Of a DNA stretch of 64,000 nucleotides, positions 1-64,000 are shown one piece after another; position 1 is the first letter of the stretch; the number at the start of each line of letters is the position of its first letter. The DNA comes from Cymodocea nodosa (lineage: Eukaryota > Streptophyta > Magnoliopsida > Alismatales > Cymodoceaceae), in NCBI GenBank assembly GCA_036874045.1, contig JAZBRI010000004.1, positions 5,580,001 through 5,644,000 of the forward strand, read 5' to 3'. The position numbers and the translations under genes are program-made. The notes beneath the pieces were generated by a model. It had not been told where the DNA came from. It ran no database searches and saw only the letters and a program-made list of their open reading frames with translations.

Positions 1-1131
1 GCTGAAGATATTGATAAATCTTGGATCAATATAAAACAATGGATGTATATCTATGGCACCAAATGGGTACCAAAACTTCTAAATATTGGCCATCACTTTA
101 AAATCTTGGACGATAGGAGTTGAAAGAATACTTACAGCTACCAATTGGTACTTACTGTTTTATGAACAAAACAAGGTACTATATCTTTAAAAAAAAATGG
201 TACCATATAAATTCTCGTTTTATCTTTTTAAATTTTTTTGCCAATTATGCATCCAAAATAAACAAAAGAAAGAATTGCTATTAACGTCGGCCCATTGGGA
301 ATGAAATAATTAAAATCTATTAGGGTAACTGAATGCACAATATAGTGTAAGCTCGATAAAATCATGAAGTAAGCTATAATTGCTAAGAAAGCAATCGTTC
401 ATATCACAGAAATTACCAAAGTATCTAAGGGACATAGCATGCTTCTTTCGATAATGGAATACTGAAATTAGCAAAATCTGTGCATGCTGAAATTTCATTC
501 TGTCATTCTAATGTTGGCACTTTCTGAAGTTCGAGCATCGTTTTGAGAAGATTAAAAGGAGACTTCACCAATAAAGACAGATTGCAACTCATACTATAGT
601 AGATTTTCAAATTAAAGGTGAGATTTGTTCAACTAAGCTACAAGTTGACCACCCTTTATATATATTCCATATTACAGATCACCTAAAACATGTCGGACAA
701 ACAATATTTTGTGAAACAAAAATAATTCCGACAAAAATCACCAAGAAATAAAAGGTCACCAAAACCTTAAACCCAAATAGCGTAAATATAAAATAAGCAA
801 CAAGCAATCCAAAACGCGAGACACGAGGGAGTCAAGAGGAGCAGAGTCCCACAGAAGAGCTTCCCAGAAAAACTATGGCTACATTGTTTTTCTTCCTTTT
901 CACTCAGAACTAAAAAACTTGAATTTCCAAGAAGACGTATGAGATATTAGACTATCTCTAGCGGGTAGAGCAACTGGAGAAAGGAGTCCCAAGTTCAAAT
1001 CCAAATAAAAAAGTCATCATTCTCAAAAAATTTCATTTATCTTGCTGCCCAAAAAATAGTGTCCTTTTGGGAAATAAAAGCCGCAAACTCGAAAAGGAAA
1101 GAAAGATTCCTCCCGGCAATTGCTCACATAC
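1..1131 (-). other. Presumed GGCT intron 2
   Basis: AT-rich sequence downstream of the second GGCT exon donor (GCGTATG at 1127-1133). I find no GGCT exon and no other coding signal. A weak tRNA-derived SINE candidate lies at about 945-1020, judged only from an A-box-like stretch and an AGTTCAAATCC B-box-like stretch on the plus strand. Confidence 0.5.
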
Positions 1132-1418
1132 GCAGATTTCACCGGTGAGTGGTTCGAGAGTGACGGTCCGGCCGGGGAAGGCAGGCGTGCCCCTGTGATC
1201 TGTGCTACCTGTCACACCGACACCGCACACATCGATCACACGCGAGAGAAATGCGCTCGAGGATTACCATCGAAGAACGAAACAAAATGGTTTTGGTCGT
1301 AGTTGGTACCCTGGTGGAAGACGCGTCGGTATCCTCTGATGAAGCCGATGAGCTTCTTGTCGTAGCAGAATCCCGCCTTCCATATGAGAGAGCCGTAGCC
1401 GAACACCCACGTTCCCAT
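1132..1418 (-). CDS. GGCT2: Gamma-glutamylcyclotransferase, ChaC/GGCT2 type (5' exons only)
   Basis: Two exons are visible: 1310-1418 and 1132-1208 (phase 1 junction, GT-AG). They encode the first 62 residues. The protein opens with [17 protein letters not shown], which carries the YGSLI substrate-binding motif of the fold, then GYRRVFHQG, then [19 protein letters not shown]. Plant members degrade cytosolic glutathione (or other gamma-glutamyl peptides) to 5-oxoproline and Cys-Gly. The next exon should start with a WGAAY-like motif and carry the catalytic Glu. No such sequence lies in 1-1131, so the gene continues off the left edge or is truncated by a long insertion. The ATG at 1418 is favoured because homologues start there. 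A telo-box (AAACCCTAA on the plus strand, 1424-1432) lies just upstream, and a fold-back element starts about 50 bp upstream of the ATG. Confidence 0.87.
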
Positions 1419-1468
1419 CTTACAAACCCTAACCTCCCATCTTCCAACTATAACTTTATACATCTAGC

Positions 1469-2650
1469 GTGTTTATGTACTGAAAAATGTTGGAAAGAAA
1501 ACGATAAAATATTATAAAAAATGATGTAAAAAAAAAATGATAAAAAGTAACAAAAAATTAATAAAAATTTAAAATATTTATGTATAGAATTTAAAATATA
1601 TGTATTTATATATAGAACAAAAAATAATGAAAAATTATAAAATATATATGTTTATTTATAAAATAAAAATATTAAAATTAATAAATTAAATATTTTTTAT
1701 ATTTATTTATAAGATAGAAAATAATAAAATTTGTCATAGAGAATATAAAATAAAATCATTTATAATAATTATTATAATATAAAATATATTTTACATAATC
1801 TTTATTATTTCACATACCTCTCGTAATATCAATTCTAATCTACTAAAGATAAATAATTTTTGTATTAAAATTACATGTTGTTAATATATTTTATGATAAT
1901 TCATTTTTTTTTCTTTATTTTTCATTAATTTCAGAGATTAGAATGTTAGAAAATGAAAAAAAAAATTTCTTATATATCAAGAAAAATGGTAAAAAATGAC
2001 AAAAAATCATTTGACACACACACACCCAAAAAATAGTGAAAATTTTTCTTTACAACGTTTTTTTAGGTGCACAAACAAATTCTAAAAAACATTTAAAACA
2101 TATGCATCTTTTAGGTATATGTATATCAAATGAGTTTTCGAATGATTATATCATTTACTTTTGGTATATAAGAAATTTTTATTTTTATTTTTTAACCTTG
2201 TGATTTACGAAATTAATGAAAAATAAAGAAAAAAAATGTAAATTATCACAAAATATATTAGTAGTATGTAATTTTAATATAAAAATTATTTATCCTTAGT
2301 AGATGATAATTTATATCATAAGAGATATATAGAATAGTAAAGATATGTAAAATATATTTTATATTGTAAATATTATCACAAATGACTCTATTTTATATTA
2401 TCTATGATAAATTTTGTTATTCTCTATTTTATAGATAAATAAAAATATATTTAATTTATTTATTTCAATATTTTTATTTTATAAATAAATATATATATTT
2501 TACATTCTATGATTTTTTATCATTTTCTATTCTATACACAAACATTTTGATTTTCTACTATCTTTACGTTATTTTCTATCATTTTATTTTCCATCATTTT
2601 TTGTAATATTTCATTATTTTCTTTTCACTATTTTCTAAGTACACAAATAC
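1469..2650. mobile_element. 1.2 kb AT-rich fold-back (long inverted repeat) element
   Basis: The two halves are near reverse complements of each other. Arm 1 runs about 1469-1985 and arm 2 about 2140-2650, around a loop of about 150 bp; identity looks near 75-80% by eye. The termini are GTGTTTATGTAC on the left and, read inward on the minus strand, GTATTTGTGTAC on the right. No ORF is present. It resembles a non-autonomous DNA transposon (MITE or fold-back). I could not find a clear target-site duplication. It sits in the proximal promoter or 5'UTR of the GGCT gene. Confidence 0.75.
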
Positions 2651-3808
2651 TTCATTATTTAACCTTTGTGCACGTAAAATTAAAATTTTATAGAATTAGA
2701 TAAAAATAAAATTTGAAATATAGATATTTATGAATATTTAGAAATTAGATGAAAATTAAAATTTAAGTATTTATGTACAATATAGAATTAGATAAAATTA
2801 TAATTTTATATTTATGTATGATAATAATGTAATATAATTATATTTGATTAATTAATTAATAAAAATATAATCATATTGGTAAATATTTATATGTCATTTA
2901 TTGTAGGATATGTAAGAATTTTTTAAGATGGAATTCAATTTCACACATTTTTAGATAAAAATTTACATTCTTTGGTCAATGTCACTCTCTCTCTTTAGTC
3001 TTTCTTTTATTGAAAATGATTTTTTAAGTAAAAAATTTAACTACAACTGCAAATATGAAGATTAAACCGAAAAGAGGTTGATAAATAAAATTAAAAAAAC
3101 CCACGACTAAGATAAGAAAACATTAAGAGTTTAAGATTAAATTCTATCTATTTTTCAATGTGAAATTAATCATCCATGTGCTGTCGTTTGAACATAATAA
3201 GCTTGTGCGCACTTAGTTGGAGCCAAATTTGAAATGTTTGCAATAAGTTACATTTGGTTAATTAAAAACATTAAATTACTATTTTTTTTTTTTTCCCAAA
3301 TAGTTATACATTCATACCTCTATTTACATGCGATGCAACAGGAATTTTTAAAAAAACAGTTACCATATTATTAACGTAATTTTAAACAGATAAAAATCAA
3401 GTTACTTCCTCACACGAACACCTCTCTTTTTTTAAAAAAAAAAATTAAATCTAAATTTATACTTAGCCAATGTGTAATATAATCTACTATATATTAAAAT
3501 TTGGATTTATTCAAAGTTAGTTGCATTTATTGAGATTTTTTCATTTGAAAGCTAAATTTAACAAAAATGAGACGAAATACGAAAATACATCTGAAATGTT
3601 TTTTTTTTAAGAGACACAGACACTTGTACATATATACATACATATGTTCGATTGGTAACGTACGCTACGACCATCATGACGGCGCTTGTGAGCCAAACGC
3701 GCACGCCAGATTCGTCGCCAGAACACAGAGAGACAAGAAGGAGACGAACGCATATATATAAGTCCAAAAGGAACGGCAGATGGACGAAGACGACCGATTT
3801 CTGAGGAC
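2651..3808. other. AT-rich intergenic stretch
   Basis: No gene or recognisable element. It contains homopolymer A/T tracts and lies between the fold-back element and the small gene at 3809-4222. Confidence 0.6.
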
Positions 3809-4222
3809 CTAACAGGGCCGAACTCTGGAAGAAGAGGAGGAGGTGGAGGAGGAGGAGGAGAGGCCGCGCTTGGCCGACGCGAAGGCTGCGTCCATGCACT
3901 TCTTGGAAGCGACCGTGGCGGCGGTTCCAAGACTCTGTGCCGTCTTCCTCGCGGCTTCTCCGACTCGGACGAGACGGGACATCTCCTCGTCGGAGCGGCG
4001 GAAGTCATCCATGGCGGCGACCATGAAGGAATCGAGGTGGTCCTCGGCCTCCCGCAAGGACCTTTCGGCATCGGTAGCGGCCTTCTGGAGGTCGGCTTCC
4101 ATCGCCGACCAAGAGTTGAGGGCCTCGACCTCGAAGGGGTGAAGCAGATCGTCTACCCGGGAGGGCTTGCCGTCCACGGCCGTCTCTGCTAGGTTGGAGG
4201 ATTGGGAAAAGAGGAAGTCCAT
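3809..4222 (-). CDS. Small single-exon protein of unknown function, 137 aa
   Basis: I do not recognise this family. The frame starts MDFLFSQSSN at ATG 4220-4222, in a good context (CCATCCATGG), and ends with TAG at 3809-3811. An upstream GTG at 4240 is in frame but is not needed. Residues about 30-95 are Ala/Glu/Lys/Arg-rich and predicted helical or coiled-coil. The region around residues 117-133 is a Ser-rich tail. There is no signal peptide and no membrane segment. Support for a real gene: GC-rich codon use in very AT-rich flanks, an intact frame, and a TATA box 64-72 bp upstream of the ATG. The overlapping plus-strand and other-frame ORFs look like shadows of the same GC-rich block. Confidence 0.55.
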   Translation of the reverse strand: MDFLFSQSSNLAETAVDGKPSRVDDLLHPFEVEALNSWSAMEADLQKAATDAERSLREAEDHLDSFMVAAMDDFRRSDEEMSRLVRVGEAARKTAQSLGTAATVASKKCMDAAFASAKRGLSSSSSTSSSSSRVRPC

Positions 4223-4285
4223 GGATGGCCGCCGCACCACTGCTTCCGTCGGTGTCGTGCCTTCGCCATCAAGGAATGCCTGGGG

Positions 4286-4294
4286 TTATATAAA
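4286..4294 (-). promoter_or_regulatory. TATA box of the 137-aa gene
   Basis: The minus strand reads TTTATATAA, 64-72 bp upstream of the ATG at 4222 and correctly placed for a short 5'UTR. Confidence 0.5.
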
Positions 4295-5496
4295 GTTGTT
4301 CGAAGTTCACTTTCGGTGGTTACGAAGGAATAAATTATTATTATTTTTGATAAAGCTATTGGTCTTCGTCCGAATTTAATCCAGAATCTCTCGTCCTTAT
4401 GGGCTTGTAGTAAACATGAGAAAATTACAGAGATTGGGATGGAAAAAATTTGAAGTGCAAAATTTTTAGTACAGAAGAATGCTGCATTTTTAAAAATGCA
4501 ATGCTTTTTTCCTAAAATTTTTAATTGAATGTTTGATGTTTTTAACATAAAGAAAAACCTACAAAACGTTTTTTTTTAAAATGGTTAAATGTACTACAGG
4601 TCGGACTCACAATGCTGGAGGAAGATGAGATTACTACCTGGGTACCCCTTAGCCGGTCATGATACTGAAATAATCGACAAAGAGGTAAGACAAGTTAGAC
4701 ACTACCCCATGATTTCAATAGTGTAGCTACCAAATAAAGTTTATAGAATAGGGACTACAACAAGAACACGAGCCGAACGAACCACCGGCATGCATGACTG
4801 CACCCATCCCCCCATGCACTTCGGACCCACGCCAAGATGGATTCTTTGCAGCACCAGGGTTCACAGACTGAACAGTACAAGTTGCTGGTTCCGATCGAAT
4901 GAAAGAAACATCAGAAATTGTGCAAGTTACGAAGGTTGAAGAGGTCACGGACCTTACACCCATAATGCCGATAATGATGCTTAATCTCATGTATCATGTT
5001 ATGTTTCAGGGATAGATGGGTGAATGGTTTCTACGGTGTATAGGGCGATGGGCAGTTGTACTCTGCTAGATAACGTGTGATTGGCTACCTGCAGCTCCAC
5101 ACTCAACCCTTCATAAAAGAAATACCGTCTTACCGTTCATAGAGAAAGACACAAACTTTTCAGTTTTTCCTAATTGATGAAATTAATTTAGAATAATTGA
5201 AATAAAACAAAAGATCTGTACAAGATCAATGGTTTTCCTCCTCTAAATTGATTAGACAACAAATTTATAACATTAAAAACATATTCCTAGCCCTTCCCAA
5301 GTTGAACATCTACTTTTGGGATGCAAGGAGATTATTGTGTACTTGTCTTGATACCTTCATATTTCCTTACTCGAGTGCTCTCCCCTTGTCCTTCCGTCCA
5401 AGATTCAACGTTCAGCTTGGAGTCCCACCAACCCTATAATTATGTACATGGGGGGGAGATGATGTAACTAGTGACGTAGCAAAGGATTACATTCTC
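4295..5496. other. Intergenic, includes ATAD5 3' flank
   Basis: No coding signal that I can support. It holds the promoter side of the small gene and the 3' end of the ATAD5 transcript. Open frames here are short and resemble no family I know. Confidence 0.5.
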
Positions 5497-8400
5497 CTAT
5501 CCGAATCTTGTACTGCCAAAGCAGCAATGTTGAGCTAATAATGTCACATCTTCAGATGACAATGCAATGGGGCATGATTTCAAATAATGCGGAGGAGCAC
5601 GAGTCCTGCGATTTTAAGAAAGACAAGCCACAGATGAAAACATTGACCAAATTCCAAATATTCTACACATATATACCCCAAAAAGAAATCATGAATCCAT
5701 GGGCACATATTTAATAATTTAATTTTTTGAAAGATAAAAATGGCACACACCCCAAAGCATAAATAGCAAGATAAAAGATCATTATTGCTTAACCATCAAA
5801 TCAAACTTTCGTTATATAATTATTAGCAAGAAATTACTACATAAATACAATACCTCCGTCTTCTGTGCTGGTCCTCGATGTTACTTATAAGTCGAGCATC
5901 TTCAGTCTTCAAAATGAGGCTTACGAAAGAAGAGTACTCACGAAAAGCATGCCCTCTTATCGCCATGCATAATCTTTCAGGAACTAAAGGCAGCATTGCA
6001 TCGTACATTTTTGATTCAGTTTCTCTGCGCAATATAAACTAAGTGACTTGAGAGGCGAAAATGTTTTCAATGGCTGAAGAACACTAATTTAGAATTTTAT
6101 AGAGGAAGAACAGACTTGAAAAAGCATGAAAAAAAAAGAAAAATGTAAGACCTAATTGCAAGAGCTTTGATTTATGGATAAAAATAATAGAGGCTGACTT
6201 TTCATGTAACTTATTCAAGATAAGACAGAGGCACTAAAATAATAGCAAATTCAAGGCAATGAGTGTCATCACGAAGTACGTCAAAAAAGCAACTATATAA
6301 AATGTGATCAATATGGAATATGAATATGGGTAGAACACCAAAAACAGAGTAGCATGCTAGAAAATCTGAAAATCCAGGGAGAACCATAGCATGTCAAACC
6401 ATCAAGTAATTAACACTTGTTACATAAACAAAATATTACCAAACTATTGGTCACATAGATGCTAACAGCCCCATGTCGGGTAAAATAATAAAGTTTAGGC
6501 TCCTCCCCCTAACTGAATCTTGAAAATGACAACCTATGGGCCATAGGGTAGTTGCACATAAATGCTTAAAATGAACCACTAACAAGGATGTTGGCGCAGG
6601 AAACATAGTGGATTTATTACTAGACTATCGATTATACAAGAAGCCAATAATCCCACATCAAGTAAAATAAAACTCGATGTGGGTTGATAGTGTAGGCACT
6701 TCCTCCAATAAGGTAAATTTTAAGTTAGGTTCTCGTAGATTATAACAAAAAGTTCCAGATCTACTCTAATTCTCAAAACCTTGCTCCACATGATTGAAGA
6801 ACAAAGGAGCATGCATGTTGTGCAATCCACACAAACCATTTAATCTCCATGGAACTCCATCTTCTTCCATATCTATGCATTCATTGTCATTTCTTCATTT
6901 TTTGAATAATCAATTGTACAGGGATCAATAAATGGTCCAGATATTGAAAACTTTTCATAACAAGATACACAACTGATCACTGTTTATGAAACTGAATCAA
7001 TCTAGCCAGTTCAAACGGATTAAACTGGAGAAATTCCAAAAATTGACCTACCTTATCAAGGAGATATCGCAGTTTGGCATCCCTGTCAGCAAAGTCTTAT
7101 CAGTATACCATTCTTCACTAGTTGTATTCTCTTGGGAAAGTAGCCTTCCAAGAGCCATTGGACTATTGCTGACGACAAGCATCTTTTGTGCCAACGTTCC
7201 TGAGATTTCCTTTCCCATCTCTGATCCCAATTTCTTAGATTTATTGGAAAAAAGAGACAAACCATATTGTGCAAATGTTGATGCTATCTCCAGGCGTTCA
7301 TCACACCAAGAGATGGACGCTGGTTCGATGTATGGCACCAATATTGGTTCTATACAGTCCTGAAAGAAAATTCATGACATATCACAAAAGTTTGCAAGGC
7401 AAAGACCGGAAGAGTGCACTTACATTGATTTAAAGAACAAGAAAATGACTAATTAAAATTTCTTACGCATATAAGAGATTCACATCCACTAAGCATGATA
7501 TCTGTGTCAGAAATTAAGCTGGTCATCCTAGAACAATATTTTAATGTCTGAGAGGCAACCTCCTTATCAGAGCTGAGATATGACTTTAAATCGTCATGCT
7601 GATTCCGCAGCCTTTTCCATATATCCAAAACTTCACCAGCTAACTCAGAACAATTGTTGATATCCTTTGAAATGCCCAAACTGAAATCTGCACGGCTACA
7701 TTCATCCATCAATTGCCAATCTCTAGTCAGAAAATGTGCTTTTCCACAGTCCAAATCCTGTGGATCTTCATTCCCATGAACAGATTCTTCATGGAGAAGA
7801 GGGGAATTTTCAACTCTGTTAAACAGAGGCGTCTTGAATTCTATTTTGTTATTGTGAAGACTGTCATGCCCTGTTTCAGACAACTCATATATTGGCATAT
7901 CCTTGTTCACTAAGGCCTCCCCTGATGCAACACAAAAGTTATTGGATGGTAAAGCAGAAGGAAAAAAATCAGCCTCGTGATCACTTTCAGTCCCCAACCC
8001 AGGAACAAGATTTGATTCAGGAATACATGATGCATCTAGTGATTTGTACATGCCAAACATATCCGAAGGATTAGATGTTTCGAGATTCCATAATGAAGGT
8101 TGACATGAGTCATGCTTTGTGGAATGATCCATCAGTTTGTCATTCAGGTCAGAATGATTATTATGGTCTATTAATTGAGAGGCAGGAACTAACGAAACAT
8201 CTGGAGACAAGTCATTGTTAAAATCTAAGCTACCATGTCGATTTGGAAATTCATTCTCCTGTTCATCATCCAAGTCAGAGGACACTACAGTGCTACATTG
8301 TTGGCGCCCAGTTCTCAAAGTAAATTTTAAGGGTGACTCTGAGATATCGGATAATTGATCATTGTCTTTCAAGGAATATCCATTGCAATCAATAAAAGAC

Positions 8401-11400
8401 GGACACTTTGCCATTGCATCCTTGTTTGCAATGGTAGTAGCCTCATTACCATTTACATGTGAAGAATTAACATGTTCCATTAACTCGTACTCCTGTTGCT
8501 TTACCACATTCAGAAAGAATTCATTTTCTTTTACAGATACAGAATACCTTGTTTTAGCAATCTCCATAGCAACTCTCTCAGAAAGTTTACAAGGAAAGCC
8601 CCATGGAACAAGTTCAGACAGTGCCACATGTGCCGCATCGAGATCAAATTCCAAAGGACTACATATATACTCATTACTACCTGAGCAACAGACGAGAAGA
8701 AATTAGCAAATAACAGCAAATCACATGATAACTAAAAGCACAATTTGACATAAGGAGCAATACAAAATAAACAAGCAAAGATCTAAAGGATCAATGGAGT
8801 GCTTAAACCTATTAAATAAAACCTATCACTAATTAGCAAGTTGCTCCTCTTGGACTATTGGGATGGCCCTTGGTCACAGGATAGGATGATACACATCAAA
8901 AGGCTACAAGATTTATAATGTTGGTTTCATGCCAAACAATGGTTCGATGAAAACAAGAAACACGTTGAACATCAATAGAAATGTTGGTAACAAAATGTTG
9001 AAGTCACAGAGATCTTGGACTGTTCGAATGACCTTTCGTCACAGGATAGGATGATATATACTAAAAGGTTACAAGATTCTCAATGTCAGTTTCAAGTTAC
9101 ATATTGGTTTGAAAAAAATGAAAAACGTTTTGAACATCAGTAACAACGTAGTAAGTGACAGAGATCTAAAGATATAATAAAAAACTATAATTTTTTATTT
9201 GAAACATTGATATATAATGAATTAAGAAATCAGACACGTACAAGATCAATATAAACTTCCTCTTTTCAAGGCAAAAACAAACTTATAATCTACACCAAAT
9301 CCAAAATTGGACCCCAGAAACCAACTCAGACCTAAATCAACATGAAATTCAAATAAATATGCCAATACAAAACCCAATTAACTAGGACCCTAAAATACAG
9401 ATGCCAAATATGTAACTCAAATCAAACTAAGCATATAAATACATTCTATGCCAAGATCATAGATAGATGACAATTGTAATGCAAATAAAGAGACGATGAT
9501 GACACTACAACATGATGTTGAGAATAAAATATCTAAGAGATACTGAGGATAAAGATCAATTGAATTTAAATTGATCCTACATTCATATATCAACAATCAG
9601 ACGATGAAGATCTGATATATCACTGAATGGCAAAAAATGGTAAACTAATTCTTGAAGAAGATGGCAAACCTGATAACAGAATTGTATGAAACATGATAGT
9701 GGATTTTAAAGAATACATGAATTAAAAAATGACGATGAAGATAGTGGTAATGCAGAAAATAACAACACTGGAAGATGATCCATCAAGGCAACTCAACCCT
9801 TTGGATATACTCATGCTACACAAGATGAAGATTATGAACCCTATGATCTTCCTAATACATTCCCTCTATGCTACACAAGATGAAATCATAATGATACATG
9901 CAAGGATGATATTTTATGTTGAAAGAATCTACCATGATGGAGGCATCCTAAAAGGTTTTAATGATCCAAGTGTTGCATCATCAAGTGAAAATAGTTGTGG
10001 AGGTGGTTCTTCCTGTAGACACAAAGATTAATCCAATATCAGCAGTTCATGACCAAGAACGAAGTCTCTATAGGATCCACCTTTAAGCTAGGAAAGTGGA
10101 CAATGAAAAAATGAATGAAGAATAGCTTCTATTTTCATTATCCTCAACTAATTACACAAGAGTAAGAAGCTTTACACAACTCACACCTGCCTATCAACGT
10201 TCCTATTGAGGGAAGCCATCATATCAACGCATATCAACTAAACCTACCTGAATGTCAATGGACCTGCTATTTTGACTCGACAACATCCACCTATGGGTTT
10301 TCTCAACATTTACCATCAAATCAATATCATAGATATATTATATAGTACAGGACATATTATATGCACTTGTAGGAAGATTGTCTTCTGAAGAAAAGGTCAA
10401 ATAGGAGTATACGTGTGTAGACAACAACAATTTGAACAAGCCATGCTGCCTGGTATTGAGCTACATGATAAGGTTGATTGTAGATTGCTATGTTTTTATA
10501 TGGTATTATTGCTTTTGTTTGAACAATATATTTTTCTTGGACTTCTTAGTATTTATATATAATTTTTTATTGTAATAAATATTCAAAAATTAAAATAAAT
10601 TAGTTGTGGATGCGTTTTATTGTTTACTATAGCTTGTCCTATGTTTTGTGCCAAAACTCATAGTTTTCAGTCATTTTTATAGACTTTCGTGATTTCAAAA
10701 ACTTCTACTGACATTTCCATAAAAGTTTGACACATGACCATATTTCAAAGGATTGAAGTTAGACACAACATCCACATTGAAAACCTTGATTGTAGGCAAT
10801 GGCAAAGAGTACAAATTTAGAATATAACTCCACTACTATATCTACATTAAGTTTCACAACATGGATTCCAACATGTGCATGGCATGCAAGTTGCAACCTA
10901 TCCATCAACAAAAACAATACTAGTTGAGCAAAATCTGGAAATCCCCCAATATTGCTGACATGGAGGCAAGGGAGGAACTTTAATTTAGATTTAGAAATAT
11001 CATAAAGATTGGTGTATTAATATGGAGAATTTTCAAGAAATTTCTGCTCTTGATATTACTAAAGAAATTAGATACAAATGTGCAATACATACTGAAACAT
11101 GTGTAATTAGATTACATTCTAATTTGAGGCCAAAGGGAGATTATCAAATAAAATAGAAACAGACAAACGGTTCTTTCCATGGTGAAGAAATTCTAGTGAA
11201 ATGAAGTACCGACCTAATTCACTTTTACCCTGGCACCAAAACTGAAGTAGTGTGATAGTTTTCCGTATATCAGATTGACATAACTTGATCAACTTCTTTA
11301 GTAGTGAGGAAGAACAATGACTTCCTTCTGCAGCACATATCTGAAAAACAGAGTGAATCAAACCTAAAGATTCAAATACTACCAAAAAAAAAATGCAGCT

Positions 11401-14400
11401 CAACAATTGGTATGTGCCAAAGAAAATGGTAAAATACCATTGATACATGAGAAAGGAGTTCTTCGTGTGAAGGGAGCATGAATTCAACCACTTCCCTCTC
11501 TAGAACTTGGGGTAAGACAGGATCCTTACCTGTGAGAATTTAACGGAAAAAATAAATCTTCAGTTGTGTGTAAGTTTGTCTGACATTTTAAAATGGAACT
11601 TACAATTGGTTGTAAGAATCATTGGCCGTTTTGATGTTTCTGCAAGCTGCAAAATCATCCCAATAAATCCACGATCTTCATCAAAAACAGTGTCTACATC
11701 CTCAAACAAAATAAGACTCTTCGATAAAACTTCATAAACAGAAGTCTTAATCTCCAAGTTGCTCCTACAATTTCCAAAAACGTTTATATCTTGATTGCAT
11801 GTTGCTGAAATCACTTCAATGCTATCATCTTCAAACTGTCTTGTATGTTATTGTATGGAACAAGATTCAATTGCAGAATTTTTCCTCGATTAATACGATC
11901 ACCAATTGTGCTGACTAATGCAAAAGTGAGGTTTTAGACCAAAAGGAAAAAGTTTGACCCTATAAGATCTTAAAAATGCAGTAAAACTAAAAAATTAGCA
12001 TATCAAATGGATACTTAAAAGAGCTTTCACAATGCTCCAAGTTCTATTTTTACACAATTTTTTTTTACCTGAAATTTTTAATTGCATAAAACTACAGGTG
12101 ACCAGGGCATTTTCCCCAAAACACCCATGTATAATGATTGCACTCCTAACAATAGATAAATCCTGCATTTAAAAAAACTACAGGCTATAACATGTAGAGG
12201 ATGCTTTCTCCCCCTATACAAAATGTATAAATGAAAAATATTAATCTACATGATGTTTGATGGCCGATCAAACCAATCCCCCAATGACCAAACGTCAAGG
12301 TAACTGCAGTTCTATGTAAAGCAGATGATTAATTCCTCCTAACAACATGGTCAGCTGACAATAGCCAACCAGTCACACATCTTGTATTGTATTCCTCTTA
12401 TTTGGCACAACATGCTCACCATGGTCAGTCAAGCTGTCTGTCATGTTCACATGAGAAATCGCCATTTTCTTAAGGGAAATGTTCTGATAAAAATAAATAG
12501 GCTAAGTGCACCCAATACCCTAACGAAGCTTGAGTACATGCCAATATGGAGGCTACCCTTACAGTGCAAATACCACAAGAAGTTGGTGTAGGCACAAACT
12601 AATCATATAGATTCCCAATTACAGCCTATGTGTCATCCACCTTGGCTCTACATGGCCTATGTCCCCAACTACCTCCGCCTACCACTGTCAAGTAATAAAT
12701 ATTACAGTAAATGTGATATTACAGGTACATTGCAACCTAAAATTTGATAATAATTGTGTATATTTCAGTAATATTACATTAAAAATATAGATATGCAAGT
12801 TTTCTACAATGAAAAAAAAATTCAAAAATCGTAAAAGCATATATTTAATTAAAAAAACTCAAAAATCCTAACTAAAACAAAGGTGAAACAAGCAGTCTAG
12901 GCATGACCCAATCATGCCTATGCGTCTAGGCACCTGCCTTGATAAGTATTTCATTTATTTCAATAAAAAAAATTAATTTATATTGCCTAAAAATAGATAT
13001 GAGCCAGTGAGGTGCACTAAAAAAATAATGTACTTCAATTAAATGTCCAAGACAGAATTACAAACTAAAATATAGTCAACAAAGTTCACACAGATCAGCA
13101 ATATGCTTTACTGAATTCATGAAATAAGGCAAATAAATGACATTGAGAAAAAGAGAAAAACCGTAAGTCTAATCCATGTGATTCCACTGCCTCTCCAAAC
13201 TTCTGTTTTATAAGAGCACCATTCCTTTGATCCGAAGCATTCACCTACACATTTGATATAAACATTGACCTTGAATAATGAAACTTTTCACTTATTTAAG
13301 ATGTAGAACATTTATTCTGCTAGATATTGTTGATGACATTGTCAATCAATTTCCTCCTGTAAGTATTATTACAACTGAAGGTACTAGCATCAACAGTGAA
13401 TCAAAATGACAAAGAAAACCCTTGGTTAAGAGTAAAACCATGACAACCACCTAAAGCACTAGCATGACTTTTTTAGAAAGATTTATAAGAATGTCCAGCT
13501 ACTAAACTAAAACATGTTCATTTTAAGTACATAGCAAAGACAGAGATAAGAAAATCTACCCGTTGAATCATTTGGAATGTAACCCAAACTTGGTTTGGAA
13601 TATTGATTTTTTCTTCTAGTTTCAATAAGAACGAATAGCTTAGCCAAATATTGTGCATGAAAGAACCTATATGACTTGAATTTCTCTTTCTTGACTATAG
13701 GGATGAAAAAATGTGCAAGGAAAATCATTAATGGTAAACTGCACCAACACTAGTATAATCTCTCACAAAAAATTAACTTTTCAACGTAATTTGCCTCCAA
13801 GAACCATCTATATTAGTAATAATGTAATATGGCAAAACAATAAGAGATGCACGGCCCTCATGGTGCCACTATTGGAGAATCCACTAAAAAGAATATAAAG
13901 GTGTATATTTGTTGGAAAGTAACAAAGCAAAGTGATTTCCAGACTAGAAAATGAAACGAAGTAATGCATATTTTTGTTGATATGACAGTGTCTGCTGGAG
14001 AAAAGTTGATAGATATAACCCATGTGTGCTATTGCCAAACAATGATTGCTTTTCAGAACGATTTAAACAACCAGACTGATTTTTAATTGCATCCCCAACC
14101 CTAAAATGCTACAAATAAAGAGAGCATGTGAGACCACATAGTTCCTCAAGCTTATTCATCTAACACATATTTGCATCGTAAAATTTCATTTCAGAGTCAG
14201 ACATAGATTTACATAAGTACCTCAATCACTTCGAATCCCTGCTCTTTTGCACATGCAAAGATGGCAGCAGATTTTCCTGACTACAGATAAAAAAAGAATA
14301 AAATAACATAATGGGAATCAAAAAGAGACGATTCATAATATTTATAAAGTATTTTTAAAAATGCCAAATACATTAAAATGAATAGATAAGCAGAATAAAT

Positions 14401-17400
14401 GGCACAACTAGAAAGCAGCAGCTTTCACACACTACAGATGAATAAAATAACATGACGAGAATCATAAAGAAAGGATTTATAATATTTATAAACTATTTTT
14501 AAAGATTCCAAGTACATTAGAATCAATAGATAAGCAGAAAACATAACATGATAGAAGCAGATTTCCCAGACTATAGACAAAGAAGCAAAAAATAACATAC
14601 AATAATCTCACTATATAGAGTCAACCACATGAATCCTTTTCTCCCATGTACTAGTAAAAAATAACATGATAGCAATAAAAAGAGAGAGGGTTCATGGTAT
14701 TCATAAATTATTTTAAAGATGGCAGATACAGTAGAATAGATGTCTGAAAACAGAGATTTTATAAACCAGGAAAAATTTAAAAAAATGCAAAAGTTGATTA
14801 AACTTTACCCTCATGTTATGTTTTCAGCAAAAGATGAGAATTATTTATTAGAAGAAACCAGGCCAACATGGACCCCTGTTCCCAGTGTCTATGGAATTTC
14901 TTCACCTTCAATGCTAATATCTGCGTTAATTCTATCAACTTGAATAAAATATTTCACTGATTCGATTTAATCATTTTGTTTTCTATAAAGCTAAGTAGGG
15001 AACCCTCGTAATACTCCTTTGGGCTATTTGGATGGCCCGCAACAGCATGATATTTATAAACATCTGGTTTCTAATCATTAATAAAGCTGATACCATTAGC
15101 ATCATTTCACTCTCACATTTTTGGACTGTTAACCTGTCAACAGCCAGAATGATGCAGGAACCAATATTCAGAGAGATGGGGGCTGAAAAGGGTGGAGGTT
15201 TAGAATAACTCCATGATTTTTTGGACAATGTTCCTTTATATTGTTGATTGTTGTTCTGTTTGCTTGAAAATGTGTCATTTTCCGTCTTCATTGTAATATT
15301 CTAAATGCTATCTCCCAAACTGCACTAATTCACCCAACAGTGGTTTCACAGTTGGGTCTTAGTATCATGCATTTCAACAACATTTCAAAAAGAATTTGAT
15401 TTATTTTCCAACAAAGTTCCTCACTCAAGCGGAAGAGAACAAAAAAGGCAGAAGCAAGAATCAACAACGGTTTTCTGTTGCTGAAGGAATATAATGCACA
15501 AGCAATCAAACAATCAGATAAAATATAGAATTTGATGAGTTCCCTTCTACAACACATGATTTCTTGCTGTCTAAACCAAACTTGATCTAATTTGAATTTC
15601 TTAACCTATAAAAGCATGACTCTTATAACTACAGTATAAAGAATATTTGAATTTATTAAACGTTGATAGTTTGGTTTCTAGGACAAAAAAGAAAGGAAAT
15701 AAGCATAAGAAATCAAAGATCATGTCATTTTTAAATATTAAGGCATACCCCTACTGGTCCAGTAACAAGAAGTACATTTCTCAGCTGAGAGCACTCATCT
15801 TCAATTTCAGTATTGGACTCACTCCGAGATGAGCTGCTGTCACTAACATCTATTGTCATGGTTTTATTACCAGCTGCACTACTGTCACAAGTTTGAAGGC
15901 CACTTTCACGCCAACACTTCAACCATTCATTAATAAAATTCACAGCTTTGGTATTTCCACAAACCTGCAAAAACATGGTAAATATGGTCATGTAAATTGA
16001 CTGCACTTCAAAATAGAAATATGGTTGACAACCCACAAAGAAACAAGCTAACAAGTAACAACACCTCAGACGCCATTTCTGGCTGATACTTGTTTGTCCA
16101 CAAGTTATGATCAGAGCAACTCCCATGACTGTATTGATTTGGCATCGACCTGGATGCAATCAGTAGCTCATTAATAATCTGAATCAAAAGATAACAAAAA
16201 CAACTTGTGTTTCTAATTCTCAAATGAAAGTCTCAATGAATGTGGTATATGGTGCTTGAGCAGAAAGAAATAATGCAAAAACTAATTTTATGCAATAAGT
16301 TATAATTTTATAAAAATGAAAATTTCAATCTTCCAGGAACAAGGAAAAATCAGAAACTAGCTTGGCTTCTCAAATGACAGGTGTACATGAATTCATATTT
16401 TTCTATGGTTCCTTCTGATATGGATATAACAGAAAAACAGAATGTATAGTTGTCTCAGTACAAAATAGATATAAATAAGTATTCAAACTAAGGCCTCTTT
16501 CTCCCAGTAAGCCTATGCACATCTATATGCATTCTTTATTATTACCTACATTCAAACCTATGCGGTAGATCTGCAACATACTATATAGTCACAAGGAGGT
16601 TTAAACATTCCACAAGGTATTTGCAACTTAAGAATGCTGACAAATTCAGATAAATAAGAATTTGGCCTCCCACGTCACAAGCAAGTCAACAAAGATGGAA
16701 AGGAAAAACTAGACTATCAGCTGGTTATATAGGGTATTCAAGTTGAATCAAATGAGACAAGATTGTTGAACTAAATATACCAAAGGTGTGTGCATAGAGT
16801 CAAACATCAGCACAGGTTAATGAAATTTTTCCACCACATCATTTTTCAATTTGTTGACATAAAGTAATGTCCACATGATAATTTTGTTTAGACATGATGT
16901 TCTTCTTTCCCATGTTTTCATTGACATGTCATTGATTTGTTGAAGTTTTTCTGACACATCATTTTTTAACCTCACCGATGTCCAAAACAAAATTAAAATT
17001 GAATCCCTTAGCCAACACACACCGGAGGTGAAATTTTAAATGCTTCACAATACCGTATTGTTAAGAGCTTTTCTGGTCAACACAAGAAAGCTGACTTTTT
17101 TTAACACTTTACATGGAAGTTGACCTTGACAGATAAATACATACAATATTTATAAAGCAAATATATGTGGGATTTTTTAAAATTCAAATTTGGCATCTAA
17201 AATTTAGTAGCTTCATCCACTAAAAAAGGAAATTTCCATATATAGTTATTTTTTCCTTGCAGGTAGATTCTTTTATGGATAAGCTTCCTTCTTTTTTTTT
17301 TTACTTTCCATCAAATCATGATTCGGTCCCCTAACATATTAGCATTCAAAATACTATAACCTGATGTAATCCAATATTATTAGTCTTTCCAGGTGCGTTT

Positions 17401-20400
17401 ACCATGTACTTAAAGCAGCATAGGCATCATGAGAGGCTTCCTGGGTTTGTCAGTAAAGGATATGCATGCTCAATACCAATAACTTGAGCAGTCACATGCT
17501 ACTGTAATCATGCGGTCTATTTAAAAGGATGCTGTGTTAAGTTTCTTGCCATTCACGTCACTGTTTTTTGCATGGAGGACAGGTCACTGGAAAGATATCA
17601 GACATAGATTGATCCTATATTTCAGATGGTAGTTAGCAAACAATTTTTAATCAAAAAAGATATGGAGCTTCTTTGCAGTATCCTTGATAAATTCAAATGA
17701 AGCTCAACAAAAAGTTAAGAGATGCCACTTCAGCCAGAAGAGACAAGCATAAATGCAGGGACTTTGATAAATAAAGCTGCTTGGTAAAGTAAGAGGAGAA
17801 AATATATCACAGCTTCTGCTTACCTTTCAAGTTGCTTGTCTTGCATCTCTCTGGGATTATTTGCAGAAATGTCACATTTTGTAAGTAGATCTTTGCTACT
17901 ATTGATAGTTATCTGCATAAGACAGTTCCAAAACATAACTACTAGACAAATACCATGCAGGGAAAAGGAAACCAATATTCAAACTTAAAACCATACCATA
18001 GACTGACCATCTGCCATCTCCCTGTTTGATGGGCAAGATTGGGTAACTTCTGGTTTTGAGTCTGCCACCTCATCTAGTAGTGAAATCTCTCTACGTGGAG
18101 AGAAAGTTTCAAGTGAATGTCGAACAGAGACACTATCAACTTTTAAGGGCACTGCATAATTCTCATAGTTCAGTAAAAATGGCATTTCAGCTGAATTGCT
18201 GTCAAAGCTAGGTATGTCCTTGTCGTTAAATGACCATTTACTCCAATCCAAGGGGGAAGAGTTGTCCTACAGCCATAGCTTGGTTAGCAAGCAAACTAAC
18301 AAAAATTCAATTCTGAAGCTTGCTTAATTTCATTAAAAAGCATAGCATCATATCCAAATAGTACCATATTTCTTCAAACCATAAAGCTAACCACAAAAAA
18401 GTACCTCAAGTGTGTCAGTCACATGAAGAGGAGGAAAAAATTCCTTCAATACTGTGTCACATTTATTTTGGATTTTATCCATTTCCAATGCTTCAAAACT
18501 TCCCTTCATTACTTTCCTACAGGAGAAGAATGGATGGATTTGTCTTCCTGCAAATAATCGCTGGTTTTCCTGTGAGAAAAATAATTCAATTAAAGTTATG
18601 AAACAAGGGCATAGAAAATTTGATGACCATAATGCTGCAGATTTTAGATGATATTCAAAATGGTGATTTGGAAAAAGAAATCCTCTATTAGTTTTTTGAA
18701 AAATTAGAATCAGCAGAATATTAATTAATAAATTTCATCCAGTTACAAAGAGAACAAGGTTATCGGTCCCCCAAAGAAGAGAGAAAAAGAAACACAAATC
18801 ATATGATGAAAAATCCCTCCCAAGTCTTGAATAAACTCCACTGGGAAAATAACAAATCCTGTTTTGTGCAATTCCCCTTCCTTAAGATGCAACCATTCCT
18901 CTGCAGCCAAATGGACCATCATACAACCAACACTAAAATCACCCATTGTTTGGCTGTGGCCATCTTCCCTTTAATTATTCCCAGGACTAACCCTTGGAAG
19001 TTAGAAACAGAGATGAATTGCAGGCCATCCACAAGCGCCTATGGTGGAAGAAAGACTCAGGCATGTCACTACCTGACCAGTCAAAAAAAAAGTGACGATG
19101 GTCTTCATTGGCTTGTAGATAAAATACACAGGGTGGAACAGAACCACCTACCTATCTTCTATGCTGAACGCTGTGGTAAGCTTGTTGTGCAAGAGGTCCC
19201 ACAAAAACAATCAAACCTTGATTGGAGATTTGCACCACCAAATCAATTTATGCGCCAGCCATTTTCCTCCAAGGGAGCCAATAAGACATAACCGGACACT
19301 GAAAAAACACTAGAACCTCCATGGCTCCATACTCCCAAAGAATACCATCTGTATTGCCTGAAGGTGCAGTTGTCCAGAAAGGGTCCCCTTCTCCTATATA
19401 TCCTAAATCTGAATAGACCCAAATGATCATTCCTTTTGTAAACAAGATTCTTTCTAGTTGCACCATCGTCACAAGCTAGACTCATACATGAACTAGATGA
19501 ATAGACTACCTGCATAAAATATGTCAGGCTTAGTGATTGTCAATTATATAGGTTTCCAAATCAGTTGTATATATTGACCAAGATTCTCCAGTAACTCTGA
19601 AGGAAGTGTCCAAAAAGGTAATGTGACATCCTGATATTCTCCTTAGTGACAGAGTATCCCAAGGTACTCCATCTATCCAATACCTTCAAAATGATCACCT
19701 ATAATGTCACCAACATACACTACTAAAATCACATATCCATTAGTGATCCTCCTGTAGAAGGAATGATAGACAACATATCTTTCAAAGCCACATGTCATCA
19801 CCACCTGACTAAACTTCTCAAACCTGAGACTCTATATAAGGCTATAGATTACTAGATTACCTTTCTCAACTTCTATACTCGTTCATTCTCTTAAGTGGCA
19901 TTCCTTAAAGGTTATTCCATAAGCAAGTCAACCTTTCCACAGCCAACACAAGCCTTAATAGGCCACCTTGTCACCACCAACAAGGCCAACCATTCCTATT
20001 GCTACCAGATCCCTACCAACCTTCACCTAATGCACCACCTCTTCCACTCTCTTTCCACCACCACCAACCATTAACAGGCCCCTGGTGTTACCTTAAACCA
20101 ATGGTCAGCTAACCTCCCCTACAACACCCCCCCCCTCTCCCCCCAAACTGCTCCTTCCATGTCTAATTGAACAGCAACACCGATAATCACATTGCTGCTG
20201 AAGTCCATGTCCAAGATCATCCATCATTATCAATGTAGAGACATATCAATACCACATGTGGCACTGGGCATCTTTAGAATGAGGGCAAATATTTTGTAAT
20301 TTTGTTCTGTTAGCTTGCAATTTTTTGTTTTCTCCTTGCTTTTCCTTTTCATTGTATGTTGTTGATAGCATATATTCATAATAAGAATTTCACTGCTCAT

Positions 20401-22190
20401 AAGAAAAAAAAATCGGATTGTTTCTTTTTAAAAAAAATCATGGATATTATTTATCATTGATAAATTACAGATAGAATTTAGTAAATATTTAATTTTTACC
20501 AAGAAAAAACTACTCAATATTGCCTGCAAGTTCAATACATTTGTACTTTGTAACTTCTATCACTATATCACATGACTCGTTCCATTGAAAAGATGCCTAT
20601 CAATGGTAGAGATTTGCATCTCCAGCATGGCAGAAGAACACACCAAGATGACAAAAGAGGTTTAAAGCGAATTCTGTGCTGGCATTGAGAAACAAGAACA
20701 AAAAGATCACAAAAGGGGTTGAGTAAATTCTGTGCTGGTGTAGAGAAAAAAACAAGTACCTCAGCCGCAGTTCTTGCCTCTGACCATAGATCTACAACTG
20801 GTTGACAAGTATTCATGGTTTCTGGACCAGAAATTTTCAAGTGTGGGGATTTATCATTTGCTAGGCTTCTTCTAGAGCATGCTCTCTTTAAGCTGCTAGA
20901 CATGTCCTTCAAAGGTGAAGAATCTCCATTGTGTATCTTCAGCTTCTTGGAGCTTTTGCTGACTTCAATGAGTACAATTTACATTTGTCAAATGTTTGAA
21001 ATTTTTTTAGACAAGAATTGCAATTATACTAATTAAGACCCACCAAAAATCAAAACAATTAAACTACTCTTGAATGATTTGCAACATGGAAAATCTTCAA
21101 ATCAAATGAAGGGTTGGTTAAAAATGCATATCAGTTGTGACATCAACTTTGAGAAAAATTGAGTCTTCGTTGAACTCTCAAAATAAATAGGCAATGGGAT
21201 AATATGTGATTGTATAATATTGATTTTTTCTTAAATTTCATTAGCTGAACCTGGGAAACTGCTCCCACCTTTATCTGATCCAGATATATCCTTTTTGATG
21301 GGTGAAACCTGTAAAGCAACAGAATTGAGGTAGATAAGTAAAATTCATAAAGAAATCCACATAAAAATAAGCTGCTGAGGTTCATAACAGAAGTCGCAAA
21401 TCAATCTATATACCTAGATGCGGTTGTGTACAGGAAGATACAGGATTACGACCATGGGAAGACAGATTTTAGGAGAGGCAAGTGGGGAATCCATAGTCAA
21501 TGCTGACACTGGCAAGCTGGCAGCCGGCATCCTGCTGCCGCTCACCCTTAGCATATGCTGTTGGGGTGAGTCATGTGGAGATTGTAGGGGTCGGTTCTAA
21601 GGTGAAGTTGGAGGATGGACAGAACTTAGGGATTTTACTTGGGAGAATGGGATTCTCAAGGGCTATTTGTAACAGACTCTATACAGTAAATCAAATTTAA
21701 CCAAATTCTGCGTGGGAATTCCACCTAGCCCATCTAAATCCGCCCCTGTTAGGTGAATCTACCCGAATACAAATAATCCTTATTCTTTTAAACGGAACCT
21801 TCGGTTCAACAATGAGAAAACCTAACACATGCTAAAAATCCAATAAAAATGAAAGAACGGACTGAAGCCTACACATTAACCATCAGCAAGTGGAAGAAAT
21901 GAATTTATTCCTCGCATGAAAGTCAACGTGAACCCAAAAACAAAAATTACCTTCTTGACAGCTGCTGGTCGCGCATTTCCCTTCCTTTTCCTCTTTCCCT
22001 TCCTTTCTCCATCGCTCTCCTCAGATCCCTCCCTCCCACCACCAGGAGACCCTCCGAACTTGAGCTTCTGCTGAACACATCTTCTCGTAACTCTCTTCGC
22101 GTGAACCTCGACGCCGACACCGGGGTTCTCGCCGGTTCCAACGACCATGACCTCATCCCCCTCCGTCCCCACCACCCCCGATCTGTCCAT
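5497..22190 (-). CDS. ATAD5: ATAD5/ELG1-like AAA+ ATPase (PCNA unloading), 17 exons, 1236 aa
   Basis: Exons: 21951-22190, 21251-21308, 20760-20962, 18405-18569, 17997-18266, 17824-17912, 16065-16149, 15749-15964, 14221-14280, 13162-13244, 11604-11839, 11438-11529, 11229-11340, 7467-8680, 7052-7359, 5854-6024, 5497-5605. They total 3711 nt with every phase matching. Domains: a basic N-terminus; a RQIHPFFS motif (exon 4); LWTNKYQPE (exon 7); Walker A GPVGSGKS (about residues 439-446, split between exons 8 and 9); NASDQRNG (exon 10); Walker B LILFEDVD (about 532-539); sensor-1 LTTN; SDIRKTI (sensor-2 region); and an acidic 405-residue exon 14. In the known family, ATAD5/Elg1 forms an RFC-like complex with RFC2-5 and unloads PCNA during S phase and repair. 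The weakest junction is exon 2 to exon 3, where the donor reads GTTCAG. Length is close to plant orthologues (about 1100-1250 aa). Confidence 0.93.
8681..11228 (-). other. ATAD5 intron 13, 2.5 kb
   Basis: Intronic by position. It contains the two-copy 165-bp tandem repeat at 8848-9165. An acidic open stretch at about 9720-10030 vaguely resembles a transposase tail but has no catalytic motif. The rest is anonymous. Confidence 0.6.
8848..9165. repeat. Two-copy tandem repeat, period about 165 bp
   Basis: Copy 1 is 8848-9012 and copy 2 is 9013-9165. Both begin TCTTGGACT and share GTCACAGGATAGGATGATA, then end ACAGAGAT. Identity is roughly 75-80% by eye, so the duplication is old. It lies inside ATAD5 intron 13. 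Confidence 0.7.
14263..14753 (-). repeat. Three degenerate tandem copies including the Walker-A exon edge
   Basis: Copies run at about 14263-14397, 14411-14540 and 14552-14753. Copy 1 contains the 5' edge of ATAD5 exon 9 and its splice acceptor. Copies 2 and 3 repeat that edge in the intron: on the minus strand CTGTAG followed by TGTGTGAAAGCTGCTGC, and CTATAG followed by TCTGGGAAATCTGCTTC. All then share a segment with ATAATATTTATAAA-like and GAATAGATAAGCAG-like sequence. Copy 3 carries an extra segment of about 69 bp bounded by AAAAAATAACAT direct repeats. Confidence 0.7.
18570..20759 (-). other. ATAD5 intron 3, 2.2 kb
   Basis: Intronic between the exons ending at 20760 and starting at 18569. 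It contains a fossil copia-like piece (next entry). The 19860-20170 part is C-rich on the plus strand and anonymous. Confidence 0.6.
19100..19760 (-). mobile_element. Fossil Ty1/copia-like retrotransposon fragment (broken)
   Basis: Read on the minus strand, there is a reverse-transcriptase YVDD-box-like stretch near 19700-19736, then RNase H-like sequence near 19250-19480. This is the order expected in copia pol. The fragment is heavily decayed, with many breaks, and is therefore old. No LTR pair could be fixed. The possible insert limits are about 18740-20400. Confidence 0.45.
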
Positions 22191-22286
22191 GGATTGACAG
22201 GGGTCAAGTGAGGAACGGAGAGTATAGGGTTTTGGACCCTATGAAGAGCGAAAGAGGCGGATACGAAGAAGGCGATTTCGATGGAT

Positions 22287-22294
22287 TTTCCCGC
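22287..22294. promoter_or_regulatory. E2F site upstream of ATAD5
   Basis: TTTCCCGC, a perfect match to the plant E2F consensus TTTSSCGC, followed by GCG. It lies about 100 bp upstream of the ATAD5 ATG. It fits S-phase expression of a replication factor. The match is seen in the sequence; its function is inferred. Confidence 0.6.
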
Positions 22295-22977
22295 GCGTTG
22301 AATTTTATAGACCGGAAATCGAGGGCGCGGACTGGTGCCGAAACGGGCCGGATTTTTTTTTTTAGTGATAAAATTTTGTAACCAACCTTAATTTCTTTTA
22401 TAAATATAATAATGCATGACATGAAAGTGATCATATTCATATAGGTTTTATTACTGCATTATTATAATATAAAATAATAATTTTATTTTAATTAAATAAG
22501 TACTGATCTTTGTCCCAAAGAATTTATAATTCATCGTATTTTGTTGAACTTTAACCATTGCTCTTTAAATAGAAAATAATAACAAATACAACTAACGTTA
22601 CAATAATATTCCAATACACATAAGATTATGATATATATTAAATCAAATAGTTATATTTAAAGTTATGATATTGCCGGCGAGTGATGTCCATCTGAAATTT
22701 TTCATGTATATGTTTTATTAATTTTATTTAAGTATATTATTAATTTGTGATTCAGCCTAAACTAAGTTATGTTAGTGTTCTGATCATGTTCTTCTTATCT
22801 CGTAAAAAAGATAATTATCAGAATTATCCTTTCATATCATTGTGCATTAGTATTCCAAAGAGAGACGATTCCTGGGACTCTGATTACTCCATATCAAGAA
22901 CAGAACAAGCAACAACGCCGTGGACGCTGGATTCTTCAGAAGAAGCAGAGGAAGGAAGACAAAAAGAGCAAGCTCCT
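22295..22977. other. Intergenic between ATAD5 promoter and aspartic protease 3' end
   Basis: AT-rich. Apart from the ATAD5 upstream region I see no gene or element. Confidence 0.6.
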
Positions 22978-24297
22978 TCAGATCTGATCACACTGGGCGA
23001 GAACGAACGAGAGCGTTCCCTTCTCGAGATCGTAGAGAACATGAAAATTCTGCTGTTGGAAGTTCCCGAAGATGGACATTCCACTGGACCTCGTCATCGC
23101 CAAGCAGAGCAGACCGGTGTGGTCGTCCTTGATCAGGTAGTTCTCCGGCGGCAAATCCACGTCCACGCCATCGAAGTGGAAGACCAGGTTGGGCAGCTTC
23201 ACTTCCTTGCCGGCTACGGTTCGGAAGCAAAGGTCCAGGCCAACGTCGGACCCATCTGCGACAGGCAGTTTTACTTGAGAAAGGAAGGCCTTCTTGACCT
23301 CCTCGTAGGCGAGGCTTTCCAGGTAGGTGATGGAGGTGCCGGAGTCGATGATGAGACCGCCAGTCCCGTCAGCGTTCAGAGCAAACGTGGAGTCTGGTAT
23401 CGGCAACGTCTTGCCGCCAACGGATATGCCGAGGAGAATGAGGTAGTAGAAGGAAGGGCGGGATGGGTTCTTCACGAGTGGTGTGGTCTCGTTTCCGGTG
23501 CTGCTTCCGTTTAAGGTTGCCAGGGAACCCAACAGCAACGGGCTTTGCTTGGATTCCCCAAACTTGGTGAGGCAGTAGGAGAACCTCCCCATCTTCAGCT
23601 GGGAGACCAAGGACAGCGGTCCCCTGCCAAGTCCGACAAGGCCAGAGGCTTGCTTGAATCCGACACCGGAGTTGGCCTCCCCACACCCGAAGCCAATGGT
23701 GGACAAAGAAACGCGGTCCTTGGGGGTACCGAACGCGAAGGTCTCCGTCGCCAGAATCCCCTTGGTGATGGAATTATCCCCGTAGGAGTAGGTGTAGCCG
23801 CACTCCTCCTTTTCGCAGTCGAACGACGGGAGCGCCTCACAGAGGTCGCTGGAGCACGAGACCTTCGAGAACGACGAAGAGGAGGAAGGGTCGAACACCG
23901 GTGTCGGCTGCTTGTAGCAGTCCACGCAGGGTTGGCACTGGGTCCATGTCAGGTCGCTCCCCGTGTCCATGATCGCGGGGAATCTGAGGCTGGGCGTGCC
24001 GATGGCGAGGTCCATCAAGAACTCGCCTTCGCCAGCGTGCACCGGTGCTCGGATGGAGGGCCGGTTCACATCCGACAAGGTCGACGATGCCAAAATCCTG
24101 CTAACGAAACCGGACACACGTCGACCATCTCGCTTCAGCGAGCGTTGCAGGAGCTCTGTTTTGGTGAAGTTGCCGTCGGAGTCGACGTGGGTCAGACGAA
24201 TCCGTACTCCTTGCGAGCTTCCATCAAAGCTTGAGGAGAACCGGAACGGGAAGACCAACAGAACGAACACCAACAAGACGGAGCGTTTGAGTGCCAT
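22978..24297 (-). CDS. Pepsin-like aspartic protease, nepenthesin/CDR1 type, 439 aa
   Basis: A single intact exon. Residues 1 to about 24 form a signal peptide (MALKRSVLLVFVLLVF...), followed by a propeptide to about residue 85. The two catalytic motifs are DTGS at residues 111-114 and DSGT at 318-321. The Cys-rich nepenthesin insert (WTQCQPC...CYKQ), the flap-region motif YGD, the GFGC motif and the C-terminal SIFGNFQQQNFHVLYDLE block are all present. It belongs to family A1B and is probably secreted or vacuolar. Members act in protein turnover, pathogen response or development; the substrate cannot be read from sequence. An in-frame ATG at 24414 exists, but a TATA box at 24341-24349 lies between the two, and the signal peptide begins right after 24297, so 24297 is chosen. 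Confidence 0.94.
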   Translation of the reverse strand: MALKRSVLLVFVLLVFPFRFSSSFDGSSQGVRIRLTHVDSDGNFTKTELLQRSLKRDGRRVSGFVSRILASSTLSDVNRPSIRAPVHAGEGEFLMDLAIGTPSLRFPAIMDTGSDLTWTQCQPCVDCYKQPTPVFDPSSSSSFSKVSCSSDLCEALPSFDCEKEECGYTYSYGDNSITKGILATETFAFGTPKDRVSLSTIGFGCGEANSGVGFKQASGLVGLGRGPLSLVSQLKMGRFSYCLTKFGESKQSPLLLGSLATLNGSSTGNETTPLVKNPSRPSFYYLILLGISVGGKTLPIPDSTFALNADGTGGLIIDSGTSITYLESLAYEEVKKAFLSQVKLPVADGSDVGLDLCFRTVAGKEVKLPNLVFHFDGVDVDLPPENYLIKDDHTGLLCLAMTRSSGMSIFGNFQQQNFHVLYDLEKGTLSFVLAQCDQI

Positions 24298-24340
24298 GGC
24301 CTGGCTTTTGGTTGTTCGATCAAGACCAGCGTCGACCTGA

Positions 24341-24349
24341 TTATATATA
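24341..24349 (-). promoter_or_regulatory. TATA box of the aspartic protease gene
   Basis: The minus strand reads TATATATAA, about 45 bp upstream of the chosen ATG, next to a CT-rich tract. It argues against the upstream in-frame ATG. Confidence 0.6.
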
Positions 24350-24980
24350 GAGAGAGAGTGGCGACGCGGAAGAAGGAACGACTGCAGCGTTCTTGGAGTC
24401 GGCGATTTGGCCATCGCCCATCGATCGATTGTTGGACTTCTGGGATTCCCTTGGTGGACGATGACTGTTGCGGCGAATGAAGATGAGTAATGCGGACGTT
24501 ACTGCTGCATGAAAATTTCATGGGTCGAACCGATGGTTTAACGATCACTTAAACGCTGTTTTGTGATTAATTCGGTAGCTATGACGAGCGTGAATATTTA
24601 TCATTCATGCAATGAGCAATATTATAGTATTCATTATGCTATTACTTCACAAGTCCTTTCCCCTGGACATGGTTGTAGCAATTTAATTACGTATTAACTT
24701 TTCTATTGCTAATCTCTGCCCACGTTCATGCACCCTTAACGACGAATCGAAATCATCTGCATGTGTTTGCAAGACTTGTAATTCATCAACAAAAGATTCG
24801 AGCATCTCGATTTACCACAGGCAATCGTTTTGATTGATAAAATATGCCAGAGGAAGGAAAACCATTGTTTGAGAAGATCGTTAGCAGTGGTGGCCATTCA
24901 TTAAATATGTTAATCTGGAGTTATGATGTGCCTGCTTGAAAGCCAATGCCAATACCTAAACCAGAAGATCGCCCCCTTCC
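24350..24980. other. Intergenic between aspartic protease and NHL gene
   Basis: Promoter of the protease and 3' flank of the NHL gene. No other feature seen. Confidence 0.5.
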
Positions 24981-25826
24981 TCATACGCTCAACCCATCTA
25001 CCCCGCACCTTGTAGATGTCACTGACTGCTTGCTGGGGCTTACCACCACTGCACAGTCCACCGAAACCTGCACCACTCATCCAGCGAAGAACACATAACA
25101 CGAGATTAATCAACGAGCATTCCATAATCTTAATTCGTTACCAATTAAACTAAACAAGGCCTTGATGATACCATCCTCTTGTCAATTAAAATAATAATAC
25201 ATGATAGAAGGGAAAAATTAAGAATGTAGCTGACCGACCTTGACTTTGGGGGAAGTGAATGAGAGGACCCGAATGCTGGCGCCAACGTCGCCGACGACTC
25301 TGAACTCCACCCGGTCGTAGACGCTCGCGTCACGGACGAGGTGGACGGCATCGCTCTGCAGGAGGTCCAGGCGCGACACGACGACACGTGTCTCGACAAG
25401 CCTGCTGCCGTGGGCAGGCACCTCGAAGCTCGGCACGGTGGCCGACCCGAGCGGGACGCCCTTGTACATGACGTCCAACCCGGGGGACTCGTACCTGATG
25501 CCGACCTTGTTGGGGTTGGCGGCTAGGAACAGCAAGGTGATGTTCATGGTGAGGTAGGCGGAGGAGGAGGAGGCGGTGGGGGACTTGGATGGGGGGAGGG
25601 TGACGAGGATGTAGGAGACGCCGACCTGGCGGAGCTTGAAATCGGGCTTCTTAGGTTTGACGGCGAGGACGAGGACGAGGGCCACGGCGACGGCGAGGAG
25701 GACGAGGAAGACCAGGAGGAGGAAGAGGCAGCAGCAGCAGGACTTGAAGGAGGCGGACGAGCGAGGGTAGTGTCGGAGCCGATGGAGGGGCGGCGGTGGG
25801 CCGCGGTGGTCGGAGGTGGATGTCAT
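24981..25826 (-). CDS. NDR1/HIN1-like protein with LEA_2 domain, 224 aa, two exons
   Basis: Exon 1 is 25239-25826 (196 codons) and exon 2 is 24981-25067 (28 codons plus stop), joined in phase 0 after SFTSPKVK. Exon 2 encodes VSVDCAVVVSPSKQS and ends CGVDGLSV, the classic C-terminus of the family. It is too short to be seen as an ORF. Residues 1-28 are Pro/Arg-rich and cytosolic. Residues about 29-56 form a Cys-Leu-Val membrane segment. The LEA_2 domain follows, with MNITLLFLAANPNKVGIRYE. Members are plasma-membrane proteins, and several act in defence signalling; this one's role is unknown. The start ATG at 25824-25826 is preferred over an upstream in-frame start that adds 29 poorly conserved residues. 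It is divergent from TOM9, with about 400 bp between the two ATGs. Confidence 0.92.
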
Positions 25827-26115
25827 TGGGAGGATGAGGACCCTTGTTCTGTGGGTTGGGAGGAGTTCCTTGGCGTGAGGTGGAGATGGTGGTGTGGTGG
25901 TTGGGAAGCACATGTTGCAGTTGAGCTATTCTACTTTTACCAGTTTTCCTACGCAATGCAACGATACCATCAGTCAAAGTTCAAAATGTTTCGTGTTATA
26001 AAATATGTTACTATATAATTAATATTTTTATTGACGACAATTTAAAATTTTATCATATTTTCATGTATCAATTGAAATAATACCAAACGCCTCCTTTTAT
26101 TTATCTGGCCGTAGA

Positions 26116-26123
26116 TATAAATA
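26116..26123 (+). promoter_or_regulatory. TATA box of TOM9, with telo-box downstream
   Basis: TATAAATA, about 106 bp upstream of the TOM9 ATG. A telo-box core (TAGGGTTT, 26165-26172) lies in the predicted 5'UTR, a common arrangement in plant genes for translation and organelle biogenesis. Confidence 0.55.
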
Positions 26124-26228
26124 CTAAAACTAGATGTCGTGGGACTTTACCTGATCAATAAAGCTAGGGTTTTAGTTTTAACGGGGGTTTCGAGCTTTCG
26201 GAATTTCCGCTTCCGCCCAAACCATAGC

Positions 26229-26549
26229 ATGTCTCGGGGGAAGAGGGGGAACGGCGTCGTTGGCGGCAAGGATGAGGGAATTCTCGCTAGGGTTTCCACC
26301 ACGATCTCGGAGTCCCCCATAGTCTACAAGGGGAAGAAGGTCGCCTCCGATTCTGTCACGGTGGCGCACAAGCTCCTGAAGAGCACCGGCAGGGCAGCGT
26401 GGATCGCCGGGACGACCTTTCTTGTGCTGGTGGTCCCTCTCATCATAGAGATGGACAGGGAACAGCAGGTGGCCGAGCTTGAGATGCAGCAGGCGAGCTT
26501 GCTCGGCAGCGCGAATCCGGCTCCCGGCATGCCTGGCCCACCGAAGTGA
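26229..26549 (+). CDS. TOM9: TOM9 (plant TOM22 homologue), mitochondrial import receptor subunit, 106 aa
   Basis: A single exon starting MSRGKRGNG. It has a short cytosolic N-terminus that lacks the long acidic region of fungal TOM22, as in plant TOM9. The conserved part is LLKSTGRAAWIAGTTFLVLVVPLIIEMDRE. The membrane segment is at about residues 55-75. The C-terminal intermembrane tail is Gln/Glu-rich and ends in PGMPGPPK. In the known family, TOM9 docks with TOM20, TOM40 and small TOMs in the outer membrane. Length is near the usual 93-110 aa. The in-frame sequence before 26229 contains only non-ATG starts, so 26229 is the start. Confidence 0.94.
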   Translation: MSRGKRGNGVVGGKDEGILARVSTTISESPIVYKGKKVASDSVTVAHKLLKSTGRAAWIAGTTFLVLVVPLIIEMDREQQVAELEMQQASLLGSANPAPGMPGPPK

Positions 26550-29500
26550 GCAGGTTAGAGAATGCCTACGCTCTGTGATTTTCCGCCGTTTTTCTCTCAA
26601 TCCTGGATTGTGGAGTGTTCCTGCTTTTACTTGTTGTTTTATTTGATCTACTTTAGTTCTTCCTTTCCGGTAGCTTATATGTGCTCTAATAATACTTAAA
26701 ACTAGATTACTTCTTTGTCGTCCACAACTGTTTTTTCAATTAGAGATGAATGGATCGGCCAATCACCTACCAAATTCCGTGTTGCATGTTCAGTATCCCT
26801 TTGCTTCTCTCGCGGAATACATTGAATTTGTTGCGGGTAACATTGTCCATTCGATCGGAAAATTAGATAAAAGATTCGTCTGTTTATGACGAAGGATGAT
26901 TTGATTTTAAAATGAGTTTTGGTGGTTGTGAATTGAAATTTTTTGTCTTTCTTAACAACTTGGTTTATAATCATTTATCTGCGGTGCCTTTATTCATCTA
27001 GAAAAAATGGCATATGATGGGTTGCTTTTGAATTTCTGAAGTTTTCACTTGATTGAAAGTCATTAAATCGCCTTCGAATATTCTCATCGAAGTCATTTTA
27101 TCTGGCTAATATTTTTTCATTTTGGTAATTTCGTGGGTTCATATGGGTGTTTTGGCTCAGACCCGATTCATCCCAACACCAAACCCTGAATCTATCATAT
27201 CTTTTGTCCAGCTTGATCTCTTGCCAACCTAAATTCTTTGGTTCACGGTTGACCCATCACCAGTGTCATATTTCCATGCATGTTGCTCGGCTAGATCAGC
27301 AATTCACAATAAACATTCTCCCATGGTTGGTCAACATGATTATTATCATTGATTAGTCGATCTTATTTAACACATGACAATTATAAACTAAAATCTGATA
27401 TCAACATTTGAATTGCTTGTTTGACTTATGTATCAGATAGTCCTTTGGAATTTTACAAAGGTGAAGACCATATGAACCCTTACTAGTTGCTAAACTGGAC
27501 ATCATTGCAACCCCTCGTTTAGATAGACACCCATACCAGACGTCTTCCCAGTTCTCATTGTTACAAACGTCACATTCAGATGTTTGATTCGGAATGGTTA
27601 CTGCCAAAACTATAATTTTGGTTTCTCCTGTAATTTTGAAACTTTTTGAATGTTTCTTTTGGTAACTTACCTCGCCCAAATCTTCAGCATTATTTCTCAT
27701 TAAACCACAACCATTGGAGCGAGGAGTCCTGGGCAGAGTTATTCATTTGTGTAGAGAAGAGAGGGGCTATGTTGTCGTTCCTTAAAGGTGAAGTTGAGGC
27801 TTCGAATTTCTACTAGGGTTCAGGGCAGCAAGATTGTCTTTGATGTGTCCATTGGCATACATCATCTGACGACTTTTGGGTTATTTGGTAGCCTATGTTC
27901 CATTCGTATGTAACTCATGGATTACTTGCCATAGCTGATCAACGGTGGGAGACGACATCTAAGAATCTAAGGACATGACTTTTCCGAAATTTTCTTGCTA
28001 TTGGCCTTTGACCATTTATAGAAAATCCCATAGAAAAATTAAGAAAGTGGAAAAATGGAAGGTAGTTAATTTGATTATGGTTCGATTAGTTTGTACGGTA
28101 GGATGCGCGGATGCGCATGAATTAGTATTTTGAACTCTTGGTTTGGGGTGCCTTGGAGCGGCTTGTGAAGCTGTAATTTGGTACACAAAAGCAATTTTTC
28201 TAGAGAAAACTCTTCAACTTGGTTACATAATCCAACAATTCCAAAAGAAAAAGTGTTGACTAGACTCTTACAATCTTCAAAAAAAAGAATGCTTTCGGAA
28301 TAAGATAAAAGTGGGCATGGGAAACTCACATAGGTGGAGGCTTATCATCTGTCTGCTTATGAGGTGCACGGTGTCAACTATGAAAGATCAATTTTGTCGT
28401 AAAAATACGTGAATTTTTTTAGAAGGATATGGATTTGGGTATCAATGTTTGATCTTATATGATCTCAACTTTTGGGAGTGGTCGTAAAAGTTGCTTTGCT
28501 ATACATGGAATCTAGTTAAAAGTAGAAACTCGGAGAGGGAAGCTTGTAATTACACTTGCAAACGGACAGTGATTGCAACATTGATATAAAGTGACACGTA
28601 CCTATCTTTCAATCTTTCTATAAAAAGGTATTTTTATAGAGAAGTTTTTTTTTGATAATGATATTTTTTGCGTTTATCAGTATTTCAAAGTAATTACGAA
28701 TGCTAATGTGATTGATCAATGAGCCATTATTGCAAATGTTGAATTTATTATATAGGATGATTCAGCTCCAGGATCTGTTCCTTGTGGCAAATGTTTTTTT
28801 TCCCCCGTTGCTCTTGTCCTCGTGTTATTTTTCCTCGGTCTCCTCTCGCATCGAGAGAGGAAAAGGAGGTGGGCGGTGGTGGTGCTGGTCTTGGAGATAA
28901 GATGAGGCCGAGCAATCGGCGAGTGGGTACTGTGAGCTACCATGTTTCGGATCATATATTCTCATTAAGCGGAAAGAAGATTTACGTGATACCAATTTTA
29001 GTAGGTGCATTGATTGAAATGGCCATTTGAGTGAGGTATCGATACCAAAGATAACCCACTCTTTTAAACCATGAAGAAGGCGTTGTGACGCATACAGAAG
29101 TTTTGGACGATTCACATAATTTTCTAGAAAGGTACGATACTGAATGGATAAAGATTCGATAGGTTTATATTTTATTACTCGCTTGGGCGACTGGTAATTG
29201 ATCAGTCGATTTCCAGTGGACGAGGACGAAGAGGACAGAGAATACAAATGCTTTCGATAAATCCGCGTTGAGATAAGATACTTTTTATAAGGATAAGAGC
29301 AACGAGCACGGCACAGTGATCACGCCTCCCTACCGTACCAGTTTCTTTAAAACGGGCATTTTTTAATTCACAATGCCAAGTTGTATGCAGCTCTTTTAGC
29401 AATATCATGGTCTCCTCGGGCACATTTAAGATTGAATATAAGTATTTCCGAAAATCATATTTTAAATGTCCTCGGGACGATGGTATTTTAGAAAAATAAA

Positions 29501-31170
29501 ACATTAAATAATATTCTTAGTTCATTTTTATAATTTCAAGATCGAGAAAAAGTTGGATTTTAATTGATTTTCAAGATTCTGTACATTTGTCTCTCGTAAA
29601 ACGAAGTCAATAAAAATGACCCAAAAAGTCAATATATCAATATAAAATCTATACCAGTTTAGAATAGTTTCAAGCTAGAATCAAATCATAAAATTTGAGA
29701 AAGTGAATTAAATCACTAAAAATAGTTAATAATTGACGTTGTAATTTATTGATACACGAAAGGTGGATGCATAAGTAATGTACATTTAATTGCAAGGATG
29801 TTCTAATAAAGCTAATGGTTTTTTAATTGCATGTAAGTAAATATAGGTTTTTGGATGTCATACAAGTATTTACGATTTTTTTAAAGCACGCAAGTGAAAA
29901 AAACCTAATAACATTTTTTACGAAGGTGTTACTCTTCGTGGAAAGGGAGAGAGGAAAGACGAATCATATTGATAATTCGTCAACAAAGTTTATATTTATT
30001 TGTCTTGGATAATAGATAACGACAGAAAATGCAATAAGAACATTAGAAAGAGAAAGATTTAAAGCGATAAAAAATAAGGGAAAAAGGATGTGAGGAAGAT
30101 ACGAGGAAGTATTCACACTTAAAAATAATGTAGAGGTTTATTTTAGAGTTTAGATGTATTAATTTAAAATTTATTAATGATAAAGATTATATTTAAAATA
30201 AAAAATATCTCTTTCTTGTAAATATTATTTTAAATATAATTTTCATTGTTAATAGATTTTAAATCCATATATCTATATCACATATAAACACATCTATAGC
30301 ATTTTTAGTTGTCTTCAATTTTATTTTATTTTATTTTCTTGTCATCAGAATTTAATATTAATGTAGATATTTACAATTAAAATGGATGCTTATTTTAACT
30401 ATTTTTCAAGGAAATCTCTTTATAAAAAAATATTTCGGTGGTCTGAATTGCCAAAATATGTATTTTTTATTAGATTTGACCAGTGATGAAGTTGAAGTTA
30501 TTAATGATGTCTATCTTATCTTGTTGAAAATTAATTGTAAACTCTTTTCGTATTGAAAGTTATTTATTAATCGAAAAAAATGTCTGACCTATTGGTTATA
30601 ATAATAATAATAATTGATTACAGTTGATTTATTCTCTCACGATTAATTTGTAATTTAGTTATCGAAAATTTAATCGTGCTCGTCGCGAATTTTTCGATTT
30701 CCATCAACGAAAACGTAAACGAAAGTTAACAACGCGATTTAACATTTTTTGTAAATAACTTAATATTCCTTAAATGTATTTGATCTATTCTCTAGAAAAA
30801 AAGGCTGGAAATCTCAAAAAAAAAAAATACACGTTAATCAATACCATCTTAGAAACAAGGAATTATTCTCCAAAGGAAAGGGGACTCTTTTTTATTTTCT
30901 CAGAAATAATATCGTTAGAAATATGATATTATTTGTAAAAAAAGGAAAGGACTCTACTGCTTTTCTCAAAAATTTCTTAACGATGTTTTTTTTTTTTTGC
31001 GAAATAAAATTTCTTGGCCACCTTCTTATTAATATTTTGCAATAAAAATTTAAAGATACTTATTTTATAGTGTATTAAATTATTATGTTAAAAGGTTGTA
31101 TTTATTATTTAGTTAAAATGTAATGGTTAAAATCAACAGAAAATTAATAAATTTTAAGATATCTCTATCT
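26550..31170. other. 4.6 kb intergenic region
   Basis: TOM9 3' flank, then anonymous AT-rich DNA. The only coding-like block is at 28825-29504 (next entry). An ORF at 27401-27700 (minus, 99 aa) has no family resemblance that I see. A (TAA)n microsatellite is at 30600-30613. The rest, 29510-31170, shows nothing. Confidence 0.5.
28825..29504 (-). other. Unassigned coding-like block, overlapping open frames
   Basis: Two overlapping minus-strand frames are open: 28825-29247 (140 codons) and 29202-29504 (100 codons), in a block less AT-rich than its flanks. Composition looks protein-like (for example a QSPKRVIKYKP stretch), but I recognise no domain. It could be a gene relic, organelle-derived DNA or chance. 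I could not match it from memory to plastid ycf1, ycf2, matK or rpoC1. Confidence 0.2.
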
Positions 31171-31177
31171 CTCTATG

Positions 31178-31185
31178 TATATAAA
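31178..31185 (+). promoter_or_regulatory. Possible TATA box of the vasculin-like gene
   Basis: TATATAAA, followed about 100 bp later by a CT-rich tract (about 31277-31306) that is typical of plant 5'UTRs. Confidence 0.35.
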
Positions 31186-32556
31186 GTCATTTAATAAAAA
31201 AATATACAATTACCACGTAAGTAAAAAAAAAGAAAAAAATATACGGCCAAAAAAAAACCTAATATCACGGAAATCCCCCCCGCCCTCCCCCTCCCTCTCT
31301 CTCGTTTTGTTACACCACACCACGCCCGTTTTCGAAGCGTTTCACACGGCACAGGCACCAACACAAGCCATCCGGAGAGAAAGAGAGAAGCGAACGCTAC
31401 CGAGGAGAAGAGGAGGAAGGAGGAGGAGAACAAGAAGGAGAGTGGAAGTAGAAGGTTCTTAGGTTTTCTTTGGCGAAGGTTATAGGAATCGGGAACGAGA
31501 AGGGGAAGAAGTTCCCCGTCACTCCGCCACCGCCACTGCCACCGCCTCCCGGGAAATCCGAGGGCATTACTCTGTCTCAATCGCATAGGTGGGGAAGCGA
31601 GAGAACACGAGAAACTCCCCTCCCCTTCCTCAATGCGTGGATTCCTCCGCCTCCCCGATTCACACCTTTCGCTGAGATTGCAGTCCTTGTCCGTTTTCTC
31701 CTCGATTAATTCGGGAGGCTTCGTTTTTCCTTTCCTTTCGTAATTCGATCGTGGCGTAGTAGGGAAATAGAAGTATAGGAAAAGGAAGGAAAGCAAGAGC
31801 TCGTTTTATTCCTCATCTTTTATTTCTCTTTTTCCATCCTACATATTTCTTTTGTGTTTTCTTGAGGGCCTCTTTTTTTATTTTATTTTTTCGGGCGAGG
31901 CGGTTAGGGTTTTATGTGCAAGAGAGTAACCGCCCATCACCAATCCCCTAGGGTTTTGCGGTTTGTGGTCTTCGCCCCTGTCTCTCATTTTCCCGTACGT
32001 TTTCTGTTTCGTCCATCCCCTTCTCCGGCCCCCTTGCGTTGGGTTTCTACGCCTGGTGTGGTTTCCTCCAGCAACTGCACTACTCGTTGTGTTCGGCATT
32101 CTGGGACCCGGGAGAAGAGGGGGAGTACTGAATTCACTGTTGTTTTGCCGGAGACGGAGGCCTAGGGATCGTTACTTTGCGCTTCCTTATTGTTCTCTGC
32201 ACCTCATATTCTCGCGTGTTGATGACGGCGCTGATATGATTGACATTTGGCTAGCCGATTTTCGCAGTTCCTGAGAAATTTCATTTGTTCTGGGAAGTCG
32301 GTTGCTTTGTCTTGTTTGGCCACAGAGCGGGAATTTTATAGAGCGTGATGCTTATGACGGATTGCTTGTTTCTAAGGGAAGTATTTCGGTGGTTTCAGAG
32401 ATAGTGCTGGAAACAGATTTGCAGTTTGTGATGGAGTGATATAGGAAATTCTATTGTCTTCTATTATTGTACAGAAAGGTGACATACAAACAGTAGATAG
32501 GGTGATTTCAAAGTAAAGAGGGCCGACCATACGCTGGATGATGGTTGTAAACTGAT
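31186..32556 (+). other. Likely 5'UTR (possibly with an intron) of the vasculin-like gene
   Basis: Purine- and CT-rich leader sequence, telo-box-like TTAGGGTTTT at 31904-31913 and several short upstream ORFs. No convincing coding exon. An untranslated intron is likely, but I could not fix its borders. Confidence 0.4.
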
Positions 32557-35500
32557 ATGGAGAAAAGCGAACCAACTCTTGTTCCTCAGTGGTACAGAAC
32601 AGGTGGAATTTGTAGCACCAATACCAATTCGCATCACCGGTATTCATCTTCAACAAAAAAAGGTATTTTGCTTTTTATATTGTTTCTGTGTAAATTTACT
32701 TCATGATGGCAATAATATCTTCTCTCTGACATCTTTTGCTTTCTTTGTACTAGATGATCAAGGGATTGGGCTTTCTTCGAGGAACAGACTGACACCAAGC
32801 ACAAGTGACTGTGATTCTTTTCAGTATTCTGTGTTGACAGATACAAATTCAAATCCTTCTTACCATAGGAGTAAGAGCTTCAATGGCTCCATGGGATATG
32901 GAAGTCCTACACATCCAAGGCCTTACTATAATTTCAACAGGCGTTACCGTGACAAGAGGCAGGAGAAAATCACAATTTCTCGTGAGAAGAGTTCAAATGG
33001 GTTGGATAATGGGCATAATGGCCATGCTGGCATCTTTCCAATAGGTAGAAGTGAGAAGGATCCTTTGTCATGGTCACAGCCGAAGGTTGCTGGAAGGTGC
33101 TTAGAGCAACAGCCTAAAGGGGTTGGAAATGATACGAATAATGGTGTTTCTCCAAAGAATTTGACTGGAGAATTTGACAAATCTTCCTTTGAAAGAGACT
33201 TTCCTTCTCTAAGTGTTGAAGAAAAGATACGGTCTTCTGAGATCGGGAGGGTACCTTCTACTGCTTCTAGCACGGTCTCACAGAGCCTTCCAATTGGTAC
33301 ATCAGTCACCATTGGCGGGAAAGGCTGGACATCGGCTTTAGCTGAAGTGCCTCCCATAGTTGGAAGTAGTAAACCTGTGATTTCTTCTGCACAACAATCT
33401 AGCCTTGCAAATTCAGTTCCACCGGCTGCCTGCTCAAACACTGGTTTGAACATGGCAGAGACAGTGGCTAAGGCACTTTCTTCTACTCATCTGAATCCAC
33501 AGGTTTTTCTTCTCTTCTTGTTTGATTACCTGCTTTTTCCAGACATTCCGTTTCTTTTCATTTCTATCATTTTCTCATCTCATTCCACATATTTTTCTTG
33601 CACTTTTGGTGCGGCATGCAGTTGTCTGATGACACCGAAAAGCTTGCAGAATTGTCTAAAAGGCAATTCAAACATTTAATACCTGTGACACCCTCAACAC
33701 CAAAAACTTCGGTAAATCTTCCTCATATCACTATATGTAATATTATTTTTTGTGTATTAATATTGAAAATTTTAGTTCCTCCTTTGGAATTATAAAGGTT
33801 AATTTTGTATTATCTTATTGGCACCTGTTATGACAAACTTTAAGGGATGCAAAGAATGTTCATTCTAATAAATAAGTATTTTTGTGTCGATGAATTCTTT
33901 ATTGTGAATTTGTATTTTTGTGTTTATCAATTCCTTATTGTTATCCAACGTCATAATTTAATATATCATCTAATTGAGAAGTGTTGATCACCAACTAAAT
34001 ATTGTTTATGCAGATGTCCCTTGTTTTTGGGCGATAAGAAATTTATGTTTTATGGAAACCCTTGAATAGTGGTGCCTGGTGAATTGTGATAACTTATTTC
34101 AGTATCAATGTTGGTTTTCCATACCAAGCAGTGGGATTAAGGCAATGTTTTTTGTCCTTTTGTCATTATTGTTTTTGGTCATGATCATGAAATATAAGGA
34201 GTAATACTTCTGTACTCGCATAGTTATAATTATGAAACAGAGCATACTATGGTAAACTTGTTTACTTGATGACTTTGAAGCTGTGGTTGCATCCAACCTA
34301 GTAATTCTAAAACATTGTCATTATTCTATTAAGATTCATATATGATTTTCTAGGGAAATGCAAAATCACATCTCATATTGATTTTCTCACAAATTAATTG
34401 CATTGGTGGTTGCATATGCACGATATTGATTTTGAATGCAGATTTCAAGTAGCTTGATGGTAGAAAGAGTAAAATATCTGCCTTAGGGTCTCATTGGTTT
34501 GGTTTCAAATAAGTGGTATCAAGTAGAAGTTAGAAATTTAAGGAAATTTATCTTACAGGTTACTTATTATGATTGGTCCAATATTTGATTCAACAGAGTT
34601 TAATTGGTGGCTTTTGTTGAATATCTGAGATTTTAGTAGCTGCGCTCCAGCATTTTGTCCATTCTATAGCACAGTGGAATAAATGGTTTGAAATTGTTGC
34701 ATCCGCAGTCAAACACGCAATAATCTCTTTATTTTGTTCTAGCTATCATCTCCACTATGAGGAACGAGCAATGGATAATTTTATCTTCCACTAACTCCCA
34801 TCAAGCCCCTTCTTCTTCTTCCATGTGGACCAAAATGACTTTACATCAAGCCTGTCTATCTTTCAAGGTCTTGATAGTGCATCCCATCACTTGTTCATTG
34901 ACAAGCAGCCAAATAATAAATGCCAAAGACACATTCTACATGCTTGTCATATGAAACTGTCATCTCTTAAGTGCCAACTTCGTGGGTAGATCACCACACC
35001 CGTCCTGTCAAGAGAAGAATTGTACTTTTGTGGGGATCTAGGTAAGCCAAAGAGTTTCTTAACTATAGGATTGTGATAACATATTTATCAACAAAAAAGT
35101 GTTATTTTGTTACCTGCAATATCAAAGCAACATATAGAGTTAGCAATTTTAACTATATAGATTTGAAAATAACTTGCAATTTTCCTGTGTTCTGTAGTTC
35201 TATATCTTTGAGCTTCTTATGGTCATGGCTATTATAGACACCCAGCAATGAAACGAGGTGCTTGGGTGATGCTTAGGCACTGGGTTATATTTTTATCCTT
35301 TTTCATGTTTCTCTGTGTTATATATTTTTTATATATAATGCATTACTAAATTAAAATACCGCTTTGTAAGATTGAAGCTAACATTCTAGCAATGGTTCTC
35401 TGTTCCCCACATTAGTAATCTGCAGTCATATAAAAGGTTATGCACACATGTGAATGCGTTTTTTATATAAGTTATCGAACCTGGTGTTATATTAGGGTTT

Positions 35501-37299
35501 ATAATGAGTTTTACAAAAGATCCATATATGGATCCATTGGTGGTGCCTAGGTGTAGGTCTTGTGGTACCTACACTTGAAACCAATTTTAATCCAGGCATT
35601 CTTATGCTTCAATTTACACCTAGCTGCCCCCCCTAATATCCTTGCCTATATCAATGCACAGTTTTTGACTTGTATCAATAACAATAGATGAAACTATCCA
35701 TTCAAATATAAAATAGTAATTCCTATAAGATTGGTTAATTGCACACAAAATTGTATACTTGAATAAAATTCAAATTTAGCATCTGTTAGATGAGGCATCT
35801 TACATTCAACAATCTGGTTGTAATGCAATAATCAAAAGGAAGTCTTACTTTCCTGATTTTAGAAAAGGAAATCGTTTTTATTTTAATTGTAGTAATTGGT
35901 AACGGGATAATTCTTTTAATATGCGAGAAAAGTCCTAATGCCACATCTTACATTTTACATGGCATTAAAAAATAGCTGGTTAGTGACCTAATTCTGTTGT
36001 GGAAATAAATATTAATCTAACTTTGGTCATTTCCGTATACACCTTTGATATCTCTATAGCATACCCTTCCTATTATCTTGGTGAACGTAAAACCACTACC
36101 ATTATCAATAAATAAAAAAAATACCCTTCCTATTCAAACAAACATAAATTGTTATTAATGTGCCTATTATCTAATTTAATGGATTCCATATTACCCTCTT
36201 ATCTCAAATGCCAAACAATATGGAAATTTCTGAAATAATCTGATTTAGAATTGCATATTTCACAAATATTCATCAGTTTGTAAGCAGCCATTGTCAGCAT
36301 GCTTCTAGTTGACTACCTGCTACCAAATCCTCTGGCTCTGAACCATTTAGTTCAGTTGTTTGATTCAACAATTATTTCCCTCGCCTAATCTTTTTGATTA
36401 GTTGATGTTTTGGCTATAGACTTTTTTTTAATGTAGCTTTTTGCTCAGGTTGTCGGTTCCCTGGAGAGGTTAAAAACAAAGGGAGCAAGAACTGGAAATG
36501 TGAGCGTGCCCGCAAAATTTGCGTCACATACATCCCAGCATGTGAACTACCCAAATCGTGGAACTGCAAGATCTGAAAGTCTGAAGACACACCAAGTTGG
36601 GAACTTTCAAGTTCTGAACCGGGAAAGAAATGGCTCAAGTTCAGTAGCCAACAAGGTTCCTGGTCCTACTGTTACCAACAAAAGTGCAAATCCAGGTAAT
36701 TTTGTTCCAAGTCCTGCAACTTCCTGTAACCTGAAGCTTAAGCCTGATGGGATTCAGTGCACCACCGACAAAAGACTGTCTGCTCAAGGTCGAATTAGTT
36801 TCTTCAATACTATCAGGAATGGATCATCCTCAAACAATATCCAGCAGCAGTATTCTTCTGCTAACTCTTCTACAACAGTGAAAGTTGGTGAGCAGGCCTT
36901 ATTAATGCCAAATGATTCTGTTTGTTACGGAAAAGAACTTTCTGGATTGAATTCCCCTGCAGTTGGCACAACGATGAATGGCAACGGCATTGTAGCGACC
37001 CATGATGACTCGATAAGCACTGAAAAAGTTTTGTCGATTGAAGATGAAGAGAGCAGCACTACATATTCAGATATCCCAGATGAGGAAGAAATAAACTTTC
37101 TTCGTTCACTTGGTTGGAAGGAAGGTTCTGGGGAAGAAGCTCTAACTCCTGAAGAGATTGATGCTTTTGTCAGAGAGGTAATTTGTAACCATTGTGGTTC
37201 GGTAAACATTCCTTTTTCCCAAATTTAATCAAATTCTATTGCTCTTTTCAGAGTGGGCATCTTCTGAACTCTGTGAAAAATCACTGCCCCCAACGCTAA
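32557..37299 (+). CDS. Vasculin/GPBP1-like protein of unknown role, about 573 aa, five coding exons
   Basis: Exons 32557-32662, 32754-33502, 33622-33711, 36449-37177 and 37252-37299 keep frame (1722 nt). The N-terminus MEKSEPTLVPQWYRT matches plant vasculin-like proteins (MERSEPTLVPEW). FERDFPSLSVEEK is the hallmark FxRDFPSL motif, followed by GGKGWTSALAEVP. Near the C-terminus, EEEINFLRSLGWKE and LTPEEIDAF are the other conserved block. Animal GPBP1 binds GC-rich promoters; the plant function is not established. Most of the protein is Ser/Asn-rich and disordered. The last exon is uncertain: the AG at 37250-37251 gives 15 residues and a TAA at 37297-37299, while an AG two bases later opens a longer frame. 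Confidence 0.8.
33712..36448 (+). other. Intron 4 of the vasculin-like gene, 2.7 kb
   Basis: No exon found. It contains GCCTAGG-type repeat sequence near 35240-35290 and 35540-35650, shared with other introns in the window. Otherwise anonymous. Confidence 0.55.
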
Positions 37300-39604
37300 G
37301 GCGCAGCTTATCTAAAGGTGAAGGAGGCATGATATTGTTTCTTCTGCAATCAGTGAAGGAGGTGCAGCTTATCTTCTTATCACATTTCGGTGGAAATTTT
37401 TTTGCTAGCCATTTTTATGGTGGTAGAATTGGGTGCCTTGGAGAAAGTAGCTTTGTTTGAGGTTTTTATTCTCCTCTTACAAATTTGAATGCCATTGCTG
37501 CTGGTTTGCATTCTAAATCTCTGGACATTTGGTCCTCTCGTTGGTAGTTCCTCGGTTCTGTTTTTCAATGATGAAATGAATCAAGGGCAAATTATTAGAA
37601 TGGAATTGGATTGGCCTGGAAGTTTTAGTTTTTTTTTTTTTTCACTTTTTTTCATCCCAATTGGAGTAAACTCAAGCTTTTTTCCTCGGTAATGGAAAAC
37701 AATATTTTTCGAAAAGAGAAGAATTGTGATTCAGGCTTACTGCTGTCAGATGTTCCGTGAGTCCCACGTATTTACTGTGTACCTTCGTCGGCCAAGGTTA
37801 AACGTGTGTACACTTGGCATGCTACTTAGCCGGTGTTATTTCGCTAATCATACATACTTATGATGCCTTATGGCGTACTTGAGGTGTTGGTGACGCTTAG
37901 AGTATAATCATTTTATAGATAATGTGTTTTTGTTCGAACTTAAACACACGAGTCCTTTTCTTCTTGGAAAACGAATTTCGTTACATGCTATATCTCATAT
38001 GATAATTCTAAGAATTGTAATATGACAGTGATGTTGAGTGATTTATTTTAATTCATCCCAATTTTAAAAAAACTTAAAATCACCAAGCATGACTGGTTAA
38101 AGGCGAAAGGTCGGTGTATTCGTTTTTGCAAATTTTTATCGCACGGTCATATTCGTGTCGACGTTCATTTGGATTTCAGGTGTTTCAGTGGAAATCACTG
38201 TGGACTGCCGGAACACCGAAAAATGATATTTAAATGATTCTATGGTATACAATAACTTTCACTGTCATCTAGTAGAAATTACTGTAGCAGGAAGGTAAAT
38301 TTTAAAGCTTGATGCCAATGGATGAAAAACTCTTCGCAGAATAACCTAGAAAAGTTTTTTAAAAGCTCAAAACGACAGCGTAAGCATCAAAGAAGAATCA
38401 AGGAAAAGTCACAAGGGAGGAAGTCGAAGCCAAGCATCCTCCTCTTTTGACTGGAGAGTGTTGAGGTCGAGATGGATCAGGTGCGGAAGCAAGAGCTTTT
38501 CCAATTGCATAATGCCATATTGACCTCTACCCTCACATGCATGTGAGGCATCGATGATCCGCATACGCGTGTTTAGGGGGGATTACCGATGGTACGAGGA
38601 AGGGAGGTTGACAACATGACGTCTTGCTATCTGTGTTGACACCTAAGAGACCGACGGTGCGTGGATGAGGTGTTAGATTCACCTCATAGGCCTGACAATC
38701 GGGAGAAAGAGAAAGAGAAAGAAAAGAGTTCCGCTCGTTTTGTTTCCTCATAGGCCTGACCATAGCAGTAAACAAATTGAGATTAGTAAACGTTCCTAAG
38801 GTTTATTCCGCTCGTTTTGTTTCGCAGAAGAGAATATATCCTTGCTTTTGAATCCGACGCAGGTAAAGAACGCATAACCTCATTTAAGACAGCACTGCTT
38901 GAGCATATTGCAGCTTCTATACTGCTGTTTTTGAACACAGATGCGCATCGATGAAGAGTGAATCGAAGAAGACTGAAACACATTCACCCATTTGATAGAA
39001 TATATACATTACGGATAATTTTTGTACAAATTTCCATGTATTGATGGAAGGGAAGAACTAATTTTGCAGGACTGCAGCGTGGACACCTAAACTAATTTCG
39101 CAAAGAATCATAATAAGTCTAGTTTTTCTGAGGGAGTAAACCGTGCAAGCACTACTTACCGTCACGTTTCGGTAAATAACAACGATGGCACGAAGCACAC
39201 GTCGCAAAAGCAATAATACATGCGAAGCAGCTACCACAACACTGCACGTCACAAAACAAATGTCATCTTTGTATGGTACCCCACTACAGAAAATAAGAAC
39301 ATACTTCGGAAATTTATGCTTCGTTTGTTACTGATAAATATCACTGTTTATAAAAGGTACAGAATAAACGGCCGACTAATAAAATGTAAAGGAATCGATT
39401 AAAAGTACTTGCGATACAGCCACATGCAATAGAGTGCACTCTTTCTGGAAACATGATAACCCAACTCAACCTGTCAAACCAGTAAGTGAATCATGTTGCT
39501 TTCAAACTTTTAAAATGCAACTTACCGTTAAAAATAATACCAGGATAAGCTATGCAGTGTTAATGAAGTTTGAACATCAGGAAACATTTAGAGAATGAGT
39601 TTTA

Positions 39605-39735
39605 CCAAGTAGCTCCATTCTATAGCATATAGAGGTCATGAATTTAAATCCTAGAAGACCATCTCTTCATTTGCGTAGATAAGGTTACCCACAATGGAAA
39701 CCTTCCTAAGGTTACCCATAACGAAACAGGAAGTT
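39605..39735 (+). repeat. Au-like tRNA-derived SINE copy
   Basis: A B-box-like ATTTAAATCC is followed by CATCTCTTCATTTGCGTAGA and TAAGGTTACCCACA, which resembles the 3' half of plant Au SINEs. Degenerate; no clear target duplication. Confidence 0.45.
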
Positions 39736-39851
39736 GTGAGTTTTTCAAAAACAACCTTGTAGTTGTTGTAAAAATATTTTACAGCTGAATAAAGGTTAAA
39801 AATTTACATAAAGGGTTGTTAGTATTCATCCAACATTTTCCTAAAAAACTA

Positions 39852-39904
39852 AAAAATGTTGCAACATTTTTAAAAAAATTGCGGTCTCCAAGGAGACCGT
39901 AATT
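39852..39904. repeat. Two adjacent palindromes
   Basis: AAAAATGTTGCAACATTTTT (39852-39871) is a perfect 20-bp palindrome. The second is centred on GGTCTCCAAGGAGACC (39883-39898), extending to about 30 bp with one mismatch. They could form cruciform or hairpin RNA, or be a small fold-back remnant. Confidence 0.6.
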
Positions 39905-41175
39905 TATTATCATCCTAACCGATGTCTACAAGGTTTGCCCTTTTATGAAATAGTCATACCTTTATTTTGAACCTCTCTTTCTTGTGAATAAGCCTTGGGA
40001 ACATGGCAACAATTCAAACTTGAAGGCATTAGATTGTTGCCGTTCATGAATAACATGCTTGCTGGTTATTTCCCTCGCTTGCAGCAAAGGCCAATTAACA
40101 ACGCATCTAACTATATACTAGTATATCAACACCTGTAATGTATGATTAAAACAAAATAGATAAAAGATCGAAAGAAAAATGGCAATTAAGATATCATTTC
40201 TATACCATTGCGAAAAAGTTAAAATCATTTATCTTTATAAGTTAAAAAGTAATATAACAAATTGACTATAAGTAAAAAATGCATACTTTCCCGATCAAAA
40301 TTTTGAAAGGTAAGAATCATTTCTTTATATATAAATTTTGTTTCACAATACCAAGTTAATATATTTTATGATAGAAGAGCATAGAAAATTAACTCAGTAA
40401 TGTTTTTTTAATGATAGATAACGAATGGAAGAAAAATTAGAAAAACACATATTGATGACAAGAATACTACACATGAATAATATAAGCAATATACTACAAA
40501 TGAACTATAATTTTTACATGATACAAAAAATGATAGGTAAATAATAAGATGTAATAATTTTATGAAAGAGGAATAAGAGATGTGGCATTAAATGTGTGCT
40601 TCATTTCATTTAATATTCCTAAGACCCATATACAAACAAAACAACAATCCATGCCATAATCCCAATGTATCGGTTATTTATATGAATTCTTTTCTTTTAT
40701 ATAATTCTACCTCCAGTCAAATATTTAGTTAAATTACATAAATTTAAAATTTTTATAGGAACACATGAATATGGGCTCTCCCTTCAACATGCCTTTTTTT
40801 TTACTGAAAAAGTATATTACCAAAGCCTTAGCTAATCCCAGAAGATGTACATCATGTAGAGGCTATTTCCATGTAAAATTACCCTTTAGATAAATGTCAC
40901 GAGATGCCTAAAATCAGAACGCACATGAAATATGGTATGCAAAACAAATAGTTACTTGTGGTGATTGATCAATAGTCAATACCAAAATTTGAATTTGTAG
41001 AATAGATCTAGTAAAAATGATGATTAACCAATCAATTCACATGTTATAAAATTGGTTGGTTCATGTGGCCTGGTAGAGGAATTTACATGGTAAGACAAAA
41101 GAACACAACAAAGAGGGAAAGTAATAGTGCACGATCCCACACCTCATCACTTTTGCATCAACACGTTGCTCACGT

Positions 41176-44100
41176 TCATCTTCCATGTGAAGAATTGTTA
41201 GAACTGGAGCCTGAACTCGATACATTTCTTTTCACAAATGGGTGATGAAGCAGCACTGAAGCAGTTGGTCGATCATCTGGATCAACTTGTGTGCACTGCT
41301 TGACGAAATCACATGCTTCTTTTGACAAGGATTCAGGTATATGGGGCTTTTCACCTCGTCCAATCTTAAATAATGCTTGTGTCTGCCATATCACAAAGCC
41401 ATTTAGTGCTATAGATATGGTTATACTGCTTCTACATCCAAAAAACAGTAATAATAGTGATGAATAGACAGGTTTTCTGTTACATTGAAACCATAACAAT
41501 CACATAATAGCCTCTCTCATCCTCATAAGCACTGGAGAGGGCCCAACACTTTTTTTCATGTTTTGTTCTGTTGTAGTGGAAAGCAGTAACAGAAAACCAT
41601 GATGAATAATAGTTTTATCCAGTCATATTAAAAAAAGGAGTGTGTTGCGTTTTCAAGTGTGCTGCATCACATTGGAGGAACCAGAAAGTTCCATTTAGTA
41701 CTAGGGAAATGTATCATCCTATAAATGGTTTAGTCTAAAATCAAAAAACTGTCAGAAATTTTCCACTCTATTTAAAGAAATATGAACATTAAATGGGAAT
41801 AATGAGATGAGATGCATTAGTGTTTCTTTCTGTTTAACTTTGAAAGATGCATGCTAACGCTCAAATAAATGGAATTGTTAATTACTCACCCACTCCAAAT
41901 CAGGGTAGGGAACATTCCGGGTTAACATCTCTAGCACAGTGCATCCAAGACTCCAAATATCAGCTGCAGGCCCATACGATTTCCGAGGATTAATTACCTG
42001 CCAATCAAGGCCCATTAAAAAAAGAAAGCATAAAATAGCAATCAGGGGATGGCATTCCTGTTTTGCTTTTAAATAACCACATTAATGCAAAGATATACAC
42101 CTTTATCCATCCTTTTTTAACTTTCGGATCAAAAGAAGGGGTTGGGCTTTGACCCAATGATAAGGCTGTTAAATTGTGACCTGGAAATCATGTGTTCAAA
42201 TCCTAGGAAATGATTTGTTCATTTATGGAAGTAAGATTGCATAAATCGGAACGATCCATAGACCCCACATTGATATTACTTCTTACTTTTGGACCAAAGG
42301 AAAGCAAATAGCATTATGGAATATTGACCAGGTTAGCACCTTTGAAACAATGTTACTCCAGCTAAAATGGCATTAGACATATAGGTACTAACTATAAATC
42401 AAAAAAAAAATTGTTTCATCTGTATAGTTGAATTGGAATCAAGTTTTTATTTTATTTAGGTAGAGAACCAAGAATTGAACTGGAATTGACCATTTTTTAA
42501 ATGGCTTGATTCAGTTGTGTGCTCATAAAAAATTCAGTTTGATTCTAATTTCTTAGAAACTGATATATATAATTCGACTCATGGTTTAAGCTAAAACCAA
42601 ATCAAACTGTGCACCCCTAATAAATCAAACCTTCTTCAAGTGCAAGGTGTAGGGCAGAAAGGTAGGTCTCTTGTTTTCTACCAAGGTACACGATTCTTGG
42701 ACTGGCATTTATTTTGTTTTGATTCAGGATTCATCATTGTGATTTAGTGTATTACAAATAATGATACAATTTGAGTAGTGCCATTTAATTTTCAAGCAAA
42801 GTGTTGTATGGTTAAAGCATTATATATGAAAAGCTTGAGGATGTAGATGTGATTGAAATAGACCGATCCAATACCATCTTCAACGCTTACAATTATTAGT
42901 ACCAAGAGCCCAAAGAGTTGTTTTTCCACTCTTGAAAACATGCTTTGTTTACATGAGCTTAAGGAACTAGAATTCCCAAGAGTTGGAGTTCTTAGTAATG
43001 TTAGTTTGCGGGAGCTCCTTGAAATAGGTGTGAAAGCAGCTCCCAAGTACTAGAGCTCTAAACAAATATATCCAATCATTTGTTTCTCGCAATATATGTT
43101 GACAACAACATTACCATTGAAGGCATCCCAGAGGCCAAGGAACATCTATGGATACTCTACACAAAAATATATGTAACCCTATATACTTTTTTGAACTAGA
43201 GTTTGCATACAGTTATTTCATATCCTGAAAATCTTGGACAATTGATCAAAGTGGATATCTACAGTAGATAGATCATGGAACAAATAGGGAGAGTAGGCAC
43301 AACCATTGCAAATGCTCCACTTTTTTTAGTAGTCATCGGAAACATTCCACTAAAAATAGGTATTCACCAATATATTTAGAATTCTACCAAGGGTTTATAG
43401 TTCTAGGAGAAAAACAAAATGGTAAATGACAATTATTGGTTGAAGCCAGCACATGTGTGTGCATGTGCAAGTGTGTATTAGGGGAGAGGTGTGTGTCATT
43501 TTAGCTCTATCATTTTCTAAACAACATTAAAATACATAAATAATCAAAAAATAACATTATGAAGTGTAATATACCAATACATATATTAGATATCTCAATA
43601 ATTTTTTGTGTGTATTCAATAGTATTCTATCAAAAAAATTATTTAACTTAGTTTGCAAAGAAAAAACCTTAAAAAATTTAACTGTAAAATTGACCCTCGC
43701 TGAAATAAGTATGCAAAACAGCAAAATGGCTTTCCTTCCATCCAGAGAGAATAAATTTTGATAAATCAATAATGCCTCAATTGAATAAATTGACTTATTG
43801 TATTTTTTGAAATCATTACTTACATGGGTTTGAGAGATGGCATATATTGGGCCCTACAAGTGTTATAAAAGGCAACAAAGAATGATCAATGAGAGGACAA
43901 ATAGTACTCTCGTAGAAGAAACATGCACTTGGTATTCTCCAAGAGATTGTCTAATGAAGTGCAAAGCAAAGCTACTTCAATAGGGCAGAATTAGATTTAT
44001 GGGATGACACTTTTGAGCAATTTGAAAATATTGAGAATTAGAAGAATGATTGGAAAATAGAAACTGATTTATTTTAGAAATTCTGTATGATGCCGCTTTT

Positions 44101-47100
44101 AGAAACTTCATGCATGAACCAAGAATAATGCATTAGGGAGGGGCTCTTTGTGCATTAGTTTTATATGAAAGGAGATCCAAGAAAATGCATTATGTACTAG
44201 ATCTATGGACAACTTCAGAGACAAGCACAATTGATTATTGTTCAACCAATGTTGACCATGACACGCTAAGGCTGATCTAAAATTGATGGCCATCAGCCAT
44301 CACCAAGCAATATGAATATTCCAATTCAAATTTCTATGATGGTCATCATCCACTTGAAAATCATGAACAAAATGTCCCTCCAATCAACAAGTCCCAATTA
44401 TTCTTGATAATCCACTAAATGTTGTACATAATTGTTTGGGACATAACCACTTTTCATGAAACTCAACAATTGTCTACAAAAATTACAAGGAATCAATTAA
44501 AACTGGACACACAGTGAGGCCTATCTAGATTCCGAGTTATGCAGGGATGGAGAAGACAAAATCTACCTTAGAATACTACACTTGCATAGGAGGAATAGAA
44601 CATGGTGTAAGTAAAAGAACATGGCCACTAGAGATCTAGTGAAATGATGTCACCAAAATCATTATTGACCAAACTAGATTTTACAATACAACCTCCTATG
44701 CCAATGCATTATGACAATCAGAAAACCACATTTATTGCCAACAATCATGCATTTCATGAATGAACTAAATATATTGAGATATAATACCATTCTGTAAGGG
44801 CACTCCATAGACCATAGGGATCATTTCTGCCCCCATAGACCTACACTCCTTAAGCATTTTGTGTATATTTTTAACTAAGAGGCTGCTTAGGTATTGGATT
44901 TTTTTTCAGTTCTGATTTGCTTTGTAATGACCTAGGGCATATGGATATTCAATTATCCATCAATAGAACTAACAAAATTGCTAGTAAATATATTTGCAGG
45001 CTACCCAATTTTGATGAGTCACTCACCTCTGGAGCCATCCAATAAACACTCCCTTTGCATGATTTAAGCATACTTAGCTTGGATGTCTGTTAAGGTAAAA
45101 AGTTAACAATGTCAGAGAACAGATTTGCACTTGTAATTCACAACTTCTTGGGTGAAAAAGAAACAGAAAGCTGACCTCCTTAGCCAGTCCAAAGTCTGCA
45201 AGTTTTACAGAACCAGTTGCATCTACCAATAGATTGGAACATTTGATATCTCTGGGACAAGCAAGGACATTTGATTAAAGAAAATGAAACCAATTTGGAT
45301 TGTTGGAAAACATAGTCCAACATAAACTAATGAAAAAATTAAAAGCTAAATTGAGTTAATATAGAAAAGGACCTCTCTACTCCTTATCAATTGATTTTGA
45401 ATTGGATGTATATAGTTCAATACAATATCAAAGCAAAAAGATTCTAATAAACCCATACATCTACTTGAAAAAAATAATAGTAGGATCTAAAGAAGGTCAC
45501 GAGTAAAAGGAAGTGTTGGAAAGCATAGTCTCATATAGATAAGTGAAAAGGTCAAAATAAGTTAATATAGAAAAGGACTTCTCCATTCATTGTCAATTGA
45601 TTTTAAGTTGAATGTCCATATTTCAACATAAATAACAGCATAGAAACTTCTTTTGAAAGGCTTTGACATCCAGAAACATAAGCAAACGAAATTCAACCAA
45701 GAAACCGAAATTGAAGGAAACTGAGAGCATGGAGCTAAATGTGGTTAAGTTACCCAGCCTTGATTGTTCAAAGGCTTAGGTTAAGAACATGCTGGTATGT
45801 TAAAGTTTAACTCTCAAGGTAAAACTTATTAAGGAATACCATGTTGGTCTTTTCTTAGTGAATTTGAAGCATATAGATATCAAGCAATATTACCTGTGCA
45901 TGACATTTTGATCATGAAGATACTTCAAGCCACTCAAGATCTGCCTAGTATAGACAGAGACTTGGGAGTCTCGCAAATGATACTTTCGGTATAGAGAATA
46001 CAGGGAACCTTGTGTCACAAGTTCAAGGAAGATGAACAACTTTGCCTCTTCCTGAAATAAGTGTACATTAATATGGTTGGTTAATAAATAACCTCTTCAA
46101 TTAGCAAGTTTTACAGTTAAATATGGATAGACCTAAATTAACAAGTAATTGCAATGCTTGCAGTTGCAGATTAATTCAAATTATTGTAGGTAACCTGGAA
46201 ACCCTACAATTTTCCAGAAACTTATTGTTTCCTTTTCATTCAGCACTACTCTAGCATAGCAGAACTTCCAAGTTTGCATGACTTGTTAGCTATAGGTATC
46301 AAAGGCTTTGAAAGAATCCTATCTTTCAAAAAAGTTTTTTGGACTAGGATTTTGGAACCAACACAGACTATAAACACAAGGCACTTTTCATCCAAAATAA
46401 CTTTTAAACAAAATCCTAGAAAATAGTTCCAACAGCAGATGACTTTCATTCACAATACCCACACACATTTTGCAACATAAATCCATTCCTTTGCACATTT
46501 TGCCACATGAATCCATCCCTATGATATGCAAATGTTGCCACTGCATCACATTCAACATATCATTACCACATGTCCAAGTCCATCATAAAAAGGACTCATA
46601 AACAAGGCCTTTTCCAATCATTCAGCTCGGAGAATGATGCCAAAGTAGTACACTCAATAACTATCTACTATCAACATTGAAAACAGCAATCAATCAATTC
46701 ATGAATTACTCCTAAAATGCATGGAATAGTCAAAAAGGAGAGATTATTTAAAATTGTTGCTATAGCAGATTCCTTTTTCTTCCTGAAACCCTATTATTTG
46801 AGACATTTTATTAGTTAACTTCGGTATCAGATTACTAAACCAATTGAAGAAAATATAGGCAGCAATGCCTTGCTAAACTAGAAATGGAGAAAAAGAAAAA
46901 TGAACAAATTGCATCAGAATGCAGTACCGATCATATGATAATACTTGCAATGTTGGAGAAACAGAATTATCTACAAGTTATACCAATGCAGAATACATCA
47001 TGCAGGAAATCTGTTACAAGTTTTAACGTATCTCATACAATAGAAGCACTGCCATCAAACGAAGAGAGTGGTTCTAAATAGATGGAAACACATTACCTTC

Positions 47101-49386
47101 TCTGTTCCCAAATATTGCACTATGTTCTGATGTTTGAAGTTTCTTAGTAGAGCAATTTCCTGAAAAAATATCAGGTTCACCAATGATAAAGTATGAAATC
47201 ATCAACGCATATCTAATGAACAACAGAAAACTAATTAATCAAAAATCAATAAAAAACCCTAGTGACATCCACCTGCTCTAATTGCTGAATGCACTGTTGT
47301 GCATTGCTTCCCTCATCCAGCAAAGAAACTTCCTTGACAGCAAAGAAAAAACCATCACTGCCAGAATGAGGAAATTTGAATTAGCAAAGATAACCATCCT
47401 TTAAACCTGGTAACCAACAATTAATTCTATTATGCTTTCAGTACTTAGAGAAAGGTGGAATAGATTGAGAAAAGATAGAAAAACTAAAAAAATGCATAAG
47501 AAGTGATGGAATGGGCCTCTTACAACAGGCATTTGAAATTAAGGAATAATAGAAATCAAGTTTCCACTCTAACTTGTACATCTATTAGTTTATTGCAGAC
47601 AAATCATTTGATGCAACAGCAAACAATTGTTTTATTTTTTTTTGAAGCTACAAACATTTTAAGTTTTATGAAAACAGACATTTGTTTTTCAGTTGAGGCA
47701 AAGCAACAAACGTTATAGGGGTCTATAAAGCACCATATTAATATAACCAACTAAAATAGTTTAATGTTGGACATAGTCTTAGATTAATACAATCTGATCC
47801 AAATACTTTAGGATATAAATTTCAAAATCTAGTTATAGTACATTGGATGTTGGATTCAGAAAATTTCAGTATAGTTGGGTTTAAATTCAAACCAGATTTT
47901 GAATTTCAAAAATCCACTTACTTTGGTGTGTGTGTGTGTATTGTCCATGTGTAGACAATGTTGCAACTTTGAGCTTGACCTCACAAGTAAGGCACAAAAT
48001 TTTAAGTTATGGACAACTATAGTATCTATATGATCAAATTTTATGCACTGCTTTGGAAAAATCTGTGTATGTGATCAAATGTGTGATTTGATGCTTTCCA
48101 TTGAAAGAGCATTAGTATTTTTCGATAAATAATAAATATGATTGTTGTTTCTATGTGCACCTGATTTATTTCCAACAATTAATATTTGCAAAATTCCGTA
48201 GAAAACCAGCTTTACTGTTTTACGTGTTCAATATTTATGCATGTGTTTCTTGATGCAAATTTCAATGTAACTGCTGAGTGCATTTTGTCTTGAAGAAGAT
48301 ATGTTTTACGTACTGATTCATGGCCTCGTAAACTGTTCCAAATGAACCTCTACCGAGTTCCTTTCCCCGAGTCCACCCAGTAATGTTGCGCCTTAATCCA
48401 CTGTTGCTACGGTGGTCATAAGCTTCGTCAACAGCTGTGATCTGAGAATCGTCCTCGTTAGAGGTCGTGGAGGAAGATGAGCAGGTGAGGTCCTCGGCAG
48501 AAGTTGCTGGCATCCTTGTCTTTCCATACTCATCGTCAATCGCTTTGGTGACAACCGCATTATCGAAATCTACCGATTCATGTTCCACCAAACACGGCGA
48601 TTTCCTTACAACTGCCCTTTTATCTTCGTCACAATCATCGCCCGCAAACAACCTCAACGACATGGCAGCTCGTGGAGGCTTCAGTACTGGTGGGCGAGGC
48701 CCCTTAATTCCTCCTCCTCCAACAGCATTACCACCTGCCCTCTGTTCAGCAGTACTAACAGAAAAGTACTCACCTTCGGGTGGAAGATCAGGCTTCACGT
48801 TTCTTACTGCAACACCAGAACTAAAGCTCTCCAACGAAGAACCACGCCTACCCTGTTCCTTCTCCTCCATGTTCCCATACGTCGTACAACCCTCTATGTC
48901 GCCAACACTGGGTCCAGCCTCAGCCCCACCCTCCCCAACTCCGCGGCAGCTATTACTCGCCGAACACGACTCAGAGTCGCTCACAAACTCGTCCGCACAC
49001 AAATAACGCGAGCTGGGGAACGAATCCGACGTGGACCTCTCCTTCGTAGCCTCCCAAACCGCCGGGTGTATAGCAAAGTCTTCGGGACCGGACAGGCCGA
49101 GATTCTTGCATATAATATGCACCTCTTCTTCGTACTCCCCATCGATCCTGAAACTTCTATTTGTGCTGTGCAGCGGCGGCAGCGGCAACGACAGATTGAA
49201 CAATTCCGTCTTCAACGGCTCGTCGTCCAGCTCATATTCGATGTTCTTCGCTGCGTTCCACCTCTCCAGTCTCCGTACCTGGTTTGGCGACTTCTTTGAG
49301 TTTATCACGCCGCCCCCACTCTTCCCTTCCTCCTCGAGTTGGTGATTGCTCCCTCTACCAGTGTTGAACACGGTCGGAATCTTCAT
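41176..49386 (-). CDS. MEKK1: MEKK1-subfamily MAP kinase kinase kinase, 609 aa, eight exons
   Basis: Exons: 48314-49386, 47273-47357, 47097-47159, 45894-46051, 45176-45251, 45027-45086, 41890-41997, 41176-41382. They total 1830 nt with all phases matching. Residues 1 to about 335 are a disordered, acidic/Ser-rich regulatory region with a conserved LERWNAAKNIEYEL patch. The kinase domain covers about 337-593: Gly loop GRGSFG (345-350), catalytic Lys366 in AVKEV, HRDIK with Asp461, DFG 479-481, CKGSVYWMAPE at 495-505, and PFVKR near the end. All catalytic residues are present. In the known family, MEKK1-type kinases phosphorylate MKKs in stress and immune MAPK cascades. The short Ser/Asn tail is typical. 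Intron 6 is 3 kb. Assignment to MEKK1 rather than a close paralogue is an inference. Confidence 0.95.
41998..45026 (-). other. MAPKKK intron 6, 3.0 kb
   Basis: Holds a SINE with target-site duplication (42120-42301). The remainder, 42302-45026, is anonymous AT-rich DNA with no coding block that I can support. Confidence 0.6.
42120..42301 (+). mobile_element. Au-like SINE with target-site duplications
   Basis: The body, 42137-42284, has A-box-like GACCCAATGATAAGG, B-box-like GTGTTCAAATCC and a 3' part with GTAAGATTGCATAAAT and CCATAGACCCCA. It is flanked by 17-bp direct repeats ACTTTCGGATCAAAAGA (42120-42136) and ACTTTTGGACCAAAGGA (42285-42301), with 3 mismatches. It lies in MAPKKK intron 6, antisense to the gene. 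Confidence 0.7.
45301..45630. repeat. Two direct repeats, offset 213 bp, in MAPKKK intron 4
   Basis: Copies at about 45301-45424 and 45514-45630 both start TGTTGGAAA and share GTTAATATAGAAAAGGAC and TCAATTGATTTT. They are old and diverged. The TGTTGGAA start resembles a copia LTR end, but no element could be defined. Confidence 0.55.
47926..47939 (+). repeat. (GT)7 microsatellite in MAPKKK intron 1
   Basis: Seven GT units; intronic. Confidence 0.8.
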
Positions 49387-50464
49387 CGGTGAAGGTACGA
49401 TCCACCGGGATCAGGGAGTATTAGGGTTCGTCGGTGCCGGGAATCGTCGGAGGAAATGGATAGGTTCAAGATTTTCCTCCTCTGCGGATGAACGGAGAGG
49501 TGGTCAAGTACGACAAGGATGACTCGGTAGGTCGTGGTTCTCACCATATTTGAAGCGTACAGAAACCCTTTTTTTTTCGCTAAATAATTTTAAAATAAAT
49601 TATGTTTAAATAAATATTATCAAATTAAACATTTAACATAATGGCAAATAATAATTTAATTAATAAACTACTTTCAAATTACTTATTTAACATATTATTT
49701 TTTTAATAAAACTTTATTCAATAAATATTTATTATGAAGTTTACGTTAGGATGAATTCTGATCGTTGACCACCACAAAAGTGGAACTCGGGTTTGAATAT
49801 TGAATGGTCAACTGAAAACAAAGTAAAAGATTAATTCCGTCCGCGTGGTATTGAGAGAGAGGGACGGAGAGACGAAACGACGGGATTCGACTACCACAAT
49901 AAAAAAAATAAAACTATTTAAAAATTAATTAATACTCAGAGAAAAATTATTAAATAAATTATGCATTCATAAATTATCCTTATATTCGACGTTTACAACA
50001 TGAATAGATATTAGATATAAACAAACATGGGATTTGGTGAGGAAGATCTTAGGGACTGTTCAACTGGTTAAAATTGGTGATAGTAATACTATCATTATAA
50101 AAAGAAAAAACAATTGGCTCACTACGAATGTTATCATATAATAATATAACCAATTGCAATAACTAATGTAATCATGCTGCTTGCATCTCTCTAGAAATGA
50201 AGCTAAATGCTGGTGGACTATCATCAGCCTTATTGCATATCTAACATTTTGTGTGGACATATCTAACATTATTCTAGACTCATAATTAAGTGTTATATAT
50301 ATCTATTGCAATCCATCCGTAACCAAAAAAGTTTTTCATAGCCGAAAACAAATGAGAGATGAATCGAATGCACTGCCATTAATAATTTACACCAAAAAGA
50401 AAAGGTGTACAAGATGGTTTTCACTCAGATGATGAGAGACGTCACTAACTCACCAAACAGAAAG
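49387..50464. other. Intergenic: MAPKKK promoter and NDC80 3' flank
   Basis: AT-rich. No TATA box clearly placed for the kinase; no gene. Confidence 0.5.
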
Positions 50465-50696
50465 AAAGGAAGACTAATCTAGAAGAGAAGACTTCGGACA
50501 CTGTTAGGATATTAAAAAGGGTTTCTGTACTGTCCATGAAACCACAGAATCAATACCACCGAAATGGATGTCTGACTTGGAAAGGAAGACTAATCTAGAA
50601 GAGAAGACTTCGGACACTGTTAGGATATTAAAAAGGGTTTCTGTACTGTCCATGAAACCACAGAATCAATACCACAGAAACGGATGTCTGACTCAG
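50465..50696. repeat. 116-bp tandem duplication in the NDC80 3' flank
   Basis: Copy 1 is 50465-50580 and copy 2 is 50581-50696, both starting AAAGGAAGACTAATCTAG. I count about five differences, so identity is near 95%. It lies about 200 bp past the NDC80 stop and may be within the 3'UTR. Confidence 0.9.
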
Positions 50697-50901
50697 TAGA
50701 GTGAAAACTGAAAACTTTCTGCCATAGGTAGCCATCTGCGTCCCAGTCTGGGTCATGGGGTCATCTAATATGACCCAATCATTATTGAACTGTACTTGTT
50801 TCTCTACAATTCCACACAAAAGGAGAAAACCATAACTCATTCATTATAATTTAGCCAAGTCAGCAAGTATCGCAAGCATGCTTAGTACTGGAAGAAGATC
50901 C

Positions 50902-53900
50902 TTATGCTAATGATGAAGGCTGCTCATATACTTCCGCAATAGCTTTTGCAGTTCCTAGTAAATCTGAATTCATTTCTGAGATAATCGACTCCATGTACTC
51001 TTTGTAGCCAGATACTGCATTGATGATCGTGAATAGCTCTTGAGCACATTTCTGGACATTTTCGTCGGCTTTCCTGACAGCATCCTGTAAACTCTGCTCG
51101 GAGTTCTGCTGGACATACATCAGGCCATTATTCAACCAAATACAAACTTTCGGTCTCGTCTCATGAAATGATACGAGACATGCGGGAATGTGAAACTCTT
51201 CAATCTCAGGACAATAGAATAAAGTACCTTTAGAAACTCTTCAGCCTCCTTTTCCACTATTTCCATTTGCCGAAACTTTTCATTCATCTCTGCAGTCCTC
51301 CTCTTGATATCTAAATCACACTGGGAAACATAGACTTCAACCTCTTTTTGTAAGAGAACTGATCTACTTTCGGCCTACAAAATCAATTATTTACTGTTAT
51401 ATCCAATAGATTAAAAGCACAGTGACCATAAACCTATGGCCATAATGCCATCATAAAGAATTATCGGAAATTTACATGCAAACGTACGGTAGAATATGGT
51501 GAATACAGATGAGATTTATGATACCAAAAATCAAAACCGTTCTATTTAACCATACATACACATATAACATGTGATACGTCCAACAACATCTATTAAAATA
51601 AAAGAATTCATGAATTTTAATAAAAAAATTAGGAAGGCTGTACTTGAAACTTAGAAGCATCGATTGTATTAGCAATAAATTTCCACATGTAACTAAAAAA
51701 TATAATCGCGAAGATCATAAAACCTATCAAATGTAACAAAATCAACGTTTCTCAAGAAAAATCAAATGTAACAGAAGCATGGAAGAAAAGGCCACTTGTA
51801 ACCGTGGGATACAATTTCAGGTAACTTAAGTTAGAAGTAGACATAATATCACATGATATTGCACCGTAAAATCTTAGAGATAATGCAACTTTTTATAATA
51901 ACCATAGAGCAGTGATAGAGGTAAATAATAAGAAATATAATTTGATATAATATAGAAGAAAACCCAGAGACATACCTCTTCAATTTGGCGTTGGATATCT
52001 GCAAGATCTTCCCTTTTCTTGTTTAACATGGTAGCATTCTCCTGCAACTGTTTCTCAACAGCAATCTTCTCTTCCATTTTCCTCAGATAATTCTCCTTTG
52101 TACTTTCAGAAAGAGCATTAAGACCTGGCTTTAACACAGTCTTGTAGTTGGCTCCCAAAAGTTGAGATGGTGATGATGCTTCAGCATCAAGGACATACTG
52201 AAAATCATTACCAAGCTTTAACCTAGTTGATACATAACAGACGAATGTGATGATTAGCTTCGAAAAGGAAGGACATTTTTGTCACTACAGGTTCAGATAC
52301 CAATAATAGAAATCGTTGCATGTATAAAATAGAACACCAAAACGTTGAACAATCTCGAAAGAATCATCTTCACAGTTCCACCCATTACATGCAGGAAATA
52401 CGCAAGTGGTATCAGTTAACATGTACGAACAGAGACACTAGTCAAATCCAAAGGGGGACTTGGGGGATGAAACTTAGTGAATTAAGTCATCCAAAAGAAA
52501 ATAAAGAAGCAAGAAATATGAATGTAACTTAAAAGCTATCTTTGGTTTGCACTTGTAAAATCCAAATAAGTATGAGTTCATGGGAGAATGTTGTTGATTG
52601 TTATGCGCACACATGTTTTTGAGCTCTTAGCTGTAAGAGCAATCAAAATGGATTTCTTGCAGGGTATATCTAAATTATCTTATCCAAAATTATGCAGTTT
52701 TAAATGATTCTATTTGCAGATTTCTTGTTCATTGGGAACCCATAAGAAAATAAACTGGATTTGAAGGCAGACGAGGACTTTTCAATATCTTCTAAATATT
52801 TTGAAATTTTTAGGTTTTGACAGCAGATGAGAATAAGGTCGAAACTTCATTTCTCGTTTATATATTTTGTAATGTAATGGATAAGCACGCTAGAGAGAGA
52901 GAAAACAAACAAAGGAGGATGGAGAATAACATACTTCGACACGGCCTCGTTGCACTGATCGCTCAAATGCACGAGTTCCATGAACTTCCGTCGAATGGAT
53001 GCATCGAGCTCCAATTTCCTTTCCTCGTGGGCATTCCTCCCCATCTCTGCCTCGGTAATATCCCTCTCAACCGCCTGAAGCTCCTTCTGCATTCTCTCCA
53101 CGTCCCACACATTAACAACCTGAGAGTGGATCTTTTCTTGAAGACCCTTGTTCTCCTCACAAATCCTCCGAATTTCCTCCTCTTTCACCTTTAGCTCCTT
53201 CTCCTTTGCCGCCAGATCCTCCTCCATGGAAAGGACCTTTTCCTTGTACAGATTCACCACCGCCTGAAACTTCTCCACATCCCCAAGAAGAACACCCTTT
53301 TCCTTCTCAAGCGCCTCTCTCGGGGTTGGCCCCGACCGCAATGCCTGAAGCCTCAGCTCCAGGTCCACCGCCTCCTTCTCTAACGACTCTATCGAAGATT
53401 TGCTACGGTCCAGGTCACGCTGAGCAACTTCCATTCTTTCCTTATCGAGCGCCTCAACGGCAGAATCATCGCCATTGATAAAAAGACAGTAACTTTGGGT
53501 CGTAAACTGGACGAGATCGTTACCGTCCCCGAACGACCTGGAAGGGTTAGAACTGAGATAATCGCAGTAATACGCAAGCTGAACGAGCCAGTGAAGGGCT
53601 GTGAGGAACAACGGCCATCCGTGGGGCGTTCCAGGGGCCTTGAGAGCGGACTTGTTGAGCTTGACAGGGCAACCTAGTTCCCTAAGAAACGGTACGAACT
53701 CATCCTCTAGCAGCCGATCGGAGGGGCGAGGGACACGGTAGTGTAGCCGGGACATGATGAAGAGGACGGCATCGTTGATTTCTCGGATTGAGGGGTACGG
53801 TGCCTTCAAAGTTGTGCAAGAGTGGGAGGCGAGGTAGGAATTGACGTAGTGTATCATGGTTTTGTTGGATTGCTGTGGGAGGGCAGCGGAGGAGGATGCA

Positions 53901-54043
53901 TACCCGCCGATGCTGCTGCACATGCTGACGTCGGAGTCGCGGCGGCGAGAAACAGTGGACATCGCGAGATCTGGGGTCGCGGGGATAGCGCTGGCGCGAG
54001 GGTTTCCGGCGCCACCTCGCCGCCATGGGCCTCCTCGCCTCAT
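50902..54043 (-). CDS. NDC80: NDC80/HEC1 kinetochore protein, 569 aa, four exons
   Basis: Exons 52935-54043, 51976-52222, 51228-51374 and 50902-51108 join in frame (1710 nt). The N-terminal tail is basic (MRRGGPWRRGG...) and short, as in plants. The calponin-homology domain spans about residues 60-195, with YPSIREINDAVLFIMSRL, GCPVKLNKSALKAPGTPHGWP and LTALHWLVQLA. From about 210 to the end it is a long heptad-rich coiled coil. Known role: a microtubule-binding subunit of the Ndc80 complex with NUF2, SPC24 and SPC25 at the outer kinetochore. The start is the ATG at 54043; the frame is open upstream only through a non-ATG codon. The E2F-like sites are about 105 bp upstream. Length fits plant orthologues (about 560-570 aa). 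Confidence 0.96.
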
Positions 54044-54146
54044 CTCTTTCTCTCTCGTGTTCAAGCTTGGAGGAAAGAGAGACCGAAATTTGGGGGTTTC
54101 ACGACTTCGCGCCCACGGTTACTTGAAAATGGAACGATGGGTGCTA

Positions 54147-54157
54147 TTTCGCGCCAA
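54147..54157. promoter_or_regulatory. E2F site upstream of NDC80
   Basis: TTTCGCGCCAA fits TTTSSCGC and reads as an E2F site on both strands. A second partial match, CTTCGCGCCC, lies at about 54106-54115. It is consistent with cell-cycle-regulated expression; function is inferred. Confidence 0.6.
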
Positions 54158-56534
54158 GAATGACGATAATAATTATTGAAGAAAACGTAAAAAAAGAAAA
54201 GAAAATATGTATTTTGGAATGATTGTGTTATTTATATAAATTATTTTGTGTACATGTATATATGAATAATATTATATATATTTTACTCTCAATTTATTAT
54301 AAATATACAACAGCAATTTGAATTATAGACTAATCATTTTATAATATTTTATAATAATAAAAATAACAAAAAAGGTGTAAATGTTGGTGCACACAAATAA
54401 TCAATAAGAAAAACAAGAGTGATTATCGCACAAACTCATTTTCTATAGATTTGATTGTAACTTATTTTCATACGAACACATACATATTAATTAATGACAC
54501 TTCTCATTTTATTTCTACTCGTATTTTGAAAGGTTAAAAGGAAAGAACGAAACAGGTACACAAATCTACTTCTATAAGAAGGAGTGAGACAAATAATATT
54601 CTTTTTTTTCTTTATGATTGGATGATATTTAAGATTAATAATATTTTAATTTTTGATGACTAGGTGATGCCTGAACCTGGTATGTAATGTAGAATGGTAT
54701 AAGCTATAGATGTCTGAGCAGAAACAAATGGTATTAAATGTTGAGCACTGTTAATTTCTAAGTTGTAAATACTTATAAGTTGTAATGAACATACAACAAA
54801 GGAAATACTTATAAACATTAATTTCCAGTAATTAATGTAGACGAGACGATGATGATGGACCAACATCTCCTCTTCTCTGTTGTTGAGTTTCTTTGGGACA
54901 TCTAATTTTCATTAAAGGTCTCATAAGTTTTTCACTATGAAAAGTAGATTATTATTATTATTTTTCTTGAAGATGATACTTTGTAGATATTCAAACAATC
55001 TAATATATGCTTATAAGTACTGTACGAAAATTTTTAAGATAATCACTTATCTTAATTTTACTTTCATTTAAATATAATTAATTTTAAAGTTTTTATAAAA
55101 GTAAATACTTGATAATAAATATAAATACACCTACGAAAGTAGTAGAATATAGTGTCAACAATTATAGTTACGAACACAAGTAGAAAAATAAAATATTAAA
55201 AATAATATATTTAATTTATTTAATTTATTTAATTTTCTAAATTATATAAATGCATCTCATTTCGTTATTTTTTGATCGTATAATTATTTCCTTTGTGCAT
55301 CTAACCTTATAAAACGAGATGATGAAATTAAATTTAATATATCATTTTACACGTCAACACGGCAAAAAATGTTTTCAATGTTGATGTAAAAAAATAGACT
55401 CTTCTTTTATATTTATACAAGTTTAAATATAGGTAAAAATTTATCAATTCCTCGTTAATATAAATGTTAAAGATCAAATGACTATAAATATACAATTTCT
55501 TTTTAATTTAAATTAAATAAGTATTGGTCATTCAATAAACGTCTTGGGATTATCTTTTTATAAGACCAATGTTTATTACGATCTTTTTGTTGTTCTTGAT
55601 CAATGTATTTAATTCTTGATTTATTGTATCGTATTTTTTAAATTCCGTTGATGACTTTTGCTTCCATTTTTATCCATTTAACTTTTTATTTTCGTAGGGA
55701 ACTTAACCAAGTGGGACTTTTATTTATTTATTTATTCAATCACAACGATTGCTTTTTTAATTTTAAAATAATAACTATATGATTCAGAGATAAGTTCAAA
55801 CTTTATTGTGTGCATTGTAGATTATATTATAATTAAACTAATATTGTCTTAAAATAAAAACATCAAGAAGAACATTAAATAAACGAGAAAAAAGTTCCAC
55901 ACATGTACGAATATTCACAAAATTGCTGTTACTCTTATGTCGCAAGAGTAATGAAAATTTATCTCATCATCTACTACAATTGTGTAATTGGTGCTGATCT
56001 GTCATCTTAAGAATTTATTTATACCTCGTTTAAGGAAAAACATCTATTGACATTTTACTTTTAAACCTTTCGTACAACGTAGATGTATACATTATCGTTA
56101 ACATTGCTCTTAACTTTTACATATGCTGCATCATTTGAAATGAATATTACGTTACCGAAGCATTCATTTGTGTTGCTCTTAAAACACATCCGTATTCTCT
56201 TCAAACATTTACGTATAAATAATAAAACATTTACATATACACAAATTATATTTAATGTGTTACAGAAACAAGGTTGAGAAAATGATAAAGAGTTTAGTAT
56301 ATTATTTTTTACGAATAATATATAAATATAAAAAAAGTGTAAATATATTAAATTATTTAATAGAAATAATATATTCTCCATGATCTTCGCCGCGCCCAGC
56401 ACATTCTTGAGAATCTCATCTGAAGATTCAACTCTGTCAACGCGGAGTCTCCGTATTCCTCCCTGGAGCACAACCATCACCATCTCTCCTCCCTCCTTGC
56501 TGCCGTCTACTGGAGGAGGGAGAGAGAGAGGGAA
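54158..56534. other. Divergent intergenic region, NDC80 to MRS2
   Basis: About 2.4 kb of very AT-rich DNA with no supported gene. The long minus-strand frame at 56061-56669 overlaps the MRS2 5'UTR and low-complexity sequence, and looks like chance. Confidence 0.55.
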
Positions 56535-56560
56535 GGAGGAGGAGGAGGAGGAGGAGGAGG
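56535..56560 (+). repeat. (GGA)n microsatellite in the MRS2 5'UTR
   Basis: An uninterrupted GGA tract about 45 bp upstream of the chosen MRS2 ATG. In the MRS2 frame it would read poly-Glu, but homologues do not start this far upstream. Confidence 0.8.
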
Positions 56561-56604
56561 TGAGGGAAAGGGGGAAGAACAAGAAAGCCCTAGATCGATG
56601 GTGG

Positions 56605-59600
56605 ATGGCAATGGAAAAGAAGGGACCGTTCTCGATTTCGTTCGTCGGGAGGATGTTCAGGATTTTCAAGGGAATGTCGTCGGCATCGCCGTTGTTGACG
56701 CCTCCTCATCATTCTTCGCTTTCGCCGACAGGACGTGATGGGAACCGGAACGACGGGAGCTTGGCGGTTGTGGAGACGGTGGCCGGGAAGGTCGGGAAGA
56801 AGAAGGCCGGGTCGAGGCTCTGGATGAGGTTTGATCGGTCGGGGGAGTCGGAGTTGATTGAATGCGATAAAAGCGCGATTATCAGAAGAGCTGGTATTCC
56901 GGCGAGAGATCTCAGGATTCTTGGCCCGGTTTTCTCGCATTCCTCCAACATCCTCGGTGAGAATCGGAAAGTTTGATTTTTTTGTTTGTTTGTTCGTTGT
57001 TAATAATTATTACATTTTTCAAGACTTCTTGTAGACAGCTCTTAACTGTTTTGGGTGATTTCGAAATATTCAGTGAAAACGTTTAGAGGATCTCTGGTTA
57101 TACACCTGTGTCCTAAATTGGCATTTTCTGGGGTTATATTTCATGACATGGAATTATGAATTCATTTCCTTTGCAGTTGAAAAACTCGTTACTACGTCAC
57201 AATCACGATATGACACTAATGCACAAGAAAAAAAATCCTTTTCAATTTTTCTAGCCTATACCACTGTGAGACTATTCGTGGCAATGCTACTTAGCATTAA
57301 ATTTTGAGATCATGACGTGATAATATGCCATGGTTGTTTAATTATCATTTAACTTGAAAAGGTCAATTAAGTTTAATTTAATTAAATTCATTCATTCATT
57401 CATGCAATTGTCATTGAAGTTTCCTTTAACACTTTCCTAAGAATTTCCATCAGTGCAATTGACTATTTGGTCCATTATCCAACAAGTCCAATAAACAATG
57501 GTAATTTCAATAGCATTGTTCCTTTTATTTTGATTGTAGATTAGAATTGATGGATCAAGATTCAAATGAAAATGAGAAAGCAGTCTGGTGCCAGCCATGT
57601 CTACCTTCGTCATCTACTTTATTCATTCTTAGTAGTTGTGCTGAGAAACAAAAAAAATATGCATATAGTTGAAAGAGGGGGAACTCAAGTTGGGTGGGTG
57701 GTGGAAAAATGGGTCATCATAGCTGCTGTTTATGAATATCCAGTTGAATTTTTTTACGTACCTACTATTTGTGTAAAATTTTGGTCTAGTTTGTTCGACT
57801 AGCTAGTGAACACACAATGTCAAGTTTTAGAGAAAGGAAGCTAAGTATGGAAGATCCATTTCGTTCACTTTGAACTTCCCTTTTTCTCCCCCGAGCCATA
57901 AATAACTGAAGGTAAACACATTGTTGTGTTTTCTGTTCAAACATTTTTATAAGTTAATTCACATTATTTTTTAATGTAATCTTAATTATTAATATGGGTG
58001 CCCAAGGATGCTGCCTAGGCACTTTAATAGCCTTGATCTTAGACATATATACTTTACATGCATCACACATGTTTGATTTACTTGTAATTTGTAGTTCCTG
58101 AGACCTAACATTAATCTAGTAGTCTTGTCACATATGCTTCACTTTTTAATAGTTGATCACGTCATTAACAAAATAGTAGGTCTCCACTGTAATTGTAGGC
58201 TGCACTTCAAGGAAAATATTAAATTCTACATGTATTCTCACACTGATTATATTTTATTGTAGCTAGGGAAAAAGCCGTGGTTGTCAACTTAGAGTTCATC
58301 AAAACAATAATTACTGCACAAGAAGTGCTGCTGCCAGAACCTCTTAGTCATGAAGTGATTCCTTTTATAGATCAACTAAGGCAACAACTTTCTACAAAGA
58401 GCCCAACTCGGACTCATGAACAAGGGTCTGCTGAAAGTGAACAGCCTGAACTTCCATTTGAGTTTCAGGTTCTGGAAATTGCTTTGGATACTGTCTGCAC
58501 TTCTCTGGAATCGAGTGTTTTGGATCTTGAGAGGAATGCATATCCTGTGCTAGATGAACTGGTGGCAAATGTCAGTACAAAGAATCTTGAACGTGTTAGG
58601 AGTCTGAAAAGTAATCTCACTAGATTGCTTGCACGTGTTCAAAAGGTATGTTTTCTGGTCTCCCTATTCAATCAATATAAGTCCCTTGATAAGTTATTCA
58701 TAAATGGAGTGAAAGAGCAGTGGAATACTTGAGATACAAAATTTGGAGCATTTCTTGGCATGGTACATAAAGACATATGTATATATGCTTTCTCTTAGAT
58801 TATATAGTTACAATATGAAATTTAAGTAATTAACAGCTAATAAATCAAAAATTTTATGTATACATTATTCTCGTTCATTATGTTGGATATTTTCTTGTAG
58901 TTTTATGTTTGATAACCTCATTGTGTTTTTTGTTAGTACCTAAGCATGCTCATTTGTTTTTTGAATTGTTAAAAGTTTGTAAATATGAATGACCACATTG
59001 ACTACCAAACAATCATTTCGGAATTGTTGGAATAATATGGTTGTTGATGAGGTGACTAGGTGTCAATGTGCCATAAACGATTTGAGCATCTAGCATCTTA
59101 GAAGATCCATTATTTTAAATGGGAAATTAGAGTTTTACTTCCCCTTCTCCCAGTTCAACCCTTCACCTCCTTGCCTGTCAGTCATCCTTCCTCTTTTGTG
59201 AGTTTCTTCAACAACTTTGGCACCCTTCTTCTGTGACATCAGCACTTTCAATGATCTTCCAATGAATTTTCTGACTTTTCAGAAGCCGATGATGGCTCAC
59301 AATGAGTTTCTTTCTTCCATCATGCCATCTTCTAGCATGCTCCTTTTTTCCATGTGCCTCATTGGCCTCTCCTCTTGTGTGCATCACAAGGTAAAGTATA
59401 TTCATATATGTTATTTATATTTTTTTTGACATTTTCTGTTAGAAAATCTGATTTTCTAGGTATTGCTCTGATAACTTTATTGTTTAAAAAATATTTAAAT
59501 GTATCTTAAATCATGGTAAGGCTTCGGGGGACTTGATCATTTTCCAATCATGGTGTTCAAAAAGGTTAGAACTCATGGATACAATTTCTTTGCTTTCCAT

Positions 59601-62600
59601 AAGGGTAGGGGGATATTAGGGTGACAAACACTGATATCATTTGCTTAATCTCCAAGAAGGCTGATGCTTGTAATATTGAAGACCATAGATTCTTTAACTT
59701 CTTAAGCAATATTTACAAAGATCATTGCATGTGCTTAACAGGGTGACTCAAGCCCCTGATGTCAGTTTTAATTAGAGACTACCAAACTGCCTCTGTAAAA
59801 AGGCAACAAATTTTATAGGATTTCCTGGTGGCATAAGAATCCATTGAGTTGAGGCACTCAGGGGGGGATTTGTGCATTTCTCCCATAGGGGGAAATGAGA
59901 GGAGATGGGGGGAGAAGAAAAGATGGGAAATGTTTTTCCATCATTATAGGTGTTTGTGCAAAGGGGAAATGATTTCTCTCCATTTCCCTTATATAAATAA
60001 CCTGAATTTTTTTTGTCTCCCCCCTTTTACAGTGATCAAAAATCACTCGAAAAAGTTCCTCCCTTGACTCCTAAAACCTTCACATCTGTCTCACAAACCT
60101 CTCCTTGTGTCTGTCTCGCCCATTCATTGTCACTAGGTGCTTGTGTGTGGCTTGGCACCTTCGACACCGTTGAGGAGGTGGCTAAGGCATACAATCGGGC
60201 AATGTATGCCATGCAAGGTCCCAATGCAGTTCTCAATTTCTCCAGGGATGGTGAATGATCCAAATTGTCGAAACCACCGCCCTCCCTATCATCTCTGCTC
60301 CAATCACAAGATGAGGAGAGGTCAAACATGATAATGTTGGAATGCCTCGACAACAAGCTCTTGGACAAGCTCCCCCTTTAACCTACCAATGATACAAAGC
60401 CCAAGAAGCAATGAAGGTCTATGTTGTCTATGGATTTCTCATCCTCCATGATTAAGAAAAGATACTTATTCCTTTTCTTGTTCATATTAGATCAAACATG
60501 ACGGTCTTATTGAGATCAAAATAGGGGAAGGTTGCAGAGAAAGCTTCTGAAAATAGAGCATTCTGTTGAGAACCAAGACCAGGTAGGGAAAATGGCTAGG
60601 TGAGCACATAGCATTCAGTCTAGATGAATGCTTAGTTGGGCAATCATAGTAGTGCTCGATTCCAACATGTCGTCAAGAAAATCACGTGATTCTTGGTCCT
60701 GGAAAGCAATTGAGTGCTCAACCCTAGTCAATTGTTGAGCGATAGCATGGTTGCAGTAGTAGTTGACAGAGCTCTATTGATGCTAAAGAAGATGAACAAG
60801 TAGTGAAAAAATATATATAAAAACAAAAGAATAAAGAATAAAGAGAAAGAAAAGAAAAGAAAAGGGGAGGAAAAATAAATTGTATAGAAAATATAAATAT
60901 CTCAAAATTAAATTATTTAATAATTTTTAATATATATTATATTAATTAATTAATTGTTAATATATATTTTATTATTTAAAATATTACTTTTCAAGTTGAT
61001 AGTAATATTTGTTAATTTATTATTTTAAAAATTATTAAATAATGCATTTGTTGTCATTTTTTGTAACTGCACAAACACCTCATTTTCCATCATTTTTGAT
61101 GCATGCACAAACAATCTTATATTTTTTGTCATATCCTGTCATTTCCATTTCCCACTATTTCAACTATTTCCTGTTTCATTTTGCAACGAAAAACATGCAC
61201 AAATGGGCCATCAATGTTTTTAGGTTTCATTTAGGTATACATTGGCCTTGTTTGAAGTAGATGATGAGATGCATGAGTATGGTGAGAAATGATAAAATTC
61301 CATTAACTATTGTGTTAGCTTGGCCCACTTCTTTGTTTTAGTCAAAGGGTGCCATAAGGGTTTCTTTGTTTTCTGTAGAGGGGGTAAGATGATCCATTAT
61401 CATCTTCAGTGTTCAATGTTGTGGAAGAGGTTTTTGGCTGAATGTGCAGTGTTGTTATATCTAATGGGAAACTCATTGTTTTTTGCCCTGAGCATGGGAT
61501 GGCCAGCATTTCATGTTTACGGTATGCAAATGATACATTTGTGTTCTCAGATGCCTCAATGGATTAAGTATGGAACTCGATGTGCATGCTGGGATTCTTT
61601 AGAGTTGTAACAGGATTGAGTGTCTATTTTCACAAGTTTACTGTATTTGGAATATGTTGTGATCCCTTATTGGTTGGTTAGGTTATAGAGATTTCTAGAT
61701 GTTGTGCAATTGACCATCCCTTTTAACTTGGGGCTTTGTTTTCATCTTAGAAATCTGAAGTGATCAGATTGGATCTCGATGTTTGACCAGTTTGTAAGGA
61801 CACATTCAGGGTGGGAAGCTTTCTTTTTGTCCTGGGAAGGTAAAGTGATGGTTCTATACAACCTGCCTATTTATCATATCTCAATGTTCATGCTTCCAGT
61901 TGAGCATGCAATAGGATTGATGACATTTTGAGATGGTCCCTGTAGAAATGGCGTAAACATGGTGTTTAGAGGGGCCATGCTGTGGTCTCATGGCACAAGG
62001 TGTAGTGCTTCAGGTTGAATGGTGGTTTGGGCCTTTGGGATCCATGCAACTTCAATATGGTGCTCTTTTGAAAATGGTTATGACTTTTGCTAGGAGGTGA
62101 GGTAGGGAAGGTGCTTTGGTAAAAGCTTGTCTTGGCAAAATGGTATGGAGTTAGGTTACCTTTTGAGAACTTCGTCAAGGTAGAGAAGTTAGTTGCGTGT
62201 GTAGAAGGGGATTTCAGAATCAACTGTGGAAGTGCAAAGTGGTTTGTAGGTACGGATTGAGGATGGAACATGGACAGGTTTTTACAGTTATATTTCCCCA
62301 ACTTGTCTTGAATTGCTTTGGTGCCAAATTGTTTTTTTTTTAAAAGCGTTTTATGAGCCATCTGAAAGGGTTGGCTTGGTGTACTGTTTCTGTAGGGCTG
62401 TATGAATACAAATTTTGGCTTTTTGCCATGGTAGAAGAGGTTGTCAATGGATGATTTGTAGAGGAAGATAGGTATTTTGTTGGAGGGAGAGTAACAGAGA
62501 AGTTGGAAGATTGGGCCTTGGCATTGCCTGACTCAGAAGTCAACATGAGTTGGTGGAGATGGTGAGAGTAGCAGTTGAGCACTTCAGGTTATTGCCTCAT

Positions 62601-63465
62601 ATCGGCCTTTTGGAGGTTGTCAAAGGTCAAACCACACATTTCCTTCCTCTTTTGTGCAAGGATGCAAGTTTAAGCACTACATTGCCCAGCTCAAATGAAG
62701 GATAGGTGATTCTTTTACCTTAAATTTCATGAAATTCAATGCACCTCTGAACAAAATGTACAAAGAGAACAAAAGCAAAAAATCAAGATTGAAGAATATA
62801 AATCCATGAATTCCCCCAACTGAGCTTTGGTAGTTGATACTTGAATCCATGATGGATGAAGCTCTCCTAGTGTCAGTGACAATTCAAAACTTTTCCCAAA
62901 CACAATCTCATTCCATTGAGATATAACTCAATCCTTGTCTGTTAAAAATCCTTTGGTTTTTAACTATCGATTCCCACCATCAAATAGCATGAAAAATCAA
63001 TGCCACCAGCCCGGACTATCTTTTCTAGAGGAGTCAACTTTTCACCTGTTTTAGATTGCCTATTACCTTAGTTCTAAAATTGTATCTGGTTTATATTACT
63101 TGAACCTATAATACAATCTGATCTCAATGATCATATATGCGATTTTATCATAATTGAAAATTTTATTTGTTTATTATCAGGTCAGGGATGAAATCGAACA
63201 TCTTTTGGATGACAATGAGGACATGGCACATTTGTATTTGACCAGAAAACAGATTCAAAACCAGCAGTTTGAAGCTTTGATGGCAGATGGGGTTTCCCAT
63301 AACATTACTTCTGTCCAGCCAAATCTTGCAAGAACGAGTTCTCATTCTCACAGGAGTGTAAGCATGACTACCAGTGTCCATTCAGATGACGATGTGGAGG
63401 ATCTAGAAATGTTGCTAGAGGCATATTTCATGCAGCTTGATGGGACCCGAAACAAAATACTGTCG
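56605..63465 (+). CDS. MRS2: MRS2/MGT magnesium transporter, MRS2-4 type (3' end outside window)
   Basis: Exons 56605-56956, 58263-58645 and 63181-63465 join in frame and give the first 340 residues. Conserved blocks: [112 protein letters not shown] and [18 protein letters not shown]. The usual next exon, starting VREYIDDTED and carrying the two membrane helices and the GMN motif, is not in 63466-64000, so the gene runs off the right edge. These proteins form homopentameric Mg2+ channels; MRS2-4 types are in the ER or plasma membrane. The start at 56605 ([10 protein letters not shown]) fits homologues; an in-frame ATG at 56380 would add 75 low-complexity residues. Intron 2 is 4.5 kb. Confidence 0.94.
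56957..58262 (+). other. MRS2 intron 1, 1.3 kb
   Basis: No exon or element clearly seen, except GCCTAGGC-type repeat sequence near 58000-58045. The open frame at 57566-57802 has no recognisable domain. Confidence 0.6.
59868..61204 (+). mobile_element. Non-autonomous element with terminal inverted repeats carrying an ERF gene fragment
   Basis: The ends are ATTTGTGCAT (59868-59877) and its complement ATGCACAAAT (61195-61204). A second, internal pair is AGGTGTTTGTGCA (59948-59960) and its complement (61068-61080). Between the pairs the arms are partly alignable (GGGAAATG, GGAAA). A GGG flanks both ends and could be a 3-bp target duplication, but it is not conclusive. The interior holds the ERF fragment and a purine-rich then AT-rich block (60790-61050). 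The terminal motif GTGTTTGTGCA resembles that of the fold-back element at 1469-2650. Confidence 0.5.
60145..60381 (+). pseudogene. AP2/ERF transcription factor fragment, 5' half missing
   Basis: The plus frame reads [20 protein letters not shown] then [20 protein letters not shown], the C-terminal half of an AP2/ERF DNA-binding domain. The canonical form is [21 protein letters not shown]...GAKAVLNFP. A TGA follows at 60256-60258. The same frame then continues to [19 protein letters not shown], which resembles the C-terminal LEYLDD-type motif of ERF group VIII/IX proteins, and ends with TAA at 60379-60381. The first half of the domain (YRGVRRRPWG...) is absent. Hence a truncated pseudogene, probably moved as a gene fragment. 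It lies in MRS2 intron 2, in sense orientation, between inverted repeats. Confidence 0.75.
61300..62640 (+). mobile_element. Decayed L1-type LINE reverse transcriptase remnant
   Basis: Read across plus frames with several stops and shifts, the stretch near 61790-61990 gives [20 protein letters not shown] followed by LPVEHA. This matches the plant L1 motif SKGGRLTLIKSVLSNLPIYYLSLF..P. Upstream text near 61380-61560 resembles the RT palm region, and the downstream part resembles the zinc-knuckle/RNase region. It is many-fold disrupted and 5'-truncated. No poly-A tail or target duplication was found. Confidence 0.5.
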
Positions 63466-64000
63466 GTTAGTAATTAGTTCTTACTTGCTTTGCCTTATTA
63501 AGAAAGGAACTTGGCATTCATATAGCTGGCAAATCCTAGTGCAACTAAGGGTGGGGGGCACTTTCTAACTGGCAAATAATCCACTAGTGCAACTAAGGGT
63601 GGGTTCTTCCCTTTCCCACCAAGGACAAACAACCATTTAATGAAACAGCAAAAAGCCATTCTAAAACAGGGGGAAAAGAAAGGATCTATATATCAATATG
63701 ATAGGCTCACAAGAAATACATAGAAACCGAGTTCTCTGAAAGGAACCAAAGCAAAGTAAAAGCCATCAAAACACTAAAAGACTAAAAAAGAGAATCTAAT
63801 GGTGTACATTATTAGATGGATTGTATGTAGTCTTACCTTTTAAGACAATAATTACTCAATGAATAATGGACGTGAAAACGTTTCTTTGATAATGTTAATT
63901 TTTGCATTCACCAGGATTCAAACTTGGTAGATGTGTGGAACCATGAGTATCGTTGCTTCTGTCCAATTGAGCTAGTATAGTTGATTGTAGATGTGAAAAT
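63466..64000 (+). other. MRS2 intron 3 (partial) with a reverse SINE copy
   Basis: Intronic after the donor TCG|GTTAG at 63466. A tRNA-derived SINE lies on the minus strand at about 63880-63992: TAGCTCAATTGG (A box) and AAGTTTGAATCC (B box). A short duplication is at 63526-63605 (GCAACTAAGGGTGGG occurs twice). Confidence 0.5.

Follow-up and report, generated by a model that had tools for sequence, protein, structure and literature searches.

Pack-PIF elements are known from maize and rice. Most of them are flanked by TTA/TAA duplications; they carry gene fragments and occur as insertions in genes (Gisby and Catoni 2022, PMC8903248). The same study gives a model based on the fusion of neighbouring elements (PMC8903248), and a 2026 review describes uptake through aberrant excision of adjacent elements (PMC13317346). 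Systematic studies before that of the maize and rice elements are reported to have dealt with Pack-MULEs only (PMC8903248), so that fewer Pack-PIF cases are on record.

The element described here lies in an intron of an MRS2-like gene of Cymodocea nodosa, within a window of 64,000 nucleotides (contig JAZBRI010000004.1, positions 5,580,001 to 5,644,000). It is a new example of the already described Pack-PIF kind. As in the maize and rice elements, it has PIF-type tips, a 3-bp target-site duplication (TSD), pieces of genes, ends shared with copies of different content and a position inside a gene. It differs from them in belonging to another plant, in its tip group (GGGGGGGTTTGTGCAC), in its TSD (TCA) and in that its decay was measured by sequence context. 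The habit of carrying cargo is shared with other non-autonomous elements that hold gene fragments between terminal inverted repeats, but their tips and TSD length differ. Tourist-type MITEs and autonomous PIF/Harbinger elements have G-rich tips and a TWA duplication, and the autonomous members encode Myb-like and DDE proteins. In the MRS2-intron element, host cargo stands where these two genes would be, and the element exceeds the usual length of MITEs.

The first-pass annotation had proposed gene-fragment capture by a non-autonomous DNA transposon of Pack type, and the comparison with the rest of the genome agrees with it. Since its ends are shared by copies with other cargo, a TSD is present, relatives code for transposase and a donor-like gene exists, the MRS2-intron element is read as a non-autonomous PIF/Harbinger element of Pack type, with a probability of about 0.92. 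The observations behind this reading are the tips, the arms, the duplication, the transposase domains of relatives, the donor-like gene, the cargo shared with other loci and the bias of the decay. The locus offers a worked case of the uptake and mixing of host gene pieces by Harbinger-type elements, in which donor-like genes, siblings and what is probably a relic of CG/CHG methylation can be seen; alone, it leaves knowledge of MRS2 or ERF genes unchanged.

Host intron and structure of the element

The host is an MRS2-like magnesium-transporter gene on the plus strand. The exon 5' of the insertion (58265-58645, start approximate) matches Pfam PF22099 (E 8.6e-11), and its end was read at the splice site CAAAAG|GTATG. 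The intron (58646-63180, 4,535 bp, phase 0) has GT-AG borders read in the sequence, and the next coding stretch (63181-63477) runs to the first in-frame stop, not to a mapped exon end. The protein reads through the junction unbroken, from ..LLARVQK at 58645 onwards from 63181, and Pfam finds MRS2-like matches in both exons, the second under its cut-off (E 3.1e-4, 20.5 of 27 bits). A search of the PDB with the MRS2 region returned nothing at 0.001. The splice sites and the plus-strand exons bear out the earlier placement of the fragment within an MRS2 intron, in sense orientation. When the upstream exon and the left part of the intron were searched against the genome as DNA, only repeat-like matches were obtained, with no paralogous intron or empty site among them. 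A kinetochore-type neighbour gene with a match to the HEC/Ndc80 family (Pfam E 1.3e-15) lies at 53564-53875 on the minus strand.

The genome searched comprises 374.6 Mb in 28 contigs (labelled C1, C2, etc.), with the MRS2-intron element on C4. Comparison with other copies delimits the element to 59861-61210 (1,350 bp), flanked on both sides by the 3-bp TSD TCA (59858-59860 and 61211-61213). The element initially placed at 59868-61204 is real, and its ends shift outward by a few bases. Its left tip reads TCA|GGGGGGGATTTGTGCAT and its right tip ATGCACAAATGGGCCA|TCA. The left terminal inverted repeat, GGGGGGGATTTGTGCA (59861-59876, plus strand), was defined from other copies and from the tip pattern of the family; the right one (61195-61210, minus strand) was defined from other copies and reads TGGCCCATTTGTGCAT inward. 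The two form short terminal inverted repeats, GGGGGGGATTTGTGCA / TGGCCCATTTGTGCA.

Two nested pairs of inverted repeats had been noticed before, and both are present: the outer pair ATTTGTGCAT / ATGCACAAAT and an exact inner pair of 13 nt, AGGTGTTTGTGCA at 59948-59960 (plus strand) and TGCACAAACACCT at 61068-61080 (minus strand). A partial second right repeat, TGCACAAACA, was read at 61104-61113 on the minus strand. In the related loci L060 and L062 (the latter 1 kb), the left tip is accompanied by one GGTGTTTGTGCA-type repeat and the right tip by two. The layout in the MRS2-intron element, one repeat on the left and one plus a partial one on the right, is like theirs, with the left repeat at a comparable place, and the nesting is therefore a feature of one element type, the inner pair being its subterminal repeats. 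A second, nested transposon was considered and ruled out, given the comparable subterminal position of AGGTGTTTGTGCA-type repeats in those two loci.

The left arm (59861-60101, plus strand) is common to other copies by genome comparison, up to 60101 in L034 and up to 60082 in L035. It contains a TATA-box-like motif, TTATATAAATA (59989-59999, plus strand), also found in L035, which may have served as part of a promoter. The right arm (60749-61210, plus strand) is common to other copies wholly or in part. Between the two arms, only short inverted repeats were found.

Copies with the same arms

Searching the genome with the element sequence gave at least 57 matches, with 40 of 860 candidates scored, and the left arm gave 19. 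A search for copies with and without the ERF part had been suggested, and both sorts exist. In L030 the ERF cargo is flanked by arm matches left and right, and the left tip is absent. L035 has both arms of the MRS2-intron type around a wholly different cargo, and L042, of about 285 bp, has both ends and no cargo; the ends are thus shared by other copies, the absence of which had been named as evidence against capture. In L031 a tip-like motif stands near the left end only, without an arm match, and L040 has two left-end candidates. Pfam scans of L035, L044 and L048 returned no family.

Five two-ended copies carry arms of this type (the MRS2-intron element, L035, L042, L050 and L055). A clean 3-bp TSD is seen in two, TCA in the MRS2-intron element and TAA in L055; that of L050 is off by one base, and the flanks of L035 and L042 do not match. 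At the right ends, the triplet 7 nt past TGCACAAA is TNA in 8/16 cases (the MRS2-intron element and 15 loci), the highest count of all 16 offsets tried, the next best being 4. This count uses 16 of 20 ends: L006 was left out because it coincides with L047, and L030, L040 and L038 were left out because their matches end before the tip is reached. TNA also stands immediately 5' of the purine run in 7/11 left ends, and three of the four misses belong to a tandem array in L044. The left tip of the MRS2-intron element is one base longer than in most copies. The array itself (L044, 3570-3830) is small and built of transposon ends: three left-arm tips stand in tandem, separated by a AACTTCTCACCTGCATC unit.

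Membership in the PIF/Harbinger superfamily

The tip pattern of the family, TNAGGGGNGGTTTGTGCAC, was searched with one mismatch allowed and the middle base of the first triplet left free. It gave 639 hits in the genome (328 forward, 311 reverse), while the same pattern written backward gave 0 in the same search. Among 100 matches listed, all start with TAA or TTA. Counted by eye, they include 25 facing pairs no more than about 10 kb apart, and 24 of these have concordant TTA/TAA, the exception being a pair of 10 kb. The TCA of the MRS2-intron element is a variant of this triplet. Two pairs, L060 and L061 (4.2 and 4.9 kb), each contain Myb_DNA-bind_3 and DDE_Tnp_4 on one strand (Pfam). Such duplications, together with these domains in relatives by tip, indicate a PIF/Harbinger make-up. 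L060 and L061 have tips and subterminal repeats in common with the MRS2-intron element, but not arm sequence, and on sequence comparison its arms form a sister group to these two.

Arms drawn from another superfamily (hAT, Mutator or CACTA) would be the least credible alternative. G-rich tips are not diagnostic by themselves and the element's own TSD is TCA, but such an origin would have to account for TTA/TAA in 24 of the 25 listed pairs and for DDE_Tnp_4 and Myb_DNA-bind_3 in two elements with the same tips.

Transposase remains also accompany arms of the MRS2-intron type, on which the PIF/Harbinger assignment can further draw. In L049, L053 and L056, a DDE domain precedes the right-arm match by 315, 310 and 291 nt, respectively, and shares its strand, and in L043 a left arm, a Myb domain and a DDE domain follow each other on one strand. 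The domains in these four loci are decayed or partial. Twelve of the 15 other loci with a right arm of this type reaching its tip have no DDE domain so placed; in L008 one lies on the opposite strand. DDE matches also occur in 2/20 ERF-centred loci (L011, weakly, and L018), so there is some background, and support comes from the like strand and spacing and not from presence alone. L037, where transposase domains stand by a left arm of this type in the other sense, was left out of the support.

Pfam on six frames found no transposase in the MRS2-intron element, and tblastn with pieces of L060 gave no match to 59861-61210. The enzyme that moved the element would have been a Harbinger transposase. 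The genome's load of such transposase sequences is very large, with 2554 first-look DDE_Tnp_4 candidates. Of the 150 that were scored, many have in common a frame of 257 aa that contains one TAG and one TAA, as if a single family had been amplified. L049 and L063 (C7:22062200-22066300) contain two decayed copies of Harbinger transposase in series, in the same orientation.

Origin and combinations of the cargo

The captured ERF fragment (60136-60575, plus strand) begins midway through the AP2 domain, covers the C-terminus and reaches into the 3' flank. By itself it gives only a weak AP2 match (positions 31-53 of 54, E 0.011), and no Pfam match at 0.001. Its identity comes from a locus on C21 (856968-857379), where an intact ERF of 140 aa with a clear AP2 domain (E 1.5e-16) shows 70% protein identity and 77% DNA identity over 441 columns. 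This confirms the earlier description of the fragment as holding the C-terminal half of an AP2 domain, and it answers the search for a parent ERF with the closest gene found, which is donor-like. The reading frame of the fragment (60145-60378) contains one TGA (60256-60258), seen by translation and alignment, and is followed by a TAA (60379-60381) aligned to CAA in the C21 gene.

Pieces overlapping this cargo occur in L030 (C2) and L031 (C1). Over the 125 columns common to all four sequences, identity is 87-90% among the three captured copies and 78-81% between them and the C21 gene, from which the three differ at 15 common derived sites. A 28-bp insertion is whole in the MRS2-intron element and in L031, and 17 of its bases are present in L030. 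The common derived sites and the insertion point to one uptake, or one lost donor, for the three copies.

It is accordingly very improbable that the fragment is a plain ERF pseudogene, or an independent insertion, that chanced to sit between two solitary transposon ends. Its decay and incompleteness, the frequent occurrence of arms on their own and the unclean TSD of some copies are what might be expected in that case. The same derived ERF sites, however, recur at two other loci, one of which (L030) is flanked by left and right arm matches; TCA is found at both tips of the MRS2-intron element; and L035 repeats the layout with other cargo.

Ahead of the ERF piece, both L030 and L031 carry part of a DUF6817 gene that is located on C16 and unlinked to the ERF gene. 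The position of the joint agrees between the two loci to about a dozen bases, and in L031 it has a short CAAG match between the ERF and DUF6817 donors. The only Pfam match in L030 is a weak one to DUF6817 (E 0.053), accounted for by the C16 gene. The cargo of L035 has no ERF match and combines a longer piece of the C16 gene (85%) with a sequence related to C6 (76%), whose donor locus (L058) has no Pfam family.

The second internal segment of the MRS2-intron element (60590-60748, no strand assigned) has a relative found only at C19:10440287-10440626 (L032). Its reverse strand contains a short open stretch, which an open stretch of L032 matches in one frame, so that the segment may be of coding origin. 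Three reverse frames of L032 4101-4800 gave no Pfam match. The reverse strand of the element also shows a weak match to DUF3671 (E 0.042), which is under the cut-off of that family and was taken as chance.

Unlinked gene pieces in varied combinations between related arms are read as an exchange of cargo among sibling elements, although their order of events is conjectural. A family element would have captured, between its arms, the 3' half of an ERF gene; the source would be the C21 gene itself or a close relative since lost. Elements with ERF cargo would then have been copied and rearranged, the ERF piece being joined in one of them to a piece of the DUF6817 gene, and a Harbinger transposase would have inserted one copy into the MRS2 intron, duplicating TCA. 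A wider proposal, tentative and rather doubtful, is that one Harbinger lineage acts as a cargo shuffler, recombining ERF (C21), DUF6817 (C16) and C6 pieces behind a TATA-bearing arm while CG/CHG methylation by the host erodes them; the MRS2-intron element would be one product, lying in sense.

Decay of the captured DNA

Between the C21 gene and the ERF cargo there are 77 differences, 61 of which are C-to-T or G-to-A from gene to element, a direction that presumes that the C21 gene has kept the ancestral state. By context, these changes affect 26/64 CG, 21/48 CHG and 14/125 CHH sites, that is, 47/112 for CG and CHG together against 14/125 for CHH (odds ratio 5.7, p 4.6e-8). Changes at A/T sites amount to 9/175. 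The same bias is found in the L035 cargo, both in the DUF6817 piece (38/100 CG+CHG vs 7/171 CHH, odds ratio 14.4, p 8.6e-13) and in the C6 piece (16/45 vs 11/112, p 2.5e-4). The excess is weak in L030 (13/50 vs 12/105, p 0.021) and not significant in L031 (14/36 vs 15/68, p 0.057).

As a control, seven ERF paralogues, hand-picked among the 17 ERF loci L012-L028, were compared over a stretch of 114 bp. Pooled, with counts that are not independent, they have 30/250 CG+CHG against 12/213 CHH changes (odds ratio 2.3, p 0.012); for L017 taken singly, p is 0.048. The control is therefore not clean, and coding sequence alone shows a mild CG+CHG excess. The paralogues are far more diverged, with 118/272 A/T sites changed, and are not biased towards C-to-T.

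Silenced transposons are methylated at CG and CHG. The simplest reading of the decay suggests that the captured DNA was long methylated at these sites. In the MRS2 intron the element was most likely methylated and decayed as a passive passenger, and its present state would be a silent one.

Possible function in the intron

The first-pass annotation had raised the possibilities of exonisation and of small RNAs directed against the parent ERF. A functional role in place, with the ERF piece spliced into MRS2 messages or giving rise to siRNA that silences the C21 gene, appears improbable. A Pack-PIF-derived exon is reported in maize (PMC8903248), and the sense orientation within the intron would suit such a role, as would the TATA-like motif of the left arm. 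Against splicing of the ERF piece into a message stand the two stops in its frame, TGA and then TAA; an exon read in that frame would stop at the TGA after no more than 38 codons, and the proposal lacks support at the sequence level. For silencing, 87/420 of the 21-mers of the ERF cargo are within two mismatches of the C21 locus, 42 having one mismatch and 44 having two. Only 1/420 is exact, however, and the inverted repeats between the arms are short; a decay consisting mostly of C-to-T and G-to-A changes also speaks against a functional element. The sole exact 21-mer is located in the 3' flank.
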